NCBI RefSeq assembly: GCF_000152945.2 | Contig: NC_020830.1 | Span: 1,808,501 to 1,872,500, forward strand | Direction of reading: 5' to 3' | DNA from: Polaribacter sp. MED152 | GTDB lineage: Bacteria; Bacteroidota; Bacteroidia; Flavobacteriales; Flavobacteriaceae | DNA length: 64,000 bases | Part shown: one piece after another, positions 1 through 64,000 of the stretch | Position numbering within the stretch: the first letter of the stretch is position 1 | Layout: the number at the start of each line of letters is the position of its first letter | Notes under the pieces: model-generated | The model's input: the letters and a program-made list of their open reading frames with translations, nothing else | What the model was told of the DNA's origin: nothing | Databases searched by the model: none | Made by a program: the position numbers and the translations under genes

Positions 1-1
1 A

Positions 2-1432
2 TCAATTACTGTTACTAGTGCAGATATTAGTGTTGTAAAAACAGTAAGTAATAGTTCACCAAATGAAAATGATGTAATTGTGTATCAAATTACAGTTGCC
101 AATAATGGCCCAGACACAGCTACAAATGTTTCTTTATTCGATGTTTTACCTGTTGGAGTAACCTATGCAAGTCATTCAACAACCAATGGTGCTTACAACC
201 AATCATCAGGATTATGGACAATTGGTAGCATCAACAATGGAGATGCTGTTACTTTAGACATTAGTGCCTCAGTAAATACTGGTACAACAGGTCAAACTAT
301 TACAAATACAACTTCTAATTTAACTTCAGATCAAGCAGATTTAGATAGTTCTAATAATGTAGGTTCTGTTTCAATAACACCAGGTTCTGTTGTAGATGTA
401 GTTATTGCAAAAAGAGTTTTAGGCAGTTCAACACCAAATGTAGGCGATGTTATAAATTATGAAATATCAGTTTCTAATTTAGGCCCTAATACAGCAACTG
501 GTGTAGAAGTAACAGATATTTTACCTTCTGGTCTTCAATTTATCAGTTACAACAGTTCTTCTACATATAACAGTACAACAGGTATTTGGAATGTGGGTAC
601 TGTTTCAACTTCAGACAATAACGTATTAATTATACAAGCAGAAGTGTTAAGCTCTGGAGATTATGAAAATTGTGCAGAAGTAACTAGCATAAATCAAGGA
701 GATGCAGATTTAACCAATAATGAAGCTTGTGTAAGCATTACTCCAAATTCATCTGCAGATTTAGAGTTAAATATGAGTGTAAACAATAACAACCCATTGG
801 TAGACACAAATATCATATTTACGTTAAGCCTTACCAATAAAGGGCCAAGTAGTGCAACTAATGTGGAAGTTACAGATCTAATTCCTACAGGTTATACCTT
901 TGTAAGTGCTTCACCTTCTTTAGGTAATTATGATAGTCTTACAGGAATATGGTCTTTAGCATCAATGACAAGTAATACTGCTGAAACGTTAGCTATTACT
1001 GTAAAAGTGTTGAATTTTGGAGATTGGGTTAACATTGCAGAAGTTACAAGTGTAACAGAGTCAGATCCTGATTCGACTCCAAATAACGCAGACATAGATG
1101 AAGATGATTATTCAGAAATAAGTACAATATCACCTAACATAACAGTTATAATCCCAGAAAGTTTCTCACCAAATGGAGATAACATTAACGAGACTTTCGA
1201 GATTCCGAATTTACATGTAGAATATCCTAAATTTAGAATTGTGATTATCAACAGATATGGAGATAAAGTGTTTACATATTCACATAATGGAAACCCAAAT
1301 ACAACACCAACTTATTGGGATGGTACCTCAATGAATAATGGCATTTTACCTTCTGCCACTTATTTCTATACCATTTACTTTAATGATGGTAACAGAACAC
1401 CAAAAACAGGATGGGTTTATTTAAGAAGATAA
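2..1432 (+). CDS. DUF11-repeat surface protein with type B T9SS sorting domain (5' partial)
   Basis: The reading frame is open from the window edge, so the N-terminus and signal peptide are missing. Three successive DUF11-type repeats lie at about nt 29-385, 390-745 and 750-1130. Each carries the family's NxGPxxAT-VxVxDxLPxG pattern (for example [12 protein letters not shown] and [12 protein letters not shown]). The last ~95 residues start with [17 protein letters not shown] and end in KTGWVYLRR, the gliding-motility-associated C-terminal domain, which is a type B type IX secretion signal. In this family such proteins cross the outer membrane through the T9SS and stay on the surface or are released. 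DUF11 repeats usually form stalks of large adhesins. A PorP/SprF-like and an OmpA-like gene follow directly, the usual partners of type B substrates. The ligand is unknown and the full protein may be much longer. Confidence 0.9.
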
Positions 1433-1446
1433 AAGAAATTAAGCAT

Positions 1447-2352
1447 ATGAAAAGCATAAAATATATAATTAGTTGTACTCTTTTACTGGTCACAATTTCA
1501 ATTAAAGGTCAGCAAGACCCACTGTATACTCAATACAATTATAACATGAATGTTATTAACCCTGCTTACGCAGGTTCTAAAGGCGTATTTAGTCTGGGTG
1601 TTTTAGGTAGATCTCAATGGGTAGGTATAGAAGGTAGCCCAAGAACGCTAACATTAGCAGCGCATTCACCTGTTGGTAAATCTGTAGGTTTAGGGCTTTC
1701 TGTAATTGCAGATAGAGTTGGGCCTGTAAGAGAAACAAATATTTTTGGAGATTTTTCGTACACGATTGTAACTTCAGAAAATAGCAGATTAGCCTTAGGT
1801 TTAAAGGCAGGTGTAACTTCTTTGCAAGTAAATACACTAACTGCAAACAACAATAACGATCCCTTAAACGTACCTATAGATAGAACTGCACCCAATTTTG
1901 GAACAGGTGCGTATTTCTATACAGACAAATTCTATGCTGGGTTTTCGATCCCAAATTTGTTAAAAACCAGGTATTTAGAAAAATCAGCGGGGGTTGTATC
2001 TACAGCATCAGAAGAAATGCATTATTTTATCACTACTGGTTACGTTTTTGATATTTATGATGATTTAAAACTAAAGCCTTCTACCATGATTAGAGGTGTA
2101 AAAAATGCACCTTTATCTGTAGATATTTCAGCCAATTTACTTTGGCAAGAAAAGTTTGAATTTGGTGCATCTTACAGGTTTAACAAATCGTTTTCTGGTG
2201 TAATTGGCTTTTTACTAAATGAAGATATGAGAATTGGTTATTCATATGATCAAAGTATTGGAAACTTTGGGAACTTTAATTTTGGCTCACATGAAATAAT
2301 GTTGCTTATCGATTTTAACAGGAGAAATTTAAAAAGTCCAAGATTCTTTTAA
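1447..2352 (+). CDS. PorP/SprF family type IX secretion-associated outer-membrane protein
   Basis: A 301-residue protein with a Sec signal peptide (MKSIKYIISC..., cleavage near KG-QQD). The family signature follows at once: DPLYTQYNYNMNVINPAYAGS. The rest alternates polar and aromatic residues as in a beta-barrel and ends in a basic tail. PorP/SprF proteins are outer-membrane barrels; SprF is needed for secretion of the gliding adhesin SprB, and homologues sit beside genes for type B sorting-domain substrates. That fits here, because the substrate gene ends at 1432. An ATG 36 nt further upstream would overlap that gene and add a charged leader before the signal peptide, so I chose ATG 1447. 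It probably serves the upstream DUF11 protein specifically. Confidence 0.88.
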   Translation: MKSIKYIISCTLLLVTISIKGQQDPLYTQYNYNMNVINPAYAGSKGVFSLGVLGRSQWVGIEGSPRTLTLAAHSPVGKSVGLGLSVIADRVGPVRETNIFGDFSYTIVTSENSRLALGLKAGVTSLQVNTLTANNNNDPLNVPIDRTAPNFGTGAYFYTDKFYAGFSIPNLLKTRYLEKSAGVVSTASEEMHYFITTGYVFDIYDDLKLKPSTMIRGVKNAPLSVDISANLLWQEKFEFGASYRFNKSFSGVIGFLLNEDMRIGYSYDQSIGNFGNFNFGSHEIMLLIDFNRRNLKSPRFF

Positions 2353-2361
2353 ACTTAAATT

Positions 2362-3945
2362 ATGAGAAAAATTATACTACCATTTCTTTTCTTAACCTTA
2401 AGTCTATTTGCTCAAGAAGAGAACTACACTATTAAAAATTTAGATATCAATAAAAAATACCAAGATTTTGGTGTTAGCTTCTATAACGATTCTACAGCCG
2501 TTTTTGCTTCAGCAAGAAAAACGGTTTTTATGAAACGTGTTTGGTCTGGCAATCACGAGCCCTTTTTAAGATTGTATCAAGGAAAAATTGCTTCTGATGG
2601 AGAAATTACAAATCCTACAGAATTTGGTCATCAATTAGATACCAAATATCATGAGTCTAACCTTAGCTTTTCTAAAGATTTAAAAACTGTTTATTTTGAT
2701 AGAAATAACTTCTTCCATAAAGAATACAGAACAAACGAAGAAGGTGTTAATTTAATACAAATTTATAAAGCCAAAATAGACGAAAATGGTAAATGGGTAG
2801 CTGTAGAAAGATTGCCTTTTAATAGCGATGAATTTAGCTCTGGACATCCTGTTTTAAATGCAGACAATACCAAGCTTTACTTTATATCAGACAGGCCAGA
2901 TTCTTATGGAGAAACAGATATATATGTAGTAGATATAAATGCTGATGGTTCTTATGGCGAACCTAAAAATTTAGGAACCACTGTAAACACTTCTAAAAAA
3001 GAAATGTTTCCTTTTATAGATGAAAACAATGTGTTGTATTTCTCTTCTAACGGATTCAATTCTGGAAAAGGAAATTTAGATGTTTATGCTACCAAATTAA
3101 ACAAGCAAGGTGATTATTTTGCACCTCAAAACTTAGGTTTTCCTATAAATAGCAATCAAGATGATTTTGCTTTTGTGAAACAGAAAGGTAAAAATACAGG
3201 CTATTTTTCTTCTAACAGAGAAGGTGGAAAAGGAGATGATGATATTTACGCAATAACAGAAATTAAAGCACCAATTTTTGAATGTAAAGAAACCTTAAAA
3301 GGTATTGTTGTAAATAACAAAACAACCAATACTATAGCATCTGCAGAGGTAAAATTATATCATAACAATAAAGAGTTAGCAGCTGTAATTACAGATAAAC
3401 AAGGTAGATTTTCTTTTACCATAGACTGTGAATTGAACTACAAATTAGAGGTTTCTAAAGAAAATTTTCATCAAGCATTTAAAGAAGTTGCAAGCTCTAA
3501 AGAAAATTTTATAGAAGTTGATTTAGAATTAGAGCCTATAGAAAACAATCATTTTATTACAGTTAGAGATCAAGTTATGCTAAACATACCTCCTATTTAT
3601 TTTGATTTAGCAAAGGCAACCATTAAAAAAACATCAGAACAAGAATTACAAATGGTGGTTGATTTAATGAACAGATATCCAAAAATTATAGTGCAAATTA
3701 GAGCACATTCAGATAGTAGAGGAAATGATAGTTATAATCTTAGGCTTTCCGATAGAAGAGCAAAGGCAACTGTAAATTGGATTCTAGACAAAGGTATTGC
3801 CAAAAACAGAATTTTCGGAATTGGTTTTGGTGAAGAAGATTTGGTAAACGAATGTTCTAATGGTGTGCAGTGTTCAGAAGAAAAACATCTAGAGAATAGA
3901 AGAACTGAATTTGTTATTTTAAATCCGTTTACGGTAGGTAAATAA
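2362..3945 (+). CDS. OmpA-family protein with PD40 propeller repeats and a carboxypeptidase-regulatory-like domain
   Basis: A 527-residue exported protein (MRKIILPFLFLTLSLFAQEE signal). PD40/WD40-like strands fill about residues 20-300, including KLYFISDRPDSYGETDIYVV, VLYFSSNGFNSGKGNLDVYA and TGYFSSNREGGKGDDDIYAI. A carboxypeptidase-regulatory-like beta-sandwich covers about 308-390. The OmpA peptidoglycan-binding domain covers about 405-527, with IYFDLAKATI and IRAHSDSRGNDSYNLRLSDRRA. The order resembles PorE-type T9SS proteins, which link the outer-membrane machinery to peptidoglycan, although I see no N-terminal TPR and a lipobox is absent. The gene begins 9 nt after the PorP/SprF gene, so the three genes are likely one transcript. 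Its role is probably to anchor this secretion module to the cell wall. Confidence 0.85.
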   Translation: MRKIILPFLFLTLSLFAQEENYTIKNLDINKKYQDFGVSFYNDSTAVFASARKTVFMKRVWSGNHEPFLRLYQGKIASDGEITNPTEFGHQLDTKYHESNLSFSKDLKTVYFDRNNFFHKEYRTNEEGVNLIQIYKAKIDENGKWVAVERLPFNSDEFSSGHPVLNADNTKLYFISDRPDSYGETDIYVVDINADGSYGEPKNLGTTVNTSKKEMFPFIDENNVLYFSSNGFNSGKGNLDVYATKLNKQGDYFAPQNLGFPINSNQDDFAFVKQKGKNTGYFSSNREGGKGDDDIYAITEIKAPIFECKETLKGIVVNNKTTNTIASAEVKLYHNNKELAAVITDKQGRFSFTIDCELNYKLEVSKENFHQAFKEVASSKENFIEVDLELEPIENNHFITVRDQVMLNIPPIYFDLAKATIKKTSEQELQMVVDLMNRYPKIIVQIRAHSDSRGNDSYNLRLSDRRAKATVNWILDKGIAKNRIFGIGFGEEDLVNECSNGVQCSEEKHLENRRTEFVILNPFTVGK

Positions 3946-4851
3946 CTAATCTATCTTTTTATTTCTTTTAAACCAACTGTAATTGTAGTAAGTGAAACCA
4001 CTAAAATTTAAGTGCTCACTTAGTTTTACGTTGTTTTTAGCCAATTCTGTATGAAACGTATCTTCCGCTTCTTGGAATCTATGACGTTGTAACCATCTTC
4101 CCATAAAATTATTTTCGTAAGAGAATAAAATAGATACTTCTATATGAGAATGAATTGCATCTAAATAGTTTAACCTGTCTTTTACGTAAACGTAGCTGTA
4201 TTTTGGATCTTTTACATAATCGTGTATTAAAAGCTTATCTACATGCGCGCTTATTTGATCTACTTCGTCCCTTGTGTATTTTCCAACGTAAGCCTCAATT
4301 TCAACGTCCATATTATCATCCTTAGCAAGTTCTTTCATCACTTGTAAAGAGCTAATGAAATAGTTGAAAGAATTTTCTCTATTGCATTTTAACTGCGCAT
4401 TTTTTAAGTAAGTTTCACAGTAATAACCCTTATCTACAGATTCTTTTTTGTTCCAATATTCATATTCTATATTGTAAACATTAAAACGTTCTAATTCGTT
4501 TTCCCTAGATTGGTTATAAGGATGAATTGCTTTGATGAAAAAATCTCCAGTTTCACCTGAAGCGCTTACACTTTTTACACCAAAATCTTTTTTAGCCTTA
4601 CAAATAAAATCGGCCAATAGTTGGTTCTTAGAAGCATCACCTAATGGAAATCGTTTATGTACTTTATGTAAATCATACAAAATAAGTTCATCTATTTCAT
4701 TAGTTTCTACAAATTCGAAAAGTTCTTGTTCAAGCGTATAAGAACCTAAAATATTTGCAAAATTATCTACATATAATTTTCTTTCTTGACCATAAATAGT
4801 AGTCATTAAAAGAAGGCAAACAACAGAGAATAAGTGGTTTAATTTTATCAT
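3946..4851 (-). CDS. exported protein of unknown function
   Basis: 301 residues with a clear signal peptide (LFSVVCLLLMTTIYGQE). I do not recognise the family. Visible features are an aromatic- and acid-rich body, a stretch YNIEYEYWNK near residue 130, alternating predicted strands and helices (ELILYDLH, VEIEAYVGK, KLLIHDYV), and a basic C-terminus (WFKRNKK). The alternation would fit a TIM-barrel-like fold, for instance a divergent glycosidase, but that is only an impression. The stop codon abuts the stop of the OmpA-like gene on the other strand with no spacer. The gene appears monocistronic. A hairpin terminator separates it from the next gene upstream on the same strand. Confidence 0.75.
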   Translation of the reverse strand: MIKLNHLFSVVCLLLMTTIYGQERKLYVDNFANILGSYTLEQELFEFVETNEIDELILYDLHKVHKRFPLGDASKNQLLADFICKAKKDFGVKSVSASGETGDFFIKAIHPYNQSRENELERFNVYNIEYEYWNKKESVDKGYYCETYLKNAQLKCNRENSFNYFISSLQVMKELAKDDNMDVEIEAYVGKYTRDEVDQISAHVDKLLIHDYVKDPKYSYVYVKDRLNYLDAIHSHIEVSILFSYENNFMGRWLQRHRFQEAEDTFHTELAKNNVKLSEHLNFSGFTYYNYSWFKRNKKID

Positions 4852-4880
4852 AACGTAAAGATAAACAATTATAACAAAAA

Positions 4881-4907
4881 AAAACCACTCAAAATTTGAG
4901 TGGTTTT
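4881..4907 (-). terminator. hairpin terminator after the small membrane protein gene
   Basis: The arms AAAACCACTC and GAGTGGTTTT pair perfectly and extend through three more A/T pairs. On the minus strand the stem is followed by a run of eight T. It lies just beyond the stop of the gene at 4926-5129. Confidence 0.85.
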
Positions 4908-4925
4908 ATATATTATTTGGAAGTT

Positions 4926-5129
4926 TTAGCTTTTTCCTTTTACAAGACTTAAAACTACTGCTGCAATTCCTAAACCTATTACTATAAATGAGTTGGTATT
5001 GTCTTGCGCTTCTATTAAACTAACATCGCCAATAGCAACTTTAGTTTCTGGTATTACCATTGTATAAATTCCGTAAGCTAATAAAACTACACCTACAATT
5101 AGTAATACTGTTTTAATTGTTTTGTTCAT
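4926..5129 (-). CDS. small two-helix membrane protein (DUF3185-like)
   Basis: 67 residues. A lysine-flanked hydrophobic helix covers about residues 5-26 (TVLLIVGVVLLAYGIYTMVI). A polar loop of about 20 residues follows, then a second helix at about 48-62 (FIVIGLGIAAVVLSLV), ending in KGKS. The pattern of a short N-terminal helix starting MNKxI with GVVLL, and a C-terminal IGLGIAAVVL helix, resembles the uncharacterised DUF3185 family, but the match is from memory and tentative. It has its own terminator and probably its own promoter, because the 84 nt upstream contain a phased direct repeat and the suf operon ends at 5214. Function unknown. Confidence 0.7.
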   Translation of the reverse strand: MNKTIKTVLLIVGVVLLAYGIYTMVIPETKVAIGDVSLIEAQDNTNSFIVIGLGIAAVVLSLVKGKS

Positions 5130-5174
5130 AATTTGGTTGTTTATTGTGAGTTACGAATTTAACAATTAAAAGCA

Positions 5175-5208
5175 ACTAAGATTAACGCAATCAAAACTTA
5201 GATTAACG
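5175..5208. repeat. helically phased direct repeat upstream of the small membrane protein gene
   Basis: ACTAAGATTAACG (5175-5187) recurs as ACTTAGATTAACG (5196-5208), with one mismatch and starts 21 nt apart. The copies lie 46-79 nt upstream of the start at 5129, where an activator or repressor could bind. This reading is an inference. Confidence 0.5.
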
Positions 5209-5213
5209 TTTAC

Positions 5214-6527
5214 CTACAAATCAAAACCAATATTTACATTTAATTTGTTAGCAATAAGCTTTGTAATTCTTGATTTCACCTCAGGAATTTTTACACTTTC
5301 TAACACCGTATTTGCAAAGGCAAACATTAATAAACCTCTACCTTCTTTTTTAGGTATTCCTCTTTGCTGCATGTAAAATAAAGCATCATCATCTAGCTGA
5401 CCAATTGTACAACCATGAGAACATTTTACATCATCTGCAAAAATTTCTAATTGAGGTTTTGCGTTTATTGTGGCTTTATCACTAACTAAAACATTATTAT
5501 TTTGCTGGTAAGCATTGGTTTTTTGAGCTTCTTTCTCTACAATTACTTTACCATTAAAAACACCTGTAGAACGTTCATCAAAAATACCTTTATAATCTTG
5601 ATGAGATTCGCAATTTGGCTCTATGTGATGTACTAAAGTATGGTGATCTACGTGTTGTTTACCTTCAATAATTGTGATACCTTTTAAAATAGAGTCTATA
5701 TGTTCTCCATTTTGATAAAAGTTTAAATTATTTCTAGTGATGTTACCACCAAATGAGAACGTATGCACAGATACTACACTGTTCGATTTTTGATTTACAT
5801 AAGTATTATCTACCAATGAAGCATTGGTATTATCATTCTGAATTTTGTAATAATCTACAGTTGCACTTTTAGCCGCAAAAACTTCGGTAACAACATTAGA
5901 TAAAACCGCATTAGAAGTTAAACTTTGATGACGTTCTATAATTTGAACATGAGAATTTTCTTCAACCACAATTAAATTTCTTGGCTGAATCATTGTTGCT
6001 GGCTCAGAACCTGTTGTAAAATTAATAATCTGAATTGGTTTCTGAACTTCGATATTCTTTGGGATGTAAATGTAAGCACCCTCTGATGCAAATGCAGTAT
6101 TTAAACTTGTTAAGTTATCTTGTTTGGCAACTTTATTAAAATAAGTTTCTATTACTGATTTGTATTTTGGTTTATTTAATGCAGAAGACATTAAGCAAAC
6201 ATCGAATTTCTCATGCGTTGTTGCAGATAAGAAAGAACTGTATTTACCATCTATAAAGACTACTTTATAAGTATCTATATCATGAATAAAATACTTTTTA
6301 ACATCTGCTAATTCTACAGCTTTTTCTCTATCAGGAAAAATGCTATAGTCGTTTTTTAAAAGTGAGTTTAAAGATGTGTATTTCCACGCTTCCAATTTTT
6401 TGGTTGGGAAACCTAGCTTGTCAAAGTTTTCTAAAGCTTTAGAACGTATTTCATGAACTTCTGAGTTCAAGTCTACATTATCTTCAAAAGCTACATAAGA
6501 AGAAAGTAATTTATCTTTTAATTCCAT
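5214..6527 (-). CDS. sufD: Fe-S cluster assembly protein SufD
   Basis: A cytoplasmic SufBCD scaffold subunit. SufD pairs with SufB, and SufC drives their rearrangement during cluster assembly. The protein is 437 residues from the ATG at 6527. An ATG 27 nt further upstream gives an atypical leader (MILTFKRNK), so I reject it. The N-terminal part is the usual helical region (KLGFPTKKLEAWKYTSLNSL). The C-terminal half shows the SufB/D beta-helix signatures DHHTLVHHIEPNCESHQDYK and ADDVKCSHGCTIGQLD, followed by FYMQQRGIP. It is the last gene of the suf operon, 54 nt after sufC. The length is normal for the family. No sufS or sufE follows, so the desulfurase must be encoded elsewhere. Confidence 0.95.
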   Translation of the reverse strand: MELKDKLLSSYVAFEDNVDLNSEVHEIRSKALENFDKLGFPTKKLEAWKYTSLNSLLKNDYSIFPDREKAVELADVKKYFIHDIDTYKVVFIDGKYSSFLSATTHEKFDVCLMSSALNKPKYKSVIETYFNKVAKQDNLTSLNTAFASEGAYIYIPKNIEVQKPIQIINFTTGSEPATMIQPRNLIVVEENSHVQIIERHQSLTSNAVLSNVVTEVFAAKSATVDYYKIQNDNTNASLVDNTYVNQKSNSVVSVHTFSFGGNITRNNLNFYQNGEHIDSILKGITIIEGKQHVDHHTLVHHIEPNCESHQDYKGIFDERSTGVFNGKVIVEKEAQKTNAYQQNNNVLVSDKATINAKPQLEIFADDVKCSHGCTIGQLDDDALFYMQQRGIPKKEGRGLLMFAFANTVLESVKIPEVKSRITKLIANKLNVNIGFDL

Positions 6528-6581
6528 TTTATTTCGTTTGAAAGTTAAAATCACAAAGGCTATTACTAATAGCTTTTGTGT

Positions 6582-7331
6582 TTAAACTAGTTCCTTTTTA
6601 ATCCAATCATACCCTTTTGCTTCTAATTCTAATGCAAGAGAGGCATCACCAGTTTTTACAATTTTACCATCGTGTAAAACGTGTACAAAATCTGGAACTA
6701 TATAATCTAAAAGTCTTTGATAATGTGTAATAACAATTACAGCATTGTTTTTAGATTTTAATTTATTTACACCATTTGCTACAATACGTAAAGCATCAAT
6801 ATCTAAACCAGAATCAGTTTCATCTAAAATGGCTAATTTTGGCTCTAACATTGCCATTTGAAAAATTTCGTTACGTTTTTTCTCTCCACCAGAAAAACCT
6901 TCGTTTAACGAACGAGATAAAAATTTACGATCTATTTCTAACAATTCTGACTTTTCACGAATTTTCTTAAGCATATCTTTAGCAGGCATATCTTCTAAGC
7001 CTTTTGCTTTTCTAGTTTCGTTAATAGCTGTTTTTATAAAGTTAGTTACAGAAACACCAGGAATTTCTACAGGATATTGAAAAGATAAAAATACTCCATT
7101 ATGAGCTCTTTCCTCAGGTGCTAGTTCACTAAGATCTTCGCCATCTAATTCTATACTACCATTGGTTACTTCATAATCTTCCTTACCTGCAACTATGTTT
7201 GCTAAAGTACTTTTTCCAGCTCCATTAGGCCCCATGATTGCATGAACTTCACCAGCTTTTACCTCTAGGTTTAATCCTTTTAGGATAGATTTCTCTTCTA
7301 TTGCTGCGTGTAAATTGTTAATTTTTAACAT
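6582..7331 (-). CDS. sufC: Fe-S cluster assembly ATPase SufC
   Basis: The ABC-type ATPase of the SufBCD complex, 249 residues as expected. Walker A is GPNGAGKST (about residues 34-42). The Q-loop region is LSFQYPVEIPGVS. The signature is SGGEKKRNEI, typical of SufC and not of transporters. Walker B with the following D-loop is LAILDETDSGLD, and the switch histidine lies in VIVITHYQRLL. There are no membrane segments. It lies 12 nt downstream of the metallo-beta-lactamase-fold gene and upstream of sufD on the same strand, so it is co-transcribed with both. Confidence 0.97.
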   Translation of the reverse strand: MLKINNLHAAIEEKSILKGLNLEVKAGEVHAIMGPNGAGKSTLANIVAGKEDYEVTNGSIELDGEDLSELAPEERAHNGVFLSFQYPVEIPGVSVTNFIKTAINETRKAKGLEDMPAKDMLKKIREKSELLEIDRKFLSRSLNEGFSGGEKKRNEIFQMAMLEPKLAILDETDSGLDIDALRIVANGVNKLKSKNNAVIVITHYQRLLDYIVPDFVHVLHDGKIVKTGDASLALELEAKGYDWIKKELV

Positions 7332-7343
7332 GTTTTCTACTCT

Positions 7344-8204
7344 TTAGTTTTGAGCTTTTGGCTCTATGCTATTTAATAATTTTTCTAATTTTTCGTAATC
7401 TTTTGGAGAATGTTGTATAATCACTTCTGCATTTTCTTCTTCTGCAAATTCTTCAAAAGCCTCCATACTTTTTATAGTTTGAGGTGCATTGTAATTAAAT
7501 GATGGTACTCTTTTATGTATTCTATTTTCTTCGAAATGATACAAATCACCAGTTAATAAAATTGGTTTTTCTAAACCTGTAACATTTACTAATAAAACTT
7601 GATGCCCAATTGTATGACCAGGCATTGCTTTTATAATTACTGTACCATCTGCAAAAACATCATAATCTCCATATAATTTTTGCACTTTGGTTAGATTTTT
7701 AAAAGCTTCATTTTTCGCTTTTACAGTATCTCCAAGAGTTACATTAAATTCATCATTCTGAATTAACAGAGTTGCATCATTCATATAACTGGCATGACCT
7801 GTATGATCAAAATGAGAATGAGACATTGCAAAATATTTAAAATCTTCTACTTTAAATCCTATCGATTTTAGTTGATTTTTCAGTGAATCTTGTCTTTGAA
7901 TTCGATATACTCCACTTGGCTCATCAAAAGGTTCTGGCAATACTAATTGTTCTGGTAAACCAGCATCCCACATCAAGTTTCCTTTTGGATGCGAAATTAC
8001 ATAATAGGTATCTGTAAATTGCTTTTGTTGACCTGTATAAGTTGTATCTTGAGAAAAAACCTCTAGCTTTTTCACCAAAATAGATCCTCCTTTTAATTGA
8101 TACAATTTCACTTCAGGAACATTAGGTGATTGTGCTTCTTTCTTTTCTGCATTTTTGCAGCTTACAATACTAATTGCAAAAAATAAGTAGAATAGGTTTT
8201 TCAT
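7344..8204 (-). CDS. metallo-beta-lactamase-fold lipoprotein, N-acyl-homoserine-lactonase-like
   Basis: 286 residues. The N-terminus is a lipoprotein signal with the lipobox cysteine at residue 16 (FFAISIVSC). The zinc motif HSHFDH lies at residues 129-134, a further histidine in MPGHTIGHQ, and the bridging aspartate in LTGDLYHF. This arrangement, with a DTYYVISHP-MWDAGLP start, is that of the AiiA-type lactonase subfamily, which opens lactone rings. The true substrate cannot be told from sequence. A lipid anchor would place the enzyme in the periplasm or on the outer membrane. The gene sits between sufB (27 nt) and sufC (12 nt) on the same strand, an odd place for a secreted hydrolase in a cytosolic Fe-S operon. 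Glyoxalase-II-like activity is an alternative. Confidence 0.8.
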   Translation of the reverse strand: MKNLFYLFFAISIVSCKNAEKKEAQSPNVPEVKLYQLKGGSILVKKLEVFSQDTTYTGQQKQFTDTYYVISHPKGNLMWDAGLPEQLVLPEPFDEPSGVYRIQRQDSLKNQLKSIGFKVEDFKYFAMSHSHFDHTGHASYMNDATLLIQNDEFNVTLGDTVKAKNEAFKNLTKVQKLYGDYDVFADGTVIIKAMPGHTIGHQVLLVNVTGLEKPILLTGDLYHFEENRIHKRVPSFNYNAPQTIKSMEAFEEFAEEENAEVIIQHSPKDYEKLEKLLNSIEPKAQN

Positions 8205-8231
8205 TAATTTGGTTTAAGTTAATTTTTATGC

Positions 8232-9680
8232 TTATCCTACAGAACCTTCTAAAGAAATTTCTAATAATTTCTGTGCTTCTACAGCAAATTCCATTGGTAA
8301 CTTGTTAAGTACTTCTTTACTAAAACCATTTACAATTAATGCAATTGCTTTTTCTGTATCTATACCTCTTTGATTACAATAAAATAATTGGTCTTCTCCA
8401 ATTTTACTTGTAGTAGCTTCGTGTTCTATTTGAGCTGATTTGTTTTTAGCCTCTATATAAGGAAATGTATGTGCACCACAAGCATTACCCATTAAAAGTG
8501 AATCGCATTGCGAAAAATTACGTGCATTTTCTGCTCTTGAGTTTATTTGTACTAAACCTCTGTAAGAGTTTTGAGATTGACCTGCTGAAATACCTTTAGA
8601 GATAATGGTTGACTTGGTATTTTTACCCAAGTGAACCATTTTAGTACCTGTATCTGCTTGCTGAAAATGATTAGTTACTGCTATAGAATAAAATTCACCT
8701 ACAGAATTATTTCCTTTTAAAATACAAGAAGGATATTTCCAAGTTACTGCAGAACCTGTTTCAACTTGTGTCCAAGAAATTTTTGCATTGGTTTCACACA
8801 AACCTCTTTTGGTTACAAAGTTAAAGACACCACCTTTTCCGTTTTCATCTCCAGGAAACCAGTTTTGCACTGTAGAATATTTAATTTCAGCATCATCCAT
8901 AGCAATTAATTCTACAACTGCAGCATGCAATTGATTTTCATCTCTTTGAGGTGCAGTACAACCTTCTAAATAAGAAACATAACTACCTTTGTCTGCAACA
9001 ACTAAAGTTCTTTCAAATTGTCCTGTTCCTCCTTCGTTTATTCTAAAATAGGTTGATAATTCCATAGGACATTTAACACCTTTTGGAATGTAACAGAAAG
9101 ATCCATCAGAAAAAACAGCCGAATTTAAAGCTGCATAAAAGTTGTCTGATGTTGGCACAACTGTACCTAAATATTTTTTCACCAACTCTGGATGCTCTTG
9201 AATAGCTTCTGAAATTGGCATAAAAATAATACCTTTTTCACCTAAAGTTTTCTTAAAAGTAGTAGCTACAGAAACAGAATCCATTACAATATCTACTGCA
9301 ACATTTGCTAATTTCTTTTGCTCATCTATAGAAATACCTAATTTTTTAAATGTTTCTAATAAATCAGGATCTACCTCGTCTAAAGAATTTAATTTTGGTT
9401 TCTTTTTAGGTGCAGAATAATAGGCAATCTCTTGAAAATCTGGCTTAGGATATTTAACGTTAGCCCAATCTGGCTCTGTCATTTTTTCCCAAACTCTAAA
9501 CGCTTCTAGCCTCCATTCAGTCATCCATTCTGGTTCGTTTTTCTTTTTAGAAATTGCACGAACAACATCTTCATTTAAACCTTTGGCAAACGTTTCACTT
9601 TCTATATCTGTATAAAAACCATATTCATACTCTTTGGTTTTTAATTCTTGTTCTAAATCTTCTTCTGTATACTTTGACAT
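8232..9680 (-). CDS. sufB: Fe-S cluster assembly protein SufB
   Basis: 482 residues, the full length for SufB. Hallmarks include [60 protein letters not shown] and the C-terminal beta-helix ending ([20 protein letters not shown] followed by RGID). SufB is the cluster-scaffold subunit that works with SufC and SufD in the cytoplasm. It is the second gene of the operon, 12 nt after the A-type carrier gene. No abnormality is seen. Confidence 0.97.
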
Positions 9681-9692
9681 GATTGTCTAATT

Positions 9693-10022
9693 TTAAAGTG
9701 AAAATGATTCTCCACAACCACAAGTTCTATTTGCGTTTGGATTATTAAACACAAAACCTTTACCATTTAGACCTCCTGAATATTCTAAAGTGGTACCAAC
9801 TAAATATAAAAAGCTTTTTTTGTCTACGACAATTTTTACATCATTCTCTTCAAAAACTTTATCGTTTTCTTGTTGGTTATTATCGAAAGTTAAATCATAA
9901 GATAAGCCTGAACAACCTCCACTCTTTACACCAACTCTTACAAAATCTTTTGTCGAGTCAAAGCCATCATCTGTCATCAGTTCAATGACTTTTCTCTTTG
10001 CTGTGTCTGAAACTTTTATCAT
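9693..10022 (-). CDS. sufA: A-type Fe-S carrier (HesB/IscA/SufA family)
   Basis: 109 residues from the ATG at 10022 (MIKVSDTAKRKV). The three conserved cysteines are present: one in KSGGCSGLSYD and two in the C-terminal CGCGESFSL. A-type carriers receive a cluster from the scaffold and pass it to target apoproteins. An upstream in-frame ATG at 10085 would add 21 residues of no family resemblance (MFFLRLMSYICRQ). That extension also overlaps a good promoter box at 10054-10061, so the shorter start is strongly preferred. The gene opens the suf operon. Whether it is strictly SufA or another A-type carrier is a naming question; the position supports SufA. Confidence 0.92.
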   Translation of the reverse strand: MIKVSDTAKRKVIELMTDDGFDSTKDFVRVGVKSGGCSGLSYDLTFDNNQQENDKVFEENDVKIVVDKKSFLYLVGTTLEYSGGLNGKGFVFNNPNANRTCGCGESFSL

Positions 10023-10053
10023 AATTTTAAATAGATTAAATCTAAATTGTCTG

Positions 10054-10088
10054 CAAATATACGACATAAGTCGCAAAAAAAACACAAA
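10054..10088 (-). promoter_or_regulatory. Bacteroidetes-type promoter of the suf operon
   Basis: The minus strand reads TTTG (10088-10085), 23 nt, then TATATTTG (10061-10054), matching TTTG-N-TAnnTTTG. The predicted transcript start is a few bases further on, about 25-30 nt before the ATG at 10022. Confidence 0.65.
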
Positions 10089-10128
10089 CTTTCATTATGA
10101 AACTTAATGTAGTTATTGGTTTTATTGA

Positions 10129-11187
10129 TTAGTTTTTAAAGGCAGGATTATTGATAAATTCTTGGTCTGTAAGTGTTAATAAAAACGCTTTTAAATCGGC
10201 CTTTTCTGCGTCACTCAAACCTACTCCACCTTGGTTTACTTTTTTCATTAACGGATCTATAGTTTCTGAGAATTTTAGGCCTTCTGAGTAGTGATTGATA
10301 ACTTCTTCTAAAGTAGAAAAACGTCCATCATGCATGTAAGGTGCTGTATAAGTTAAATTTCTTAAAGATGGTGATTTGAATTTACCATTATCTGCAGAAT
10401 CTCCAGTAATGGCCCCTAAACCTAAATCTGTAAAGGTTTCATCTAAACCATTGTTATGAAATTGATTGTCTGTCCACAGTGGATTATTATTGCTTCCATG
10501 ACAATGAAAACAATCCCCTTTTTCTTCACTCATAAAAATGTTAAATCCATTTTGTTCTTCAACTGTTAGTGTTGCTTCACCCAATAAATAGTTATCAAAT
10601 TTTGAATTTGCAGAGATGATAGTTCTCATAAATTGAGCAACTGCCTTAGCTACCAAATCTGAACTGATTTCTGAGGTACCAAATGCCAATTGAAACAAAT
10701 CTGGATACCTATCATGATTGTTTAATCTTTTGGTAATCTCTTTTAAATCTCCATGCATTTCTACAGGATTTACAATGGGCTCAATTACTTGATTTTCTAA
10801 ACCAAATTCTTTACCATCCCAAGCAAACCGTTCGTCAAAATTCCAGGCTAAATTGAATAAGGGCATAGAATTCCTTGAACCTAAATCTCCTTCAGCACCT
10901 TCACTAAATTGAAAACTGTCTGAAAAAGCTTCTTGTAATTTGTGACAGTGAGCACAAGATTGTGTTTGGTTACCAGATAAAATTCTATCAAAAAACAACT
11001 TTTTACCCAAAGCTACCCCTTCTTCTGTAAGTGGATTATCAGCAGGGATAACAGGTGCTATAAGCTTATCTGCAAATAATTCTGGTATTTGTAAATTGTA
11101 AGAAACAGGTACATAAATATCTTCCTCTTTAGATGAGCAACTCATTAAAAAAGTGAAAAATAAAATATATAAACCTAATTTTCTCAT
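10129..11187 (-). CDS. diheme cytochrome c peroxidase / MauG-family lipoprotein (MbnH-like)
   Basis: 352 residues with a lipoprotein signal (cysteine 17 in FLMSC). Two c-type heme motifs are visible, CAHCH at residues 78-82 and CFHCH at about 226-230. Family blocks GKKLFFDRILSGN, FAWDGKEFGLENQVIEP, TAPYMHDGRFSTLEEVINHY and the VEMHGD loop are all present. Members are periplasmic diheme enzymes: bacterial cytochrome c peroxidases reduce H2O2, while MauG and MbnH oxidise a tryptophan in a partner protein. The upstream gene, 13 nt away, encodes an MbnP-like protein, so the MbnH reading is attractive but inferred. It is the last gene of a four-gene operon. Genuine peroxidase activity remains possible. 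Confidence 0.88.
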   Translation of the reverse strand: MRKLGLYILFFTFLMSCSSKEEDIYVPVSYNLQIPELFADKLIAPVIPADNPLTEEGVALGKKLFFDRILSGNQTQSCAHCHKLQEAFSDSFQFSEGAEGDLGSRNSMPLFNLAWNFDERFAWDGKEFGLENQVIEPIVNPVEMHGDLKEITKRLNNHDRYPDLFQLAFGTSEISSDLVAKAVAQFMRTIISANSKFDNYLLGEATLTVEEQNGFNIFMSEEKGDCFHCHGSNNNPLWTDNQFHNNGLDETFTDLGLGAITGDSADNGKFKSPSLRNLTYTAPYMHDGRFSTLEEVINHYSEGLKFSETIDPLMKKVNQGGVGLSDAEKADLKAFLLTLTDQEFINNPAFKN

Positions 11188-11200
11188 ATCCTTAAAAGTA

Positions 11201-11953
11201 CTAATTATTCGTTATTTCACCCAGAGAAAAGACAGATTGACCATTGGCATTCATTAAAATTTGAGCATCGAAATTGGGCATTAAAACTGTATTAAGTTCG
11301 TTTAAATTCCAGGTATTTGGATTTTTAAACCATTCTGCAACATTCATTTGAATTTCTATAGTTGTATTGTCTGAAATTTCTACATTCCCTAGGTCTATAT
11401 CTATTGAAGTATCTTGTAAAATTAAGTTATCTGGATCTGTAATATCTGCAGCTCTAATTGCATGATAATTAAAATTAGCATCTGCATTATTAGTGTCTTT
11501 GTATTTGCCATCAAATTGCATGTAATGATAGCCTCCACCCAACATTTCTGGAACATTAAAAGAAGCTGAATTCAAATCTGGATAAATACCATCTAAATTA
11601 TCTGCATCATTAAAACCAAATGTAAAATTAAGTGATTTTGAGCCCTTAGTAATACCTTCTAAAACAATCTCTGCACCTGTATTTTCAACAACATCAATAA
11701 GTTGATAATTATTGGCTACTGCCCCAATTGTTGTATTTGAAACCACATATCTTAATCTTTCAATACTAATTAAATCTCCATTTTCATTGGTAAATTTAAA
11801 CTGATTAAAATCTGATGATGAAATTGCTGTACCATCCCAATTTTGGGTAAATTTAAGAGTAACATTTACAGTTTCTATATTTACATCATTGTCTTCTGAA
11901 CAGGCCAAAAATGTAAAACAAAATACTACTAAAGTGAATATTATTTTTCTCAT
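11201..11953 (-). CDS. MbnP-like (copper-binding family) lipoprotein
   Basis: 250 residues, lipobox cysteine at 18 (TFLACSE). The body matches my memory of the MbnP family: VTLKFTQNWDG at the start, then FKFTNENGDLISIERLRYVV, GGYHYMQFDGKYKD, and AEWFKNPNTWNL near the end. In characterised MbnP proteins a tryptophan is turned into kynurenine by the diheme partner MbnH, which creates a copper site with histidines. Candidate residues here are His143 and His164 and Trp208 or Trp215, all by inference. The following gene encodes the diheme enzyme, which supports the pairing. No methanobactin biosynthesis gene is seen nearby. Family assignment is likely but not certain. Confidence 0.68.
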   Translation of the reverse strand: MRKIIFTLVVFCFTFLACSEDNDVNIETVNVTLKFTQNWDGTAISSSDFNQFKFTNENGDLISIERLRYVVSNTTIGAVANNYQLIDVVENTGAEIVLEGITKGSKSLNFTFGFNDADNLDGIYPDLNSASFNVPEMLGGGYHYMQFDGKYKDTNNADANFNYHAIRAADITDPDNLILQDTSIDIDLGNVEISDNTTIEIQMNVAEWFKNPNTWNLNELNTVLMPNFDAQILMNANGQSVFSLGEITNN

Positions 11954-11957
11954 AAAA

Positions 11958-13280
11958 TTATTTTATATGTATAATCAGTCCGTCTGAAAAACCTTTATTC
12001 TCAGAGATATCTAAATCTGAACTGCTACTTTCTCCTACAGCAATAATCTGGTTATTGTTAAGTGCAACAGCATCAAAAAGTAATTCATTTTCTGAACCAC
12101 CAACAAATTGTTGCCAAAGTAAATTACCATTATTATCAACTTTTAAAACCCAAGCATCATTTTGACCATTATTGGTAAAACCTGAATCTAAACTTCTGGA
12201 GTTACCAGAAATTATAAAATCACCATCTTGCGTTTTAGAAATAGATCTTGCCACATCAAAACTAGAGCCACCAAAGTTTTTGCCCCAAATTAAATTACCA
12301 TCTGACGATATTTTTATCATCCATAAATCTGCACCCCCATTGTTTGAAGAGACATCTTGATCCGTACTTCTTGTATCACCTACAACTATAAAATTACCAT
12401 CATCTGTGGCTGTAATTCCTCTTGGCTCTTCTACTTCTGAGCCACCAAAACTTTTTTCCCAGATTAATTCTCCAGTATTAGAAAGTTTGAAAAGCCAATA
12501 ATCATAAGTGCCTTTGTTATTGCTTATATTAAAATCTTCGCTATCTGAAGATGCTGCAATTATGTATTCATTTGTGTTGGTTTCAATGACTCCAAAAGGC
12601 ACATCTGTAAATGAACCTCCAAAATATCTGCTCCAAACTAAATCCCCATTATTGTTTAATTTTATAGCCCAGACATCTCCTCCTGCATGTCTTTCTAAAG
12701 TTTTAGAATTACCTTGACCATTAGAAGCTGTTACATCTAAAACACCCGTAATTAAAAAACCATTGTCTGCTGTTTGAAGCAAAGCATTACCTGTATCTGC
12801 ACCTGAAAATCCAAAAGTTTTTTCCCAAGAAATGCTGCCATCGAAAGTGGTTTTTATCATCCAAAAATCTTGTGCACCTGCATTTTCATCTACATCAAAA
12901 TCTGAACTTTTACTAAACCCAAATAACGCAAAGCCACCATCATTTGTAGCTATTAAATCTGCTGCTCTGTCATCATCTGAACCACCATAAGTTTTACTCC
13001 ACAATAAAACGTGATCTGATGAGAATTTCATCAACAAAAAATCGAAACTTTCATCGGATTTATCTTGAATATCAAAATCGTTACTTTGTGTGTATCCTAA
13101 AACTGCATAACCACCATCTAAAGTGCTAACCACTGATTGATAAACATCATTTTTAGAACCTCCATAAGTGGTTGCTGTAACTTCTTTTGTTGAATTTACA
13201 AAAGAAAAACCTCCTCTAATTTCTGGATCTGAACATTGAAAAAGGAAAAAAAGAGATGCTAAATAGCAGAGTTTTTTCAT
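11958..13280 (-). CDS. lipoprotein with seven propeller-type repeats
   Basis: 440 residues, lipobox cysteine at about residue 16 (FFLFQCSD). Seven repeats of about 55 residues follow the pattern W-x-K-x-F/Y-GGS-xxD ... T-x-DGGF-x-x-x-G-x-S-x-S-x-D-x-D ... D-x-W-x-x-K-xx-x-x-G. Examples are WSKTYGGSDDDRAADLIATN and WEKSFGGSEVEEPRGITATD. The number and spacing suggest a seven-bladed beta-propeller with little else attached. Proteins of this look are common and uncharacterised in Bacteroidetes, with no catalytic residues evident. It is the second gene of the operon, 4 nt before the MbnP-like gene, so a surface or periplasmic protein-interaction role with that system is plausible. Confidence 0.75.
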   Translation of the reverse strand: MKKLCYLASLFFLFQCSDPEIRGGFSFVNSTKEVTATTYGGSKNDVYQSVVSTLDGGYAVLGYTQSNDFDIQDKSDESFDFLLMKFSSDHVLLWSKTYGGSDDDRAADLIATNDGGFALFGFSKSSDFDVDENAGAQDFWMIKTTFDGSISWEKTFGFSGADTGNALLQTADNGFLITGVLDVTASNGQGNSKTLERHAGGDVWAIKLNNNGDLVWSRYFGGSFTDVPFGVIETNTNEYIIAASSDSEDFNISNNKGTYDYWLFKLSNTGELIWEKSFGGSEVEEPRGITATDDGNFIVVGDTRSTDQDVSSNNGGADLWMIKISSDGNLIWGKNFGGSSFDVARSISKTQDGDFIISGNSRSLDSGFTNNGQNDAWVLKVDNNGNLLWQQFVGGSENELLFDAVALNNNQIIAVGESSSSDLDISENKGFSDGLIIHIK

Positions 13281-13288
13281 TCAAAAAT

Positions 13289-14545
13289 TTATTCTGATTT
13301 TTTAATTAAAAACAATCCGTTTTCAATATCACTAACTACAATTACGCCACTTTCAAAATAAGGATAAACATTCCAAACTCCATTGAATGAAGCTAAGTTA
13401 TTAGCAGGCCTTGTGTCAAAAAAACCAACTTCATTTACAGTTTTATTGGCAATGTTGGTAATGTCTATCATTCTAACACCTGCTGTATAATTTGCTAAAT
13501 AAAACGTATCACCTTTAACATAACCATTATGATCTATAGCTGCAGTTACACCTAAATACTCAAGGTGTAATTTAGGATTATCTAAATCGATAAAATCAAA
13601 AACTACAGTTCTAGTTCTTCCTCCATTTCTTAACTCATCTAACTCATCACCTAAAAGAAAATAACTCATGTCTTCTGTAAACCAACCTTGGTGTGTGTAC
13701 TCTACATTAGAATAACTTATAGATGATAGTTTAATAGGGTTTCGTTTGTCTGTAATATCTACAATTACAACTTCTGTTTCATTACTACCAATTAATATTT
13801 CTTTTCCTACATGTTCTGTGTCTGGCCCATTATAAGTAACAACTTGAGCATCATGAGAGTAGTTTGTGAAACCACCTTCGTTTACTGGATTTAAAGGATC
13901 TTGAATATTGATAAATAGTGGACCACCAGCAAAAGTGCCATTTCTACTTGTACCAACAGGATATGCATAACCTTCACTTTCATTAATGACAATATTGTGT
14001 GCACTACCAAAATTGGTATAAGTTGCATCTGCATCGAAAACAACTGGCGGATTTGCTACATCTCTTAACTTTGTTAAATCAAAAACTTGCATACCATGAT
14101 TTGATGCTTCACTAACCACAAAAGCATGATTGTTATACACTTTTACATCTCTCCAATCGCTATTTACAGTTGCAGTTGGTAAAAAACCAACTATTACTGG
14201 CTCTGTTGGCTCACTAATATCAATAAAAGAAACACCAGAATTTAAGCCCATTAATGCATATTCTTTATTGGTTGTTGGGTCTGTCCAACCCCAAGAGTCA
14301 TTACCACTTAAGTTATTGGTAGCTGTGTTTGATAAGTCTAAATCGCTTAAAGAAATTCTAGCCAATAAATCATAACCATTACAAGGAAAACCACCGGCCG
14401 AACCATTTTCACATTTGGTTATGGTGTCATCATTGGTATCAACAATATCTACTACAGGATTTGGATCTGTGATTTGTGAATCTGAAAGATCTTTAGAACA
14501 ACTAAATGAAATAAGAATTACTAAAAACAATACTTTTTTAAACAT
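13289..14545 (-). CDS. choice-of-anchor B family lipoprotein (LVIVD-type propeller)
   Basis: 418 residues, lipobox cysteine in LISFSCSK. The sequence CENGSAGGFPCNGYDLLARI followed by WGWTDPTTNKEYALMGLNSG and VSFIDISEPTEPVIVGFLP is the choice-of-anchor B domain. The repeated 'xVxxxDIsxPxxP' units are LVIVD-type propeller strands (VVIVDITDKRNPIKLS, VRMIDITNIANKT). The family is exported, attached by different C-terminal or N-terminal anchors, and of unknown function; here the anchor is an N-terminal lipid. It is the first gene of the operon that also encodes the propeller, the MbnP-like and the diheme proteins (gaps of 8, 4 and 13 nt), behind a good promoter. Confidence 0.85.
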   Translation of the reverse strand: MFKKVLFLVILISFSCSKDLSDSQITDPNPVVDIVDTNDDTITKCENGSAGGFPCNGYDLLARISLSDLDLSNTATNNLSGNDSWGWTDPTTNKEYALMGLNSGVSFIDISEPTEPVIVGFLPTATVNSDWRDVKVYNNHAFVVSEASNHGMQVFDLTKLRDVANPPVVFDADATYTNFGSAHNIVINESEGYAYPVGTSRNGTFAGGPLFINIQDPLNPVNEGGFTNYSHDAQVVTYNGPDTEHVGKEILIGSNETEVVIVDITDKRNPIKLSSISYSNVEYTHQGWFTEDMSYFLLGDELDELRNGGRTRTVVFDFIDLDNPKLHLEYLGVTAAIDHNGYVKGDTFYLANYTAGVRMIDITNIANKTVNEVGFFDTRPANNLASFNGVWNVYPYFESGVIVVSDIENGLFLIKKSE

Positions 14546-14621
14546 AACATTTTTTTTAGGTTGGTAGCAATAGTGCTGATAAAACGATAAGTAACAAAGC
14601 GTTATTGCATAATTATTATAC

Positions 14622-14650
14622 CAAAAATATAATTTATAATTGAAATCAAA
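14622..14650 (-). promoter_or_regulatory. Bacteroidetes-type promoter of the MbnP/diheme operon
   Basis: The minus strand reads TTTG (14650-14647), 17 nt, TATTTTTG (14629-14622). This leaves an unusually long leader of about 70 nt before the ATG at 14545. The leader holds only a weak TAAC...GTTA dyad. Confidence 0.65.
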
Positions 14651-14695
14651 TTAAAATCTCTGTTAAAGTAACTCTATCAATTTTAAGAATGTGAC

Positions 14696-14703
14696 TATCT
14701 TTG
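14696..14703 (+). promoter_or_regulatory. -7 box abutting the thiL start codon
   Basis: TATCTTTG is followed by CAGC and then the ATG of thiL. With normal spacing the transcript would begin at or next to the start codon. No strong -33 TTTG is seen. Confidence 0.6.
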
Positions 14704-14707
14704 CAGC

Positions 14708-15751
14708 ATGTTAGAAGATAAAAATCAGAATAAAACGTCATTGGCTGAACTTGGTGAGTTTGGTTTAATAAATCATATTACAAAATACTTTAAAGCAAAT
14801 CATACCTCTACAGTGAAAGCTGTTGGAGATGATGCTGCTGTTTTAGAGGCTTCAGAGCAACAAACTTTAATTACCACAGATTTGTTAATAGAAGGTGTAC
14901 ACTTTGATTTAAGTTACATGCCCTTAAAACATCTAGGTTACAAAGCTGTAATGGTTAATTTATCTGATGTTTATGCTATGAATGGAACTGCAGAGCAAAT
15001 CACTGTGTCTATTGCTGTTTCTAACAGATTTCCTTTAGAAGCTATTGAAGAACTATATGCAGGTATTCAATTGGCTTGTTCTACTTACAAAATTGATTTA
15101 GTTGGGGGTGATACCACTTCTTCTACAAAAGGTATTTTAATTTCGGTTACTGCAATTGGTAAAGCCAACAAAGAAGATGTAGTTTACAGAAACACTGCAA
15201 AAGAGACTGATTTAATTGTAGTTTCTGGTGATTTAGGTGCTGCCTATTTAGGGCTACAAGTTTTGGAAAGAGAAAAGCAAGTTTTTCAAGTAGACCCAAA
15301 CAATCAACCAGACTTAGATAATTATACATATTTAATTGAGCGTCAATTAAAACCTGAAGCACGTAAAGACATTCCTGGTTTACTGAAAGAATTAGAGGTA
15401 AAACCAACATCTATGATTGATATTTCTGATGGTCTGTCATCAGAACTTTTTCACATTTGTACACAAAGCAATGTTGGTTGTAAAATTTACGAAGACAAAT
15501 TGCCTTTAGACCCTCAAGTAATATCTGCTTGTGAAGAATTTGAATTAGATTCTACAATGGTTGCTTTAAGTGGTGGTGAAGATTACGAACTACTTTTTAC
15601 TGTGCCTATTGCTGATTTTGATAAAATAAAAGGAAACCCTAATTTTTCTATTATTGGCCATATCACAGAAGAAAATCAAGGTTTACAATTAATTACAAGA
15701 GCCAATCAAGAAATTGAATTGAAAGCTCAAGGTTGGAATTCTATGCAATAG
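14708..15751 (+). CDS. thiL: thiamine-monophosphate kinase
   Basis: 347 residues. ThiL phosphorylates thiamine monophosphate with ATP to give thiamine diphosphate, the last cofactor step, in the cytosol. Visible family motifs are the N-terminal GEFGLINHI, AVGDDAAVL, TTDLLIEGVHFDL, KAVMVNLSDVYAMNG, LVGGDTTSS and IDISDGLSSEL with GGEDYELLF near the C-terminus, all in the expected order for the AIRS/ThiL fold. The gene stands alone, divergent from the MbnP/diheme operon, with a -7 box four bases before its ATG. The length is normal and no oddity is seen in the coding part. Confidence 0.95.
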   Translation: MLEDKNQNKTSLAELGEFGLINHITKYFKANHTSTVKAVGDDAAVLEASEQQTLITTDLLIEGVHFDLSYMPLKHLGYKAVMVNLSDVYAMNGTAEQITVSIAVSNRFPLEAIEELYAGIQLACSTYKIDLVGGDTTSSTKGILISVTAIGKANKEDVVYRNTAKETDLIVVSGDLGAAYLGLQVLEREKQVFQVDPNNQPDLDNYTYLIERQLKPEARKDIPGLLKELEVKPTSMIDISDGLSSELFHICTQSNVGCKIYEDKLPLDPQVISACEEFELDSTMVALSGGEDYELLFTVPIADFDKIKGNPNFSIIGHITEENQGLQLITRANQEIELKAQGWNSMQ

Positions 15752-15796
15752 TGCTATTGTTTCTTTAAGTTTACACTAGCTCAAAAATTTAGAGTT

Positions 15797-16570
15797 TTAA
15801 TAAAGTTGGTTGTTTAAGAAATACGTTACCAATTCTGAAGAAGTCTTTAAATTTAGCTTATTAAGTATATTTTTTCTGTGCGTATGAACTGTATGAATGC
15901 TTATAGATAACTTAGCTGCAATTTCTTTGCTAGAATTATTTAGAGAAATTAATCGAATAATATCTTGCTCTCTAGAGGTTACAGCTGCTGATAAAAGTAA
16001 CTGAGAATAATTTTTATAAAACAAAGTTTCGTATTCATTCTTATCATTAAGAATTTTAATACTAGCAATTATAGGCCTTTTATTTTTTTCATCTATTAAA
16101 CTGCAATGTGTTATACCAATTATTGGTTTTCCCTCACCATCAAAATAAATTGGTGTTTGATGTTCTACAATATTAACATATTCGTCTTTGCTATTTTTAA
16201 CTCTAATATTCCAAGTATAGCTTAATTTATGTCTGTCTTTCTTTTCAACTTTGGTCATAGTAAAGTTCATCAAATCTTCTAACATTGATAAAAATACAGG
16301 CAAACTTTCTGGGTCAAAATGAGAAAACCAATACTTAATACCTTCAGTCGTCATTTTTTCTACACTTAACCCTAACGTATGTTCAAAATTTTTACTCACA
16401 AATTCATAAATCTGTTTTGATGTATTTGTAACTATAAAAAAAGATTGCATAGGAGGTAAAAACTCATCCAACTCTCTTAATTTTTGAATATGATCTGCTA
16501 CAATAGTTCCATCATACTCTTTGTAAGTATCAAAAACCTCTTTAAAAAGATTGTATTTCTGCTTTTGCAT
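15797..16570 (-). CDS. PAS-domain LuxR-type transcriptional regulator
   Basis: 257 residues. About residues 38-170 look like a PAS sensor: SFFIVTNTSKQIYEFVSKNF, then YTWNIRVKNSKDEYVNIVEH and PIIGITHCSLID, the last resembling the PAC strand. The final ~65 residues are a GerE/LuxR helix-turn-helix: LTSREQDIIRLISL-type region (here VTSREQDIIRLISLNNSSKE), IAAKLSISIHTVHTHRKNIL, NKLNLKTSSELVTYF. There is no receiver domain or membrane segment. It is probably a cytosolic one-component regulator; its ligand and targets are unknown. It is monocistronic, convergent with thiL. Confidence 0.88.
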   Translation of the reverse strand: MQKQKYNLFKEVFDTYKEYDGTIVADHIQKLRELDEFLPPMQSFFIVTNTSKQIYEFVSKNFEHTLGLSVEKMTTEGIKYWFSHFDPESLPVFLSMLEDLMNFTMTKVEKKDRHKLSYTWNIRVKNSKDEYVNIVEHQTPIYFDGEGKPIIGITHCSLIDEKNKRPIIASIKILNDKNEYETLFYKNYSQLLLSAAVTSREQDIIRLISLNNSSKEIAAKLSISIHTVHTHRKNILNKLNLKTSSELVTYFLNNQLY

Positions 16571-16735
16571 ATATTTCTTAAATAACGATTTACTAAAAAA
16601 CTATTCTTGGATAGATTTATTTAGAACACCAAAATACCTTAAACTAATCTATAATTTAATAGCTCATTGATATTTATTTTGAGGGATAAATTGCATTTCA
16701 ATAAAAGCAACGTAAGCATTGATCTATTGAAAAAT

Positions 16736-17290
16736 TTAATGGGAGATTGTTTGATTTACTATGATATTATGATTCATCAATTTAAGAGAACCATAACCAC
16801 CAAGAAAAATACATAGGCTAGCAAGAAAATGATTTCCTGTCAATTTTTCAAGAAAAAAACCAATAATAAATCCAAAAGTAATTCCTAGCAGAACCTTTAA
16901 GTAATACTTAGTTAACTTTTGTTTAGCCAAAGCAATTTGTAATGCATTACTTTCTGTAAAATTCTGATTTCCATTTATAAACAAATCCAGATTATGAATA
17001 AAATCTGCATACAATTTTTGAAAAGCAATTGGCGTAATTTGCATATTACCAGGCACATAGTAAGTTATGCTAAGTATATCTAAATTTTGAATAATGGTAA
17101 TTTTAGATTCCCAATTTAAAGGATTCATTTTCCAACCATCTACTAAAGATGACTTCTTAAAAAAGGTAAATGTATTTGTACTTTCTCTCTTTTTCTTGAA
17201 ATTGTAAAGTTCAAAATACTGAGTTAACTTTTCTTCTAAATCATATTGATTATCTACAACAAATTCGAAGCTTTTCCGATAAAAATCCAT
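16736..17290 (-). CDS. hypothetical protein with C-terminal membrane hairpin
   Basis: 184 residues, not recognised. Residues 1-125 look globular and cytosolic (FYRKSFEFVVDNQYDLEEKL, then FTFFKKSSLVDGWKMNPLNW). About 130-150 and 155-170 form two hydrophobic segments (VLLGITFGFIIGFFLEKL, FLASLCIFLGGYGSL). There is no signal peptide. It may be a membrane-tethered soluble domain. Neighbours (a LuxR regulator and an alpha/beta hydrolase, same strand) give no functional hint. A TATTTTTG box at 17335-17328 suggests its own promoter. Confidence 0.7.
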   Translation of the reverse strand: MDFYRKSFEFVVDNQYDLEEKLTQYFELYNFKKKRESTNTFTFFKKSSLVDGWKMNPLNWESKITIIQNLDILSITYYVPGNMQITPIAFQKLYADFIHNLDLFINGNQNFTESNALQIALAKQKLTKYYLKVLLGITFGFIIGFFLEKLTGNHFLASLCIFLGGYGSLKLMNHNIIVNQTISH

Positions 17291-17327
17291 TACTTAAGTA
17301 AAATTGGATTAAACAACAATTTTTTTC

Positions 17328-17335
17328 CAAAAATA
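17328..17335 (-). promoter_or_regulatory. -7 box before the 16736-17290 gene
   Basis: The minus strand reads TATTTTTG, with a TTTG 22 nt upstream that falls inside the 3' end of the neighbouring hydrolase gene. The leader is about 37 nt. Confidence 0.45.
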
Positions 17336-17339
17336 ACAT

Positions 17340-18119
17340 TTATTTAACAAATTCTTTCAAAAGATCTTGCAATTCTTCTAGATTCTCTATGTGACTCATA
17401 TGTCCATTAGTCAAAGTTTTTAATTCTGTTTTTGTTACTGAAGCTTCTTCTACAGATTTTTCATAACTCAAAACAGGATCTTTTTTACCAGCAATTATTA
17501 ATTTTTTAAAGCTATTGTTGGCCAACACATGGTTTTGGTTTGGCCTTAAACGCATACCTTCATTTGCTGCTATATAACCCTGAATAGGTGTTTTTAAGGC
17601 TTCCTTTAAGGCTAAATTAATTTCCTCACGAAATGCATTTCTACTGGTTTCTGTAAATAAATTTACAAAAGACATACGAACCAGGTTTTCAAAATTGTTT
17701 TGTACCATTTTATTAGCACGAATTCTTAGTGCTTTTCGCTCTTCATCATCTTCATTAGAAGTTGAATTTAATAAGCATAAGCCTTTTATGGCATCAGGGT
17801 TTCTATCTGCCAATGTCAATGCCACATACCCTCCTAAAGAATGACCAACAATAAAGTACCTTCTCAATTTTAGGTATTTTAAAACAGCTTCTATAGCTTC
17901 TGCAAATAATTCTAAACTATGCACATAACCCAAACATGCTGTATCTCCATGTCCTAATAAATCTATAGAAATAACTCTATTTCTTTGTGATAGACTTGGT
18001 GCTATATATTTCCACATGGTTTTATTTTCTAAAAAACCATGAATCAAAACAATAGCAGTTCCTTTACCAACATCAGAAAAAGAAATATTTATTTTTTTAA
18101 AAGTTATCGATTTTTGCAT
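17340..18119 (-). CDS. alpha/beta hydrolase
   Basis: 259 residues from the ATG at 18119; a GTG one codon earlier is also open. The oxyanion-region HG motif is VLIHGFLENKTMW. The nucleophile elbow is GHSLGGY with the serine at about residue 94. The acidic residue is likely in IIAGKKDPVLSYE and the histidine in NGHMSHIENLEEL. It has no signal peptide, so it is cytosolic. The substrate is unknown. Such enzymes in this family are often called BioH- or MhpC-like, but I would not commit. The ATG lies 4 nt after a TATTTTTG promoter box. Confidence 0.85.
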   Translation of the reverse strand: MQKSITFKKINISFSDVGKGTAIVLIHGFLENKTMWKYIAPSLSQRNRVISIDLLGHGDTACLGYVHSLELFAEAIEAVLKYLKLRRYFIVGHSLGGYVALTLADRNPDAIKGLCLLNSTSNEDDEERKALRIRANKMVQNNFENLVRMSFVNLFTETSRNAFREEINLALKEALKTPIQGYIAANEGMRLRPNQNHVLANNSFKKLIIAGKKDPVLSYEKSVEEASVTKTELKTLTNGHMSHIENLEELQDLLKEFVK

Positions 18120-18123
18120 CACA

Positions 18124-18131
18124 CAAAAATA
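18124..18131 (-). promoter_or_regulatory. -7 box abutting the hydrolase start codon
   Basis: The minus strand reads TATTTTTG, then TGTG, then ATG. This is the same four-base spacing to the start codon as at thiL and panD. The nearest TTTG upstream is 25 nt away, slightly long. Confidence 0.5.
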
Positions 18132-18162
18132 TGTATATTTCCACTTCTAAATTAACCAAAAC

Positions 18163-19452
18163 ATGAACAAAACAAAAGAAATCTGGATTGCTGGTTTTGC
18201 ACTCTTTTCACTTTTTTTTGGAGCAGGAAATTTAATTCTACCACCAACTTTAGGTGCCAAAGCAGGTTTAGACTGGTGGATTGTTGTTTTGGGCTTTGTT
18301 ACTACAGCTGTTACCATACCTATTTTAGCCATTTTTGCTCACGCAAAATTACAGGGTACTTTATATGATTTTGGTAAAAAAGTATCACCAGTATTTAGTA
18401 CAATTTATTGTTTATTGATTTATAGTATTGCCATTGCAATTCCTTCTCCTAGAACTGCAGCAGTTACGCATGAAATGACTGTGCAACCTTTTTTTGACAC
18501 ATCAACACTATTTACAAGTATCATTTACTTTGTACTTGTTTTTATTTTTGCCATTAACAGGTCTAGAGTTATAGGTTTAATAGGAAAATTCTTAACGCCT
18601 ATTATTGTTATTATTTTATTAATTATTATTGGTATTGCCATTTTTACATCACCAGCAAGTTTATCTGCTTCTACTTTTAATACTCCTTTTGTAGATGGTT
18701 TATTGGAAGGTTACCAAACTTTTGATGCTATTGGAGGTGTTGTTGTAGGTGCTGTAATTATCATTTCATTAAACTATAGTTCTCACACTACTTTCGAAGC
18801 TAAAAGAAAGCTTATTAGAAAAGCTGGTTTTATTGCTGGTACAGGCTTATTACTAATTTATGGTGGTCTTATTTTAGGAGGATCTTTATTTGCGAGTACG
18901 TTTGCAGAAAATGCTTCTAGAACCGAAATTTTAACCAGTTTAAGCACACAAACATTAGGTAATTTTGGAACAACTTTTTTAAGTGTATTGGTTGCTTTGG
19001 CATGCTTTACAACTGCAGTTGGTATTGTAACAGGTTCTGCAGATTATGTTAAGGGTATTTGCAACAATTCTCAAAAAGCTTATTTAATTACAGCTGCAAT
19101 TGCTTCGTTAATTGGCATTTTTGTTGGCAGCTATCAAGTAGACTTTATTATAACACTTGCAGTACCTGCTTTAATGTTTTTGTACCCAATAACTATAATG
19201 CTAATTTTACTAAACATTGTGCCAAATAAATTTGCTTCTAAATTAGTGTTCAGGGGTGTAATTCTTGTAACTTTCATTTTTAGCATTCCAGATTTTTTAG
19301 GCTTTATCATTCCTAGAGAAAACTTAACTGGTATAAAAAGTATTATTCCTTTAGCAGAAAATAGTTTGGGCTGGGTTTTACCTGCTTTATTTACTTTTGC
19401 AATTTTAAATCTTAGCACTTTTAAGTCTGAAAAAGATAAATTACAAGCTTAA
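18163..19452 (+). CDS. brnQ: branched-chain amino acid transport carrier (BrnQ/LIVCS family)
   Basis: 429 residues with about 12 hydrophobic segments. The N-terminus IAGFALFSLFFGAGNLILPP is the LIVCS signature, and IPSPRTAAVTHEM and EGYQTFDAIGGVVVG are further family blocks. The family imports leucine, isoleucine and valine with sodium through the inner membrane. It is divergent from the alpha/beta hydrolase with only 43 nt between start codons, so the two promoters overlap. The length is typical and no defect is seen. Confidence 0.93.
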   Translation: MNKTKEIWIAGFALFSLFFGAGNLILPPTLGAKAGLDWWIVVLGFVTTAVTIPILAIFAHAKLQGTLYDFGKKVSPVFSTIYCLLIYSIAIAIPSPRTAAVTHEMTVQPFFDTSTLFTSIIYFVLVFIFAINRSRVIGLIGKFLTPIIVIILLIIIGIAIFTSPASLSASTFNTPFVDGLLEGYQTFDAIGGVVVGAVIIISLNYSSHTTFEAKRKLIRKAGFIAGTGLLLIYGGLILGGSLFASTFAENASRTEILTSLSTQTLGNFGTTFLSVLVALACFTTAVGIVTGSADYVKGICNNSQKAYLITAAIASLIGIFVGSYQVDFIITLAVPALMFLYPITIMLILLNIVPNKFASKLVFRGVILVTFIFSIPDFLGFIIPRENLTGIKSIIPLAENSLGWVLPALFTFAILNLSTFKSEKDKLQA

Positions 19453-19525
19453 ATTTTATCATTTAATAGAAATATAACTTTTAGCAATTCAAAATACTGT
19501 AAATTAGCTACTTTAAATTGGGGCT

Positions 19526-20308
19526 TTGTTAAACTATTATCTTTATCCACATAACACATCTAAAGAATGGGTAACCTTTGTACATGGTGCAGGAGGTAGC
19601 AGTTCTATTTGGTTTAAACAAATACGAGATTTTAAAAAGCAATTTAATGTACTCATTTTAGATTTAAGAGGGCATGGAAATAGCAAGCCTACTTTAAAAG
19701 ACACTTTTAATCCAAAATATACTTTTGATTCTATTACCAATGATATTGTAGAGGTAATAGATCATTTAAAAATTGAAAAATCTCATTTCATTGGTATTTC
19801 TTTAGGTACTATTTTAATTAGGAATCTTGCAGAAAAAAAACCAGATTTAGTACAAAGTATGGTAATGGGTGGTGCTATTATTAAGTTAAACACTCGTTCT
19901 CAAATCTTAATGAAATTGGGTGTTATCTTTAAATCTGTAGTACCTTACATGCTACTCTATAAATTCTTTGCATTTATTATAATGCCTAGAAAAAATCATA
20001 AAAAATCGAGAAGTCTTTTTGTAAACGAAGCTAAAAAACTATATCAAAAAGAATTTATACGATGGTTTAAATTAACCTCTGAAATAAATCCTTTATTGCG
20101 CTTCTTTAGAGCAAAAGATATAAAGATTCCTACTTTATATGTTATGGGTGCAGAGGATCATTTATTTTTGCCATCTATTAAAAATATTGTGAATAAACAC
20201 ACTACAAGTTCTCTTTTTGTAATTAACAATTGTGGACATGTTGTAAACGTAGAACAACCAGAAGTATTTAATAATGAAACTATTGGTTTCATTAATTCTC
20301 TTGCATAA
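19526..20308 (+). CDS. alpha/beta hydrolase with a TTG start
   Basis: 260 residues. The HG motif is TFVHGAGGSSSIWFKQ, the nucleophile elbow is GISLGTIL (serine near residue 91), the acid is in VMGAEDHLFLP and the histidine in NCGHVVNVEQP. No signal peptide is visible. An in-frame stop at 19514 leaves no upstream ATG, so translation very probably begins at TTG 19526 (reads LLNYYLYP). It follows brnQ by 73 nt with no evident terminator. The substrate is unknown. Confidence 0.82.
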   Translation: MLNYYLYPHNTSKEWVTFVHGAGGSSSIWFKQIRDFKKQFNVLILDLRGHGNSKPTLKDTFNPKYTFDSITNDIVEVIDHLKIEKSHFIGISLGTILIRNLAEKKPDLVQSMVMGGAIIKLNTRSQILMKLGVIFKSVVPYMLLYKFFAFIIMPRKNHKKSRSLFVNEAKKLYQKEFIRWFKLTSEINPLLRFFRAKDIKIPTLYVMGAEDHLFLPSIKNIVNKHTTSSLFVINNCGHVVNVEQPEVFNNETIGFINSLA

Positions 20309-20320
20309 GCCTTTTTAATA

Positions 20321-20346
20321 TTCTAAATTTACTTTTAAATTTAGAA
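20321..20346. repeat. 10-bp perfect inverted repeat just before the kdgK-like gene
   Basis: TTCTAAATTT and AAATTTAGAA flank a six-base loop (ACTTTT), ending five bases before the ATG at 20352. No T-run follows on the plus strand. It could be a leader hairpin or a binding site. Confidence 0.45.
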
Positions 20347-20351
20347 AAATC

Positions 20352-21356
20352 ATGAACCAGATTATCACCTTTGGTGAAGTATTAATGCGTATTTCGCCAA
20401 GAGGAAACAAAAAATTTATTCAATCTAACAACGTAGAGTTTTATTTTGGAGGTACAGAAGTAAATGTAGGAATTTCAATTGCCAATTTTGGAGGAAAAGT
20501 AAAACACATCTCTTGTATTTCTGATGATTTTATTGGTAACACAGCAATATCATATTTGAATAAATTTGACCTTGACACCACTGCAATTGTACGTTCTAGC
20601 AGACCTTTGGGTGTTTACTTTTTAGAAGTAGGTGCAGTTATTAGACCAAGTTCTATTTCTTATAACAGATCTCACTCCTCTTTTTCTGAAATAAAACCAG
20701 AAATGGTTGATTGGGAAAAATCGTTAGAAAATGGCAAATGGTTTCATTGGACAGGGATTACACCTGCCTTAAACAAAGGTAGTCAGCAAACTTTATTAGA
20801 AGGTTTAAAACTAGCGCGTAAAAAAGGCTTACAAGTTTCTGCAGATCCTACTTATAGAAGTGGTTTATGGAAATATGGAGAAAATCCTAGAGAAATTTTA
20901 TCAGAAATGATTGAATATTCAACCATTTTTATAGGCGGAATTAATGAAATAAATGAACTTTTAGAAACTGAATATACTTACTCTAATGAAGATTTTATAG
21001 CAGCTAGTAAGCAGTTAATGGAAACATATCCATCAATAGAAAAAGTTTTTGATAAGATTAGAACATCTATTAATTCTTCTTGGCATAAAATAAGAGCGAG
21101 AATGTGGAATGGAATTGAATTTAGAGAAACTGAAGATATAGACATTACCCATGTTGTAGACAGAATTGGAACAGGTGATGCATTTGCAGCTGGCTTAATT
21201 CATGGTTTACAAAAGTTCGATGATTTTAAAGCCATACAATTTGCATCTGCTGCTTGTGCTATAAAACACACGTATTTGGGTGATGTAAATTATGCTAATG
21301 AAGAAGAAGTAATTAGCATTTTAGAAGGTAATACTACTGGTAGGTTAAAAAGATAA
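20352..21356 (+). CDS. kdgK: PfkB-family sugar kinase, probably 2-dehydro-3-deoxygluconate kinase
   Basis: 334 residues, ribokinase/PfkB fold. The N-terminal signature is GGTEVNVGISIANFGG (about residues 33-48). The C-terminal PfkB motif is DRIGTGDAFAAGLIHG with the catalytic aspartate. The segment SADPTYRSGLWKYGENP and the SRPLGVYFLEVGAVIRPS region resemble 2-keto-3-deoxygluconate kinases more than fructokinases. That enzyme makes KDPG for the Entner-Doudoroff or uronate pathway. No eda, uxu or kdu genes lie nearby, so substrate specificity is inferred from sequence only. It ends at a strong bidirectional terminator. Confidence 0.8.
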   Translation: MNQIITFGEVLMRISPRGNKKFIQSNNVEFYFGGTEVNVGISIANFGGKVKHISCISDDFIGNTAISYLNKFDLDTTAIVRSSRPLGVYFLEVGAVIRPSSISYNRSHSSFSEIKPEMVDWEKSLENGKWFHWTGITPALNKGSQQTLLEGLKLARKKGLQVSADPTYRSGLWKYGENPREILSEMIEYSTIFIGGINEINELLETEYTYSNEDFIAASKQLMETYPSIEKVFDKIRTSINSSWHKIRARMWNGIEFRETEDIDITHVVDRIGTGDAFAAGLIHGLQKFDDFKAIQFASAACAIKHTYLGDVNYANEEEVISILEGNTTGRLKR

Positions 21357-21363
21357 AACAATA

Positions 21364-21397
21364 AAAAAGGCAAGTAATAATTACTTGCCTTTTTTTA
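21364..21397. terminator. bidirectional terminator between kdgK-like and pepP-like genes
   Basis: GGCAAGTAA (21369-21377) pairs with TTACTTGCC (21381-21389). The stem is flanked by an A-run on the left and a T-run on the right, so it works for both convergent genes. Confidence 0.9.
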
Positions 21398-21413
21398 AAT
21401 TTTTTAATTGAAT

Positions 21414-22703
21414 TTAATTCATTAAATCTTCAATCTCATCTGCTTCAATAGGTATGTTTCGCATTAAATTAAAAGGTTCTCCTTTTTCTTGTATAACAAC
21501 ATCATCTTCTAAACGGATTCCAAAACCTTCTTCTGGAATGTAAATTCCTGGTTCTACTGTAAAAACCATATTTGCTGTCATTGGTTTATGTAGCAAACCA
21601 TAATCGTGAGTATCTAAACCTATATGATGACTTGTGCCATGCATAAAATATTTTTTATAAGCAGGCCATTTTGGATCTTCATTTTGAACATCAGCTTTAT
21701 CTAATAAACCTAATTTTAATAACTCAGAGGTCATAATTTTACCAACCTCAACATGATAATCTTTCCAAATAGTGCCAGGTACTAATAGTTTTGTAGCTTC
21801 GTTTTTTACATAATTTACAGCATTGTAAACTTCTTTTTGCCTTTTAGAAAATTTACCAGAAACTGGTATGGTTCTAGATAAATCGCTCTTATAATTGGCG
21901 TATTCTGCTGCTATATCAAACAAAATTAAATCGCCACTTTTACATTGCTGATTGTTCTCTATATAATGCAAAACATTTGCATTGTTACCAGATGCTATAA
22001 TTGGTGTATAGGCAAAGCCTTTAGATCTATTTCTTACAAATTCATGCAATAATTCTGCTTCAATTTCATACTCCCAAACACCTGGTTTTACGAAATTTAG
22101 AATTCGCCTGAACCCTTTTTCTGTGATGTTGCAAGCATGTTGCATTAGCTCTAATTCAATACCATCTTTTACAGCTCTTAAATCTTGTAAAATAGGGTTA
22201 CTTTTTGCAACAGAATGTGCAGGATATTTAGCCAATAACCATTTTGTAAATCGGTCTTCACGTGTTTCGGTTTCTACAGAAGCTCTATAATGTTCGTTGG
22301 TATTTATGTAAAAAGTATCTGCGTAAGTAGACATTTCAAACAAGGTTTTTTCTAAGTCTTGCAACCAGAAAATAGTTTGAATTCCGCTTGTTTTTGTAGC
22401 TGCTTCTTTCGTTAGTTTTTCACCTTCCCAAACAGCAATATGTTCATTTGTTTCTCTAACAAATAATACTTCTCTTAAATCTTCATTAGGACAATCAGGA
22501 AATAACATTAACACACTTTCCTCTTGATCTACACCACTTAAATAAAAAATATCTCTGTGTTGTTCAAAAGGCATTGTGCTATCTGCACTTATAGGATAAA
22601 TATCATTTGAGTTAAAAATAGCAATACTTTTAGGCTTCATTTGAGCCATAAAATTTTTACGATTTTTTATAAAAAGTTCTGAATTTATTGGGTTGTATTT
22701 CAT
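21414..22703 (-). CDS. pepP: aminopeptidase P family protein (Xaa-Pro aminopeptidase)
   Basis: 429 residues. The N-terminal aminopeptidase-P domain (PFEQHRDIFYLSGVDQEESV) is followed by the pita-bread M24 metallopeptidase domain. Visible metal-site blocks are ILFDIAAEYANYKSDLSRTI (aspartates), FMHGTSHHIGLDTHD (histidine), FTVEPGIYIPEEGFGIRLED (glutamates). It removes an N-terminal residue preceding proline. There is no signal peptide, so it is cytosolic. It is monocistronic; a TACATTTG box lies 22 nt upstream of the start. No oddity noticed. Confidence 0.92.
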   Translation of the reverse strand: MKYNPINSELFIKNRKNFMAQMKPKSIAIFNSNDIYPISADSTMPFEQHRDIFYLSGVDQEESVLMLFPDCPNEDLREVLFVRETNEHIAVWEGEKLTKEAATKTSGIQTIFWLQDLEKTLFEMSTYADTFYINTNEHYRASVETETREDRFTKWLLAKYPAHSVAKSNPILQDLRAVKDGIELELMQHACNITEKGFRRILNFVKPGVWEYEIEAELLHEFVRNRSKGFAYTPIIASGNNANVLHYIENNQQCKSGDLILFDIAAEYANYKSDLSRTIPVSGKFSKRQKEVYNAVNYVKNEATKLLVPGTIWKDYHVEVGKIMTSELLKLGLLDKADVQNEDPKWPAYKKYFMHGTSHHIGLDTHDYGLLHKPMTANMVFTVEPGIYIPEEGFGIRLEDDVVIQEKGEPFNLMRNIPIEADEIEDLMN

Positions 22704-22724
22704 GCGTACTTAAATTTTAGTACA

Positions 22725-22732
22725 CAAATGTA
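22725..22732 (-). promoter_or_regulatory. -7 box of the pepP-like gene
   Basis: The minus strand reads TACATTTG, 22 nt before the ATG at 22703. No -33 element at normal spacing is seen. Confidence 0.45.
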
Positions 22733-22758
22733 GCAATTAAAAACTCAAAAAAAGAGTG

Positions 22759-24075
22759 CTAGTTTCGTTTACTTTTGGCTGCACCACTTCTACCTCTTCC
22801 TGAATTATTTGCGGGTTTTCTTCGCTTATAATTGTTAGTTCTTTTCGCTTTTTTAGGTGTATCTGATTTGCCTTGTGTAGTTTTTTTCTTTTTGTTAAAT
22901 GAACCTTTACTTTGAGAAGCTGCTCTTTTTGGAGCTGCTGTATCTGTAGGTTCAAAACCTTCTACAACTATCGATGTTAATTTCTCATTCAATAATTTTT
23001 CAATTTCTTTTTGATATTCTGTTTCTTCACTACAAACTAATGAAATGGCTTCACCTTTTGCACCTGCTCTACCAGTTCTACCAATTCTATGTACATAATC
23101 TTCGGGTACATTTGGCAACTCATAATTTATTACATAAGGCAATAAAGGTATGTCTAAACCACGAGCTGCAATATCTGTAGCCACCAAAACTTTAATGGTA
23201 TTGTCTTTAAAGTTTTTTAACGCTTTTGTTCTAGCACCCTGACTTTTATTACCATGAATAGCTGCTGCAGAAATTTTAGATTTAATTAAATTCTGAGTTA
23301 ATCTATTTGCTCCATGTTTGGTTCTTGTAAAAATTAAAACCTGATTCCAATTATTGTCTTTAATCAACTTTATTGTGAATTCAGTTTTCTTCTTTTTATC
23401 AATTTGATAAACTTTATGCGATACTTTTTTAGCGGTAGAATTTTGGGGTGCAGTTTCTACTTCTACAGGATTTTTTAGAATACCACTAGCTAGCTTTTTA
23501 ATTTCTTTAGAAAACGTAGCAGAAAACATCAAGTTTTGACGTTTTGCAGGCATATAACTAATAATTTTGTTAATGTCTCTAACAAAACCCATATCTAACA
23601 TTCTGTCTGCTTCATCTAAGATAAAAACGTCAATTCGTTTAAATGAAACTGCTTTTTGGTCATGTAAATCAAGTAATCTTCCTGGTGTTGCCACTAGTAT
23701 ATCTACACCCCTTTTTAAGGTTGCAATTTGAGAAGCTGCTTTTACACCTCCAAAAACCACTGCAGATTTTATATTTACATATTTGCTATATTCTCTAACA
23801 TTATCATGCACTTGAGCAGCCAATTCTCTAGTTGGTGTTAAAACCAAAGCTCTAATTGGCCTATATTTTGGGTGTTTCGTTTCTGATAAATATTGCAAAA
23901 CTGGTAGTGTAAAACCTGCTGTTTTACCTGTACCTGTTTGTGCAGAAGCTAACACATCTTTACCTTCTAAGATATGAGGTATTGCTTTTTCTTGTATTGG
24001 AGATGGCTTTGTATATCCTTTTTCTTCCACTGCTTTTACAAAAGCATCTGATAAGCCTAATGATTTAAATGACAT
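22759..24075 (-). CDS. DEAD-box ATP-dependent RNA helicase, RhlE-like
   Basis: 438 residues. All helicase motifs are seen: Q-motif [20 protein letters not shown] with [10 protein letters not shown], motif I AQTGTGKT, Ia PTRELAAQ, Ib [31 protein letters not shown] and [12 protein letters not shown]. After about residue 375 comes a low-complexity basic tail rich in K, R, N, G and S ([19 protein letters not shown]), typical of RhlE-type helicases that bind structured RNA in ribosome assembly or cold adaptation. The leader contains a palindrome and a direct repeat (24075-24107). The tail also opens shadow frames on both strands, which I ignored. Confidence 0.95.
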
Positions 24076-24107
24076 AGTTGTTGTTTAAGAAACAACTAGT
24101 TGTTGTT
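24075..24107. repeat. direct repeat and palindrome in the helicase leader
   Basis: TAGTTGTTGTT occurs at 24075-24085 and again at 24097-24107, exactly 22 nt apart. The perfect palindrome AACAACTAGTTGTT occupies 24091-24104. Together they fill the leader immediately before the helicase ATG. Confidence 0.55.
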
Positions 24108-24122
24108 GGTTCTAAATTGCTA

Positions 24123-24130
24123 CAAAGGTA
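24123..24130 (-). promoter_or_regulatory. -7 box of the helicase gene
   Basis: The minus strand reads TACCTTTG, about 48 nt before the ATG. This places the repeat-containing region inside the transcribed leader. Confidence 0.5.
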
Positions 24131-24190
24131 CACTGATTACTCTACTAAACGCAATTATTAGGTGCATATTTCATAAATAGAATATCAAAT

Positions 24191-24218
24191 AAAAAAAGAT
24201 GCTTAACAGCATCTTTTT
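24191..24218 (-). terminator. hairpin terminator after the GlsB-like gene
   Basis: AAAAAGATGC (24193-24202) and GCATCTTTTT (24209-24218) form a perfect stem with loop TTAACA. On the minus strand the stem ends in a T-run. Confidence 0.85.
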
Positions 24219-24240
24219 ATTTATATTTTTATCATAAAAA

Positions 24241-24507
24241 TTACCTTCTTCTAGCCCTAGTTCCTCTAAGAACTCCTACTAAAAATAAAATAATAATTGC
24301 ACCTGTTGCACCAACAACAATATCTTCTAACCAATAAGGATTAATGTTTAATTTTATACCCAATTCTCCATAAAGCCAGTCACCTACAAAACTTCCTGCA
24401 ATACCTATAATAATATTAACAATAAGACCAAACCCATTGTCTCTCATTAAAACATCAGCTATATAACCACAAATGGCACCAATGATAATTGTGTACAAAA
24501 TACCCAT
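24241..24507 (-). CDS. GlsB/YeaQ/YmgE-family small membrane protein
   Basis: 88 residues with three hydrophobic segments. The family pattern is clear: MGILYTIIIGAICGYIADVL, then GLIVNIIIGIAGSFVGDWLY, then GATGAIIILFLVGVLRG, ending in TRARRR. These proteins, earlier called transglycosylase-associated, sit in the inner membrane and are often stress-induced; no biochemical activity is established. It is monocistronic with a strong terminator. Confidence 0.9.
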   Translation of the reverse strand: MGILYTIIIGAICGYIADVLMRDNGFGLIVNIIIGIAGSFVGDWLYGELGIKLNINPYWLEDIVVGATGAIIILFLVGVLRGTRARRR

Positions 24508-24665
24508 AATAATAATTTTTTATTGTTTAATTGATTTCTAGCTAAAATAAAAAAAATTAACAATATTTTACTAAAGGATATATTTTAAAACCAATATTTT
24601 AGTAAATTAATTCAATAATTAGCAATATTAATCGCAATTCAACATCAACAAATAACCTAACTATT

Positions 24666-27497
24666 ATGAAAAAATTTATCTTTTTTTTCTTCTTATCAAC
24701 CTCATTTTTATGTTTTGGCCAGCAAAGCGCAACAAGCGCTTCTAAAGTGGCTGAATCTCTAAAAATTAAAGAACAACTAGCTCAAAATTCTTTAGTTAAA
24801 AATGTAAGTTTTACAAATATTGGGCCAACAGTAATGAGTGGTAGAGTTGCAGATTTAGCTGTAAACCCTAACAATACTACAGAATTTTATGTGGGTTATG
24901 CTTCAGGTGGTTTATGGTATACAAATAATAATGGTACCACATTTACTCCAATTTTAGACAATTCTCCAACACAAAATATTGGTGATATTGCTGTAGACTG
25001 GAACTCAGGTACAATTTGGGTAGGTACAGGAGAAAAAAACTCTTCTAGATCTAGTTATGCAGGTATTGGTTTATTAAAATCTACAGACCAAGGTAAAACT
25101 TGGCAAAATATGGGTTTAACAGATTCTCATCATGTTAGTAGAATAGTTATAAATCCAAATAATGTTAACGAAGTTGTGGTTGGTGTTATAGGTCATTTGT
25201 ATTCTTCAAATGCAGAAAGAGGAATTTTTAAAACTACAGATGGTGGTAAAACTTGGGCAAAAACGCTATTTGTAAATAATGATACTGGTATTATTGATGT
25301 AGCATTTGCACCAGAAAATTTTAATACTATGTATGCTGCATCTTGGGAAAGAGAACGTAAAGCCTGGAACTTTGATGGTGATGGCTCTAATTCTGCCATT
25401 TATAAAAGTACAGATGCAGGTAATACCTGGACTAAAGTTTCAGACAATTCTGGTTTTCCTACAGGAAATGGAGTGGGTAGAATTGGTTTAGCTGTGTTTA
25501 ATGAAAACACAGTATATGCTTTGCATGACAGCCAATTTAGAAGACCAAAAGGCGCTGCAAGAAAAGCTTCTGATGCACTTACCAAAGAAGATTTTAAAAC
25601 AATGTCTAATGCAGAATTTTTAAAATTAGACGATAAAAAAATAAATACATTTTTAAAAAATAACGGTTTTCAAGAAAAGTACAGAGCAGAAAATGTAAAA
25701 CAAATGGTTAGAGTTGGTACAGTAAAACCAGCAGATTTAGCTAGTTACTTAGAAGACGCAAATGCTATGTTGTTTGATACTCAAGTTGTAGGTGCAGAAG
25801 TATTTAAAACTACCAATGGAGGAAAATCTTGGAAAAAAACACACAATAATTTCTTAGATGGTGTTTACAGTTCTTACGGTTATTATTTTGGTGAAATACG
25901 TGTTGACTTGCAAGATGAAAAAGCAATCTATGTTTTGGGTGTACCTATCATTAAATCGAAAGATGGTGGTAAAACCTTTACCTCAATTAGTAAAGAAAAT
26001 GTGCATTCAGATCATCAAGCATTATGGGTAAATCCAAAAAAATCTGGTCATATTTTAAATGGTAATGATGGTGGTTTAAACCTTTCTTATGATGATGGTG
26101 CAAGCTGGATTAAATTAAATGATCCTGCAGTTGGACAATTCTACTCTGTATATGCAGACACTCAAAAGAATTATAAAGTTTATGGTGGTTTACAAGACAA
26201 TGGTGTTTGGGTAGCTGCGAATAATGCAAGGGTAGATAAACGTTGGCAACAATCAGGTCAAAATCCTTACGAATCAATTATGGGTGGAGATGGTATGCAA
26301 GTACAAGTTGATGAAAGAAATCAAAATATTGTGTATACAGGTTATCAATTTGGAAATTATTTTAGAATTGATAGAGAAAAAGGCAAGCAAACTTATATTC
26401 AGCCAAAGCACACATTAGGTGAAACTCCTTATCGATTTAATTGGCAAACACCAATTTTATTGTCAAAACACAATCAAGATATTTTATATTTAGGAGGTAA
26501 TAAATTACACAGATCTTTAAATCAGGGTGATGATTGGGAAACGATTTCTGACGATTTAACCACAGGTGGTAAAAAAGGTAATGTAGCTTATGGTACTTTA
26601 ACCTCAATTTCAGAAAGTCCGTTTCAATTCGGATTAATTTATGTTGGTTCAGATGATGGTTACATCAACCTTACCAAAAACGGAGGTGGAAATTGGACAC
26701 GTATTTCTAATAACTTACCCCAAAATTTATGGGTGTCTAGAGTTATAGCATCTGCACATAAAAAAGAGCGTGTTTACGCAACTTTAAACGGTTATAGATT
26801 TGATGATTTTACAACTTATGTTTACATGTCTAATGATTATGGACAAAGTTGGACAAACATTGGTAAAAACATACCAACTTCTGCTGTAAATGTGATTAAA
26901 GAAGATCCAGAAAACGAAAATATACTGTATTTAGGTACAGATAATGGTTTGTATATTTCTTTTAATCAAGGTACATCTTGGGAAGCATTTAGTAATAACT
27001 TACCAAATGTTGCAGTGCACGATTTGGTAATACAGCCAACTGCAAAGCATTTAATTGTTGCCACTCATGGGCGTAGTTTATACAAAGCAGATATTTCTGC
27101 CTTACAAAACATGAATTCTGATGTAATTGCTAAATCTACTCACATTTTCAAAGTAAATAACATTAGAAAAAACAGAAACTGGGGTCGTTCTTGGAGTCAG
27201 TGGAGAGATGCTTATGAACCAGAAATTACCATTCCTTTTTATGCTAATGCAAACAGAAAAAGTACACTTGCCATTTACCATGGAGATGCAAAAGTAAACG
27301 AAATGGAAATAGCTTCTTCTAAGGGTTATAATGAAGTAGATTTTGACTTAACTTTTTCTAAGAAAGGATTAAAAACTTATGAGAAAGCAAATAAAAATTC
27401 GAAAATTAGAGCTGCACAAAATGGCGTAAACTATCTACCAAAAGGTAAGTACACTATTAAAATTGATGATGAAACAAGCAGTTTCGAAATAAAATAA
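24666..27497 (+). CDS. large exported BNR/sortilin-like beta-propeller protein
   Basis: 943 residues with a signal peptide (FFFLSTSFLCFGQQS). Many BNR/Asp-box strands of the form S-x-D-x-G-x-T-W are seen: KSTDQGKTWQNMG, KTTDGGKTWAKTL, KSTDAGNTWTKVS, KTTNGGKSWKKTH, KSKDGGKTFTSIS, MSNDYGQSWTNIG. They imply two propellers, as in the Vps10/sortilin and oligoxyloglucan-hydrolase folds. Residues about 290-378 form a charged, helix-rich insertion between blades (EDFKTMSNAEFLKLDDKKIN). The protein ends without a T9SS sorting domain. Often annotated as glycosyl hydrolase, but I see no catalytic set that would support this. It is monocistronic with a terminator after it. Confidence 0.82.
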   Translation: MKKFIFFFFLSTSFLCFGQQSATSASKVAESLKIKEQLAQNSLVKNVSFTNIGPTVMSGRVADLAVNPNNTTEFYVGYASGGLWYTNNNGTTFTPILDNSPTQNIGDIAVDWNSGTIWVGTGEKNSSRSSYAGIGLLKSTDQGKTWQNMGLTDSHHVSRIVINPNNVNEVVVGVIGHLYSSNAERGIFKTTDGGKTWAKTLFVNNDTGIIDVAFAPENFNTMYAASWERERKAWNFDGDGSNSAIYKSTDAGNTWTKVSDNSGFPTGNGVGRIGLAVFNENTVYALHDSQFRRPKGAARKASDALTKEDFKTMSNAEFLKLDDKKINTFLKNNGFQEKYRAENVKQMVRVGTVKPADLASYLEDANAMLFDTQVVGAEVFKTTNGGKSWKKTHNNFLDGVYSSYGYYFGEIRVDLQDEKAIYVLGVPIIKSKDGGKTFTSISKENVHSDHQALWVNPKKSGHILNGNDGGLNLSYDDGASWIKLNDPAVGQFYSVYADTQKNYKVYGGLQDNGVWVAANNARVDKRWQQSGQNPYESIMGGDGMQVQVDERNQNIVYTGYQFGNYFRIDREKGKQTYIQPKHTLGETPYRFNWQTPILLSKHNQDILYLGGNKLHRSLNQGDDWETISDDLTTGGKKGNVAYGTLTSISESPFQFGLIYVGSDDGYINLTKNGGGNWTRISNNLPQNLWVSRVIASAHKKERVYATLNGYRFDDFTTYVYMSNDYGQSWTNIGKNIPTSAVNVIKEDPENENILYLGTDNGLYISFNQGTSWEAFSNNLPNVAVHDLVIQPTAKHLIVATHGRSLYKADISALQNMNSDVIAKSTHIFKVNNIRKNRNWGRSWSQWRDAYEPEITIPFYANANRKSTLAIYHGDAKVNEMEIASSKGYNEVDFDLTFSKKGLKTYEKANKNSKIRAAQNGVNYLPKGKYTIKIDDETSSFEIK

Positions 27498-27501
27498 TTG
27501 T

Positions 27502-27530
27502 AAAAAAGGGGCTTTAAAAGTCCCTTTTTT
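27502..27530 (+). terminator. hairpin terminator after the BNR protein gene
   Basis: AAAAAAGGGGCTT pairs with AAGTCCCTTTTTT with one G-U pair. The stem is followed by a T-run and the next gene starts 15 nt later. Confidence 0.8.
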
Positions 27531-27544
27531 TATGACAAATATTT

Positions 27545-28165
27545 ATGAAAAAAACACTATTTCTATTATTTTTTAGTCTTGTAAGTATTTCAAATGCGCA
27601 ATCGAAATACACTGGTTTTTTTGAGCTTTCTACACCAAAAAAAGTCTGGGTAATTTTTCATCCTTTTAAGGCTAAAAAGGCATTTAGAATTTCTGAAGAA
27701 GCAAATAAAGTTTCAGACTCTATTAAAAAGACGAATGTCTTAGACAAAGACGCTTCAGGAGGCCAAGTTGATGCTTTTAGACATGCTTTTTGGATGGCAC
27801 GTTTAAGACAGGAGTTAGGAAAATCGGCTGCACGTTCGTTAGGTAAAGCACATGAAAGAGAAAACTACAAAACCTTTAAAAAAAGAAAACTAGAAGATGG
27901 TAGTGTACCTGATGAAATATCTTCTATAATGGATTTGCATAACAATGAACAAGGTTTGGCACTAGTTGTTAAAGACGAAAAAGTATCGCAGAAAGAATTA
28001 ATTATTAGAATAATTAATGCAATAAAAAGTGGTAAAATGAAAATTATCAAGAAAGATTCAAAAGGTAATTTTTTAACTTGTGAGGGTATTGTTATTTCAC
28101 CAAAAAGTTTAAAAGGAAAATGGAAAAACAACAAATGCCTAATTGCTTCTAACCCTAAAACTTAA
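27545..28165 (+). CDS. small exported protein, DUF6973-like
   Basis: 206 residues with a signal peptide (LFLLFFSLVSISNAQSK). The middle contains VDAFRHAFWMARLRQELG, then GKAHERENYK and MDLHNNEQGLALV. A conserved H-W, HE and D-H-N pattern in helices fits the uncharacterised DUF6973 family as I remember it, and could form a metal or catalytic site; that is inference. The C-terminus has a single cysteine pair (LTCEGIV, NNKCLIA). It lies between the BNR protein gene and sdhC, with a terminator before it, so it is probably expressed alone. Function unknown. Confidence 0.72.
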   Translation: MKKTLFLLFFSLVSISNAQSKYTGFFELSTPKKVWVIFHPFKAKKAFRISEEANKVSDSIKKTNVLDKDASGGQVDAFRHAFWMARLRQELGKSAARSLGKAHERENYKTFKKRKLEDGSVPDEISSIMDLHNNEQGLALVVKDEKVSQKELIIRIINAIKSGKMKIIKKDSKGNFLTCEGIVISPKSLKGKWKNNKCLIASNPKT

Positions 28166-28212
28166 GATTTATTTAAAACTATTCTAAATACTAGCGAAAA
28201 CGTTATAATTTC

Positions 28213-28244
28213 TTTGCTATGCATTTGTTTAAGCCTTATTTTTG
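28213..28244 (+). promoter_or_regulatory. Bacteroidetes-type promoter of sdhCAB
   Basis: TTTG (28213-28216), 20 nt, TATTTTTG (28237-28244). This is among the best matches to the Bacteroidetes consensus in the window, 27 nt before the sdhC ATG. Confidence 0.75.
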
Positions 28245-28271
28245 TATATAATTATTAACTAATTTAAAAAA

Positions 28272-28946
28272 ATGAGCGGATTTTTCAAATCTTCAATAGG
28301 TAAAAAAGTGTCTATGGCACTTTCTGCATTCTTCTTAATGGTTTTCCTTTTACAGCATCTATCAATAAATATGATGTCTGTATTTAGTGCAGATTTATTT
28401 AATGAAGTTTCACATTTTATGGGTACAAATCCAGTTGTACAATTTGCTTTACAGCCAATCTTAATTTTTGGTGTTGTATTTCACTTTATAATGGGTTTCA
28501 TCTTAGAAATTCAAAACAGAAATGCAAGAAATGTATCTTACGCACAAAACAATGGTTCTGCCAATTCTAGTTGGATGAGTAGAAACATGATTTGGTCTGG
28601 TGCAGCTATTTTAGCATTTATAATTTTGCACTTTATCGATTTTTGGTTTCCAGAAATCAATACAAAATTTATTCAAGGTGATTGGTCTGGTTTGCATAAT
28701 GGCGAATTTAGATATTACCATGAGTTACAAGAAAAGTTTGTAAACCCAATTAGAGTTGCTGGTTACTGTATTGCTTTTGTATTTTTAGGTTTACACTTAG
28801 CACACGGTTTTACCTCAGCATTTCAATCTGTAGGTGCAGCATCTTTACGTAAAAAATTAGGCGTATTAGGAAAAGTTTATGCTATTATAGTGCCTTTAGG
28901 CTTTATAATTATTGCGCTTTATCATCATTTAAATCATAACCATTAA
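28272..28946 (+). CDS. sdhC: succinate dehydrogenase cytochrome b subunit
   Basis: 224 residues with five hydrophobic segments, the single-subunit b558 type found with Bacteroidetes SdhA and SdhB. Histidines suitable as heme ligands lie in the helices: LLQHLSIN, FGVVFHFIMGF, ILHFIDFW, FLGLHLAHGF and IALYHHLNHNH. It anchors the complex in the inner membrane and exchanges electrons with menaquinone. It is the first gene of sdhCAB, 12 nt before sdhA, behind a well-matched promoter. Confidence 0.95.
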   Translation: MSGFFKSSIGKKVSMALSAFFLMVFLLQHLSINMMSVFSADLFNEVSHFMGTNPVVQFALQPILIFGVVFHFIMGFILEIQNRNARNVSYAQNNGSANSSWMSRNMIWSGAAILAFIILHFIDFWFPEINTKFIQGDWSGLHNGEFRYYHELQEKFVNPIRVAGYCIAFVFLGLHLAHGFTSAFQSVGAASLRKKLGVLGKVYAIIVPLGFIIIALYHHLNHNH

Positions 28947-28958
28947 TCTTAAATAACT

Positions 28959-30956
28959 ATGGCTTTAGATTCAAAAGTACCAAAGGGTCCAATTAAAGAT
29001 AAATGGACTGAATATAAAAATCACATAAACTTGGTAAACCCAGCAAACAAGCGTCATATAGATGTTATTGTTGTAGGTACAGGTTTAGCAGGTGGTTCTG
29101 CTTCTGCAACTTTAGCAGAATTAGGCTACAATGTAAAAGCATTTGCGTATCAAGATTCTCCAAGAAGAGCGCACTCAATTGCAGCTCAAGGAGGTATTAA
29201 CGCAGCAAAAAACTATCAAGGAGATGGAGACTCTACCTACAGATTATTTTATGATACTGTTAAAGGTGGAGATTACAGATCTCGTGAAGCAAACGTATAT
29301 AGATTAGCAGAAGTTTCTGCAAACATTATAGATCAATGTGTTGCACAAGGTGTACCTTTTGCACGTGATTATGGTGGTTTGTTAGACAACCGTTCTTTTG
29401 GTGGGGTTTTAGTATCTAGAACTTTCTACGCAAAAGGGCAAACTGGTCAGCAATTATTATTAGGTGCATACTCTGCAATGAACAGACAAATAGCACGTGG
29501 TAAAATAGAAATGTTTAACAGACATGAAATGTTAGACGTTGTTATTGTTGATGGTAAAGCAAGAGGAATTATTGCACGTAACTTAGTTACAGGAGAAATA
29601 GAGCGTCATTCAGCACATGCAGTTGTAATAGCATCTGGTGGTTATGGTAACGTATATTTCTTATCTACAAATGCAATGGGTTCTAACGTAACTGCAAGTT
29701 GGAAAGTGCATAAAAAAGGAGCATATTTTGCAAACCCTTGTTATACACAAATACACCCAACATGTATTCCACGTTCTGGAGACTATCAATCTAAATTAAC
29801 CTTAATGTCAGAATCATTAAGAAATGATGGTAGAATTTGGGTACCAAAAAATTTAGAAGATGTAAAATTAATTCGTGAAGGAAAGAAAAAACCTACAGAA
29901 TTATCTGAAGACGAAAGAGATTACTATTTAGAAAGAAGATATCCTGCTTTTGGTAACTTAGTACCAAGAGATGTTGCTTCTAGAGCTGCAAAAGAGCGTT
30001 GTGATGCTGGTTATGGAGTAAATGCTACAGGTGAAGCTGTATACTTAGACTTTGCATCATCTTTTGTCAGGTATGGTACAGAACAAGCAAAAATTCAAGG
30101 TATTGTAAATCCTACAGATGCTAAAATAAAAGAATTAGGTCAAGAAATTGTAAAAGCCAAATATGGTAACCTATTTCAAATGTATGAGAAAATTGTAGAT
30201 GAAAATCCATACGAAACACCAATGATGATTTACCCAGCTGTGCATTATACAATGGGTGGTGTTTGGGTTGATTATAACTTAATGACAACAATTCCTGGTT
30301 GTTATGCAATTGGTGAAGCCAACTTCTCAGATCATGGTGCAAACAGATTAGGAGCATCTGCACTAATGCAAGGTTTAGCAGATGGTTATTTTGTACTGCC
30401 ATATACTATTGGAGATTATTTAGCTGATGATATTAGAACAGGTAAAATATCTACAGAAACTCCAGAATTTGAGGCTGCAGAAAAAGAAGTAAGAGAAAGA
30501 ATTGAATTCTTTGTAAATAATAAAGGAACGCACTCTGTAGATTACTACCACAAGAAATTAGGAAAAATTATGTGGGACAAATGTGGAATGTCTAGAAACG
30601 CAGAAGGTTTAAAAACTGCAATTCAAGAAATTTCAGATTTAAGAAAAGATTTCTGGCAAAATGTAAATGTACCTGGTACAGATACAGAATTTAATGAGCA
30701 ATTGGCTAAAGCTGGTAGAGTTGCAGATTTCTTAGAGTTAGGAGAGCTATTTGCTAAAGATGCTTTAGAAAGAGAAGAATCTGCAGGAGGACACTTCAGA
30801 GAAGAATATCAAACAGAAGAAGGAGAAGCAAAACGTTTAAAAGAATTCCAATTTGTTTCTGCTTGGGAATATAAAGGAGAACCTAAAGATGCTGTTTTAC
30901 ACAAAGAGCCTTTAGAGTATGAGAATATAGAAGTAAAAGAAAGAAGTTATAAATAA
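28959..30956 (+). CDS. sdhA: succinate dehydrogenase / fumarate reductase flavoprotein subunit
   Basis: 665 residues, the long form used with b558-type SdhC. The FAD dinucleotide fold is [20 protein letters not shown]. The FAD attachment region is [20 protein letters not shown], with the histidine that carries FAD covalently. Active-site blocks [17 protein letters not shown] and [11 protein letters not shown], and the FAD-binding [20 protein letters not shown], are all present. It oxidises succinate to fumarate on the cytoplasmic side. It lies between sdhC and sdhB. Confidence 0.97.
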
Positions 30957-30966
30957 AAAAGATAGA

Positions 30967-31707
30967 ATGAATTTAACACTTAAAATTTGGCGTCAAAAAG
31001 ATGCTTCAACCAAAGGTAAAATGGTTGATTATAAAGTTACTGAAATTTCAGAACACATGTCTTTTTTAGAAATGATGGATGTTTTGAACGAACAATTGGT
31101 AAACTCTGGTGAAGAACCAGTTGCTTTTGACCATGATTGTAGAGAAGGTATCTGTGGTATGTGCTCTATGTATATTAATGGTGAAGCACATGGACCAGAT
31201 AGAGGTGTTACTACCTGCCAATTACACATGCGTATGTTCAAAGATGGCGATACTATTACTATAGAACCTTGGAGAGCTGCAGCCTTTCCTGTAATCAAAG
31301 ATTTAGCAGTAGATCGTTCTGCTTTTGATAGAATACAACATGCAGGAGGTTACATCTCTGTAAATACCTCTGGTAATACTCAAGATGCAAATGCAATACC
31401 AATTAAAAAGGAAGCAGCAGATACAGCAATGGATGCAGCAACCTGTATTGGTTGTGGTGCTTGTGTAGCAACTTGTAAAAATAGTTCTGCAATGTTATTT
31501 GTAGGTGCAAAAGTATCTCAATATGCTTTATTACCTCAAGGACAAGTAGAAGCAGCAGACAGAGTTAGAAATATGGTTGCTCAAATGGACTTAGAAGGTT
31601 TTGGAAACTGTACAAATACAGGTGCATGTGAAGTTGAGTGCCCTAAAGGAATTTCTTTAGACAACATTGCAAGAATGAATAGAGAATTAATGAAAGCCTC
31701 AGTTTAA
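30967..31707 (+). CDS. sdhB: succinate dehydrogenase / fumarate reductase iron-sulfur subunit
   Basis: 246 residues. The 2Fe-2S site is CREGICGMC with a distal cysteine in GVTTCQLH. The second cysteine set is [11 protein letters not shown] and [12 protein letters not shown], for the 4Fe-4S and third clusters. It passes electrons from SdhA's FAD to the SdhC quinone site. The operon ends here with a strong terminator. Fe-S maturation could use the suf operon in the same window. Confidence 0.97.
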
Positions 31708-31760
31708 GAACAAGGTTATTAACTCATTTAAATTTCTAAAATTTTAGAAAACAATCTAAT

Positions 31761-31796
31761 AAACCCAAAATGAAAAATCATTTTGGGTTTTGTTTT
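31761..31796 (+). terminator. strong terminator of sdhCAB
   Basis: AAACCCAAAATGA (31761-31773) and TCATTTTGGGTTT (31778-31790) form a perfect 13-bp stem with an AAAA loop, then TGTTTTA. The stop codon of the convergent XRE gene overlaps the T-rich tail. Confidence 0.92.
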
Positions 31797-32049
31797 ATTG
31801 CTCAAAATCTTCAAAGAATTCCTTAGGTGTTATATTAAGCGTATCTAAAATTTCAAAGAGCCTATAAACATCTAACTTAGTCTTACCTGTTTCTACCTTA
31901 AAATAGCCACTGTATGTTAAGTTAAGTTGTTCAGATATATCCCATTGAGTTAAACCTAACTCTTTGCGCCTATCTACTATTTTCTTTAAAACTAATTGCC
32001 TATTTAACTCAGATTTTTCTATTTCTTTTTCTTTAGCTTTCTCCCCCAT
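31795..32049 (-). CDS. XRE-family helix-turn-helix regulator
   Basis: 84 residues from ATG 32049 (MGEKAKEKEIEKSEL); a TTG at 32082 would add 11 residues. The HTH is seen in VDRRKELGLTQWDISEQLNL followed by TYSGYFKVETGKTKLDVYRL and FEILDTLNITPKEFF, a complete Cro/CI-type domain with a short charged N-terminal helix. Such proteins bind as dimers to inverted repeats. A perfect 25-bp inverted repeat lies 76 nt upstream of the ATG (43 nt from the TTG), so autoregulation is plausible. It is divergent from the peptide, GLPGLI and receptor genes and may control them. Confidence 0.85.
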   Translation of the reverse strand: MGEKAKEKEIEKSELNRQLVLKKIVDRRKELGLTQWDISEQLNLTYSGYFKVETGKTKLDVYRLFEILDTLNITPKEFFEDFEQ

Positions 32050-32087
32050 TATTTTTGTAATCCTTCTTTTTATTCCTAACAATAGCT

Positions 32088-32095
32088 CAAAAATA
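32088..32095 (-). promoter_or_regulatory. -7 box of the XRE gene
   Basis: The minus strand reads TATTTTTG, about 38 nt before the ATG at 32049. The inverted repeat begins 30 nt further upstream, where an operator would be expected. Confidence 0.5.
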
Positions 32096-32124
32096 AGTTA
32101 AAAGTTTGATACAGTAATTTCCAA

Positions 32125-32180
32125 TTTGGACTACCCATTTATGGGGATAAGGGTGTATCCCCATAAATGGGTAGTCCAAA
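32125..32180. repeat. perfect 25-bp inverted repeat in the XRE / peptide intergenic region
   Basis: The left arm is 32125-32149 and the right arm 32156-32180, with no mismatch, separated by AGGGTG. Each arm also carries a nearly symmetric core (CCCAT-TT-ATGGG and CCCAT-AA-ATGGG), giving two potential small sites inside one large dyad. The arms are clearly richer in G and C than the surrounding sequence. It could be an operator pair for the XRE protein, an RNA hairpin or a small mobile-type repeat. Confidence 0.85.
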
Positions 32181-32584
32181 ATAGGAATTAAATTTTTTGT
32201 AGAAAAACTCTAACTTTATTAAATTAGAAGAAAATTGCTCAATTCTTACAACTTCTCCCATTGTAATAATTACACTAAATTAAATCACTTTTTTTACTGG
32301 TACATAAATTTTTAGTGCAATTGAACACTAATAAAAACAAAATATTATTAACCTAAAAAAACCTCCGCTTGCGGAAATAAGAAATATAAAAATCTTGCAA
32401 ATAAATGTATCACTTAAAACCATTGCCTATGTAAATAAACAATAACAAACAGAGGAAGTGTTGCAAAAGTAAACCTTTTTCTACAAGTTTTTAGAGAATT
32501 TTAAACTTGTTGACTCATATAAAACTCAAAATATTTTTTAAATCAAAAAATCCCAATTAACGTTTGGGTTAAAAATTTTATATT
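32181..32584. other. non-coding AT-rich stretch with small inverted repeats
   Basis: No plausible gene on either strand. Three small dyads are visible: TCCGC-TT-GCGGA (32364-32375), ACAAGTTT...AAACTTGT (32483-32490 and 32503-32510) and CCCAA...TTGGG (32552-32568), the last only 16 nt before the ATG of the interrupted peptide gene. No convincing TTTG/TAnnTTTG promoter was found for that gene; TAAACTTG near 32502 is the nearest approach. Confidence 0.6.
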
Positions 32585-32848
32585 ATGAAAAAATTAATTT
32601 TAGCAATAATTTTTGTTTTTGCAACAGGAACTATTATGAATGCGAATACTTCTAACGAAGAAATAACTTAACCAACAACAGAAACTATTGAAGTAGTTGA
32701 AGATTTTGGTTGTAGAAGTGAGTGTAATGCAGATGCGAGGTATTGGGCTTTAGAATTATCAGAAGACCAAGAAGATAGAGGTGCAGGTGGTGAATTAATG
32801 ACTAAGTGGGCAGAATATTATAGTTCATGTGTAGATGCTAGATGCTAA
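32585..32848 (+). pseudogene. small exported four-cysteine peptide gene interrupted by an in-frame TAA
   Basis: An ATG opens a 28-codon frame with a typical signal peptide (MKKLILAIIFVFATGTIMNA followed by NTSNEEIT). It stops at TAA 32669-32671. The same frame then stays open for 58 more codons to TAA at 32846, encoding an acidic segment with four cysteines in two CxxxC-like pairs (GCRSEC and CVDARC). A single C-to-T change of a CAA codon would explain the stop. From memory, small proteins starting MKKLILAIxFVFATG with a short cysteine-containing tail are common in flavobacteria and uncharacterised. No start codon lies between the stop and the cysteines, so the second part is probably not made unless the stop is read through. 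Confidence 0.7.
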
Positions 32849-32870
32849 TTTTTTTAACCATTAAATTTAA

Positions 32871-32898
32871 TGTCTAGAGAATTTTCTCTAGGCATTTT
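32871..32898 (+). terminator. hairpin between the peptide gene and the first GLPGLI gene
   Basis: TGTCTAGAGAA (32871-32881) pairs with TTCTCTAGGCA (32884-32894) with one G-U pair, followed by TTTT. The short T-run suggests a partial terminator or processing hairpin that would lower downstream expression relative to the peptide. Confidence 0.6.
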
Positions 32899-32909
32899 AA
32901 AATATATTT

Positions 32910-33644
32910 ATGAAACAACTAAAATTAAATTTCTTTTTATTTTTCTTCTGCTTAATATCAAATTTATCAAGTCAAAATAGCATATCAGGATTTATTAACT
33001 ATGAATCAACTATAAGTAGTAAAAAATTAGACGATTATTTAACTAACAAAAGAAAGAAAATAAAAAATCAAAGAGAAAGTGTTCTTGAGTCATTAGATAA
33101 GGTTTATTTATATACAACTCCAATAAAATCCAAATTAACCTTTTCTAAAGGTGAAGGTTTATTTATTGTTGAAGATAAATTAAGTACAGATATACATAAT
33201 TTAGGTCAAAGATATCAAAAAATAAGTGCTGGTGGCTCAAATGAGTATTATTACAATGAGCATACAAAAACGTATTTAATAAAAAATTGCGAAGCATTAG
33301 GCGAGTGTTTTATTTTTGATAATAAATATTTAGAATGGAAATTGACTCAAGAATCTAAAATAATAAATGGTTATAAATCTTACAAAGCAACAAGAAGTAA
33401 TGGTAAAGTAATTGCTTGGTACACTCCTGCAATTCCTATTAATTATGGACCTAAAGGAGAATATGGCTTACCAGGTTTGATTTTAGAATTAGAAATAGGA
33501 AAAATAATTTTTAAAGCCACTAAAATTATATTAAACCCTAAAGAGAAAGTAAATGTACAAGAACCCAAAGGGGGTAAAAGGGTCTCTTATGAAGAATATA
33601 ATAAAATTATGAAAAAAGCTAAAAAAAGTGTTTTTGGTAATTAA
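32910..33644 (+). CDS. GLPGLI family exported protein (first copy)
   Basis: 244 residues with a signal peptide (FLFFFCLISNLSSQNS) and no lipobox. The naming motif GLPGLI lies at residues 186-191, after WYTPAIPINYGPKGEY, exactly the family context. The C-terminus is lysine-rich. The family is restricted to Bacteroidetes as far as I know, is exported, and often lies beside genes for TonB-receptor-like barrels; its biochemical role is not established. The next gene encodes a second copy and the third a barrel, so it probably acts at the outer membrane with them. Confidence 0.9.
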   Translation: MKQLKLNFFLFFFCLISNLSSQNSISGFINYESTISSKKLDDYLTNKRKKIKNQRESVLESLDKVYLYTTPIKSKLTFSKGEGLFIVEDKLSTDIHNLGQRYQKISAGGSNEYYYNEHTKTYLIKNCEALGECFIFDNKYLEWKLTQESKIINGYKSYKATRSNGKVIAWYTPAIPINYGPKGEYGLPGLILELEIGKIIFKATKIILNPKEKVNVQEPKGGKRVSYEEYNKIMKKAKKSVFGN

Positions 33645-33710
33645 TCTATTTCAACCTATCGACTTTGAAACTATGCAATATTATTTTCGTTCTTAAAAGA
33701 AAACATCGAG

Positions 33711-34439
33711 ATGAAAAACTACTTTTTTACTTTATTATTAGTTATTTCATTAAATGGATTTTCTCAAAAAATCAGTGGAAAAGTAACGTATGTAGTTTCA
33801 ATGGAATCTTACACAAAAGAGAAAATAGACTCAATTTCTAAATCTTTTAAAAAGAAAAATGTAAAAATGGACAAATGGATGAGAGATATTTTGGAAAACA
33901 CTCCAGATGTAAAAGCATTTTTAGAATTCAACAATACTGAATCTTTATATTTTGTAGAAGATAAAATGCAAAATGATGGCAAACCAACCTATAACGTAAA
34001 CAGAACTTCTGCTGGTGGAAATGATAAGTATTACAAAAACACCAAAACAGGAGAATATTTTAAAGAAAATAGCACTTTTGGAGAATTATTGCTCATAGAA
34101 ATTGATACAAAAAAATGGGAAATAACACAAGAATCTAAAAAGATAGGAAACTATTTGTGTTATAAAGCCATAGATATTGCCTCTACAAATAGAAAAATGA
34201 AACCTGTAGTTTGGTTTACACCAGAAATACCTGTCAGTTTTGGACCTCTAAAATTTAATGGTTTGCCTGGCTTGGTTATTTTGGTAGAAATGTCAAAAAG
34301 AACAATTAGTACATCAGAAATAATTTTAAATCCAAAAGATAAAATTATCATTAATAAACCAACAAAAGGCGATAAAATTACTGCTGAAGAAGCTAGACAA
34401 AGAGGAGCTGCTATGTGGAAAAAAATAGAAAAACAATAA
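33711..34439 (+). CDS. GLPGLI family exported protein (second copy)
   Basis: 242 residues, signal peptide MKNYFFTLLLVISLNGFSQK. The family motif appears as GLPGLV at residues 184-189 after WFTPEIPVSFGPLKFN. It shares the SAGGxxxYYxN, W-x-x-TQESK and ILNPK(D/E)K blocks with the preceding protein, so the two are tandem paralogues that have diverged widely. The gene ends 10 nt before the receptor-like gene, which argues for co-transcription. Function as for the first copy: unknown, probably periplasmic or outer-membrane associated. Confidence 0.9.
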   Translation: MKNYFFTLLLVISLNGFSQKISGKVTYVVSMESYTKEKIDSISKSFKKKNVKMDKWMRDILENTPDVKAFLEFNNTESLYFVEDKMQNDGKPTYNVNRTSAGGNDKYYKNTKTGEYFKENSTFGELLLIEIDTKKWEITQESKKIGNYLCYKAIDIASTNRKMKPVVWFTPEIPVSFGPLKFNGLPGLVILVEMSKRTISTSEIILNPKDKIIINKPTKGDKITAEEARQRGAAMWKKIEKQ

Positions 34440-34449
34440 GTTATCATTT

Positions 34450-37098
34450 ATGAAAAAGAAACTCCTAATTATTTTTGTACTTACAATTTCGTGTTTTAGT
34501 TATTCCCAAAAAGTAACGTTAACGGGTTTTGTAAAAGATAGCTTACAAAACCCTTTGCCTTATGCAAATGTAATTTCAAAACCCAAAGATGTTTCTAAAA
34601 ATTTGCAATTTGCAATTACTGATAACGAAGGGTATTACAAGCTAATTTTACAAAAAGGAGATACGATTACTATTAGTATTTCTTATTTAGGTTACATACC
34701 TTTAGATTATGAGTTTGTTGCATTAAAAGACACAAAAAAAGATTTTATTTTACAACAAGCTTCAGAGCAATTAGATGAGGTGGTTATAGAAATGCCAGTA
34801 ACTGTAAGAGGAGATACCACTACTTACAAAACCAGTAAATTTATAGATGGTTCAGAACGCAAATTAAAAAATGTGTTAAAAAAGCTACCAGGCGTTGAGG
34901 TAGATAAAAATGGTGGAGTTACTGTGCAAGGTAAAAAAGTAACCAAAATGTTAGTAGATGGCAAAAAATTTTTTGGTGGTAATTCTAAGTTAGCAGTAGA
35001 AAATATTCCAGCTGATGCTGTGGGTAATGTAGAGGTTATTGATAATTACAACGAAGTTTCCTTTTTAAAAGGCTTGTCAGATTCAGATGATATGGCTATG
35101 AACATCAAACTAAAAGAAGATAAAAAACGCTTTGTTTTTGGTGATATAGAAGCTGGTAAAGGCAATAAAGATTTTTACAAAGCAAGTGCTAATTTGTTTT
35201 ATTATTCTCCGAAAACGAATGTTAATTTTATAGGGAACATTAATAATATTGGCGAAAAAACTTTCACGTTTAGAGATTATATGAGTTTTTCTGGTGGAGT
35301 AAATGCAGTTTTTAGCGGTAATTTTAGTTGGAAAGGTGGCGACTTTTCTCAGTTTATGCAAAGTAATGATATGTTGAGTAGTCAACATAAATTTGGAGCT
35401 TTAAACATAACCAAAGTAGCTACAAAAAAATTAGATGTTTCAGGTTATGCCATTGTTTCTAATTCAGAAACAGCAAGTTTCATAGAAAATTTAAATGAAT
35501 ACACTACGTTTTCAGAAAAAAGAACCAACACAACAAATGCAGATAACCTTTTAGGTATTGGTAATTTAAACTTAGAATACAACCCTAATTCTAAAGAAAA
35601 ATGGTATGCCAGAAGTCAAGTAAAAAGAACCAATAATATCAATAATAACAGTTTAATTTCTTTGATTGATGGCAATACAAACACTATAAACACAGATAGA
35701 GATTTAACAGCAACCTACATCAACCAAAATATAGAATGGCATAAAAGACAAAATGATAAACACACGTTTTCTTCTGTTTTTAATTATGTGTTCGATAAAA
35801 GTGATAAAACTACTTTTTGGGACACACAAGATCCTATTTTACAAGGTTTAATTCCTGCTGATAATAACCAAACTTTATTACGAATTAATCAACTTAAAAA
35901 TACACAAGAGCATAATTTTGATGGTGTTTTTAAACATTTTTGGGAAATTAATAACAACAATCATATTTATACAACTTTAGGTAACAAATTTAGTAATGAA
36001 AATTTTATAACTGATGATAGTCAACTTTTAGATGATGGTACTATAAACAACTTTGCACCAGATGGTTTTGGAAACGATGTAAACTTTAAATTAAACGACT
36101 TTTTTGTTGGTATGCATTATAAATTTAGAACAGGCATATTTACTGTAAAACAAGGTTTTGAAGCTCATAATTACAGTTGGTCTTTACAAAATCAAACCAA
36201 TTTAGATAAAAATAAGTGGGTGGTTTTACCAGATTTTTTAGCAAAAATTGAGTTTACTAAATCTAAAAAAGTTACTATTAATTACAATTTAAAAACATCG
36301 TTTTCTGATGCCAGTAGATTTGCAAATCGTTTTTATTTACAATCGTACAATTCCGTTTTTAGAGGAAATGAAAATATAGAAAACAATTTATATCATGCTG
36401 CAAGAATTTATTACAGTAGATTTAGTTTGTTCAGAGGTTTAATGCTGTTTGCAAGTTTAAACTATAACAAACAAATAAGAGGTGTTAGAAATACAGTTGA
36501 TTTTAATGACATCAACCAATTTTTAACGGTAAAAATGTTTGATAATCCTTCAGAAAATTGGCGTGGAAATATTCATTTAGAAAAATCCATAAAAAAACTA
36601 AAGTATAAGTTCGATATTGGTTTTAACAACTCAAAATACATACAAGAATTAAACAATAACATCCAAACCAACACAAATAACAATTACGATTATGAGTTAG
36701 GTATTCAAACCTTAATTGATAAATTTCCAACAATAGAAGTTGGTTTAAAGAGAACAATAGGTAATTTTACAGCAAGTACAAACACTTCTAAATTTGTAAC
36801 TACAGAGCCTTTTATTACTATAGATTATGATTTTTTAGAAAGCTTCATTTTTAATTTTGATTACAGAAAAAGCAACTATCAAAATAAAACATTAGATCAA
36901 AAAAACACGTATGAAATTGCTAATGCAACGCTTTCTTATAAAAATGAAGATTCTGCTTGGAGTTATAAACTAACAGCACAAAACTTGTTTAATGCACAGT
37001 TTAAACAAAGCAACAGTTTTTCAGACTTTTTAATTTCAGATCGTAAAACCTTTATTTTACCAAGAATCATAATGTTGTCTATTGGGTATAATTTGTAA
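34450..37098 (+). CDS. TonB-dependent-receptor-like outer-membrane beta-barrel protein
   Basis: 882 residues with a signal peptide (IIFVLTISCFSYSQKV). About residues 23-105 form a carboxypeptidase-regulatory-like domain (LTGFVKDSLQNPLPYANVIS). A plug-like domain follows at about 125-225 (LKKLPGVEVDKNGGVTVQGK, NIPADAVGNVEVIDNYNEVS). The remainder is barrel-type beta sequence of the family that commonly accompanies GLPGLI genes, ending in MLSIGYNL with a terminal hydrophobic residue. No clear TonB box was recognised. The substrate is unknown; import or export of a small peptide is possible given the upstream cysteine peptide gene, but this is speculation. It ends 4 nt from a convergent gene. 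Confidence 0.88.
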   Translation: MKKKLLIIFVLTISCFSYSQKVTLTGFVKDSLQNPLPYANVISKPKDVSKNLQFAITDNEGYYKLILQKGDTITISISYLGYIPLDYEFVALKDTKKDFILQQASEQLDEVVIEMPVTVRGDTTTYKTSKFIDGSERKLKNVLKKLPGVEVDKNGGVTVQGKKVTKMLVDGKKFFGGNSKLAVENIPADAVGNVEVIDNYNEVSFLKGLSDSDDMAMNIKLKEDKKRFVFGDIEAGKGNKDFYKASANLFYYSPKTNVNFIGNINNIGEKTFTFRDYMSFSGGVNAVFSGNFSWKGGDFSQFMQSNDMLSSQHKFGALNITKVATKKLDVSGYAIVSNSETASFIENLNEYTTFSEKRTNTTNADNLLGIGNLNLEYNPNSKEKWYARSQVKRTNNINNNSLISLIDGNTNTINTDRDLTATYINQNIEWHKRQNDKHTFSSVFNYVFDKSDKTTFWDTQDPILQGLIPADNNQTLLRINQLKNTQEHNFDGVFKHFWEINNNNHIYTTLGNKFSNENFITDDSQLLDDGTINNFAPDGFGNDVNFKLNDFFVGMHYKFRTGIFTVKQGFEAHNYSWSLQNQTNLDKNKWVVLPDFLAKIEFTKSKKVTINYNLKTSFSDASRFANRFYLQSYNSVFRGNENIENNLYHAARIYYSRFSLFRGLMLFASLNYNKQIRGVRNTVDFNDINQFLTVKMFDNPSENWRGNIHLEKSIKKLKYKFDIGFNNSKYIQELNNNIQTNTNNNYDYELGIQTLIDKFPTIEVGLKRTIGNFTASTNTSKFVTTEPFITIDYDFLESFIFNFDYRKSNYQNKTLDQKNTYEIANATLSYKNEDSAWSYKLTAQNLFNAQFKQSNSFSDFLISDRKTFILPRIIMLSIGYNL

Positions 37099-37102
37099 AT
37101 CT

Positions 37103-40100
37103 CTACTTAAAACTATACGTTTTTAAACTATCATTATTTGCAAGTACAAGTAACAAGTTCTTATTTTTCATTTTAACAACTGCAGTTGTCTTGATTTGAT
37201 TATGAAAAGGTTGCATACCATATTTAGAAACAGGTTCTACATTCTTTACATCACTCATAAAATAACCTTTTAAGGCTGTATAACCACCATGATATGTATT
37301 TACCTTTAAAGAATTACCAGATATTAATAGTTGATTTTTATTATTAATATTAACTTTTGTGAAAGAGGTAATTGGCCCCATTTGTAAACTGGCCTCAAAA
37401 GGTACAAAGTCGCTAAATTTGCCATTGTTATTTTCTAAGTAACCAGAAGACAATGTATTTATTTGACTTCTTTTAGCTTTAGCTATTATAGAATCATTAA
37501 ATATTTTATTAAAAGGAGTTAGCGCAAAATTTGCATGATTTACAAACTTCTTACTCATCACATTCATTTGTGAAGCCAATTCATCTTTTGTGTTTAGAGG
37601 ATAATATTCATCACCTACCTTATAGGTTATAATACTTTCCTTTTTTCCGTTTTTATCAAAGTCTCCAAAATAGAAATAAATAGGATTATCGATATACTTT
37701 GTAAACCTATTATTCTCTCCCCAATTTCCTAAAACAATGTCTTGATCTCCATCTAAATCCACATCAAAAGTGGCAATGCTTTGCCATAAACCATGTAAAC
37801 TTTCTGGCAATTCTTGTAAGGTAAAATTACCATTGTTGTTGATGTAAATCTTAGGAGTGTCCCACTCTGAAGCAATCAATAAATCTTTTTGATCATCGTT
37901 ATTCACATCAGCCCAAACAGCATCTGTAACTCTACTATTAAAATTAAATTTTAAGTGAATAGTATAGTTTCCTTTACCATCATTGTTTAAAATTGCAGAA
38001 TTTACTGTGGCTCCAAAACTACCAGGATTGGATAAGTTACCAATAAAAATATCTTCATCTCCGTCTTTATTATGATCGTAAGCAATAATTGTAGAGGTGT
38101 TTAATGGATTGATTAACGTTTTATTTTCAGATCGTTTAAAGCTACCATTCGTATTAATGTACAAACGATCTATTTCATAATTCTGATTTCTTTTTTCATG
38201 AATACCAGAAGCTACATAAAGGTCTAAATCTCCATCTTTGTCAATATCTATAAAAGCAGCATCATTATCTTCAAAAGCCTTGTCTGTTTCAAATACTGCT
38301 GGTATATTTTTTTTGAATGATGTACCAGAATTCATATAAAGTGCAGCAGCATTTCCAGAAGAACCTCCTATAAAGATATCTTCAAAACCATTATTATCTA
38401 TATCTGCAATGGTTAATGCTGGCCCAAGAGTAGAAACTTTATAAGGCAACAGTTTTTCGGAAAAAAAGTCGTTATAAGAATCTTCTTCGTGAACATAATC
38501 AATTAAATTTTCTTCTTCAAAAGTTTGATTAATACTGTTTTTTGCATCAGCTTTAAACAATCTTTTAGTTGATGAGTAGGTGATTTTTGTAAGCTGATTT
38601 GCAGAAATACCTTCAATTTTTTGAACTTCTAAATTTGGCCAAATAACCAAAACTGAGTCAATTTTAGCAATTGTATCTAAACCAAAATGAACCTTAGCTT
38701 CTGTAGAAGATAAAAAACCTCTCGATTTAAAAATTTGTTTGGTTTGCTTTTTACCATTAGAATATAAATGAACTTTAGCACCTATAGCTTCTTTATTATT
38801 GTCTTTATATGTTAATTGAAATGAAGCTGATTTTGTTGTAGCTGAACTCTTATTTTTAAAAATACCTGCAGGCGCATTTACGTTATTGGTTACCAAGTCT
38901 AAATCGCCATCTAAATCTAAATCTACATATACAGCCCCATTAGATAAAGAAGCTTCTTTGGCTAGCCAATTGCCTGTAGTTTCTTTAAATCTTGCAGAAT
39001 TACCTTTAAATATTTGATTTGGAACACTTCCACTTGGCATTTCATTTATTGATTTATACAACCAATCTACTCCTTTCTTTTGACCATATTTTTTAAAGGT
39101 ACTAGATACATATTTTTTAAAATCTAAACTGTTAGGTCTTCTTAGAATTCCGTTAGAAATAAATAAATCTTGATGACCATCGTTATTAAAATCAGCAAAA
39201 AGAGGAGACCAACTCCAATCTGTATCTGCAACCCCATTATACAAAGCAGTTTCGTTAAAGTATTCTCCATTTTGATTGATTTGAAGCATGTTTCTAGAGT
39301 ATTGATCTCTGTACCCTAAATTTTTAAGATTGGCTTGCATGTTAAGCATAGCATCATCTCCTTCTGTTTCTTTTAGTACTTTTTCGTCATTTGGCAACAT
39401 GTCTAAAGTAATGATGTCTTGATAACCATTGCCTGTAATATCTGCTGCATCACTTCCCATAGAAAAACGACTTATAGTAGAAAATTTAGAGGCTAATTCT
39501 TCTGAAAACGTACCGTTTTTATTGTTGATGTAATAGTAATCATCTTCATGAAAATCGTTACACACGTAAATATCATCCCAACCATCATTATTAAAATCTG
39601 CAATAGAAGCACTTAAACCATAACCATTTACACCACCAAAAATGTTAGCCTCTGTACTTACATCTATAAATTTACCATTGTTGTTCTGCAGTAAAACATC
39701 GCCAACCAAAGGCATTCTCTTATTTCGTTTAGAGGCTTTACCATGAGATAAGTTAGTATGCACTGCATGATTTACAATGTAAACATCTAAATCACCATCT
39801 TTATCATAATCAAAAAAGTAAGATTGTGTACTATACCCTTTAAAATCTAAACCATATTCTGTAGATTTTTCTGTGAATGTATTATCGCCATTATTTATAT
39901 ACAATTCGTTATGACCTTGAAAATCTAAAAGTTGAGAAACTGCACATACATAAATATCTAAATAGCCATCGTTATTAATATCAACCATGGTAACCCCAGT
40001 ATTCCAATCAGCATTGCTCTTAATCTTAGATTTTTTGGTAATATCTTCAAATTTAAAATCGCCTTTATTTAAATAAAGCTTATTTTGATTTTGATTAGAA

Positions 40101-40345
40101 ACAAAAAATAAATCTGGTAAACCATCATTATTAATATCGCCAGTTGCAACACCTCCACCATTGTAAAAATAGATGTAGTTTATAATGCTATGATTGGCAT
40201 CTTCTGTAAGCTGATTCTTAAAATCTATGCCTGTTTCTGAGGCTGCAACTTGATTTAGAAGATAGTTTTCTGAAGGCTCTTTCTTACACTTGCTAAACGT
40301 AAATAGGACAATAAGGGCACCTAAAAGTAAATATTGCTTGGTCAT
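37103..40345 (-). CDS. large FG-GAP/VCBS-repeat lipoprotein with ASPIC/UnbV domain
   Basis: 1080 residues, lipobox cysteine at about 20 (LFTFSKCKK). Many calcium-binding-type FG-GAP loops D-x-N-x-D-G-x-x-D-L/I are visible: DINNDGLPDLFFVS, DINNDGYLDIYVC, DKDGDLDVYIVN, DLDLDGDLDLVTN, DIDNNGFEDIFIGG, DIDKDGDLDLYVAS. Around residues 530-580 lies an ASPIC/UnbV segment (VHFGLDTIAKIDSVLVIWPN). Such CRTAC-like proteins are surface-exposed and common in Bacteroidetes, often near carbohydrate-use loci, but no susC/susD pair is next to this one. Its role may be in adhesion or polymer binding. It stands alone, convergent with the receptor gene. Confidence 0.88.
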   Translation of the reverse strand: MTKQYLLLGALIVLFTFSKCKKEPSENYLLNQVAASETGIDFKNQLTEDANHSIINYIYFYNGGGVATGDINNDGLPDLFFVSNQNQNKLYLNKGDFKFEDITKKSKIKSNADWNTGVTMVDINNDGYLDIYVCAVSQLLDFQGHNELYINNGDNTFTEKSTEYGLDFKGYSTQSYFFDYDKDGDLDVYIVNHAVHTNLSHGKASKRNKRMPLVGDVLLQNNNGKFIDVSTEANIFGGVNGYGLSASIADFNNDGWDDIYVCNDFHEDDYYYINNKNGTFSEELASKFSTISRFSMGSDAADITGNGYQDIITLDMLPNDEKVLKETEGDDAMLNMQANLKNLGYRDQYSRNMLQINQNGEYFNETALYNGVADTDWSWSPLFADFNNDGHQDLFISNGILRRPNSLDFKKYVSSTFKKYGQKKGVDWLYKSINEMPSGSVPNQIFKGNSARFKETTGNWLAKEASLSNGAVYVDLDLDGDLDLVTNNVNAPAGIFKNKSSATTKSASFQLTYKDNNKEAIGAKVHLYSNGKKQTKQIFKSRGFLSSTEAKVHFGLDTIAKIDSVLVIWPNLEVQKIEGISANQLTKITYSSTKRLFKADAKNSINQTFEEENLIDYVHEEDSYNDFFSEKLLPYKVSTLGPALTIADIDNNGFEDIFIGGSSGNAAALYMNSGTSFKKNIPAVFETDKAFEDNDAAFIDIDKDGDLDLYVASGIHEKRNQNYEIDRLYINTNGSFKRSENKTLINPLNTSTIIAYDHNKDGDEDIFIGNLSNPGSFGATVNSAILNNDGKGNYTIHLKFNFNSRVTDAVWADVNNDDQKDLLIASEWDTPKIYINNNGNFTLQELPESLHGLWQSIATFDVDLDGDQDIVLGNWGENNRFTKYIDNPIYFYFGDFDKNGKKESIITYKVGDEYYPLNTKDELASQMNVMSKKFVNHANFALTPFNKIFNDSIIAKAKRSQINTLSSGYLENNNGKFSDFVPFEASLQMGPITSFTKVNINNKNQLLISGNSLKVNTYHGGYTALKGYFMSDVKNVEPVSKYGMQPFHNQIKTTAVVKMKNKNLLLVLANNDSLKTYSFK

Positions 40346-40417
40346 TAAAATTATTTAAGGTGGTGTGTTTTACAAACATACAAAATTACCTTAACATAAT
40401 TTTAACATTGGGGTATT

Positions 40418-41053
40418 CTATTTTCTACCAAAATCTGCAGGTATTTCACCCCAAGCTTTGGTTTGCCATTTTAAAATCGGGTTTTTAAAAGTGTTTTGTT
40501 TTAACCAATTTTCTGCTCTTTTAATTAAATCAAGTAAGTCTTTATTAGAAGCATCAAAATGTAAGTTGGTTTTGCATTTTTTCTGACGAACCCAACTCAT
40601 AGCAATTTTAGAATCTGAGTAAATAGGCACCTCTTCTTTTTGTTTGCTTTTAAGTAAAGCAATACCATGTACCAAAGCCAAAAACTCGCCTATGTTATTC
40701 GTGCCTTTTTTAAAGGGGCCTTTTCTAAAGATTTCTTTTTTATTGTGCGTTAAAACCCCTCTATATTCCATTTTTCCAGGATTACCTGAACATGCAGCAT
40801 CTACAGAGATACTTTCTAAATTGGGAGCTCCAAATTTCTGCAATTCTGATGCAGACATCTTTTTAGCAGTTGATTTTTTTCCTTTATAATCTTCAAACTT
40901 TTTTGTGAAGGCAAGTTCTGCTTCATCTAAGCTTAAGAAAGATTTGTATTGGGCTCCTTCAAAACCATCAATTTGTCTTTTACAAACATTCCATGATGAG
41001 AATATTCCAGGTTTACGCCCTTTCCAAACTACATAGAATTTCTTTTTACTCAT
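40418..41053 (-). CDS. rnhA: ribonuclease HI with N-terminal viroplasmin-type domain
   Basis: 211 residues. The first ~45 are a caulimovirus-viroplasmin/RNase H N-terminal domain (KFYVVWKGRKPGIFSSWNVC), which binds RNA-DNA hybrids. The catalytic RNase H fold follows from about residue 75, with acidic residues in SVDAACSGNPG, NNIGEFLALVHG and IYSDSKIAMSW. It removes RNA from RNA-DNA hybrids during replication and repair. The start codon overlaps the end of purN by 8 nt (ATGAGTAA), so the two are translationally coupled. Confidence 0.9.
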   Translation of the reverse strand: MSKKKFYVVWKGRKPGIFSSWNVCKRQIDGFEGAQYKSFLSLDEAELAFTKKFEDYKGKKSTAKKMSASELQKFGAPNLESISVDAACSGNPGKMEYRGVLTHNKKEIFRKGPFKKGTNNIGEFLALVHGIALLKSKQKEEVPIYSDSKIAMSWVRQKKCKTNLHFDASNKDLLDLIKRAENWLKQNTFKNPILKWQTKAWGEIPADFGRK

Positions 41054-41618
41054 TAACGTCTAAAATTACACCTTCAATAATTCTTGGAAAATAGGCTTGC
41101 TCTAATTTATGAATTTTATTCGCAATTTCTTCTGGAGAATCGTCAGGTTCAAGTGCTGTTTTTGCTTGATAGATAATAGCACCTTCATCATAATTTTCGT
41201 TCACAAAATGTATGGTAATTCCGGCTTCTGACTCATTATTTTCAGCAACTGCTTTATGTACATTCATTCCATACATACCTTTACCTCCATATTTTGGTAG
41301 CAAAGCAGGGTGAATATTTATAATTCTCTTTGGAAACGCATTTACAACCTTAGCAGGCACTCTCCATAAAAAACCTGCAAGAATAATAAAATCTGCCTTC
41401 TCTTTTAACAGCTCTAAAATAGTGTCTGTCTCAAAAAAATCATTTCTAGTAAAGTGTAAACAAGGTACATTTAGCTTTGAACATCGCTCAAAAACTTTGG
41501 CCTCTTTATTATTACATAAAACCTGTACAACCTTTGCAGTTTTAGTTTTGTTGAAAAATTTAATAATATTTTCGGCATTTGAACCTGAGCCAGAAGCAAA
41601 AACAATAATACGTTTCAT
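41046..41618 (-). CDS. purN: phosphoribosylglycinamide formyltransferase
   Basis: 190 residues, the normal size. The N-terminus IIVFASGSGSNAENIIKFF and the catalytic segment IINIHPALLPKYGGKGMYGM with the downstream HFVNENYDEGAII loop are diagnostic of formyltetrahydrofolate-dependent GAR transformylase, which acts in the third step of purine synthesis. It is the first gene of a two-gene unit with rnhA, divergent from acpP across 173 nt. Confidence 0.95.
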   Translation of the reverse strand: MKRIIVFASGSGSNAENIIKFFNKTKTAKVVQVLCNNKEAKVFERCSKLNVPCLHFTRNDFFETDTILELLKEKADFIILAGFLWRVPAKVVNAFPKRIINIHPALLPKYGGKGMYGMNVHKAVAENNESEAGITIHFVNENYDEGAIIYQAKTALEPDDSPEEIANKIHKLEQAYFPRIIEGVILDVNE

Positions 41619-41728
41619 ATTTATATTTCTATTTTACAAAAAAAGGAATAATTATTAAGAAATCAAGCAATTATTAAAGGCTATTAAACATTTTTATTTA
41701 TATTTAGTAATCATTTTTTAGGCAAAAG

Positions 41729-41759
41729 TTAGTTAGAATTAATAAGATTTGTATTTTTG
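41729..41759 (+). promoter_or_regulatory. promoter of the acpP-fabF operon
   Basis: TATTTTTG (41752-41759) with a TTAG (41729-41732) 19 nt upstream in place of TTTG. The leader to the acpP ATG is about 30 nt. Confidence 0.6.
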
Positions 41760-41791
41760 CCCCGATTTAAATTTTAAAAAAACAAAAAATT

Positions 41792-42028
41792 ATGTCAGAC
41801 ATTGCATCAAGAGTAAAAGCTATTATCGTAGATAAATTAGGCGTAGACGATAATGAAGTAACAACAGAAGCTAGCTTCACAAATGATTTAGGAGCAGATT
41901 CTTTAGATACTGTTGAGTTAATTATGGAATTCGAGAAAGAATTTGATATTCAAATTCCAGACGATCAAGCAGAAAACATTGGTACTGTAGGTCAAGCAGT
42001 TAGCTATATAGAAGAAGCAAAAAAGTAA
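41792..42028 (+). CDS. acpP: acyl carrier protein
   Basis: 78 residues, acidic. The phosphopantetheine attachment serine lies in [20 protein letters not shown]. It carries growing fatty acyl chains in the cytosol. It is followed 7 nt later by fabF, the usual partner, and then rnc. The gene has its own promoter. Confidence 0.98.
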
Positions 42029-42035
42029 TATTTAT

Positions 42036-43289
42036 ATGCAGTTAAAACGAGTAGTAGTTACTGGACTTGGTGCTTTAACACCAATTGGTAATAATATAGA
42101 AGAATATTGGAATGCTTTAATTAACGGAGTTAGTGGAGCAGCACCTGTAACGTATTATGATGCTGCCAAGTTCAAAACTCGTTTTGCATGTGAATTAAAG
42201 AATTTTACAGCTACTGACTTTTTAGATAGAAAAGAAGCTCGTAAAATGGATAGATTTACGCAATATGCAATGGTTGCTTCAGATGAAGCTATTGCAGATT
42301 CAAAACTAAATCTAGACGAAGTTAACAAATTACGTGTGGGCGTAATTTGGGGAGCAGGAATTGGTGGTTTAGAAACTTTTCAAAATGAAGTTTTAAACTT
42401 TGCTGCAGGAGATGGTACTCCAAGGTTTAACCCTTTCTTTATCCCAAAAATGATTGCAGATATTGCTCCTGGAAATATTTCTATTAAAAATGGATTTATG
42501 GGGCCAAATTACACTACTGTATCTGCATGTGCATCATCTGCAAATGCGATGATAGATGCACTAAACTACATAAGATTAGGTCATTGTGATGTTATTGTTA
42601 CTGGTGGTTCAGAAGCTGCTGTAACTATAGCTGGTATGGGTGGCTTTAACTCTATGCATGCATTATCAACCAGAAACGAAAGCCCAGAAACTGCATCAAG
42701 ACCTTTTGATGCTGAAAGAGATGGATTTGTTTTAGGTGAAGGTGCAGGTGCTATTGTGTTAGAAGAATATGAACATGCAAAAGCTAGAGGCGCTAAAATT
42801 TACGCTGAAGTAATTGGTGGTGGTATGTCTTCTGATGCTTATCATATGACAGCTCCACATCCAGAAGGAATTGGAGTAATAGCAGTTATGAAAAACTGCT
42901 TGGAAAACTCTGGAATTAAGCCAGAAGATGTAGATCATATTAATACACATGGTACTTCTACTCCATTAGGAGACGTTGCTGAACTTAAAGCAATTTCTGA
43001 GGTTTTTGGAGAGCATGCTAAGAGTATTAATATCAATTCTACCAAATCTATGACAGGGCATTTATTAGGAGCTGCTGGTGCAATAGAGGCAATTGCGTCT
43101 ATTTTATCAATACAAAACAGTATTATACCTCCTACTATAAATCACTCTACTCCAGATGAAAATATTAATCCAGAATTAAATCTTACGCTAAACAAAGCTC
43201 AAAAAAGAGAGGTGAATATAGCAATGAGTAATACATTTGGTTTTGGTGGTCATAATGCTTGTGTTGCCTTTAAGAAATTAGAGGAATAA
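42036..43289 (+). CDS. fabF: beta-ketoacyl-ACP synthase II
   Basis: 417 residues. The catalytic cysteine lies in TVSACASSANAMIDA and the two histidines in NTHGTSTPLGD and NSTKSMTGHLLGAAGA. The glycine-rich C-terminus SNTFGFGGHNACVAF is intact. It condenses malonyl-ACP with acyl-ACP to elongate fatty acids. It lies between acpP and rnc with gaps of 7 and 3 nt. Confidence 0.98.
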   Translation: MQLKRVVVTGLGALTPIGNNIEEYWNALINGVSGAAPVTYYDAAKFKTRFACELKNFTATDFLDRKEARKMDRFTQYAMVASDEAIADSKLNLDEVNKLRVGVIWGAGIGGLETFQNEVLNFAAGDGTPRFNPFFIPKMIADIAPGNISIKNGFMGPNYTTVSACASSANAMIDALNYIRLGHCDVIVTGGSEAAVTIAGMGGFNSMHALSTRNESPETASRPFDAERDGFVLGEGAGAIVLEEYEHAKARGAKIYAEVIGGGMSSDAYHMTAPHPEGIGVIAVMKNCLENSGIKPEDVDHINTHGTSTPLGDVAELKAISEVFGEHAKSININSTKSMTGHLLGAAGAIEAIASILSIQNSIIPPTINHSTPDENINPELNLTLNKAQKREVNIAMSNTFGFGGHNACVAFKKLEE

Positions 43290-43292
43290 ACT

Positions 43293-44030
43293 ATGAATTT
43301 TATTCGAAAAATAGTCAAATCTCAGTCTGATGAAGATAAAGAGTTATACTTCGAATTAAAAACCTTGCTCAATTTTTCACCAAAGAAAATTAGTAAATAC
43401 AAAAAAGCGTTTACACACAGATCTGTGCAAATGACAGACAGTAAAGGAAACCCTATTAACTATGAACGTTTAGAGTTTTTAGGAGATTCTATTTTAGGCT
43501 CTGTTATTGCATCTTATTTGTACAAAAAAGTACCTACTGGTTCAGAAGGTTATTTAACCCAAATGCGATCTAAAATTGTTAGTAGAGAGCATTTAAATGA
43601 ATTAGGTAAAGACTTAGAACTTATTCGTTTTGTAAAAAGTAATATTGATCAAAACACTGTAGGAGATAATATTCATGGAAATATTTTTGAAGCTTTAGTT
43701 GGTGCTATTTATTTAGATAGAGGATACAACTATGCCCAAAAATTTATTTATGAAAATGTAATATTACCTTATGTTAATATTGAGAGATTAGAGGGTAAAA
43801 TTACAAGCTACAAAGGCTTAATTATAGAATGGTGCCAAAAACAGAAGAAAAAATATAAGTTTGAAACTTATGAGGATTCTGGAAACGAAGCCATTAAACA
43901 CTTTAGTGTAAAAGTTAGTATTGATGGAGAGCAAGTTGCTAAAGGTAGAGCAACCTCTAAAAAGAAAGCAGAGGAACAAGCCTCAAAGAGAGTATATTAC
44001 GCCTTTCAAAGTGAAATTTCTGCAGGCTAA
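43293..44030 (+). CDS. rnc: ribonuclease III
   Basis: 245 residues. The signature NYERLEFLGDSILGSVIASY carries the catalytic acidic residues, with the second acidic cluster in GNIFEALVGAIYLDRGY. A double-stranded-RNA-binding domain covers about 170-240 (YKGLIIEWCQKQKKKYKF, ATSKKKAEEQASKRV). It cuts double-stranded RNA in rRNA processing and regulation. It follows fabF by 3 nt. No abnormality is seen. Confidence 0.96.
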   Translation: MNFIRKIVKSQSDEDKELYFELKTLLNFSPKKISKYKKAFTHRSVQMTDSKGNPINYERLEFLGDSILGSVIASYLYKKVPTGSEGYLTQMRSKIVSREHLNELGKDLELIRFVKSNIDQNTVGDNIHGNIFEALVGAIYLDRGYNYAQKFIYENVILPYVNIERLEGKITSYKGLIIEWCQKQKKKYKFETYEDSGNEAIKHFSVKVSIDGEQVAKGRATSKKKAEEQASKRVYYAFQSEISAG

Positions 44031-44123
44031 ACACGATAACGTTTTCGTGAAAATCTCAAAAAAACTCATAAACAATTAGTAAATTAGCAACTTATTAAGT
44101 GGAATTAAAGCTAATTGATATTT

Positions 44124-44591
44124 GTGCCTATTCATTCATTAAGTCTTGATGTTTTTGAAGAAGAATATTCCTTAATAGGAATACACACTACATTAGAAGA
44201 TTATAAGCTAGCTTACCTGCTTAATAAGAAATTAGGAATAAATTTGTGCAAATCGAAAAACGATTTAAAGTTTAACGATACTTCACATAAAGCATCCTTT
44301 TCAATTTATAATTATTTAAATGAAGAGTTTGATTACGAATGGTTTTTAATAGCTAATAGCTCTAAAAGAGAAAATCAAACAGAATCGAACGAATTATTAC
44401 TAACTTCTGAAACAAAAACATATTTAATTTCAGAAAAGAAAAAAGTAGATTTCTTTATCAAAATTTCGGGCAGTTTCGATTATAGTTTTACCCTAGAAGT
44501 TGTAGATAAAATAAAAGAAATTAATCACATTATTACATCCTATTCAATAGATAAAAACTCACTAAAGTCTAAAGACTTTTTAACTTTTTAA
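44124..44591 (+). CDS. IPExxxVDY family protein
   Basis: About 155 residues. The N-terminal block IGIHTTLEDYKLAYLLNKKL and the later segment YLISEKKKVDFFIKISG correspond to the Bacteroidetes-specific IPExxxVDY family, although here the naming motif reads ISExxxVDF. Function unknown; in this phylum the gene usually lies between rnc and pyk, as here. No ATG is available: an in-frame TAA at 44112 leaves TTG 44115 or GTG 44124. The GTG gives a PIHSLSLD start that looks more like the family. It ends 3 nt before pyk. Confidence 0.85.
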   Translation: MPIHSLSLDVFEEEYSLIGIHTTLEDYKLAYLLNKKLGINLCKSKNDLKFNDTSHKASFSIYNYLNEEFDYEWFLIANSSKRENQTESNELLLTSETKTYLISEKKKVDFFIKISGSFDYSFTLEVVDKIKEINHIITSYSIDKNSLKSKDFLTF

Positions 44592-44594
44592 GAT

Positions 44595-46022
44595 ATGCCA
44601 AATAATAATAAAACTAAAATAGTTGCAACCTTAGGGCCAGCAACAGATACTAAAGAAATACTTACAGATTTAGCTAAAACTGGTGTAAATGTCTTTAGAA
44701 TTAACTTTTCTCATGCAGATTATGAAGATGTAAAACGAAAAGTAAAAATCATTAGAGAGATTAATGAAGAAAATGGCTTTAACATAGCAATTTTAGGCGA
44801 TTTACAAGGTCCTAAACTAAGAGTTGGAGTTATGGAAGAAGGTGTTGAATTAAATGATGGAGATACCTTTACATTCACAACTGAAAAATGTATAGGAACT
44901 AAAGAAAAAGCCTTTATGACCTATCAACGTTTTCCAAAAGACGTAAAAGTTGGTGAACAAATTTTAGTAGACGATGGTAAATTACTTTTCGAAGTAGTTT
45001 CTACAAATAAAGAAACCGAAGTTGTTGTAAAAGTAATTGTAGGAGGCCCTTTAAAATCTAAAAAAGGAGTAAACTTACCTAACACAGCTATTTCTTTACC
45101 TGCACTTACAGAAAAAGATATGGAAGATGCAGTCTTCGCAATAGAACAAGAAGTAGATTGGATTGCTTTATCTTTTGTAAGAACACCAGATGATTTAAGA
45201 ATGTTACGCGATTTAATTGCACAACATTCAGAATATAGAATTCCTGTAATTGCCAAAATAGAAAAGCCAGAAGCCGTTAAAAATTTAGATGCTTTAATTC
45301 CTTATTGTGATGGATTAATGGTGGCTCGTGGAGATTTAGGTGTTGAAATACCAATGCAAGAAGTACCATTAATTCAGAAAAAATTAGTTAGACGTGCAAA
45401 AAGAGCAAGAATTCCTGTAATTATTGCAACACAAATGATGGAAACAATGATCGATAACTCTGTACCAACTAGAGCAGAAGTTAATGATGTTGCCAATTCT
45501 ATTATGGATGGTGCAGATGCAGTAATGCTTTCTGGAGAAACTTCTGTAGGTAAACACCCAATTAGAGTAATTCAGAAAATGTCTGAAATTATTAAAAGTG
45601 TGGAAAACTCTAGAATGATTAAAGTACCACATGAAGCACCACATATTAGAACCAATAGATTTGTAACTAAATCAATTTGTTATCATGCAGCATTAATGGC
45701 AAATGACACCAATGCAGCTGCTATATGTACACTAACTAACAGTGGTTATACAGCATTCCAAATTTCTGCATGGAGACCTAGAACTCATGTTTTAGCCTTT
45801 TCTACAGACAGAAGAATACTTGGTAAATTAAATTTACTTTGGGGTGTAAGAGCGTATTACTACAATAAAAACTTTTCTACAGATGATACAGTAGAAGATG
45901 TAAACAGAATAGCAAAAGACAAAGGTTTTGTAAAAGCAGGAGATTTAATTATTAACTTAGCATCTATGCCAGCAGAAGCAAAAGGTATGGTAAATACTTT
46001 ACGTGTTTCTGAGGTAGAATAA
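44595..46022 (+). CDS. pyk: pyruvate kinase
   Basis: 475 residues. It converts phosphoenolpyruvate and ADP to pyruvate and ATP. Visible motifs are KIVATLGPATDTKEIL, VFRINFSHADYED, ILGDLQGPKLRVG, the active-site signature IPVIAKIEKPEAVKNLD, GLMVARGDLGVEIPM, and the ATQMMETMIDNSVPTRAEV loop. The length is typical for a homotetrameric bacterial enzyme. It is the last gene of the acpP-to-pyk run; the aldo/keto reductase gene follows after 27 nt. Confidence 0.97.
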   Translation: MPNNNKTKIVATLGPATDTKEILTDLAKTGVNVFRINFSHADYEDVKRKVKIIREINEENGFNIAILGDLQGPKLRVGVMEEGVELNDGDTFTFTTEKCIGTKEKAFMTYQRFPKDVKVGEQILVDDGKLLFEVVSTNKETEVVVKVIVGGPLKSKKGVNLPNTAISLPALTEKDMEDAVFAIEQEVDWIALSFVRTPDDLRMLRDLIAQHSEYRIPVIAKIEKPEAVKNLDALIPYCDGLMVARGDLGVEIPMQEVPLIQKKLVRRAKRARIPVIIATQMMETMIDNSVPTRAEVNDVANSIMDGADAVMLSGETSVGKHPIRVIQKMSEIIKSVENSRMIKVPHEAPHIRTNRFVTKSICYHAALMANDTNAAAICTLTNSGYTAFQISAWRPRTHVLAFSTDRRILGKLNLLWGVRAYYYNKNFSTDDTVEDVNRIAKDKGFVKAGDLIINLASMPAEAKGMVNTLRVSEVE

Positions 46023-46049
46023 GTTAAAAATCATCTTTTTTTATAACAA

Positions 46050-47090
46050 ATGAAATACACAAAATTACCAAATACTGATGTTGAAGTATCTAAAATTTGT
46101 TTAGGTACTATGACTTGGGGAAATCAGAATACAGAAGCTGAAGGCCATGCTCAAATGGATTATGCTTTAGAAAATGGTGTAAACTTTTTTGATGCAGCAG
46201 AACTATATCCAGTTCCTGCAAACCCAGAAACTTATGGAGGTACTGAAAGAATAATTGGTACTTGGTTTAAGAAGACAGGAAATAGAGAAAAGGTAATCTT
46301 AGCTAGTAAAATAGCTGGTGGAGGAGATTATACTGCTCATATTAGAAATGGAGGTATAAGTAAAGATAATATTATAGATGCTGTAGACAAAAGCTTACAG
46401 CGTTTACAAACAGACTATATAGATTTATATCAGTTGCACTGGCCAAATAGAGGTGTAAATTGTTTTGGAGTAAGAGATTTCCCTTTACAAGCAGCCAATG
46501 ATGAAACTGAAAATTACCTAGAAATCTTAGAAACACTTCAAGATTTTATTAAACAAGGAAAAATAAAACACGTTGGTTTATCTAACGAAACTCCTTGGGG
46601 TACAATGAAATACCTGCAAGCTTCAGAACAATATAATTTACCAAGACCAGTTACTGTGCAAAACTCTTATTCTATGATTCATAGAGGTTATGAAGTTGGT
46701 ATGAGCGAAGTTTCTTTAAGAGAAAATGTTGGTTTATTAGCATACTCACCTTTAGCTCAAGGCGTATTATCTGGAAAATATTTAAACGGAAATTTACCTG
46801 AAGGTGCAAGAGGAACTTTATTTCCTAGATTTATTGCAAGGTATAAAAACGATGCAAGTGAAAGAGCTGTAAAAAAATATTTACAAATTGCAGAAAAAAA
46901 TAATTTAACCTTAACTGAATTGTCTCTGGCCTTTGTAAATCAATTGCCTTTTGTTACAAGTAACATTATTGGAGCCACTAAATTAGATCAATTAAAAGAG
47001 AATATTAATTCTATTAATGTTGAGTTATCTGAAGAAACTATTAAAGAAATTAATGCTGTGCATGCAGAAATTCCAAATCCTGCACCATAA
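46050..47090 (+). CDS. aldo/keto reductase (Tas-like)
   Basis: 346 residues, TIM-barrel NADPH-dependent reductase. The catalytic tetrad can be placed: Asp in NFFDAAELYP with the tyrosine in the same segment, Lys in VILASKIAGG, His in DLYQLHWPNRG. The insert after the histidine (VNCFGVRDFPLQAANDETEN) and the NSYSMIHRG segment resemble the E. coli Tas group. The physiological substrate is unknown. It follows pyk on the same strand and is closed by a convergent terminator. Confidence 0.9.
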   Translation: MKYTKLPNTDVEVSKICLGTMTWGNQNTEAEGHAQMDYALENGVNFFDAAELYPVPANPETYGGTERIIGTWFKKTGNREKVILASKIAGGGDYTAHIRNGGISKDNIIDAVDKSLQRLQTDYIDLYQLHWPNRGVNCFGVRDFPLQAANDETENYLEILETLQDFIKQGKIKHVGLSNETPWGTMKYLQASEQYNLPRPVTVQNSYSMIHRGYEVGMSEVSLRENVGLLAYSPLAQGVLSGKYLNGNLPEGARGTLFPRFIARYKNDASERAVKKYLQIAEKNNLTLTELSLAFVNQLPFVTSNIIGATKLDQLKENINSINVELSEETIKEINAVHAEIPNPAP

Positions 47091-47111
47091 ATAAATCTCT
47101 TATCAAAATAG

Positions 47112-47145
47112 AAAAGGCTTAGTATTTATTTACTAAGCTTTTTTT
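47112..47145. terminator. terminator between the aldo/keto reductase and acyltransferase genes
   Basis: GCTTAGTA (47117-47124) and TACTAAGC (47131-47138) form a stem flanked by A-rich and T-rich runs. The stop codon of the minus-strand acyltransferase gene (47133-47135) lies inside the right arm. Confidence 0.8.
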
Positions 47146-47705
47146 GTGACCTTATTATTTTTTAATTCATATTCAACCTTACTTTCTTTACAAACTGCAA
47201 TACCATCATTATTAAAATCTAAGGTATGCCCATGTTCACTAACCCAACCTATTTGTTTTGAAGGATTCCCAACAACCAATGCATAAGGTAAAACCTCTTT
47301 TGTAACTACAGTTCCAGCACCAATAAATGCATATTCTCCAATATGATTACCACACACTATAGTTGCGTTAGCACCAATACTTGCTCCTTTCTTAACCTTC
47401 GTTTTTAAATATCTATTTTTTCTATTAATGGCACTTCTAGGATTTATAACGTTTGTAAAAACCATAGATGGCCCTAAAAAAACATCATCTTCGCAAGTAA
47501 CTCCTGAATAAATAGATACATTATTCTGCACTTTTACGTTTCTACCCAAAACAACATTTGGAGATACAACTACATTCTGACCCAAGTTACAGCTTTCACC
47601 AATTTTACTATTAGACATAATGTGACTAAAATGCCAAATTTTAGTGCCTTTTCCTATTTTACAATTATCATCTATAACAGCTGTTTCGTGAGCAAAGTAT
47701 TCCAT
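47133..47705 (-). CDS. left-handed beta-helix acyltransferase (WbpD-like)
   Basis: 190 residues built from hexapeptide repeats: [80 protein letters not shown]. The segment WHFSHI and the block [12 protein letters not shown] are those of UDP-sugar N-acetyltransferases of the WbpD/WlbB type, which acetylate an amino-sugar nucleotide for O-antigen or other surface glycans. No other glycan genes are nearby, so the substrate is open. The C-terminal ~30 residues leave the helix and are charged. Confidence 0.85.
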
Positions 47706-47749
47706 ATCAATATTTAAGGTAATTTATTTTGTAAATGTACTAAATATAA

Positions 47750-47773
47750 AAACCCAACTAAATAGTTGGGTTT
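47750..47773 (-). terminator. hairpin after the tonB-like gene
   Basis: AAACCCAACTA (47750-47760) and TAGTTGGGTTT (47763-47773) pair perfectly. It lies between the tonB-like stop and the next gene; the tail on the minus strand is T-rich but broken. Confidence 0.75.
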
Positions 47774-47799
47774 ATTTTTTTACATATTTAGAGGTTTAT

Positions 47800-48546
47800 T
47801 TAATCTACTAAAAAAGAAATAGGTAAAGTGTACCTAACCTTAACAGATTTTGAACCTTGTTTACCTGGTGTAAATTGAGGTAGTTTTTCTATCAATTCTT
47901 GAGTTTCTTGCTTCAACTTAATATGAGGTGCTCTAATTTTAATATCTACAACTTTACCAGTATTATCAATAATAAATTGAGTCTGAATTCTGTATTTACC
48001 AGATCTTAAACCAATTTCATTGGCCAACTGAGCGTCAAAATTTCGTTGTACAAATTTTAGCATCTTTTTGTCAAAACACTTTTTGTTTTCCTCTTTTGAT
48101 AAGCCTTCACAGCCTTTAAATATTGGCGCGTTTTCTATTGAAATAAAAGGAACAGGATCTTCATCTTCTTCATCTACAGGTTCTGGTACTGTTTCAATTT
48201 TATCAATATCAAAATCAACTTTTTGCTTTTTAGGCTCTGTTAGAATAACCGATTCAGTTTTATCATCATCAACCTTATCAATTTTCTCATCTAAGATTAA
48301 TCGATCTGGTTTTTGTAGTTCAACCTTAGGTTTAACAGTTGTTTCCTTGGTAAAGAAAACCTCTGTATTTGGCTCTAAGTAAATACCTTTGGAGACTTCT
48401 GGTTCATAGACTGCTAAAGATTTCTGTTTTGTTTCATGCTCTAATACAATGTAGACCACAAAAAGTACTAATACAAGTCCTAACTGAGTAAAAATGGTTG
48501 AGAACTTTTCTAATTGTTTGGTAGGTAGTTTTTTCACGTTTTTCAT
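47800..48546 (-). CDS. energy transducer TonB-like protein
   Basis: 248 residues. One N-terminal transmembrane helix (FTQLGLVLVLFVVYIVL, about residues 18-36) follows a basic cytosolic start. A periplasmic linker rich in Lys, Glu, Asp and Pro covers about 60-150. The C-terminal TonB domain spans about 160-248 (ANEIGLRSGKYRIQTQFIID, VKVRYTLPISFLVD). TonB couples ExbBD-derived energy to outer-membrane receptors. No exbB/exbD is adjacent, so this is one of probably several TonB proteins. It is monocistronic with its own terminator. Confidence 0.9.
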   Translation of the reverse strand: MKNVKKLPTKQLEKFSTIFTQLGLVLVLFVVYIVLEHETKQKSLAVYEPEVSKGIYLEPNTEVFFTKETTVKPKVELQKPDRLILDEKIDKVDDDKTESVILTEPKKQKVDFDIDKIETVPEPVDEEDEDPVPFISIENAPIFKGCEGLSKEENKKCFDKKMLKFVQRNFDAQLANEIGLRSGKYRIQTQFIIDNTGKVVDIKIRAPHIKLKQETQELIEKLPQFTPGKQGSKSVKVRYTLPISFLVD

Positions 48547-48594
48547 AATTAGAAAGTTTAAATGTTAAGACTATGTTAAAACAAACTTTATGCC

Positions 48595-48619
48595 AAAAAA
48601 AACATCCTTATAAAGGATG
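48595..48619 (-). terminator. terminator after the DUF3109 gene
   Basis: CATCCTT (48603-48609) and AAGGATG (48613-48619) form the stem directly after the stop codon. On the minus strand it is followed by eight T. Confidence 0.85.
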
Positions 48620-49192
48620 CTATTTATTATTATAATTTTCGGCGACTTTCTCTAATTCATCATACCAATTCTGACCAAACTTTCGAATTAACGCTTGTTT
48701 TACAAATTTATAAACTGGCACCTGTAACTCTTTACCTAAAGAGCAAGCATCATCACAAATTTCCCATTTATGATAATTCACAGCAGAAAACTCGCTATAA
48801 TCTTTAACTCGAACTGGGTATAAATGGCAAGAAATAGGTTTTTTCCAGCTGATTTCTCCTTGATTATACGCTTCTTCAATACCACAAAGAGCGGTATTTT
48901 TATCATCAAAAATAACATAAGCACAGTCTGCACCATCAATTAAAGGTGTTTCTAATTCACCCCACTCACTTGTTACCCAAGCACCTTCTTTTTCTATAAC
49001 CTCTATACCTTCTTTACGCAAAAAAGGCTTTACTTTCGGATAAATATTCTCTAAGATTTTTGTTTCTTCTTTTTCTAATGGAGCACCAGCTTCGCCATCT
49101 ACACAGCAAGCACCTTTACATGCAGAAATATTACAGACAAATTCCTTTTCTATAATATCTTCAGAAACGATTGTTTTACCTAGTTGAAACAT
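48620..49192 (-). CDS. DUF3109 family protein
   Basis: 190 residues, cytosolic. The cysteine-rich N-terminal block CNISACKGACCVDGEAGAPL and later cysteines in GADCAYVIF, NTALCGIEEA, PISCHLYPVRV and EICDDACSLG match DUF3109. These resemble CxxxCxxCC-type zinc/iron-binding proteins (YkgJ-like), though the bound metal is not established. It is divergent from marC across 87 nt. No operon partner. Confidence 0.9.
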   Translation of the reverse strand: MFQLGKTIVSEDIIEKEFVCNISACKGACCVDGEAGAPLEKEETKILENIYPKVKPFLRKEGIEVIEKEGAWVTSEWGELETPLIDGADCAYVIFDDKNTALCGIEEAYNQGEISWKKPISCHLYPVRVKDYSEFSAVNYHKWEICDDACSLGKELQVPVYKFVKQALIRKFGQNWYDELEKVAENYNNK

Positions 49193-49251
49193 AATGGCAA
49201 AAATAAGTATATTTTTTACTGTATTTTTATAAATTGATAAAGTTAGTTGAC

Positions 49252-49259
49252 TAATTTTG
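49252..49259 (+). promoter_or_regulatory. -7 box of the marC gene
   Basis: TAATTTTG, 20 nt before the marC ATG. A TTG 15 nt upstream is close for a -33 element. Confidence 0.5.
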
Positions 49260-49279
49260 CACCAAAATTTAATTGATTT

Positions 49280-49867
49280 ATGATGGATTTTAATTTAAAA
49301 GAAATTTTTACTGCTTTTATGGTACTTTTTGCAGTAATCGATATTATTGGTAACATACCAATTGTAATTGATTTACGTAAAAAAGTAGGTCATATTCAGT
49401 CTGAAAAAGCCTCTATTATAGCAGGTTGTATCATGGTTATTTTTCTTTTTTTAGGGCAGAGTTTACTAAGTTTAATTGGTATTGATGTAAACTCTTTTGC
49501 TGTAGCAGGTTCTTTTATTTTATTTTTCATTGCTTTAGAAATGATTTTAGGAATTACACTTTATAAAGATGATGGTGATTCTGGAACTATAACTGCTACT
49601 ATATTTCCATTAGCTTTTCCTTTAATTGCAGGGCCAGGAAGTTTAACTACACTGCTTTCTTTACGAGCTGAATTTGCAATTCAAAACATTATTGTTGCAG
49701 TTTTCTTTAATGTTATTGTTATCTACATTGTCTTAAAAACATCTTCTAAAATAGAACGATTAATAGGACCTTCTGGAATACAAATTATTAGAAAAGTTTT
49801 TGGGGTAATCTTATTAGCAATCGCTGTGAAATTATTTGCTCAAAATATCAAAGCATTATTTATTTAA
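49280..49867 (+). CDS. MarC family integral membrane protein
   Basis: 195 residues with six hydrophobic segments. The family blocks are FAVIDIIGNIPIVIDL, SFILFFIALEMILGI and FPLAFPLIAGPGSLTTLLSL, ending in IIRKVFGVILLAIAVKLFAQ. The family (UPF0056) lies in the inner membrane; its transport substrate is unknown and the old multidrug-resistance name is not supported. ATG at 49280 or the next codon 49283 are equally good. The downstream FAD protein gene starts 2 nt after the stop. Confidence 0.92.
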   Translation: MMDFNLKEIFTAFMVLFAVIDIIGNIPIVIDLRKKVGHIQSEKASIIAGCIMVIFLFLGQSLLSLIGIDVNSFAVAGSFILFFIALEMILGITLYKDDGDSGTITATIFPLAFPLIAGPGSLTTLLSLRAEFAIQNIIVAVFFNVIVIYIVLKTSSKIERLIGPSGIQIIRKVFGVILLAIAVKLFAQNIKALFI

Positions 49868-49868
49868 T

Positions 49869-50474
49869 ATGATGTTTGACTGTTTAATTATTGGTGGTGG
49901 AGTTTCTGGAATGCAATGTGCCTTAGTTTTAGGGTCTGCAAAAAACAAAGCTTTTGCTTCGGATAAAAAAATTGGCATTATTACCCACCAAAGAGCTTCT
50001 CATTTAGAAAATGCACTATTTAATAATGTTCTTGGTTTATCTGCAGGTACTCTTGGTAAAGACATTTTGAAACAAAGTAAGAGTCAATTAAATAGTTTAT
50101 ACGCTCATATAGCACAAATAGAGAAAGAAAAAGTACTATCTATAGACAAAATAGAGGATGTTTACAGCGTTAAAACTAATAAGAACACCTATAGCACTAA
50201 AATAGCAATCATAGCCTTAAACTATTCAAAACCATTTACAATAGATGGTTTAAACAGTTATTTGATTCCTCATAAAAAAGCAAATCCTGCAAAAGATAGA
50301 ATTCAACTAGAGAACAAAGATCATTTTATAACAGATGGCTTATATTGTTGTGGAACTATAGCTGGACATCGAAGTCAATTTGCAATTGCTGCAGGTAGTG
50401 GAGCAGCTGTAGCTACAGATATTTTAACTCTGTGGAATGATGGAAATCATACAAAAGTACATGATAAGATATAA
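49869..50474 (+). CDS. short FAD-binding oxidoreductase-like protein
   Basis: 201 residues from ATG 49869 (a second ATG follows at once). An earlier start would read through the end of marC and is rejected. The FAD fold is DCLIIGGGVSGMQCALVLGS. The C-terminal FAD-contact block is DGLYCCGTIAGHRSQFAIAA with GSGAAVATDIL, as in thioredoxin-reductase-like proteins. A typical member is about 300 residues with a central NAD(P)-binding domain; I see no second GxGxxG here, so that domain appears to be missing. There is no CxxC redox pair. It is co-transcribed with marC. Confidence 0.75.
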   Translation: MMFDCLIIGGGVSGMQCALVLGSAKNKAFASDKKIGIITHQRASHLENALFNNVLGLSAGTLGKDILKQSKSQLNSLYAHIAQIEKEKVLSIDKIEDVYSVKTNKNTYSTKIAIIALNYSKPFTIDGLNSYLIPHKKANPAKDRIQLENKDHFITDGLYCCGTIAGHRSQFAIAAGSGAAVATDILTLWNDGNHTKVHDKI

Positions 50475-50477
50475 CTA

Positions 50478-50507
50478 AAAAATCCAGCTAAATAGCTGGA
50501 TTTTTTT
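50478..50507. terminator. bidirectional terminator between the FAD protein and glmS genes
   Basis: AAAAATCCAGCT and AGCTGGATTTTT form a stem with a small A/T loop, with an A-run to the left and a T-run to the right. Confidence 0.88.
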
Positions 50508-50531
50508 AATTCTATATATTCAATTACCTAA

Positions 50532-52388
50532 TTATTCTACAGTAACTGATTTCGCTAAATTTCTTGGCTGATCTACATTTTTACCTAACATTACTGCTAT
50601 ATGATAAGATAATAATTGTAAAGGTATTGTAGTTAACAATGGCGTTAATGCTTCTTCAGTATCAGGAATTTCAATCACATGATCTGCAATTTCTTTCACT
50701 TGAACATCGCCTTCTGTTACTACAGCAATAATTTTACCTGCTCTAGATTTAATTTCTTGAATGTTACTCACTACTTTTTCATAATGACCTTTATTTGTTG
50801 CAATAACAAATATTGGCATATTTTCATCAATCAAAGCAATTGGCCCATGCTTCATTTCAGCTGCAGGATACCCTTCAGCATGAATGTAAGAAATTTCTTT
50901 AAGTTTTAAAGCTCCTTCTAAAGCCACAGGAAAGTTGAATCCTCTACCTAAATATAAACAGTTTTTCGCATCTTTATAAACAGCTGCAATTTCTTTTACA
51001 TGCTCATCAATATTCAATAATTCCTCTACTTGTCTAGGAATTAATTGCATTTTCTGGATGTAGTTTTTGAAAGTATGAGGAGCTAAAGAACCATTAGCTT
51101 TACCTAATTTTAAAGCAATTAATGTTAATACAGTAATTTGTGTTGTAAACGCTTTTGTAGAAGCTACACCTATTTCTGGACCAGCATGTGTATAAGCACC
51201 TGAATGTGTTTCTCTGGCAATAGAAGAACCTACCACATTACAAACTCCGTAAACAAAGGCACCTTTAGATTTGGCTAATTTAATTGCTGCAAGTGTATCT
51301 GCTGTTTCTCCTGATTGAGAAATGGCAATAACAACATCTTTATTTGTAATAATAGGGTTTCTATACCTAAATTCTGAAGCATATTCTACTTCTACAGGAA
51401 TTCTAGCCATATCTTCAAACAGGTATTCACCTACTAAGCCTGCATGCCAAGAAGTACCACAAGCAATAATTACTATTCTGTTGGCATTTAAAAACTTGTC
51501 TAGATGATCATCAATACTAGACATTTTAATTCTGTTTTCTATTGGTAGCATTCTACCTCTAAAAGTATCTGTAATGGCTTTAGGCTGTTCATGTATTTCC
51601 TTAAGCATAAAATGATCATAACCTCCTTTTTCAATTTGGTCTAAGCTCATCTGTAACTTTTGAATTGTAGGGTCTACTTGCGAGTCATCATTAATTTTAT
51701 GAACTTTTACACCTTTATTTAATTTAATGATGGCCATTTCTTCATCCTCAAGATAAATAGCATCTTTTGTGAATTCTACAAATGGTGAAGCATCAGAAGC
51801 TACGAAAAACTCTTTATTATCTTTACCAACACCAATAGCAATTGGACTTCCCAAACGTGCTACAACAATTTCATTAGGCTTATTTTTATCAAATACAGCA
51901 ATAGCATAAGCTCCAACAACATTTGTTAATGCCAATTGAACAGCTTTACCTAATTTACAACCTTCAGTATTCTTAACCTCTTGAATTAAGTTTATTAAAA
52001 CCTCTGTATCTGTATCACTTTTAAAAGTATACCCTCTTGTAATTAGTTCTTTTTTAATTGTATCATAATTTTCGATAATACCATTATGCACAATAACTAA
52101 ATCTCCTGATTGAGATGCATGTGGATGTGAGTTTACATCATTTGGCACACCATGTGTTGCCCAACGTGTATGACCCATACCAATATTACCAACTTTTCTT
52201 TCTTCTTCTGCATCTGTAATTTTTTCAAGTTCAGAAACTTTCCCTTTTGTTTTAGAAAGTTGCATTTCTTCACCGTCAAAAATCATTACACCTGCACTAT
52301 CATAACCTCTATATTCTAATCTTTTAAGACCATTTATTACAATAGGATAGGCATCTCTATGACCTATATAAGCTGATATTCCACACAT
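50532..52388 (-). CDS. glmS: glutamine--fructose-6-phosphate aminotransferase (isomerising)
   Basis: 618 residues. The N-terminal glutaminase domain begins MCGISAYIGHRDAYPIVING, with Cys2 as nucleophile, and shows GMGHTRWATHG. Two SIS sugar-isomerase domains follow (ACGTSWHAGLVGEYL, AISQSGETADTLAAIKLAKS, GRGFNFPVALEGALKLKEIS). The C-terminus is KSVTVE as usual. It makes glucosamine-6-phosphate for peptidoglycan and lipid A. It is the last gene of a run with the DUF4270 and short glycogen synthase genes. Confidence 0.97.
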   Translation of the reverse strand: MCGISAYIGHRDAYPIVINGLKRLEYRGYDSAGVMIFDGEEMQLSKTKGKVSELEKITDAEEERKVGNIGMGHTRWATHGVPNDVNSHPHASQSGDLVIVHNGIIENYDTIKKELITRGYTFKSDTDTEVLINLIQEVKNTEGCKLGKAVQLALTNVVGAYAIAVFDKNKPNEIVVARLGSPIAIGVGKDNKEFFVASDASPFVEFTKDAIYLEDEEMAIIKLNKGVKVHKINDDSQVDPTIQKLQMSLDQIEKGGYDHFMLKEIHEQPKAITDTFRGRMLPIENRIKMSSIDDHLDKFLNANRIVIIACGTSWHAGLVGEYLFEDMARIPVEVEYASEFRYRNPIITNKDVVIAISQSGETADTLAAIKLAKSKGAFVYGVCNVVGSSIARETHSGAYTHAGPEIGVASTKAFTTQITVLTLIALKLGKANGSLAPHTFKNYIQKMQLIPRQVEELLNIDEHVKEIAAVYKDAKNCLYLGRGFNFPVALEGALKLKEISYIHAEGYPAAEMKHGPIALIDENMPIFVIATNKGHYEKVVSNIQEIKSRAGKIIAVVTEGDVQVKEIADHVIEIPDTEEALTPLLTTIPLQLLSYHIAVMLGKNVDQPRNLAKSVTVE

Positions 52389-52416
52389 TTTTGATTAATT
52401 TTTTTGGCTTGGTTAA

Positions 52417-53979
52417 TTATTTTTTTTCTGAGTAAGATATTTTTAGAACTGCTTTTTTATCACCATTAATAGGGTCGTTATTCAATAAAGTTACGGCTCT
52501 AGGGTTCCAACTAAAGTTTCTAAAGATAGTATCTGTTGTTGGAATATCTGACGTATTAAATGCTTTTATTTTTAAAGTTGGATTATAATCTGTTAATCCT
52601 ATAACTAAATCAGAAAGGTAATCTGTAATTTTAAACGTATACTTTTCTACTTTTCCATCTGAATCACGCACTAAATTACCATCAATTCCACCAAATGCAG
52701 CCTCTGATACTGCATCTTCAATTTGGCTAAATACTGGGCTAGTTGCATCTCCATCAGTCTTGTATAGATATAATCTTTCAGGCACAGAAGCTGTATCTGC
52801 AGATTGATTGATATAAAAAGTTAAGGAAGCATCGTTAATTAACCAATTATTGCTTCTTAATGTGCTTAAAACAGTTTCATCAAATAAAGTTACTTCTCCT
52901 TCACTACCAGCAGCACCTTGAATTTTTATCTCATTGTTGTCTGGATACGTTCTATCCTGCATGTCAAAAGTATTTACTCTATAACCTGACAATAAGAATG
53001 TATTGTTTTTTCGAACAGTTTTAATAGTATCAGTAGTTCCTGCTGTGTAAACAGTATTTGTGTAGTAAACTTCAATTGAAGGACTCAAATCTGTAATAGC
53101 AGTATCGAAATTATACGTAATTAATGAACCATCTGTACCTGTAGCTTCTAAAATAACTCCTCTAAAATAATCATTGAAAGCATCTTGTGAGCTAAACTCT
53201 GCATCTTCATATTTATCTAAAAATAATTGCTCAATTAAATCTTCATCTAAAGGAATTCTAGCAAAAGGAATTGGGTTAGTACTAGCTGCAGAACTGAATA
53301 TTTTGATAGTATCCATTCCAACAACTGTATTATCAATCATTCTTCTTTTTACAACAAACATGGTATCATTTAAACTTGGTGATAAAGGATAATCTGTTTG
53401 CACATTTAAAGGGCTACCTACTTTTTCAAAGTCATCTTTTGAATTGTAACTGTTTAACTTTGTAGGATCTGAAGGATTAAAATTATTTAAAAAAGTATTT
53501 GACCTATAAACGTTTAAGGTATATGGGGTAGCAGGATTACCTACAATACCATCAAATTCAAAATCGCTAGTGGCATCAGAAACATCTTCTAAAGCAACAG
53601 GATAAGGTAACTTAAGGAAAACAGTATCAATTTTGGTTAAAACTGTAGTTGTGTCTGAAATATCTGCATCATCTACAACCTGTAAATTTGCTTCTAGATT
53701 TAATTGAGAAACAATAGAAGCCTCAATCTTTTCATAATCTGAACTTGCATAAACCCCTAATAAGTACTGATTAATTTGTCTAGAAATATTATCTGTTTGT
53801 AAAACCTCTAAAGGGCTATTACTTGCAGTAATATCTAGGGTAATTTCGTTTGTATCAAACTTTGTATTGGTAATTACATTGGTATCTATGTCTGTAAAAT
53901 CAGACTCACAAGAAACAACTGCAAAACAAAAATATATAGCAGCTACTATATAAACACTCTTTTTTACGATATTTTTCAC
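52417..53979 (-). CDS. DUF4270 family lipoprotein
   Basis: 520 residues, lipobox cysteine in FCFAVVSCESD. The long beta-rich body (LKLPYPVALEDVSDATSDFE, FLLSGYRVNTFDMQDRTYPD, IKIQGAAGSEGEVTLFD) matches the uncharacterised DUF4270 family of Bacteroidetes. The start codon is GTG at 53979; the preceding gene's stop at 53988 leaves no room for an ATG. It lies 8 nt after the short glycogen synthase gene and 28 nt before glmS, an order I recall from other flavobacteria. It is probably an outer-membrane lipoprotein; role unknown. Confidence 0.85.
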   Translation of the reverse strand: MKNIVKKSVYIVAAIYFCFAVVSCESDFTDIDTNVITNTKFDTNEITLDITASNSPLEVLQTDNISRQINQYLLGVYASSDYEKIEASIVSQLNLEANLQVVDDADISDTTTVLTKIDTVFLKLPYPVALEDVSDATSDFEFDGIVGNPATPYTLNVYRSNTFLNNFNPSDPTKLNSYNSKDDFEKVGSPLNVQTDYPLSPSLNDTMFVVKRRMIDNTVVGMDTIKIFSSAASTNPIPFARIPLDEDLIEQLFLDKYEDAEFSSQDAFNDYFRGVILEATGTDGSLITYNFDTAITDLSPSIEVYYTNTVYTAGTTDTIKTVRKNNTFLLSGYRVNTFDMQDRTYPDNNEIKIQGAAGSEGEVTLFDETVLSTLRSNNWLINDASLTFYINQSADTASVPERLYLYKTDGDATSPVFSQIEDAVSEAAFGGIDGNLVRDSDGKVEKYTFKITDYLSDLVIGLTDYNPTLKIKAFNTSDIPTTDTIFRNFSWNPRAVTLLNNDPINGDKKAVLKISYSEKK

Positions 53980-53987
53980 TTCAAAAA

Positions 53988-54800
53988 TTATTGTTTATCT
54001 GACAATAAATCAGCATAAAAATTTAAATAAGCTTCTTTCAAATTCTCTACTTGATATCCTAAAACTGGCTTTTCTTTTTCTTCGATAAAATTTGTTAATT
54101 CTTCAGGTATGTCTTCACTTCCATGAATAATTGCATCAGAATTCTCAATAGCACTTTTTAAAATATTAGTATGATTTGGTGTTTGTATAGTCGATATTTT
54201 ATCACTCTCATTTAAATCGAAAGTTATTTTGCTAGACATGTCTGCATTTAAATCGCCTTCAAAACCATTATTATAAAGCGAAGTAACAATTTTACTTTCG
54301 GTAAACAATGGTTCTTCTTTATAAAATTCTCTTAAATAAAGTGGTAACAAAGATGCCATCCAACCATGCACATGAATAATATCTGGTGCCCAGTTTAATT
54401 TCTTAACAGTTTCTACAACTCCTTTCGCAAAGAAAATTGCTCTTTCATCATTATCTGAAAACAACTTATCATCTTCATCTGTATAAACCGCTTTTCTTTT
54501 AAAATACTCTTCGTTATCAATAAAGTAAACTTGCATTCTTTCTTTAGGAATAGAGGCTACTTTTATTATTAGTGGCATATCTATATCATTAACAACCAAG
54601 TTCATACCAGATAAACGAATTACCTCATGTAGTTGGTGTCTTCTTTCATTGATAACACCATATCTTGGCATAAAAATACGGGTTTGTACTCCTTTTGAAT
54701 GTGCATTTTTCGCAGCTAAAAACGCTGTAGAAGAAAGTTCTGTCTCTGGTAAATATGGAACAACTTCAGACGAAACAAATAATACTCTTTTGTCCTTCAT
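53988..54800 (-). CDS. short glycogen/starch-synthase-like protein (GT5 N-terminal domain only)
   Basis: 270 residues. The start is the starch-synthase catalytic-domain signature RVLFVSSEVVPYLPETELSS, with AKNAHSKGVQTRIFMPRYGV and PDIIHVHGWMASLLPLYLRE. Full GlgA enzymes have about 480 residues with a second Rossmann domain that binds ADP-glucose; this protein stops after the first. The canonical KTGGL motif near the start is replaced by an ETELS sequence, so glucosyl transfer looks doubtful. The same short form occurs beside DUF4270 in related genomes as far as I remember, so it is a family and not a local truncation. Confidence 0.8.
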   Translation of the reverse strand: MKDKRVLFVSSEVVPYLPETELSSTAFLAAKNAHSKGVQTRIFMPRYGVINERRHQLHEVIRLSGMNLVVNDIDMPLIIKVASIPKERMQVYFIDNEEYFKRKAVYTDEDDKLFSDNDERAIFFAKGVVETVKKLNWAPDIIHVHGWMASLLPLYLREFYKEEPLFTESKIVTSLYNNGFEGDLNADMSSKITFDLNESDKISTIQTPNHTNILKSAIENSDAIIHGSEDIPEELTNFIEEKEKPVLGYQVENLKEAYLNFYADLLSDKQ

Positions 54801-54826
54801 TAATCAAACTCTTTTTATAAGAAGGG

Positions 54827-54834
54827 CAAAAATA
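54827..54834 (-). promoter_or_regulatory. -7 box of the short glycogen synthase / DUF4270 / glmS operon
   Basis: The minus strand reads TATTTTTG, 26 nt before the ATG at 54800. No clear -33 element. Confidence 0.5.
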
Positions 54835-54866
54835 CAAATTTTTATGCTAATATCGTGTTAAAATGG

Positions 54867-54874
54867 TAAGTTTG
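54867..54874 (+). promoter_or_regulatory. -7 box of panC
   Basis: TAAGTTTG followed by CA, 23 nt before the panC ATG. It is divergent from the box at 54827-54834. Confidence 0.5.
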
Positions 54875-54897
54875 CAGACAATTTACAGCCATTACCC

Positions 54898-55749
54898 ATG
54901 AAAGTTTTTACTGAAAAACAACCTTTAAAAGCACACCTTTCTAACAAAAAAATAGAAAATAAAAGCATCGGTTTTGTACCAACAATGGGTGCATTGCATA
55001 AAGGTCATTTATCTTTAATTGAAGAAGCTAAGAAAAAAAATGATCTTGTTGTAGTTAGTATTTTTGTAAATCCAACTCAGTTTGACAAAGAAGAAGATCT
55101 TGTAAATTACCCTAAAACATTCGATAAAGACAAGCAAATGCTAGAAAGTATTGATTGCGATGCGTTATTCTATCCTTCTGTAAACGAAATTTACAACAAC
55201 AATATTTCTTCTGATAGTTTTGATTTTGATGGCTTAGAATTTAAAATGGAAGGTAAGTTTAGAGATGGGCATTTTAACGGAGTTGGTACTATTGTAAAAA
55301 CCCTTTTTGAGATTGTAAATCCTGATGTTGCTTACTTTGGTCAAAAAGATTTTCAACAATTACAAATCATTAAAAAAATGGTTAAAAAGCACAACTTAAA
55401 ACTAAAAATTAAGGGGTGCCCAATTTACAGAGAAGATGATGGTTTAGCAATGAGTTCTAGAAATGTAAGATTAAACCCAAGTTTAAGAGAAGCAGCACCA
55501 TTTATATACAAAACCCTAAAAAAAGCACGTAAAAAATTTAAAACTAAATCTGCAGAAAAAGTAGTTTATTGGGTAGAAAAAGAATTTAAAGAGCATCCTC
55601 TCTTAAAATTAGAATATTTTACAATTGCTGAAGAAAAAACATTAGAAACCATAATTACTAAAGAATCTGATAAAAAATATAGGGCTTTCATTGCAGTATT
55701 TGCAGGCGATATACGTTTAATAGACAACATTAAATTAAAACAATCCTAA
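54898..55749 (+). CDS. panC: pantoate--beta-alanine ligase
   Basis: 283 residues. Nucleotidyltransferase motifs GFVPTMGALHKGHLSLIEEA and VVSIFVNPTQFDKEEDL, pantoate-site residues in DGHFNGVGTIVKTLFEIVNP, and YFGQKDFQQLQIIKKMV and GLAMSSRN complete the set. It joins pantoate and beta-alanine using ATP for coenzyme A synthesis. panD follows after 24 nt with its own promoter box. Confidence 0.97.
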   Translation: MKVFTEKQPLKAHLSNKKIENKSIGFVPTMGALHKGHLSLIEEAKKKNDLVVVSIFVNPTQFDKEEDLVNYPKTFDKDKQMLESIDCDALFYPSVNEIYNNNISSDSFDFDGLEFKMEGKFRDGHFNGVGTIVKTLFEIVNPDVAYFGQKDFQQLQIIKKMVKKHNLKLKIKGCPIYREDDGLAMSSRNVRLNPSLREAAPFIYKTLKKARKKFKTKSAEKVVYWVEKEFKEHPLLKLEYFTIAEEKTLETIITKESDKKYRAFIAVFAGDIRLIDNIKLKQS

Positions 55750-55761
55750 TTAAAAAATTCT

Positions 55762-55769
55762 TATTTTTG
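55762..55769 (+). promoter_or_regulatory. -7 box abutting the panD start codon
   Basis: TATTTTTG, then CAGC, then ATG, identical in spacing and linker bases to the box before thiL. Confidence 0.55.
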
Positions 55770-55773
55770 CAGC

Positions 55774-56124
55774 ATGTTAGTACAAGTAGTAAAATCTAAA
55801 ATCCATCGTGTAAAAGTTACAGGTGCAGATTTAAATTATATAGGAAGCATTACCATTGATGAAGACTTAATGGATGCTGCAGGAATTATTGAAGGTGAAC
55901 GTGTACAAATTGTAAATAACAACAATGGTAATCGTTTAGAAACTTATGCAATTCCTGGTCCAAGAGGAAGTGGAGAAATTACACTCAATGGGGCTGCATC
56001 TAGATTGGTTGCAGTTGGCGATGTTTTAATTTTAATTGTTTACGCTTTTATGGAACTAGAAGAAGCTAAGAAATTTAAGCCTCAATTAGTTTTTCCAAAC
56101 GAAAAAGACAACACACTTACCTAA
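55774..56124 (+). CDS. panD: aspartate 1-decarboxylase
   Basis: 116 residues. The self-cleavage site that gives the pyruvoyl group is the Gly-Ser in [19 protein letters not shown]. Also seen are [20 protein letters not shown] and the [19 protein letters not shown] block. It makes beta-alanine from aspartate, the substrate of the adjacent PanC. A -7 box four bases before the ATG suggests independent, near-leaderless transcription in addition to panC read-through. Confidence 0.97.
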
Positions 56125-56129
56125 GAATT

Positions 56130-57071
56130 TTGAATATCAAAAAAATTTTAAAACTAATATTACCTCTCATTTTGGGAGGTATTTTAGTTTGGTATTCCAT
56201 CTCAAAAATATCTTTCGATGTTTTGTTAGCCTATTTTAAAGAAGCCAATTATAGTTGGATTTTTCTAGGCCTATTTTTTGGTATTTTAAGTCATTTATCT
56301 AGAGCTTATAGGTGGAAGTTTATGTTAGAACCTTTAGGTTACAAACCAAAGTTTACCAATAGTGTTTTAGCAGTATTAATAGGTTATTTAGTAAATTTAG
56401 CACTACCAAGAGCAGGCGAAGTTTCTAGAGCATATGCGTTATCCAACTATGAGAATGTACCCTTTGAAAAAGGATTTGGAACCATAGTTGCAGAACGAAT
56501 TGCAGATCTTATTATGATGTTGCTAATTGTAGCATTAACCCTTTTTGTTCAGTTCGATTTTATCTACAACCTATTAACCGAAAATTTTAATCCCACCAAA
56601 ATAATAATTGGTTTAGCTATTTTAATTATTGCCTTTTACATTTTTTCATCTTTTGTAAAAAAAGCAAAATCTGGTTTTTTATTAAAAATTAAAACCTTTG
56701 TAACTGGCTTAATAGAAGGTGCAACAAGCATCTTTAAAATGAAAAACAAGTGGGCTTTTATCTTTCATACTGTTTTTATTTGGGTAATGTATGTAGCCAT
56801 GTTTTGGGCCACAATACCTGCAATAGATGGTCTAGAGGTTCCTTTTGGCGGAATTTTAATCGCATTTATAGCTGGAGGGTTTTCGATAGCTGCCACAAAT
56901 GGCGGAATTGGCCTCTACCCAATTGCAGTAGCAGGTGCTTTAGCACTATTTGATATTCCAACAGAACCAGCAACCGCTTTTGGTTGGATTATGTGGACAG
57001 CACAAACAGCCATGATTATCGTCTTTGGTGGTTTAGCATTTGTGCTTTTACCAATTGTAAATAAAAAATAA
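56130..57071 (+). CDS. flippase-like / lysylphosphatidylglycerol-synthase transmembrane-domain protein
   Basis: 313 residues with about eight hydrophobic segments and no catalytic C-terminal domain. The blocks HLSRAYRWKFMLEPLGY, LVNLALPRAGEVSRAYALSN and IVAERIADLIMMLL, with NGGIGLYPIAVAGAL, are typical of the UPF0104 / LPG-synthase membrane domain family, thought to move or modify lipids. It starts with TTG at 56130, 5 nt after panD's stop; no ATG is available upstream. It is co-transcribed with panD. Confidence 0.88.
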   Translation: MNIKKILKLILPLILGGILVWYSISKISFDVLLAYFKEANYSWIFLGLFFGILSHLSRAYRWKFMLEPLGYKPKFTNSVLAVLIGYLVNLALPRAGEVSRAYALSNYENVPFEKGFGTIVAERIADLIMMLLIVALTLFVQFDFIYNLLTENFNPTKIIIGLAILIIAFYIFSSFVKKAKSGFLLKIKTFVTGLIEGATSIFKMKNKWAFIFHTVFIWVMYVAMFWATIPAIDGLEVPFGGILIAFIAGGFSIAATNGGIGLYPIAVAGALALFDIPTEPATAFGWIMWTAQTAMIIVFGGLAFVLLPIVNKK

Positions 57072-57079
57072 TTTTTACA

Positions 57080-57163
57080 GCGTTCCCTAAAGGTCGTGCT
57101 TTCATTACTCGCTTTTTTGTGAAAAACAAAAAGAGCTCAAACATGCCATTCAATCACTAACGC
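57080..57163. repeat. intergenic repeat-like element with inverted ends
   Basis: The segment begins GCGTT and ends AACGC, giving inverted 5-base ends, and has an internal imperfect hairpin around GCTTTTTTGTGAAAAACAAAAAGAGC-type sequence (57111-57136). The beginning (CGTTCCCTAAAGGTCGTGCT) looks like a dispersed intergenic repeat I recall from flavobacterial genomes. No coding potential. Confidence 0.45.
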
Positions 57164-57250
57164 AACTATTTGCTAACGCTTTGCAAACACAAAACTCATT
57201 AAATTTATAATTTACTTTGTAACTTTACTATTCTAAAATTCGAACTATAA

Positions 57251-58612
57251 ATGGCTAAAACCAAAACAACTTTTTTCTGTCAGAATTGTGGAACACAACA
57301 TGCAAAATGGGTAGGTCAATGTGGTGCTTGTAAAGAATGGAACACCATTGTTGAAGAAGTAATTCAAAAAGAAGAAAAACGAGTTTGGAAACAATCTACA
57401 ACTGCAAAACAAAGCATAAATAAGCCTCTAAAGATAGCCGACATTCAGCTAAATCCTGAAGAAAGAATAGTAACTAATAATAACGAATTAGATACTGTTT
57501 TAGGTGGTGGTTTAGTTAAAGGTTCTGTAACACTTTTGGGTGGTGAACCTGGTATAGGAAAATCGACATTATTATTGCAAGTGGCACTAAATATCAGCCA
57601 GAAAGTATTGTATGTATCAGGAGAAGAAAGTCAGTCTCAAATTAAAATGAGAGCAGAACGTTTAGAAGCTGTTAATTCGAATTGCTTAATATTAACTGAA
57701 ACCAATACACAACAAATATTTAAAAATATAGAGGAAACAGAACCAGAGGTTTTGGTGATAGATTCTATACAAACTTTACATACAAATTCAATTGAAGCTT
57801 CACCAGGAAGTATATCTCAAATAAGAGAAACCTCTGCAGAGCTTATAAAATTTGCCAAAGAAACTGCAACACCAGTTTTGTTAATAGGCCACATCAACAA
57901 AGAAGGAAACATTGCAGGGCCAAAAATTTTAGAACACATGGTTGATGTTGTTTTACAATTCGAAGGCGATAGAAATCATACTTATAGAATATTAAGAAGC
58001 CAAAAAAACAGATTTGGTTCTACATCAGAATTAGGCATTTATGAAATGTTATCTGATGGTTTAAGAGAAATATCAAATCCGTCAGAAATTTTAATTTCTA
58101 AAAAAGATGCAGATTTAAGTGGTACAGCAATTGCATCTACTTTAGAAGGCATAAGGCCTTTAATGATAGAAATTCAAGCTTTGGTTTCTACTGCAGTTTA
58201 CGGTACTCCACAAAGATCTACAACAGGCTACAATTTAAAAAGGTTAAATATGATTTTAGCTGTACTAGAAAAAAGAGCAGGTTTTAAATTGGGTGCAAAA
58301 GATGTGTTTTTGAATATTACTGGTGGTATTAACGTAGATGATCCTGCAATAGATTTGGCTGTTGTTGCTGCAATTTTATCTAGCAATCAAGATGTAGCCA
58401 TAAATCCAAATGTTTGCTTTGCTGCAGAAGTTGGTTTGGCTGGAGAAATAAGACCCGTTTCTAAAATAGATCAACGAATTTTAGAGGCTGAAAAATTAGG
58501 CTACAAGAGTTTTGTTGCCTCTAAATACAATAAGATATCTTCTAAAAATCATTCAATTAGATTAATTTTAGTTGGTAAGATAGAGGAAGCGTTTGCTACT
58601 TTATTCGCATAA
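57251..58612 (+). CDS. radA: DNA repair protein RadA
   Basis: 453 residues. The N-terminal four-cysteine zinc motif is CQNCGTQHAKWVGQCGAC. Walker A is GGEPGIGKSTLLLQ, the RadA-specific motif is KNRFGSTSELGIYEM, and a Lon-protease-like domain covers the last ~170 residues (FLNITGGINVDDPAIDLAVV). RadA is a RecA-like ATPase that drives branch migration in recombination repair. It appears monocistronic, after a repeat-like intergenic segment. Confidence 0.97.
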   Translation: MAKTKTTFFCQNCGTQHAKWVGQCGACKEWNTIVEEVIQKEEKRVWKQSTTAKQSINKPLKIADIQLNPEERIVTNNNELDTVLGGGLVKGSVTLLGGEPGIGKSTLLLQVALNISQKVLYVSGEESQSQIKMRAERLEAVNSNCLILTETNTQQIFKNIEETEPEVLVIDSIQTLHTNSIEASPGSISQIRETSAELIKFAKETATPVLLIGHINKEGNIAGPKILEHMVDVVLQFEGDRNHTYRILRSQKNRFGSTSELGIYEMLSDGLREISNPSEILISKKDADLSGTAIASTLEGIRPLMIEIQALVSTAVYGTPQRSTTGYNLKRLNMILAVLEKRAGFKLGAKDVFLNITGGINVDDPAIDLAVVAAILSSNQDVAINPNVCFAAEVGLAGEIRPVSKIDQRILEAEKLGYKSFVASKYNKISSKNHSIRLILVGKIEEAFATLFA

Positions 58613-58638
58613 AAAAACCAAGCATTTCTGCTTGGTTT
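58611..58638 (-). terminator. terminator between radA and the hemD-like gene
   Basis: AAACCAAGCA (58615-58624) and TGCTTGGTTT (58629-58638) form a perfect stem. On the minus strand it is followed by a T-run; the plus-strand tail is less T-rich but it could serve radA as well. Confidence 0.85.
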
Positions 58639-58659
58639 ATGCTTTATATAAGATAAAAA

Positions 58660-59406
58660 TTATTTTTTATTTGCTTCTTTAATATACTTTTCTAAAGCCA
58701 TTGTCATAGATGGTGTTTCTTTAGATGGTGCAACAATATCACATTTAAAACCTGCAGTAGTTACAGCATTTACTGTAGAGTTACCAAAGGCAGCAATTCT
58801 TGTGTTATTTTGTTTAAAATCAGGGAAATTCTTTAAAAGAGATTCAATTCCTGAAGGGCTAAAGAATACTAAAATGTCGTAAAATACGTCTTCTAAGTCA
58901 GATAGATCACTAACTACAGTTCTGTAAAGATCTACTCTTGTCCAAGCAATTCCTAACTTGTCTAATTCAGCAGGAATTAAAGGCTTTAATTTATCTGAAG
59001 ATGGTAATAAAAACTTTTCTGTTTTGTGCTTTTTAATAAGCTTTGTCAATTCAGGAAAAGTTCTGGCACCAACATAAATTTTACGTTTTCTGTACACTAC
59101 ATATTTTTGTAAGTAGTAAGCCACAGCTTCAGACTGACAAAAATATTTCATAGAATCTGGCACTTTAAAGCGCATTTCTTCAGCAATTCTAAAAAAATGA
59201 TCAACAGCGTTTCTACTCGTTAAGATTATGGCAGTAAATTTACTTAAGTCTATTTTTTGAGCTCTAACTTCTTTTACAGAGATTCCTTCTACATGTATAA
59301 AAGACCTGAAATCTATTTTCACCTTTTGCTTATCAGACAAATCAAAATAAGGTGATGTTTCTGTCTTTGGGGCTGGCTGAGAAACCAATATAGTTTTCAC
59401 TTTCAT
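58660..59406 (-). CDS. hemD: uroporphyrinogen-III synthase (HemD-like)
   Basis: 248 residues, two-domain fold with no strong catalytic motif, as usual for this family. Family features are ILVSQPAPKTETSPYF, TAIILTSRNAVDHFFRIAEE, LLPSSDKLKPLIPAELDKLG and VFFSPSGIESLLKNFPDF with TRIAAFGNSTVNAV. It closes the tetrapyrrole ring in heme and siroheme synthesis. The upstream gene on the same strand is the DUF4271 membrane protein, 18 nt away, so they form an operon. Confidence 0.88.
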   Translation of the reverse strand: MKVKTILVSQPAPKTETSPYFDLSDKQKVKIDFRSFIHVEGISVKEVRAQKIDLSKFTAIILTSRNAVDHFFRIAEEMRFKVPDSMKYFCQSEAVAYYLQKYVVYRKRKIYVGARTFPELTKLIKKHKTEKFLLPSSDKLKPLIPAELDKLGIAWTRVDLYRTVVSDLSDLEDVFYDILVFFSPSGIESLLKNFPDFKQNNTRIAAFGNSTVNAVTTAGFKCDIVAPSKETPSMTMALEKYIKEANKK

Positions 59407-59424
59407 TCGATTTCAATTTTGGTT

Positions 59425-60066
59425 TTAAAACATCAAATTAAACAGTACAAATAGCGGTGCTATTTCGAAGGCGCAAATGTACAAAATAAAATAAAACAAC
59501 TTGTTAAATATCAGCTTTTTATTTCTGAATATAAAAAATACAAACCTTAGTAAAAATAGAAATGCAGAAAAATAAAAAAGATATACACTCTTTACATTAG
59601 CATATTCATAAAGAATAAGAAGAATATATAATATAAATGAAATTGAATAGAGATAATTGGCCTTTGTAATAAGAAAAACACTAATCTGGTTTTTTAATAA
59701 AAATAGCCTAGTTAACGCAAATTCTAAAAGCTTTTTTAGAAAGAAAAAACAAAAAACAACCAAAAAGAGTGTAAAGAAAGTAGTAAAACTCTTTATAGTT
59801 TCTGGCTGATTGTAAATTTTAAAAAAATATACCAGCAAGGAAATTGTGCTTACCGAAAATAAAAACAAAACACTTTCAAAAGGACTTAGTAAAGTGTTGG
59901 GTTCAGAAGATTCATCTTCAATAAAACTAAAATTGAATAGTGCAAAAAAGCTCTCATTCAATTTTTTAGCATTTAATAGTTTTAAAAACACAATACAAAC
60001 CAACAATAGTATAAAGATAATTGTAATCCAATTGTTTGAATATGTAATTTTATCTATTGCTTGCAA
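59425..60066 (-). CDS. DUF4271 family membrane protein
   Basis: 213 residues with about six hydrophobic segments, starting NNWITIIFILLLVCIVFLKL, then SVLFLFSVSTISLLVYFF, FFTLFLVVFCFFFL, YLYSISFILYILLIL, FLFLLRFVFFIF and YFILYICAFEIAPL. This matches the uncharacterised DUF4271 family, which in flavobacteria lies next to the uroporphyrinogen-III synthase gene. The first usable start is TTG at 60066, because TAA precedes it directly. Function unknown. Confidence 0.85.
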   Translation of the reverse strand: MQAIDKITYSNNWITIIFILLLVCIVFLKLLNAKKLNESFFALFNFSFIEDESSEPNTLLSPFESVLFLFSVSTISLLVYFFKIYNQPETIKSFTTFFTLFLVVFCFFFLKKLLEFALTRLFLLKNQISVFLITKANYLYSISFILYILLILYEYANVKSVYLFYFSAFLFLLRFVFFIFRNKKLIFNKLFYFILYICAFEIAPLFVLFNLMF

Positions 60067-60114
60067 TTAACTTTCATTTAAGATGATTAGCACAAAATTA
60101 GTAATTAAATAGTG

Positions 60115-60122
60115 TATATTTG
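60115..60122 (+). promoter_or_regulatory. -7 box before the mannosyltransferase gene
   Basis: TATATTTG, 26 nt before the ATG at 60149. No clear -33 element. Confidence 0.5.
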
Positions 60123-60148
60123 TTCTCTTACTACATGAAAATTTATTT

Positions 60149-60868
60149 ATGTCAGATGCTTTAGTAATTATACCTACTTATAACGAAAAAGAAAATATCG
60201 AAGCCATTATTAGAGCTACTTTTAGCCAACAAAAAGCCTTTCATATTTTAATAGTAGATGATAATTCTCCTGATGGAACTTCAGAAATAGTTCATCAATT
60301 AATTAAAGATTTTCCAGATCGATTGTTTATAGAAACCCGATACAAAAAAAACGGCTTAGGTAAAGCTTATATTCATGGTTTTAAATGGGCGCTTCAAAAA
60401 GGTTATGACTATATCATAGAAATGGATGCCGATTTTTCTCATAATCCAAAAGATTTAATTCGTTTATACAATGCTTGTAAAATTGAAGGCGCAGATGTTT
60501 CTGTAGGTTCAAGATACTCTAAAGGTGTAAATGTTGTAAACTGGCCTATGAAAAGAGTGCTACTATCTTACTTTGCATCAAAATATGTAAGGTTAATTAC
60601 TAGAATTCCTGTTTTTGATACAACAGCTGGGTTTGTTTGTTGGAAAAGAAACGTTCTAGAGACCATTCAGTTAGATAAAATAAAGTTTGTGGGTTATGCT
60701 TTTCAAATAGAAATGAAATTTAAAGCCTGGAAACATAATTTTAATATAAAAGAAGTCTCTGTTATTTTTACAGACAGAACTTTAGGCGCTTCTAAAATGA
60801 GTAGTAATATAATATCAGAAGCACTATTTGGAGTGATAAAAATGAAGTTAAAAGGATTACCAAAATAA
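60149..60868 (+). CDS. polyprenol monophosphomannose synthase (GT2)
   Basis: 239 residues, GT-A fold. The N-terminus ALVIIPTYNEKENIEAIIRA, the VDDNSPDGTSEIV loop, the metal-binding EMDADFSHNPKDL and the GSRYSKGVNVVNWP segment are those of DPM1-type enzymes, which transfer mannose from GDP-mannose to a lipid phosphate. No C-terminal membrane domain is present, as in the soluble bacterial form. The product would feed protein or surface glycosylation. Dihydroorotase follows by 7 nt. Confidence 0.92.
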   Translation: MSDALVIIPTYNEKENIEAIIRATFSQQKAFHILIVDDNSPDGTSEIVHQLIKDFPDRLFIETRYKKNGLGKAYIHGFKWALQKGYDYIIEMDADFSHNPKDLIRLYNACKIEGADVSVGSRYSKGVNVVNWPMKRVLLSYFASKYVRLITRIPVFDTTAGFVCWKRNVLETIQLDKIKFVGYAFQIEMKFKAWKHNFNIKEVSVIFTDRTLGASKMSSNIISEALFGVIKMKLKGLPK

Positions 60869-60875
60869 AATAAAA

Positions 60876-62213
60876 ATGAGCACTTATTTAATTAAAAACG
60901 CAAACATTGTAAATGAGAACAACACTTTTATGGGTGATGTTTTAATTGAAAATGAAATTATTAAACAAATTGCGAAAGACATTTCAGCACCTGAAAATGC
61001 AGAGGTTATAGAAGCCAATGGTAAAACTTTAATTCCTGGTTTTATAGATGATCAAGTACATTTTAGAGAACCTGGTTTAACTCATAAAGCAAACATTGCT
61101 ACAGAAAGTAAAGCAGCAGTTGCTGGCGGAATTACCACTTTTATAGAAATGCCAAATACAGTGCCACAAGCAACCACTCAAGAATTACTTGAAGATAAAT
61201 TTAAAATCGCTTCAAAAGACTCTTATGCAAACTATTCTTTTATGTTTGGTGGAACTAATGATAATTTAGAAGAGTTGTTAAAAACAGATCCTAAAAAAGT
61301 AGCAGGAATTAAGTTATTTTTAGGTTCATCTACAGGAAATATGTTAGTAGATGATGAGGCAGTTTTAGAAAAAATATTTTCATCAACTAAGATGATTATC
61401 TCTGTGCATTGTGAAGATGAAGCAACCATTAGAAAAAATACAGCTGCTTATAAAGAGACGTTTGGAGATGATATTCCTATAAAATATCACCCAATAATTC
61501 GAAGTGAAGAAGCGTGTTATTTATCTTCCTCTAAAGCTATTGAATTGGCTAAAAAAACAGGAGCTCGTTTACATATTTTTCATCTATCTACAGAAAAGGA
61601 AACACATCTTTTTAGAAACGATATTCCTTTAGAAGAAAAACAAATTACTGCAGAAGTTTGTATTCACCATTTATGGTTTTCAGACAAAGATTATGCAGAA
61701 AAAGGTACTCACATTAAATGGAACCCAGCAGTAAAAACAGAAAAAGATAGGCAAGGGTTATGGAAAGCACTTTTAGATGACAGAATAGATGTTTTGGCTA
61801 CAGATCATGCACCTCATACATTAGAAGAAAAAAATAATGTGTATACCAAAGCTCCAAGTGGAGGCCCATTAGTGCAGCATGCAGTAACAGCCATTTTAGA
61901 AAAAGTAAAAGAAGGTGTAATTCCTATTGAAAAGGCAGTTGAAAAGATGAGCCATAATCCTGCAAAACTATTTCAAATTGAAAAAAGAGGCTTTATAAAA
62001 GAGGGTTATTTTGCGGATTTAGTTTTAATTGACACCAACAAACCACAAACTGTTTCTAAAGATAATATATTGTATAAATGTGGTTGGTCTCCTTTCGAGG
62101 GTACCACTTTTTCATCTACAATTACCCATACTTTTGTAAATGGAAACTTAATGTATAATGAAGGCGTTTTTAACGAAGAAGTAAAAGGAAAACGAATTAC
62201 TTTTAATAGATAA
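60876..62213 (+). CDS. pyrC: dihydroorotase (class I, Bacteroidetes type)
   Basis: 445 residues, amidohydrolase. It closes carbamoyl aspartate to dihydroorotate in pyrimidine synthesis. Motifs: IPGFIDDQVHFREPGLTHKA, the carbamylated-lysine segment VAGIKLFLGSSTGNM, the histidines in ISVHCEDEATI and LHIFHLSTEKE, and the catalytic aspartate in VLATDHAPHTLEEK. The first metal motif, normally HxH, reads QVH here. I recall the same substitution in Porphyromonas-type dihydroorotases, so it is likely a lineage trait. The next gene starts one base after its stop. Confidence 0.9.
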   Translation: MSTYLIKNANIVNENNTFMGDVLIENEIIKQIAKDISAPENAEVIEANGKTLIPGFIDDQVHFREPGLTHKANIATESKAAVAGGITTFIEMPNTVPQATTQELLEDKFKIASKDSYANYSFMFGGTNDNLEELLKTDPKKVAGIKLFLGSSTGNMLVDDEAVLEKIFSSTKMIISVHCEDEATIRKNTAAYKETFGDDIPIKYHPIIRSEEACYLSSSKAIELAKKTGARLHIFHLSTEKETHLFRNDIPLEEKQITAEVCIHHLWFSDKDYAEKGTHIKWNPAVKTEKDRQGLWKALLDDRIDVLATDHAPHTLEEKNNVYTKAPSGGPLVQHAVTAILEKVKEGVIPIEKAVEKMSHNPAKLFQIEKRGFIKEGYFADLVLIDTNKPQTVSKDNILYKCGWSPFEGTTFSSTITHTFVNGNLMYNEGVFNEEVKGKRITFNR

Positions 62214-62214
62214 T

Positions 62215-62679
62215 ATGAAAAAACTAAGCTACCTATTAGCCTTTCTAATATTAAGTTCTTGTACTAGTAATACAATTTTTGAAAAGCCAAAAGATCTTAT
62301 ACCAAAAGACACTATGAGTCTTTTGGTACAAGAAATGATGTTGGCTTCTTCTGCAACTTATATTAAGAATAAAAATATGGAAAGGAATATTAATTATATG
62401 CCTTTAGTTTACGATAAATTTAAGATTGATAGTGTTCGTTTTCAAACCTCTAATTTATATTACATGTCTAAAATAGATGAGTATAAATTAATTTTTGAGG
62501 ATGCAAAGAATAGCTTAAAAGAGCAGAAAGACTATTATGATAAAATTAAATCTACAAAAGATTCTTTAAGGCAAGATTCTATCAAAAAAAATAATCTTAA
62601 AAAAAGAGAACTAGATAGTATTGCTAAAAAATTAAAACTAACGGATTCTATTAAAGTTAAGATAAAAACTACTCCTTAA
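62215..62679 (+). CDS. DUF4296 family lipoprotein
   Basis: 154 residues, lipobox cysteine in LAFLILSSCTSN. After IFEKPKDLIPKDTMSLLVQE the sequence is helical, ending in a Lys/Asp/Ser-rich coiled-coil-like tail. It matches the uncharacterised DUF4296 family of Bacteroidetes. It is translationally close to dihydroorotase (one base gap) and its last 11 nt overlap the end of the convergent epimerase gene. Function unknown; likely membrane-anchored in the periplasm. Confidence 0.85.
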   Translation: MKKLSYLLAFLILSSCTSNTIFEKPKDLIPKDTMSLLVQEMMLASSATYIKNKNMERNINYMPLVYDKFKIDSVRFQTSNLYYMSKIDEYKLIFEDAKNSLKEQKDYYDKIKSTKDSLRQDSIKKNNLKKRELDSIAKKLKLTDSIKVKIKTTP

Positions 62680-63670
62680 TATAATTCTTACAAGTTCGTT
62701 GTATAGTTGCATCTATACTTTCGAACTTGTAATCTATGGCATCAATTACTTTTTGAGAAGAATATTTAGTTACATTGTGTGCACTTCTTGCTGAATACTT
62801 AGTTAACAAAGGTGCAACACCATTAATTTTAGATACAAACCAAGATATTCGCCAAGCAAGTTCTGTTTGCCAGGTTTTTACCAATTTATAAGGTCTCTTT
62901 TTATCAAAAGCATCAGCTATTTTATAAAAAATTTCTTTGAAAGATTTGTTCTCAGCCACTAAAATAAAGCGTTCATTTTTTAAAGAAGACTCCATAAGCT
63001 GAATCATTGGTTTTACAACATCTTGCACAGCAACAAAACCAGTTATGCCTTCTGTGTAATACTTAAAGCCATTAAAAACTTGTGTAAATAATTTTCCTGA
63101 TCCAGATTTCCAAAAACCACTACCTAAAATTACTCCAGGATTTACAATAATTACATCTACACCTTCCTGGCTGGCTCTCCAAACTTCCATTTCTGCCCCA
63201 AACTTGGTAATAGAGTAACCACTATTATCTTGCTCTTTGTTCCACTCACAATCTTCATCTACCAAATTATCGTTTAAAGCATCACCAACAGCAGCAATAG
63301 AACTTACAAAACAAAACTTTTTAACCTTAGCGTCTATTGCTAAATTCACAAGTATTGCTGTTCCATGAATATTAACTTTTCGCATTTCTCTATAATCTTT
63401 AGAATTAAAAGAAATTAGAGCTGCACAATGAAAAACATGGGTAACATTTGCAAACGCAGGCTTCATAGATGGCACATCTGTAATATCTGCTTTAAACCAT
63501 TTAATTTTAGAAAAAAGTTTTACATCTGAAGTGTAATAAGAAAAGACTTGCTTAACTTTTTTTAGAGAAGCTTCTGTTCTGTAGATTGCCCTTATTTTAT
63601 CATTCTTTACACTTAAATGATACAACAAATGCGAACCAACTAAACCTGTGCCTCCAGTAACTAAAATCAT
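62669..63670 (-). CDS. NAD(P)-dependent epimerase/dehydratase family protein
   Basis: 333 residues, extended short-chain dehydrogenase fold. The cofactor motif is [19 protein letters not shown], followed by the active-site serine region [11 protein letters not shown] and YxxxK in [11 protein letters not shown]. It resembles dihydroflavonol-4-reductase-type members rather than sugar-nucleotide epimerases, but the substrate cannot be stated. It is convergent with DUF4296 (11-nt overlap) and divergent from tyrS. Confidence 0.88.
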
Positions 63671-63703
63671 ACTACGAATTTAGCATATTTTGGTTGATAA
63701 AGT

Positions 63704-63711
63704 TATATTTG
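63704..63711 (+). promoter_or_regulatory. -7 box of tyrS
   Basis: TATATTTG followed by CC, 21 nt before the ATG. The TTTG at 63689-63692 is too close to be a regular -33 element. Confidence 0.5.
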
Positions 63712-63732
63712 CCAACTGATAAATTGATTACA

Positions 63733-64000
63733 ATGAAGAATTTTATTGAAGAGTTACAATGGAGAGGAATGTTACATGATAGCATGCCAGGAACTGAAGA
63801 ACATTTGTTAGAAGAAATGCGAAGTGCGTATGTGGGTTTTGATCCTACAGCAGATTCTTTACATATTGGAAATTTAGTGCCTATAATGTTATTAGCTCAC
63901 TACCAAAGATGTGGTCATAGGCCAATTGCTTTAGTAGGTGGTGCAACAGGTATGATTGGTGATCCTTCAGGAAAATCTGCAGAGCGTAACTTGTTAGATG
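63733..64000 (+). CDS. tyrS: tyrosyl-tRNA synthetase (3' partial)
   Basis: The first 89 codons are present and the gene runs off the right edge. The N-terminus [20 protein letters not shown], the substrate block [20 protein letters not shown] with the class I HIGN motif, and [20 protein letters not shown] identify bacterial TyrRS. It charges tRNA-Tyr. It is divergent from the epimerase gene, 62 nt between start codons. Nothing can be said about its C-terminal half. Confidence 0.95.

Follow-up and report, generated by a model that had tools for sequence, protein, structure and literature searches.

A variable array of peptide, GLPGLI and barrel genes in marine flavobacteria that looks like an undescribed peptide-handling system

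In Polaribacter sp. MED152 (NC_020830.1), a locus at positions 31795-37098 of the window (the whole 64,000-nt stretch analysed here, 1,808,501-1,872,500 of the forward strand) looks like an undescribed peptide-handling system of marine flavobacteria. At the same site in Polaribacter relatives there is an array composed of a divergent XRE gene, a repeated unit (peptide, GLPGLI)n and a barrel gene. The explanation that we consider the best, and to which we give about an even chance, is a cassette array in which each GLPGLI protein would bind its own peptide and one barrel would serve all the cassettes. The features of the window locus are the following.

31795-32082, minus strand: XRE-type (HTH_3) regulator, with a TTG start at 32082 (an in-frame ATG at 32049 is possible)
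32115-32190, no strand: large dyad 5' of the XRE gene, with perfect 25-bp arms at 32125-32149 and 32156-32180
32348-32583, plus strand: conserved element of ~230 nt directly 5' of the peptide frame, with three predicted hairpins
32585-32848, plus strand: peptide frame, broken copy, with a signal sequence, a TAA at 32669-32671 and 58 codons with four cysteines
32869-32896, plus strand: intercistronic hairpin between the peptide and the first GLPGLI gene, with a 12-bp stem
32910-33644, plus strand: first GLPGLI protein (244 aa, profile match), presumed partner of the peptide, with the cysteine loop CEALGEC
33711-34439, plus strand: second GLPGLI protein (242 aa, profile match)
34450-37098, plus strand: TonB-receptor-like barrel protein (882 aa, domain matches), last gene of the array

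All the elements listed in a preliminary description of this DNA are present, and the locus lies, as described there, between sdhB and a large minus-strand gene (37103-40345, FG-GAP-like by eye). Conversely, the "tiny exported four-cysteine peptide gene" of that description does not form a single intact ORF. Its frame encodes the signal sequence and eight residues, then it is split by the in-frame TAA, and the 58 open codons that follow hold all four cysteines; the window copy is therefore broken or read through. Neither this break nor the place of the locus among the states of a variable cassette array had been noticed. Intact relatives of the peptide were found in other genomes, and in the window genome both GLPGLI genes and the barrel gene are still open despite the broken peptide.

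The gene identities proposed previously were confirmed by profile searches. The two tandem GLPGLI proteins matched TIGR01200 with 145.8 and 145.4 bits (cut-off 50) and PF09697 (Porph_ging) with 42.4 and 52.2 bits (cut-off 25). GLPGLI proteins occur in 134/146 genomes of the genus and are common in Bacteroidota; to our knowledge the family has no known function, and the portions of the literature available to us describe no peptide partner for it. The GLPGLI structure model has the bowl fold of PNGase F-II, with LolA/RseB less close. At the sequence level, the two window proteins reached 16.5 and 22.6 bits against PF22252 (PNGase F-II N-terminal domain, NBL), below the cut-off of 27.6; they gave no match to the LolA and RseB families, and no LolA was present among the Pfam matches up to E 1. 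The last protein is of barrel type, with a CarbopepD_reg_2 domain (41.4 bits, cut-off 32.2) that was found in all 11 relatives. A match to the Plug domain scored 18.1 bits, below the cut-off of 23.9; 10 of the 11 relatives have a Plug match at E≤1 (best 3.5e-4), and the N-terminus matched plug domains weakly (colicin I receptor, E 0.06).

The XRE-type regulator, read from the TTG, matched Pfam HTH_3 with 34.3 bits (cut-off 23), and in many relatives the XRE gene is likewise divergent and ahead of the array. PADLOC gave weak HTH matches only, and the protein was discarded as a defence-system part. As reported in the preliminary description, the dyad has perfect 25-bp arms, which lie within 35-nt arms matching at 91%; its score is 26, whereas six shuffled versions of the region reached 9 at most. 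A score of 15 or more was reached in 19/32 XRE 5' regions and in 0/32 shuffle maxima. The strict outer-arm pattern is present in 2/146 genomes of the genus, in both cases at this locus. The dyad occurs at a single place in the genome, and a mobile or repeated element was rejected.

Then, we measured the co-occurrence of the peptides with their neighbours, a check put forward in the preliminary description. A GLPGLI gene directly follows the peptide in 77/79 peptide records at 44 loci (locus L009 left out), a value that is conditional because the 44-45 loci were picked with a profile of peptides from loci that have a linked barrel. In the two exceptions the peptide is followed by a contig end or by a further peptide record. 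Furthermore, we applied a rule that ignores the peptide family, written after the peptides were seen. It placed a peptide beside the short-class GLPGLI in 56/105 cases in Polaribacter, and in 20/53 in other Flavobacteriaceae genera, the latter in 40 stretches hand-picked among the short-frame matches listed, some of them contig ends, and probably counting one small ORF (L212) that looks false. Among the controls, the rule gave 0/73 for barrels, 4/282 for other long ORFs of the same loci, 0/94 for long-class GLPGLI in core loci and 0/75 for other long ORFs in the other genera. Each of the three weak matches examined (G034, G117 and G123) carries a peptide, a GLPGLI and a barrel gene.

Searching the peptide across the family gave matches in 25/299 genomes at E≤1e-5, its own included. 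GLPGLI and barrel genes are present at 4 of the 24 other loci, and the remaining 20 encode small proteins, for the most part acidic lipoproteins, that resemble the peptide in their signal sequence. No convincing peptide was found at 22 loci in 19 genomes taken from outside Flavobacteriaceae (one of them of the same family), an absence that is weak because many of these loci carry long-class frames.

The element of ~230 nt and the signal sequences are conserved across relatives. The upstream profile recovered 45/47 regions, which is partly circular because it was built from the upstream regions of peptides. A genome search with the upstream model R1 is a freer test: it gave 54 matches, 42 in regions already examined and 12 elsewhere, one of which, lying in a stretch duplicated in G055 (second copy), was left out. 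Against Rfam 15, all matches up to E 10 in window positions 31700-37200 were below the gathering scores, and four further loci (L092, L103, L109 and L083) gave no match, so a known RNA family was discarded. We also considered TAnnTTTG, which we take to be the Bacteroidetes-type promoter consensus. It is present in 20/66 upstream regions (11.1 ± 3.1 in shuffles), and with a TTG at −33 in 4/66 (1.0 ± 0.9 in shuffles); the matches have no common position and we do not claim a promoter.

The hairpin 3' of the peptide frame noticed earlier (32869-32896) recurs in the relatives. In 57/73 gaps between peptide and GLPGLI a hairpin was found at z<−3 with dinucleotide shuffles, repeating a test made with mononucleotide shuffles (locus L084 was left out here and in the final cysteine-pattern count). 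It is more frequent than expected by chance in comparison with controls, and specific to the peptide/GLPGLI gap.

The peptides combine a constant signal sequence with a hypervariable mature part, which is acidic in 64/64 cases. The mature part covaries with the first GLPGLI (r=0.67-0.74) and hardly with the second GLPGLI (0.12) or the barrel (0.16), thus peptide-GLPGLI binding is directly testable. Irrespective of the barrel, modules are transferred or replaced: between near-identical neighbours (L100/L107) the mature part and the GLPGLI were replaced, and between L087 and L089 they were transferred whole. Positive selection was rejected, as dN/dS was 0.15-0.78 for the mature parts and 0.09-0.36 for the GLPGLI in 39 pairs. 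Values above 1 appeared only in comparisons of the 60-base leader and were taken as noise. An alpha-hairpinin-like pattern (C-x3-C ... C-x3-6-C) is present in 15/73 peptides; the peptide model has two helices at low confidence, and Foldseek with this model gave no match at E≤0.001. The Fisher value of the cysteine-pattern count does not stand for a probability, since the pairs include relatives and lack independence.

On the basis of the 77/79 adjacency, the covariation and the controls, the link between peptide and GLPGLI that had been guessed is real. That the GLPGLI handles the peptide, as the preliminary description had it, is suggested by the covariation and the predicted fold. In the cassette-array explanation, a cassette would consist of the upstream element, the gene of a small acidic cysteine peptide, the hairpin and the cognate GLPGLI gene. 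The peptide would leave the cytoplasm by Sec, and the hairpin could allow it to be produced in excess of its partner. The periplasmic GLPGLI, with its predicted PNGase-bowl or LolA/RseB-like fold, would bind its own peptide and either hold it or deliver it to the outer-membrane barrel, and the XRE protein may control the locus.

A different reading, possible at well under an even chance, is that the cassettes are polymorphic toxin-immunity modules, in which the peptides are small antibacterial toxins against close kin, each GLPGLI is the periplasmic immunity protein of its peptide, the barrel is the export route or the receptor and the extra GLPGLI are orphan immunity genes. The constant leader, the hypervariable mature part, the cognate partner gene that follows and the replacement or whole transfer of both are all coherent with this. 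So is the imbalance between the partners: peptides hardly ever occur without GLPGLI, yet 45/118 open GLPGLI have no peptide, and an open GLPGLI next to a broken peptide was recorded 13 times (some possibly missed start codons) versus four for the reverse (three in L083, where the barrel is split too). However, many pore-forming bacteriocins are not acidic, unlike the mature peptides here, gene-wide dN/dS never exceeded 1 in either partner, and the peptides matched no toxin or defence family model. Moreover, GLPGLI-barrel pairs also occur without peptides and long-class GLPGLI lack them, therefore immunity was not the original role of the family.

We consider it improbable that the peptides are signals or kin-recognition labels, displayed or sensed at the surface, with GLPGLI and barrel as receptor parts. 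A role of this kind would fit with peptides that are small, exported and hypervariable and have matching partners, with the divergent XRE regulator and the conserved upstream element, and with matches to the signal-peptide models AimP (5/56 peptides, best E 3.1e-4) and Phr (three, best E 2.7e-3); these matches are weak and probably reflect the signal sequence, and we noted neither a sensor kinase nor an anti-sigma gene in the unit. Less probable still is that the genes are neighbours without a functional link, gathered with other unrelated small genes at a variable chromosomal site. The site beside sdhB does vary, with remnants of genes and of barrels in it, and linked inheritance alone yields some covariation. 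However, almost as tight a linkage leaves the second GLPGLI and the barrel hardly correlated with the peptide, peptide-GLPGLI pairs are seen again with different peptides, at different sites and in different genera, and the hairpin is specific to the peptide/GLPGLI gap.

More tentatively than the cassette array itself, we propose a novel polymorphic system, in which hypervariable Sec-exported mini-proteins would be swapped as cassettes along with dedicated LolA-like partners that neutralise and ferry them, and would be carried over the outer membrane by the single shared TonB-receptor-like barrel for kin competition or recognition. If true, this would be the first function for the GLPGLI family. 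Its short class can now be assigned a specific partner in the hypervariable exported peptide and, by modelling, a probable fold relation. Should the peptides prove to act on other cells, they would amount to a so far unknown peptide arsenal in abundant marine bacteria; should they only be exported, they would reveal a novel path to the outer membrane.

Within the GLPGLI family, the short class studied here has a cognate exported peptide, whereas the long class in core loci has none. The predicted fold is that of the NBL domain of PNGase F-II; unlike that enzyme, the GLPGLI proteins have no glycosidase domain and are free-standing proteins of ~240 residues that have a peptide and a barrel as neighbours. 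In comparison with LolA/LolB and RseB/MucB, the cargo would be a non-lipidated, variable peptide, with one cargo per partner. The barrel recalls SusC and TonB-dependent receptors, its N-terminus matching a SusC homologue (9hfj, E 4.1e-4); in contrast with SusC/SusD, the two proteins beside it gave no SusD match and a GLPGLI holds the partner position. Finally, polymorphic toxin-immunity systems (contact-dependent inhibition, colicin-like) are alike in the constant leading part, the swappable end with its partner and the orphan partners, whereas here the whole protein is a Sec-type precursor of 60-100 residues, the partner may have a LolA-like fold and a shared barrel follows.

The locus is a cassette array, in which each module consists of an upstream element, an exported peptide gene, a hairpin and a GLPGLI gene (TIGR01200/PF09697), and a TonB-receptor-like barrel closes the series. 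In the window, whose genome is one contig of 2.96 Mb, the array lies between the following genes:

End at 31707: sdhB, left boundary of the locus
37103-40345, minus strand: large gene, right boundary of the locus

From sdhB to 37103, the interval holds an HTH_3 regulator (minus strand, hereafter the XRE gene), a dyad with perfect 25-bp arms, the conserved upstream element, the peptide frame (32585-32848, plus strand), the hairpin, two GLPGLI genes and the barrel. A terminator-like dyad with 13-bp arms (AAACCCAAAATGA) lies between sdhB and the XRE gene (31761-31790), and similar AAACCCAAAAC palindromes are repeated in relatives. Elsewhere in the same genome (C1:2614310-2616012 and 2870437-2871177; L019-L021), we noted three more long-class GLPGLI genes (about 270-280 aa each), a tandem pair among them, none with a cysteine peptide; tandem pairs of this kind are common to many genomes of the genus.

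Of the 16 loci recovered with the barrel protein, 12 are named Polaribacter. The peptide profile matched 52/146 genomes of the genus at E<=0.001 (44/110 among good genomes), counts that take in weak, doubtful matches. We took 40 regions around the better matches, together with the window and three named loci. In relatives, arrays carry up to five peptides with a GLPGLI gene after each and a single barrel last, and some loci contain barrel remnants inside the array. In this set of regions and loci, GLPGLI directly follows the peptide in 77 of 79 peptide records, the exceptions lying at a contig end and before another peptide record. By our own count, 18/40 regions contain sdhB, as does the window. 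In L114 (G055:C1:2707000-2722000) the array is partly duplicated as an identical stretch, visible as equal-scoring pairs of GLPGLI matches about 5 kb apart.

Among the 64 peptide records having a leader methionine, the mature part (after residue 20) measured 41-83 residues (median 56.5), with a net charge of -16 to -1 (median -8) and two (43 records), three (7) or four (14) cysteines. Mean pairwise identity was 0.54 for the leader versus 0.30 for the mature part, and 0.73 versus 0.32 within arrays (38 pairs). No known family was found for the peptides: Pfam DUF6520 matched weakly in 2/56, and NCBIfam gave weak matches only (e.g., AimP in 5/56). In the structure model of the L003 peptide, a relative that is intact and has four cysteines (mean pLDDT 59), confidence is low over the first half, and two helices (44-62 and 71-87) are of moderate confidence.

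The similarity of mature peptides correlated with that of the GLPGLI proteins behind them (r=0.674, 73 pairs), a value reached in 0/2000 permutations either at random (0.00 +/- 0.03) or within the array (0.286 +/- 0.065). The correlation was 0.11 when the leader was used instead, and 0.161 between barrel and mature peptide (57 modules); in the 23 modules with two GLPGLI frames of >190 residues, it was 0.741 for the first and 0.116 for the second. Moreover, a cysteine loop was found in the GLPGLI opposite four-cysteine peptides in 15/15 cases and in 5/58 of the others; by eye, two of these five belong to damaged four-cysteine relatives, two to probable relatives, and one is a false motif. Part of this covariation could arise from joint inheritance alone, with no binding involved; with close GLPGLI pairs removed, r was 0.478 (0/1000 permutations).

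Two pairs of loci bear on how the modules evolve. L087 and L089 have a common module with identical GLPGLI (dS 0), yet their barrels are at dS 0.53. In L100 and L107 the leaders are identical and the barrels at dS 0.11, with mature parts at dN 0.45/dS 0.57 and GLPGLI at dS 0.49. Mature part and GLPGLI thus behave as one exchangeable unit, flanked by a leader and a barrel that both stay constant. Gene-wide dN/dS values above 1 were not found for mature parts or GLPGLI.

The gap of about 60 nt between peptide and GLPGLI holds a hairpin whose stem sequences vary between modules. Using dinucleotide shuffles, the mean z score of these gaps was -4.54 (n=73, 57 below -3), compared with -0.31 for GLPGLI/GLPGLI (n=47, two below -3), 0.06 for GLPGLI/barrel (n=15, none) and -0.17 for GLPGLI/peptide gaps (n=10, none). 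The hairpin would act as an attenuator or mRNA end, giving peptide in excess.

In one large module group, a conserved element of about 230 nt precedes the peptide (window 32348-32583). Its alignment supports three short hairpins, and in one stem two pairs are altered on both sides in 14/30 sequences. Of 47 annotated matches, 45 immediately precede a peptide record and the other two GLPGLI, a figure partly circular as the profile was built from regions before peptides. As a search model, the element matched 54 places in 32/146 genomes of the genus, 12 of them outside the 40 regions; eleven of these, in nine stretches, were examined. L218, L220, L221, L225 and L226 show element, peptide, GLPGLI and barrel, with peptides that by eye are partly of another, beta-like type; in L219 and L223 the element is present and no peptide was found. 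In L222, GLPGLI (8221-8919) follows directly: it starts about 18 nt 3' of the element, and its signal start resembles that of a peptide, an arrangement that would fit loss of the peptide gene with fusion of its leader to GLPGLI. Because the element also precedes lipoprotein genes (L224 and the middle match of L225), it may drive other secreted products too. Thus, the type of cargo can change while element and signal sequence stay. In L085, L087, L089 and L106, part of the element has given way to a sequence resembling a dispersed repeat (TCATTCCGAA...GAAGAGGAATCT). A second module group has a different, conserved sequence before its peptide modules (GCTAGCTAG...AAGAAGAAGGATGTTTATAAATTGCGCGCATTTTTCTT):

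L105, L107-L109, L111, L112, L115, L116, L122: second upstream sequence, 5' of the peptide

The dyad is a true component of the XRE-linked loci: one scoring >=15 was located 5' of 19/32 XRE genes versus 0/32 shuffle maxima. Its outer arms (TTTCCATTTTGG/CCAAAATGGAAA) are repeated among loci, and its inner arms occur in at least eight variants (by eye) with pairing kept; the dyad may be operator DNA or an RNA hairpin. The XRE proteins of L007, L009 and L012 carry a long N-terminal KEKEKE/ERERER repeat, possibly a length-variable simple repeat.

The association was also assessed with a family-blind rule (a small ORF with a signal-like start and >=2 later cysteines, ending <=220 nt upstream) in the 40 Polaribacter regions, 40 hand-picked stretches from other Flavobacteriaceae genera and 54 core loci. 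Such an ORF preceded short-class GLPGLI in 56/105 and 20/53 cases (Polaribacter regions and other genera, respectively), barrels in 0/45 and 0/28, other long ORFs in 4/207 and 0/75, and long-class GLPGLI in 2/3 (both array modules) and 0/6, with 0/94 in the core loci. A strong short-class match was present in 20/247 genomes of the class. In 22 loci from the 19 others among these 20, the barrel started <=110 nt from the GLPGLI end in 14 (our count), and a convincing peptide was seen in 0/22, a weak absence since many are long-class. Thus, GLPGLI and barrel may have formed a pair earlier, with the peptide cassette joining later, within the family.

In the window, a TAA at 32669-32671 splits the peptide frame. 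The 58 codons 3' of it are open, four cysteines included, and intact relatives were found in other loci. As the remaining frame is intact, the sequence suggests a recent breakage; a sequencing error or read-through may instead be involved. A broken peptide with retained partners, as here, was counted in 13 of the 79 records with a simple rule, which may pick up missed start codons as well; the reverse state was counted in four.

Among the titles and abstracts listed in a search of openly available published papers, none describes this system; GLPGLI proteins do appear in expression tables of two published studies. In the mechanism we propose, GLPGLI would be the dedicated periplasmic partner of the exported peptide and would act together with the common barrel, possibly as carrier, immunity protein or both. 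The main rival to this reading is a toxin-immunity system.
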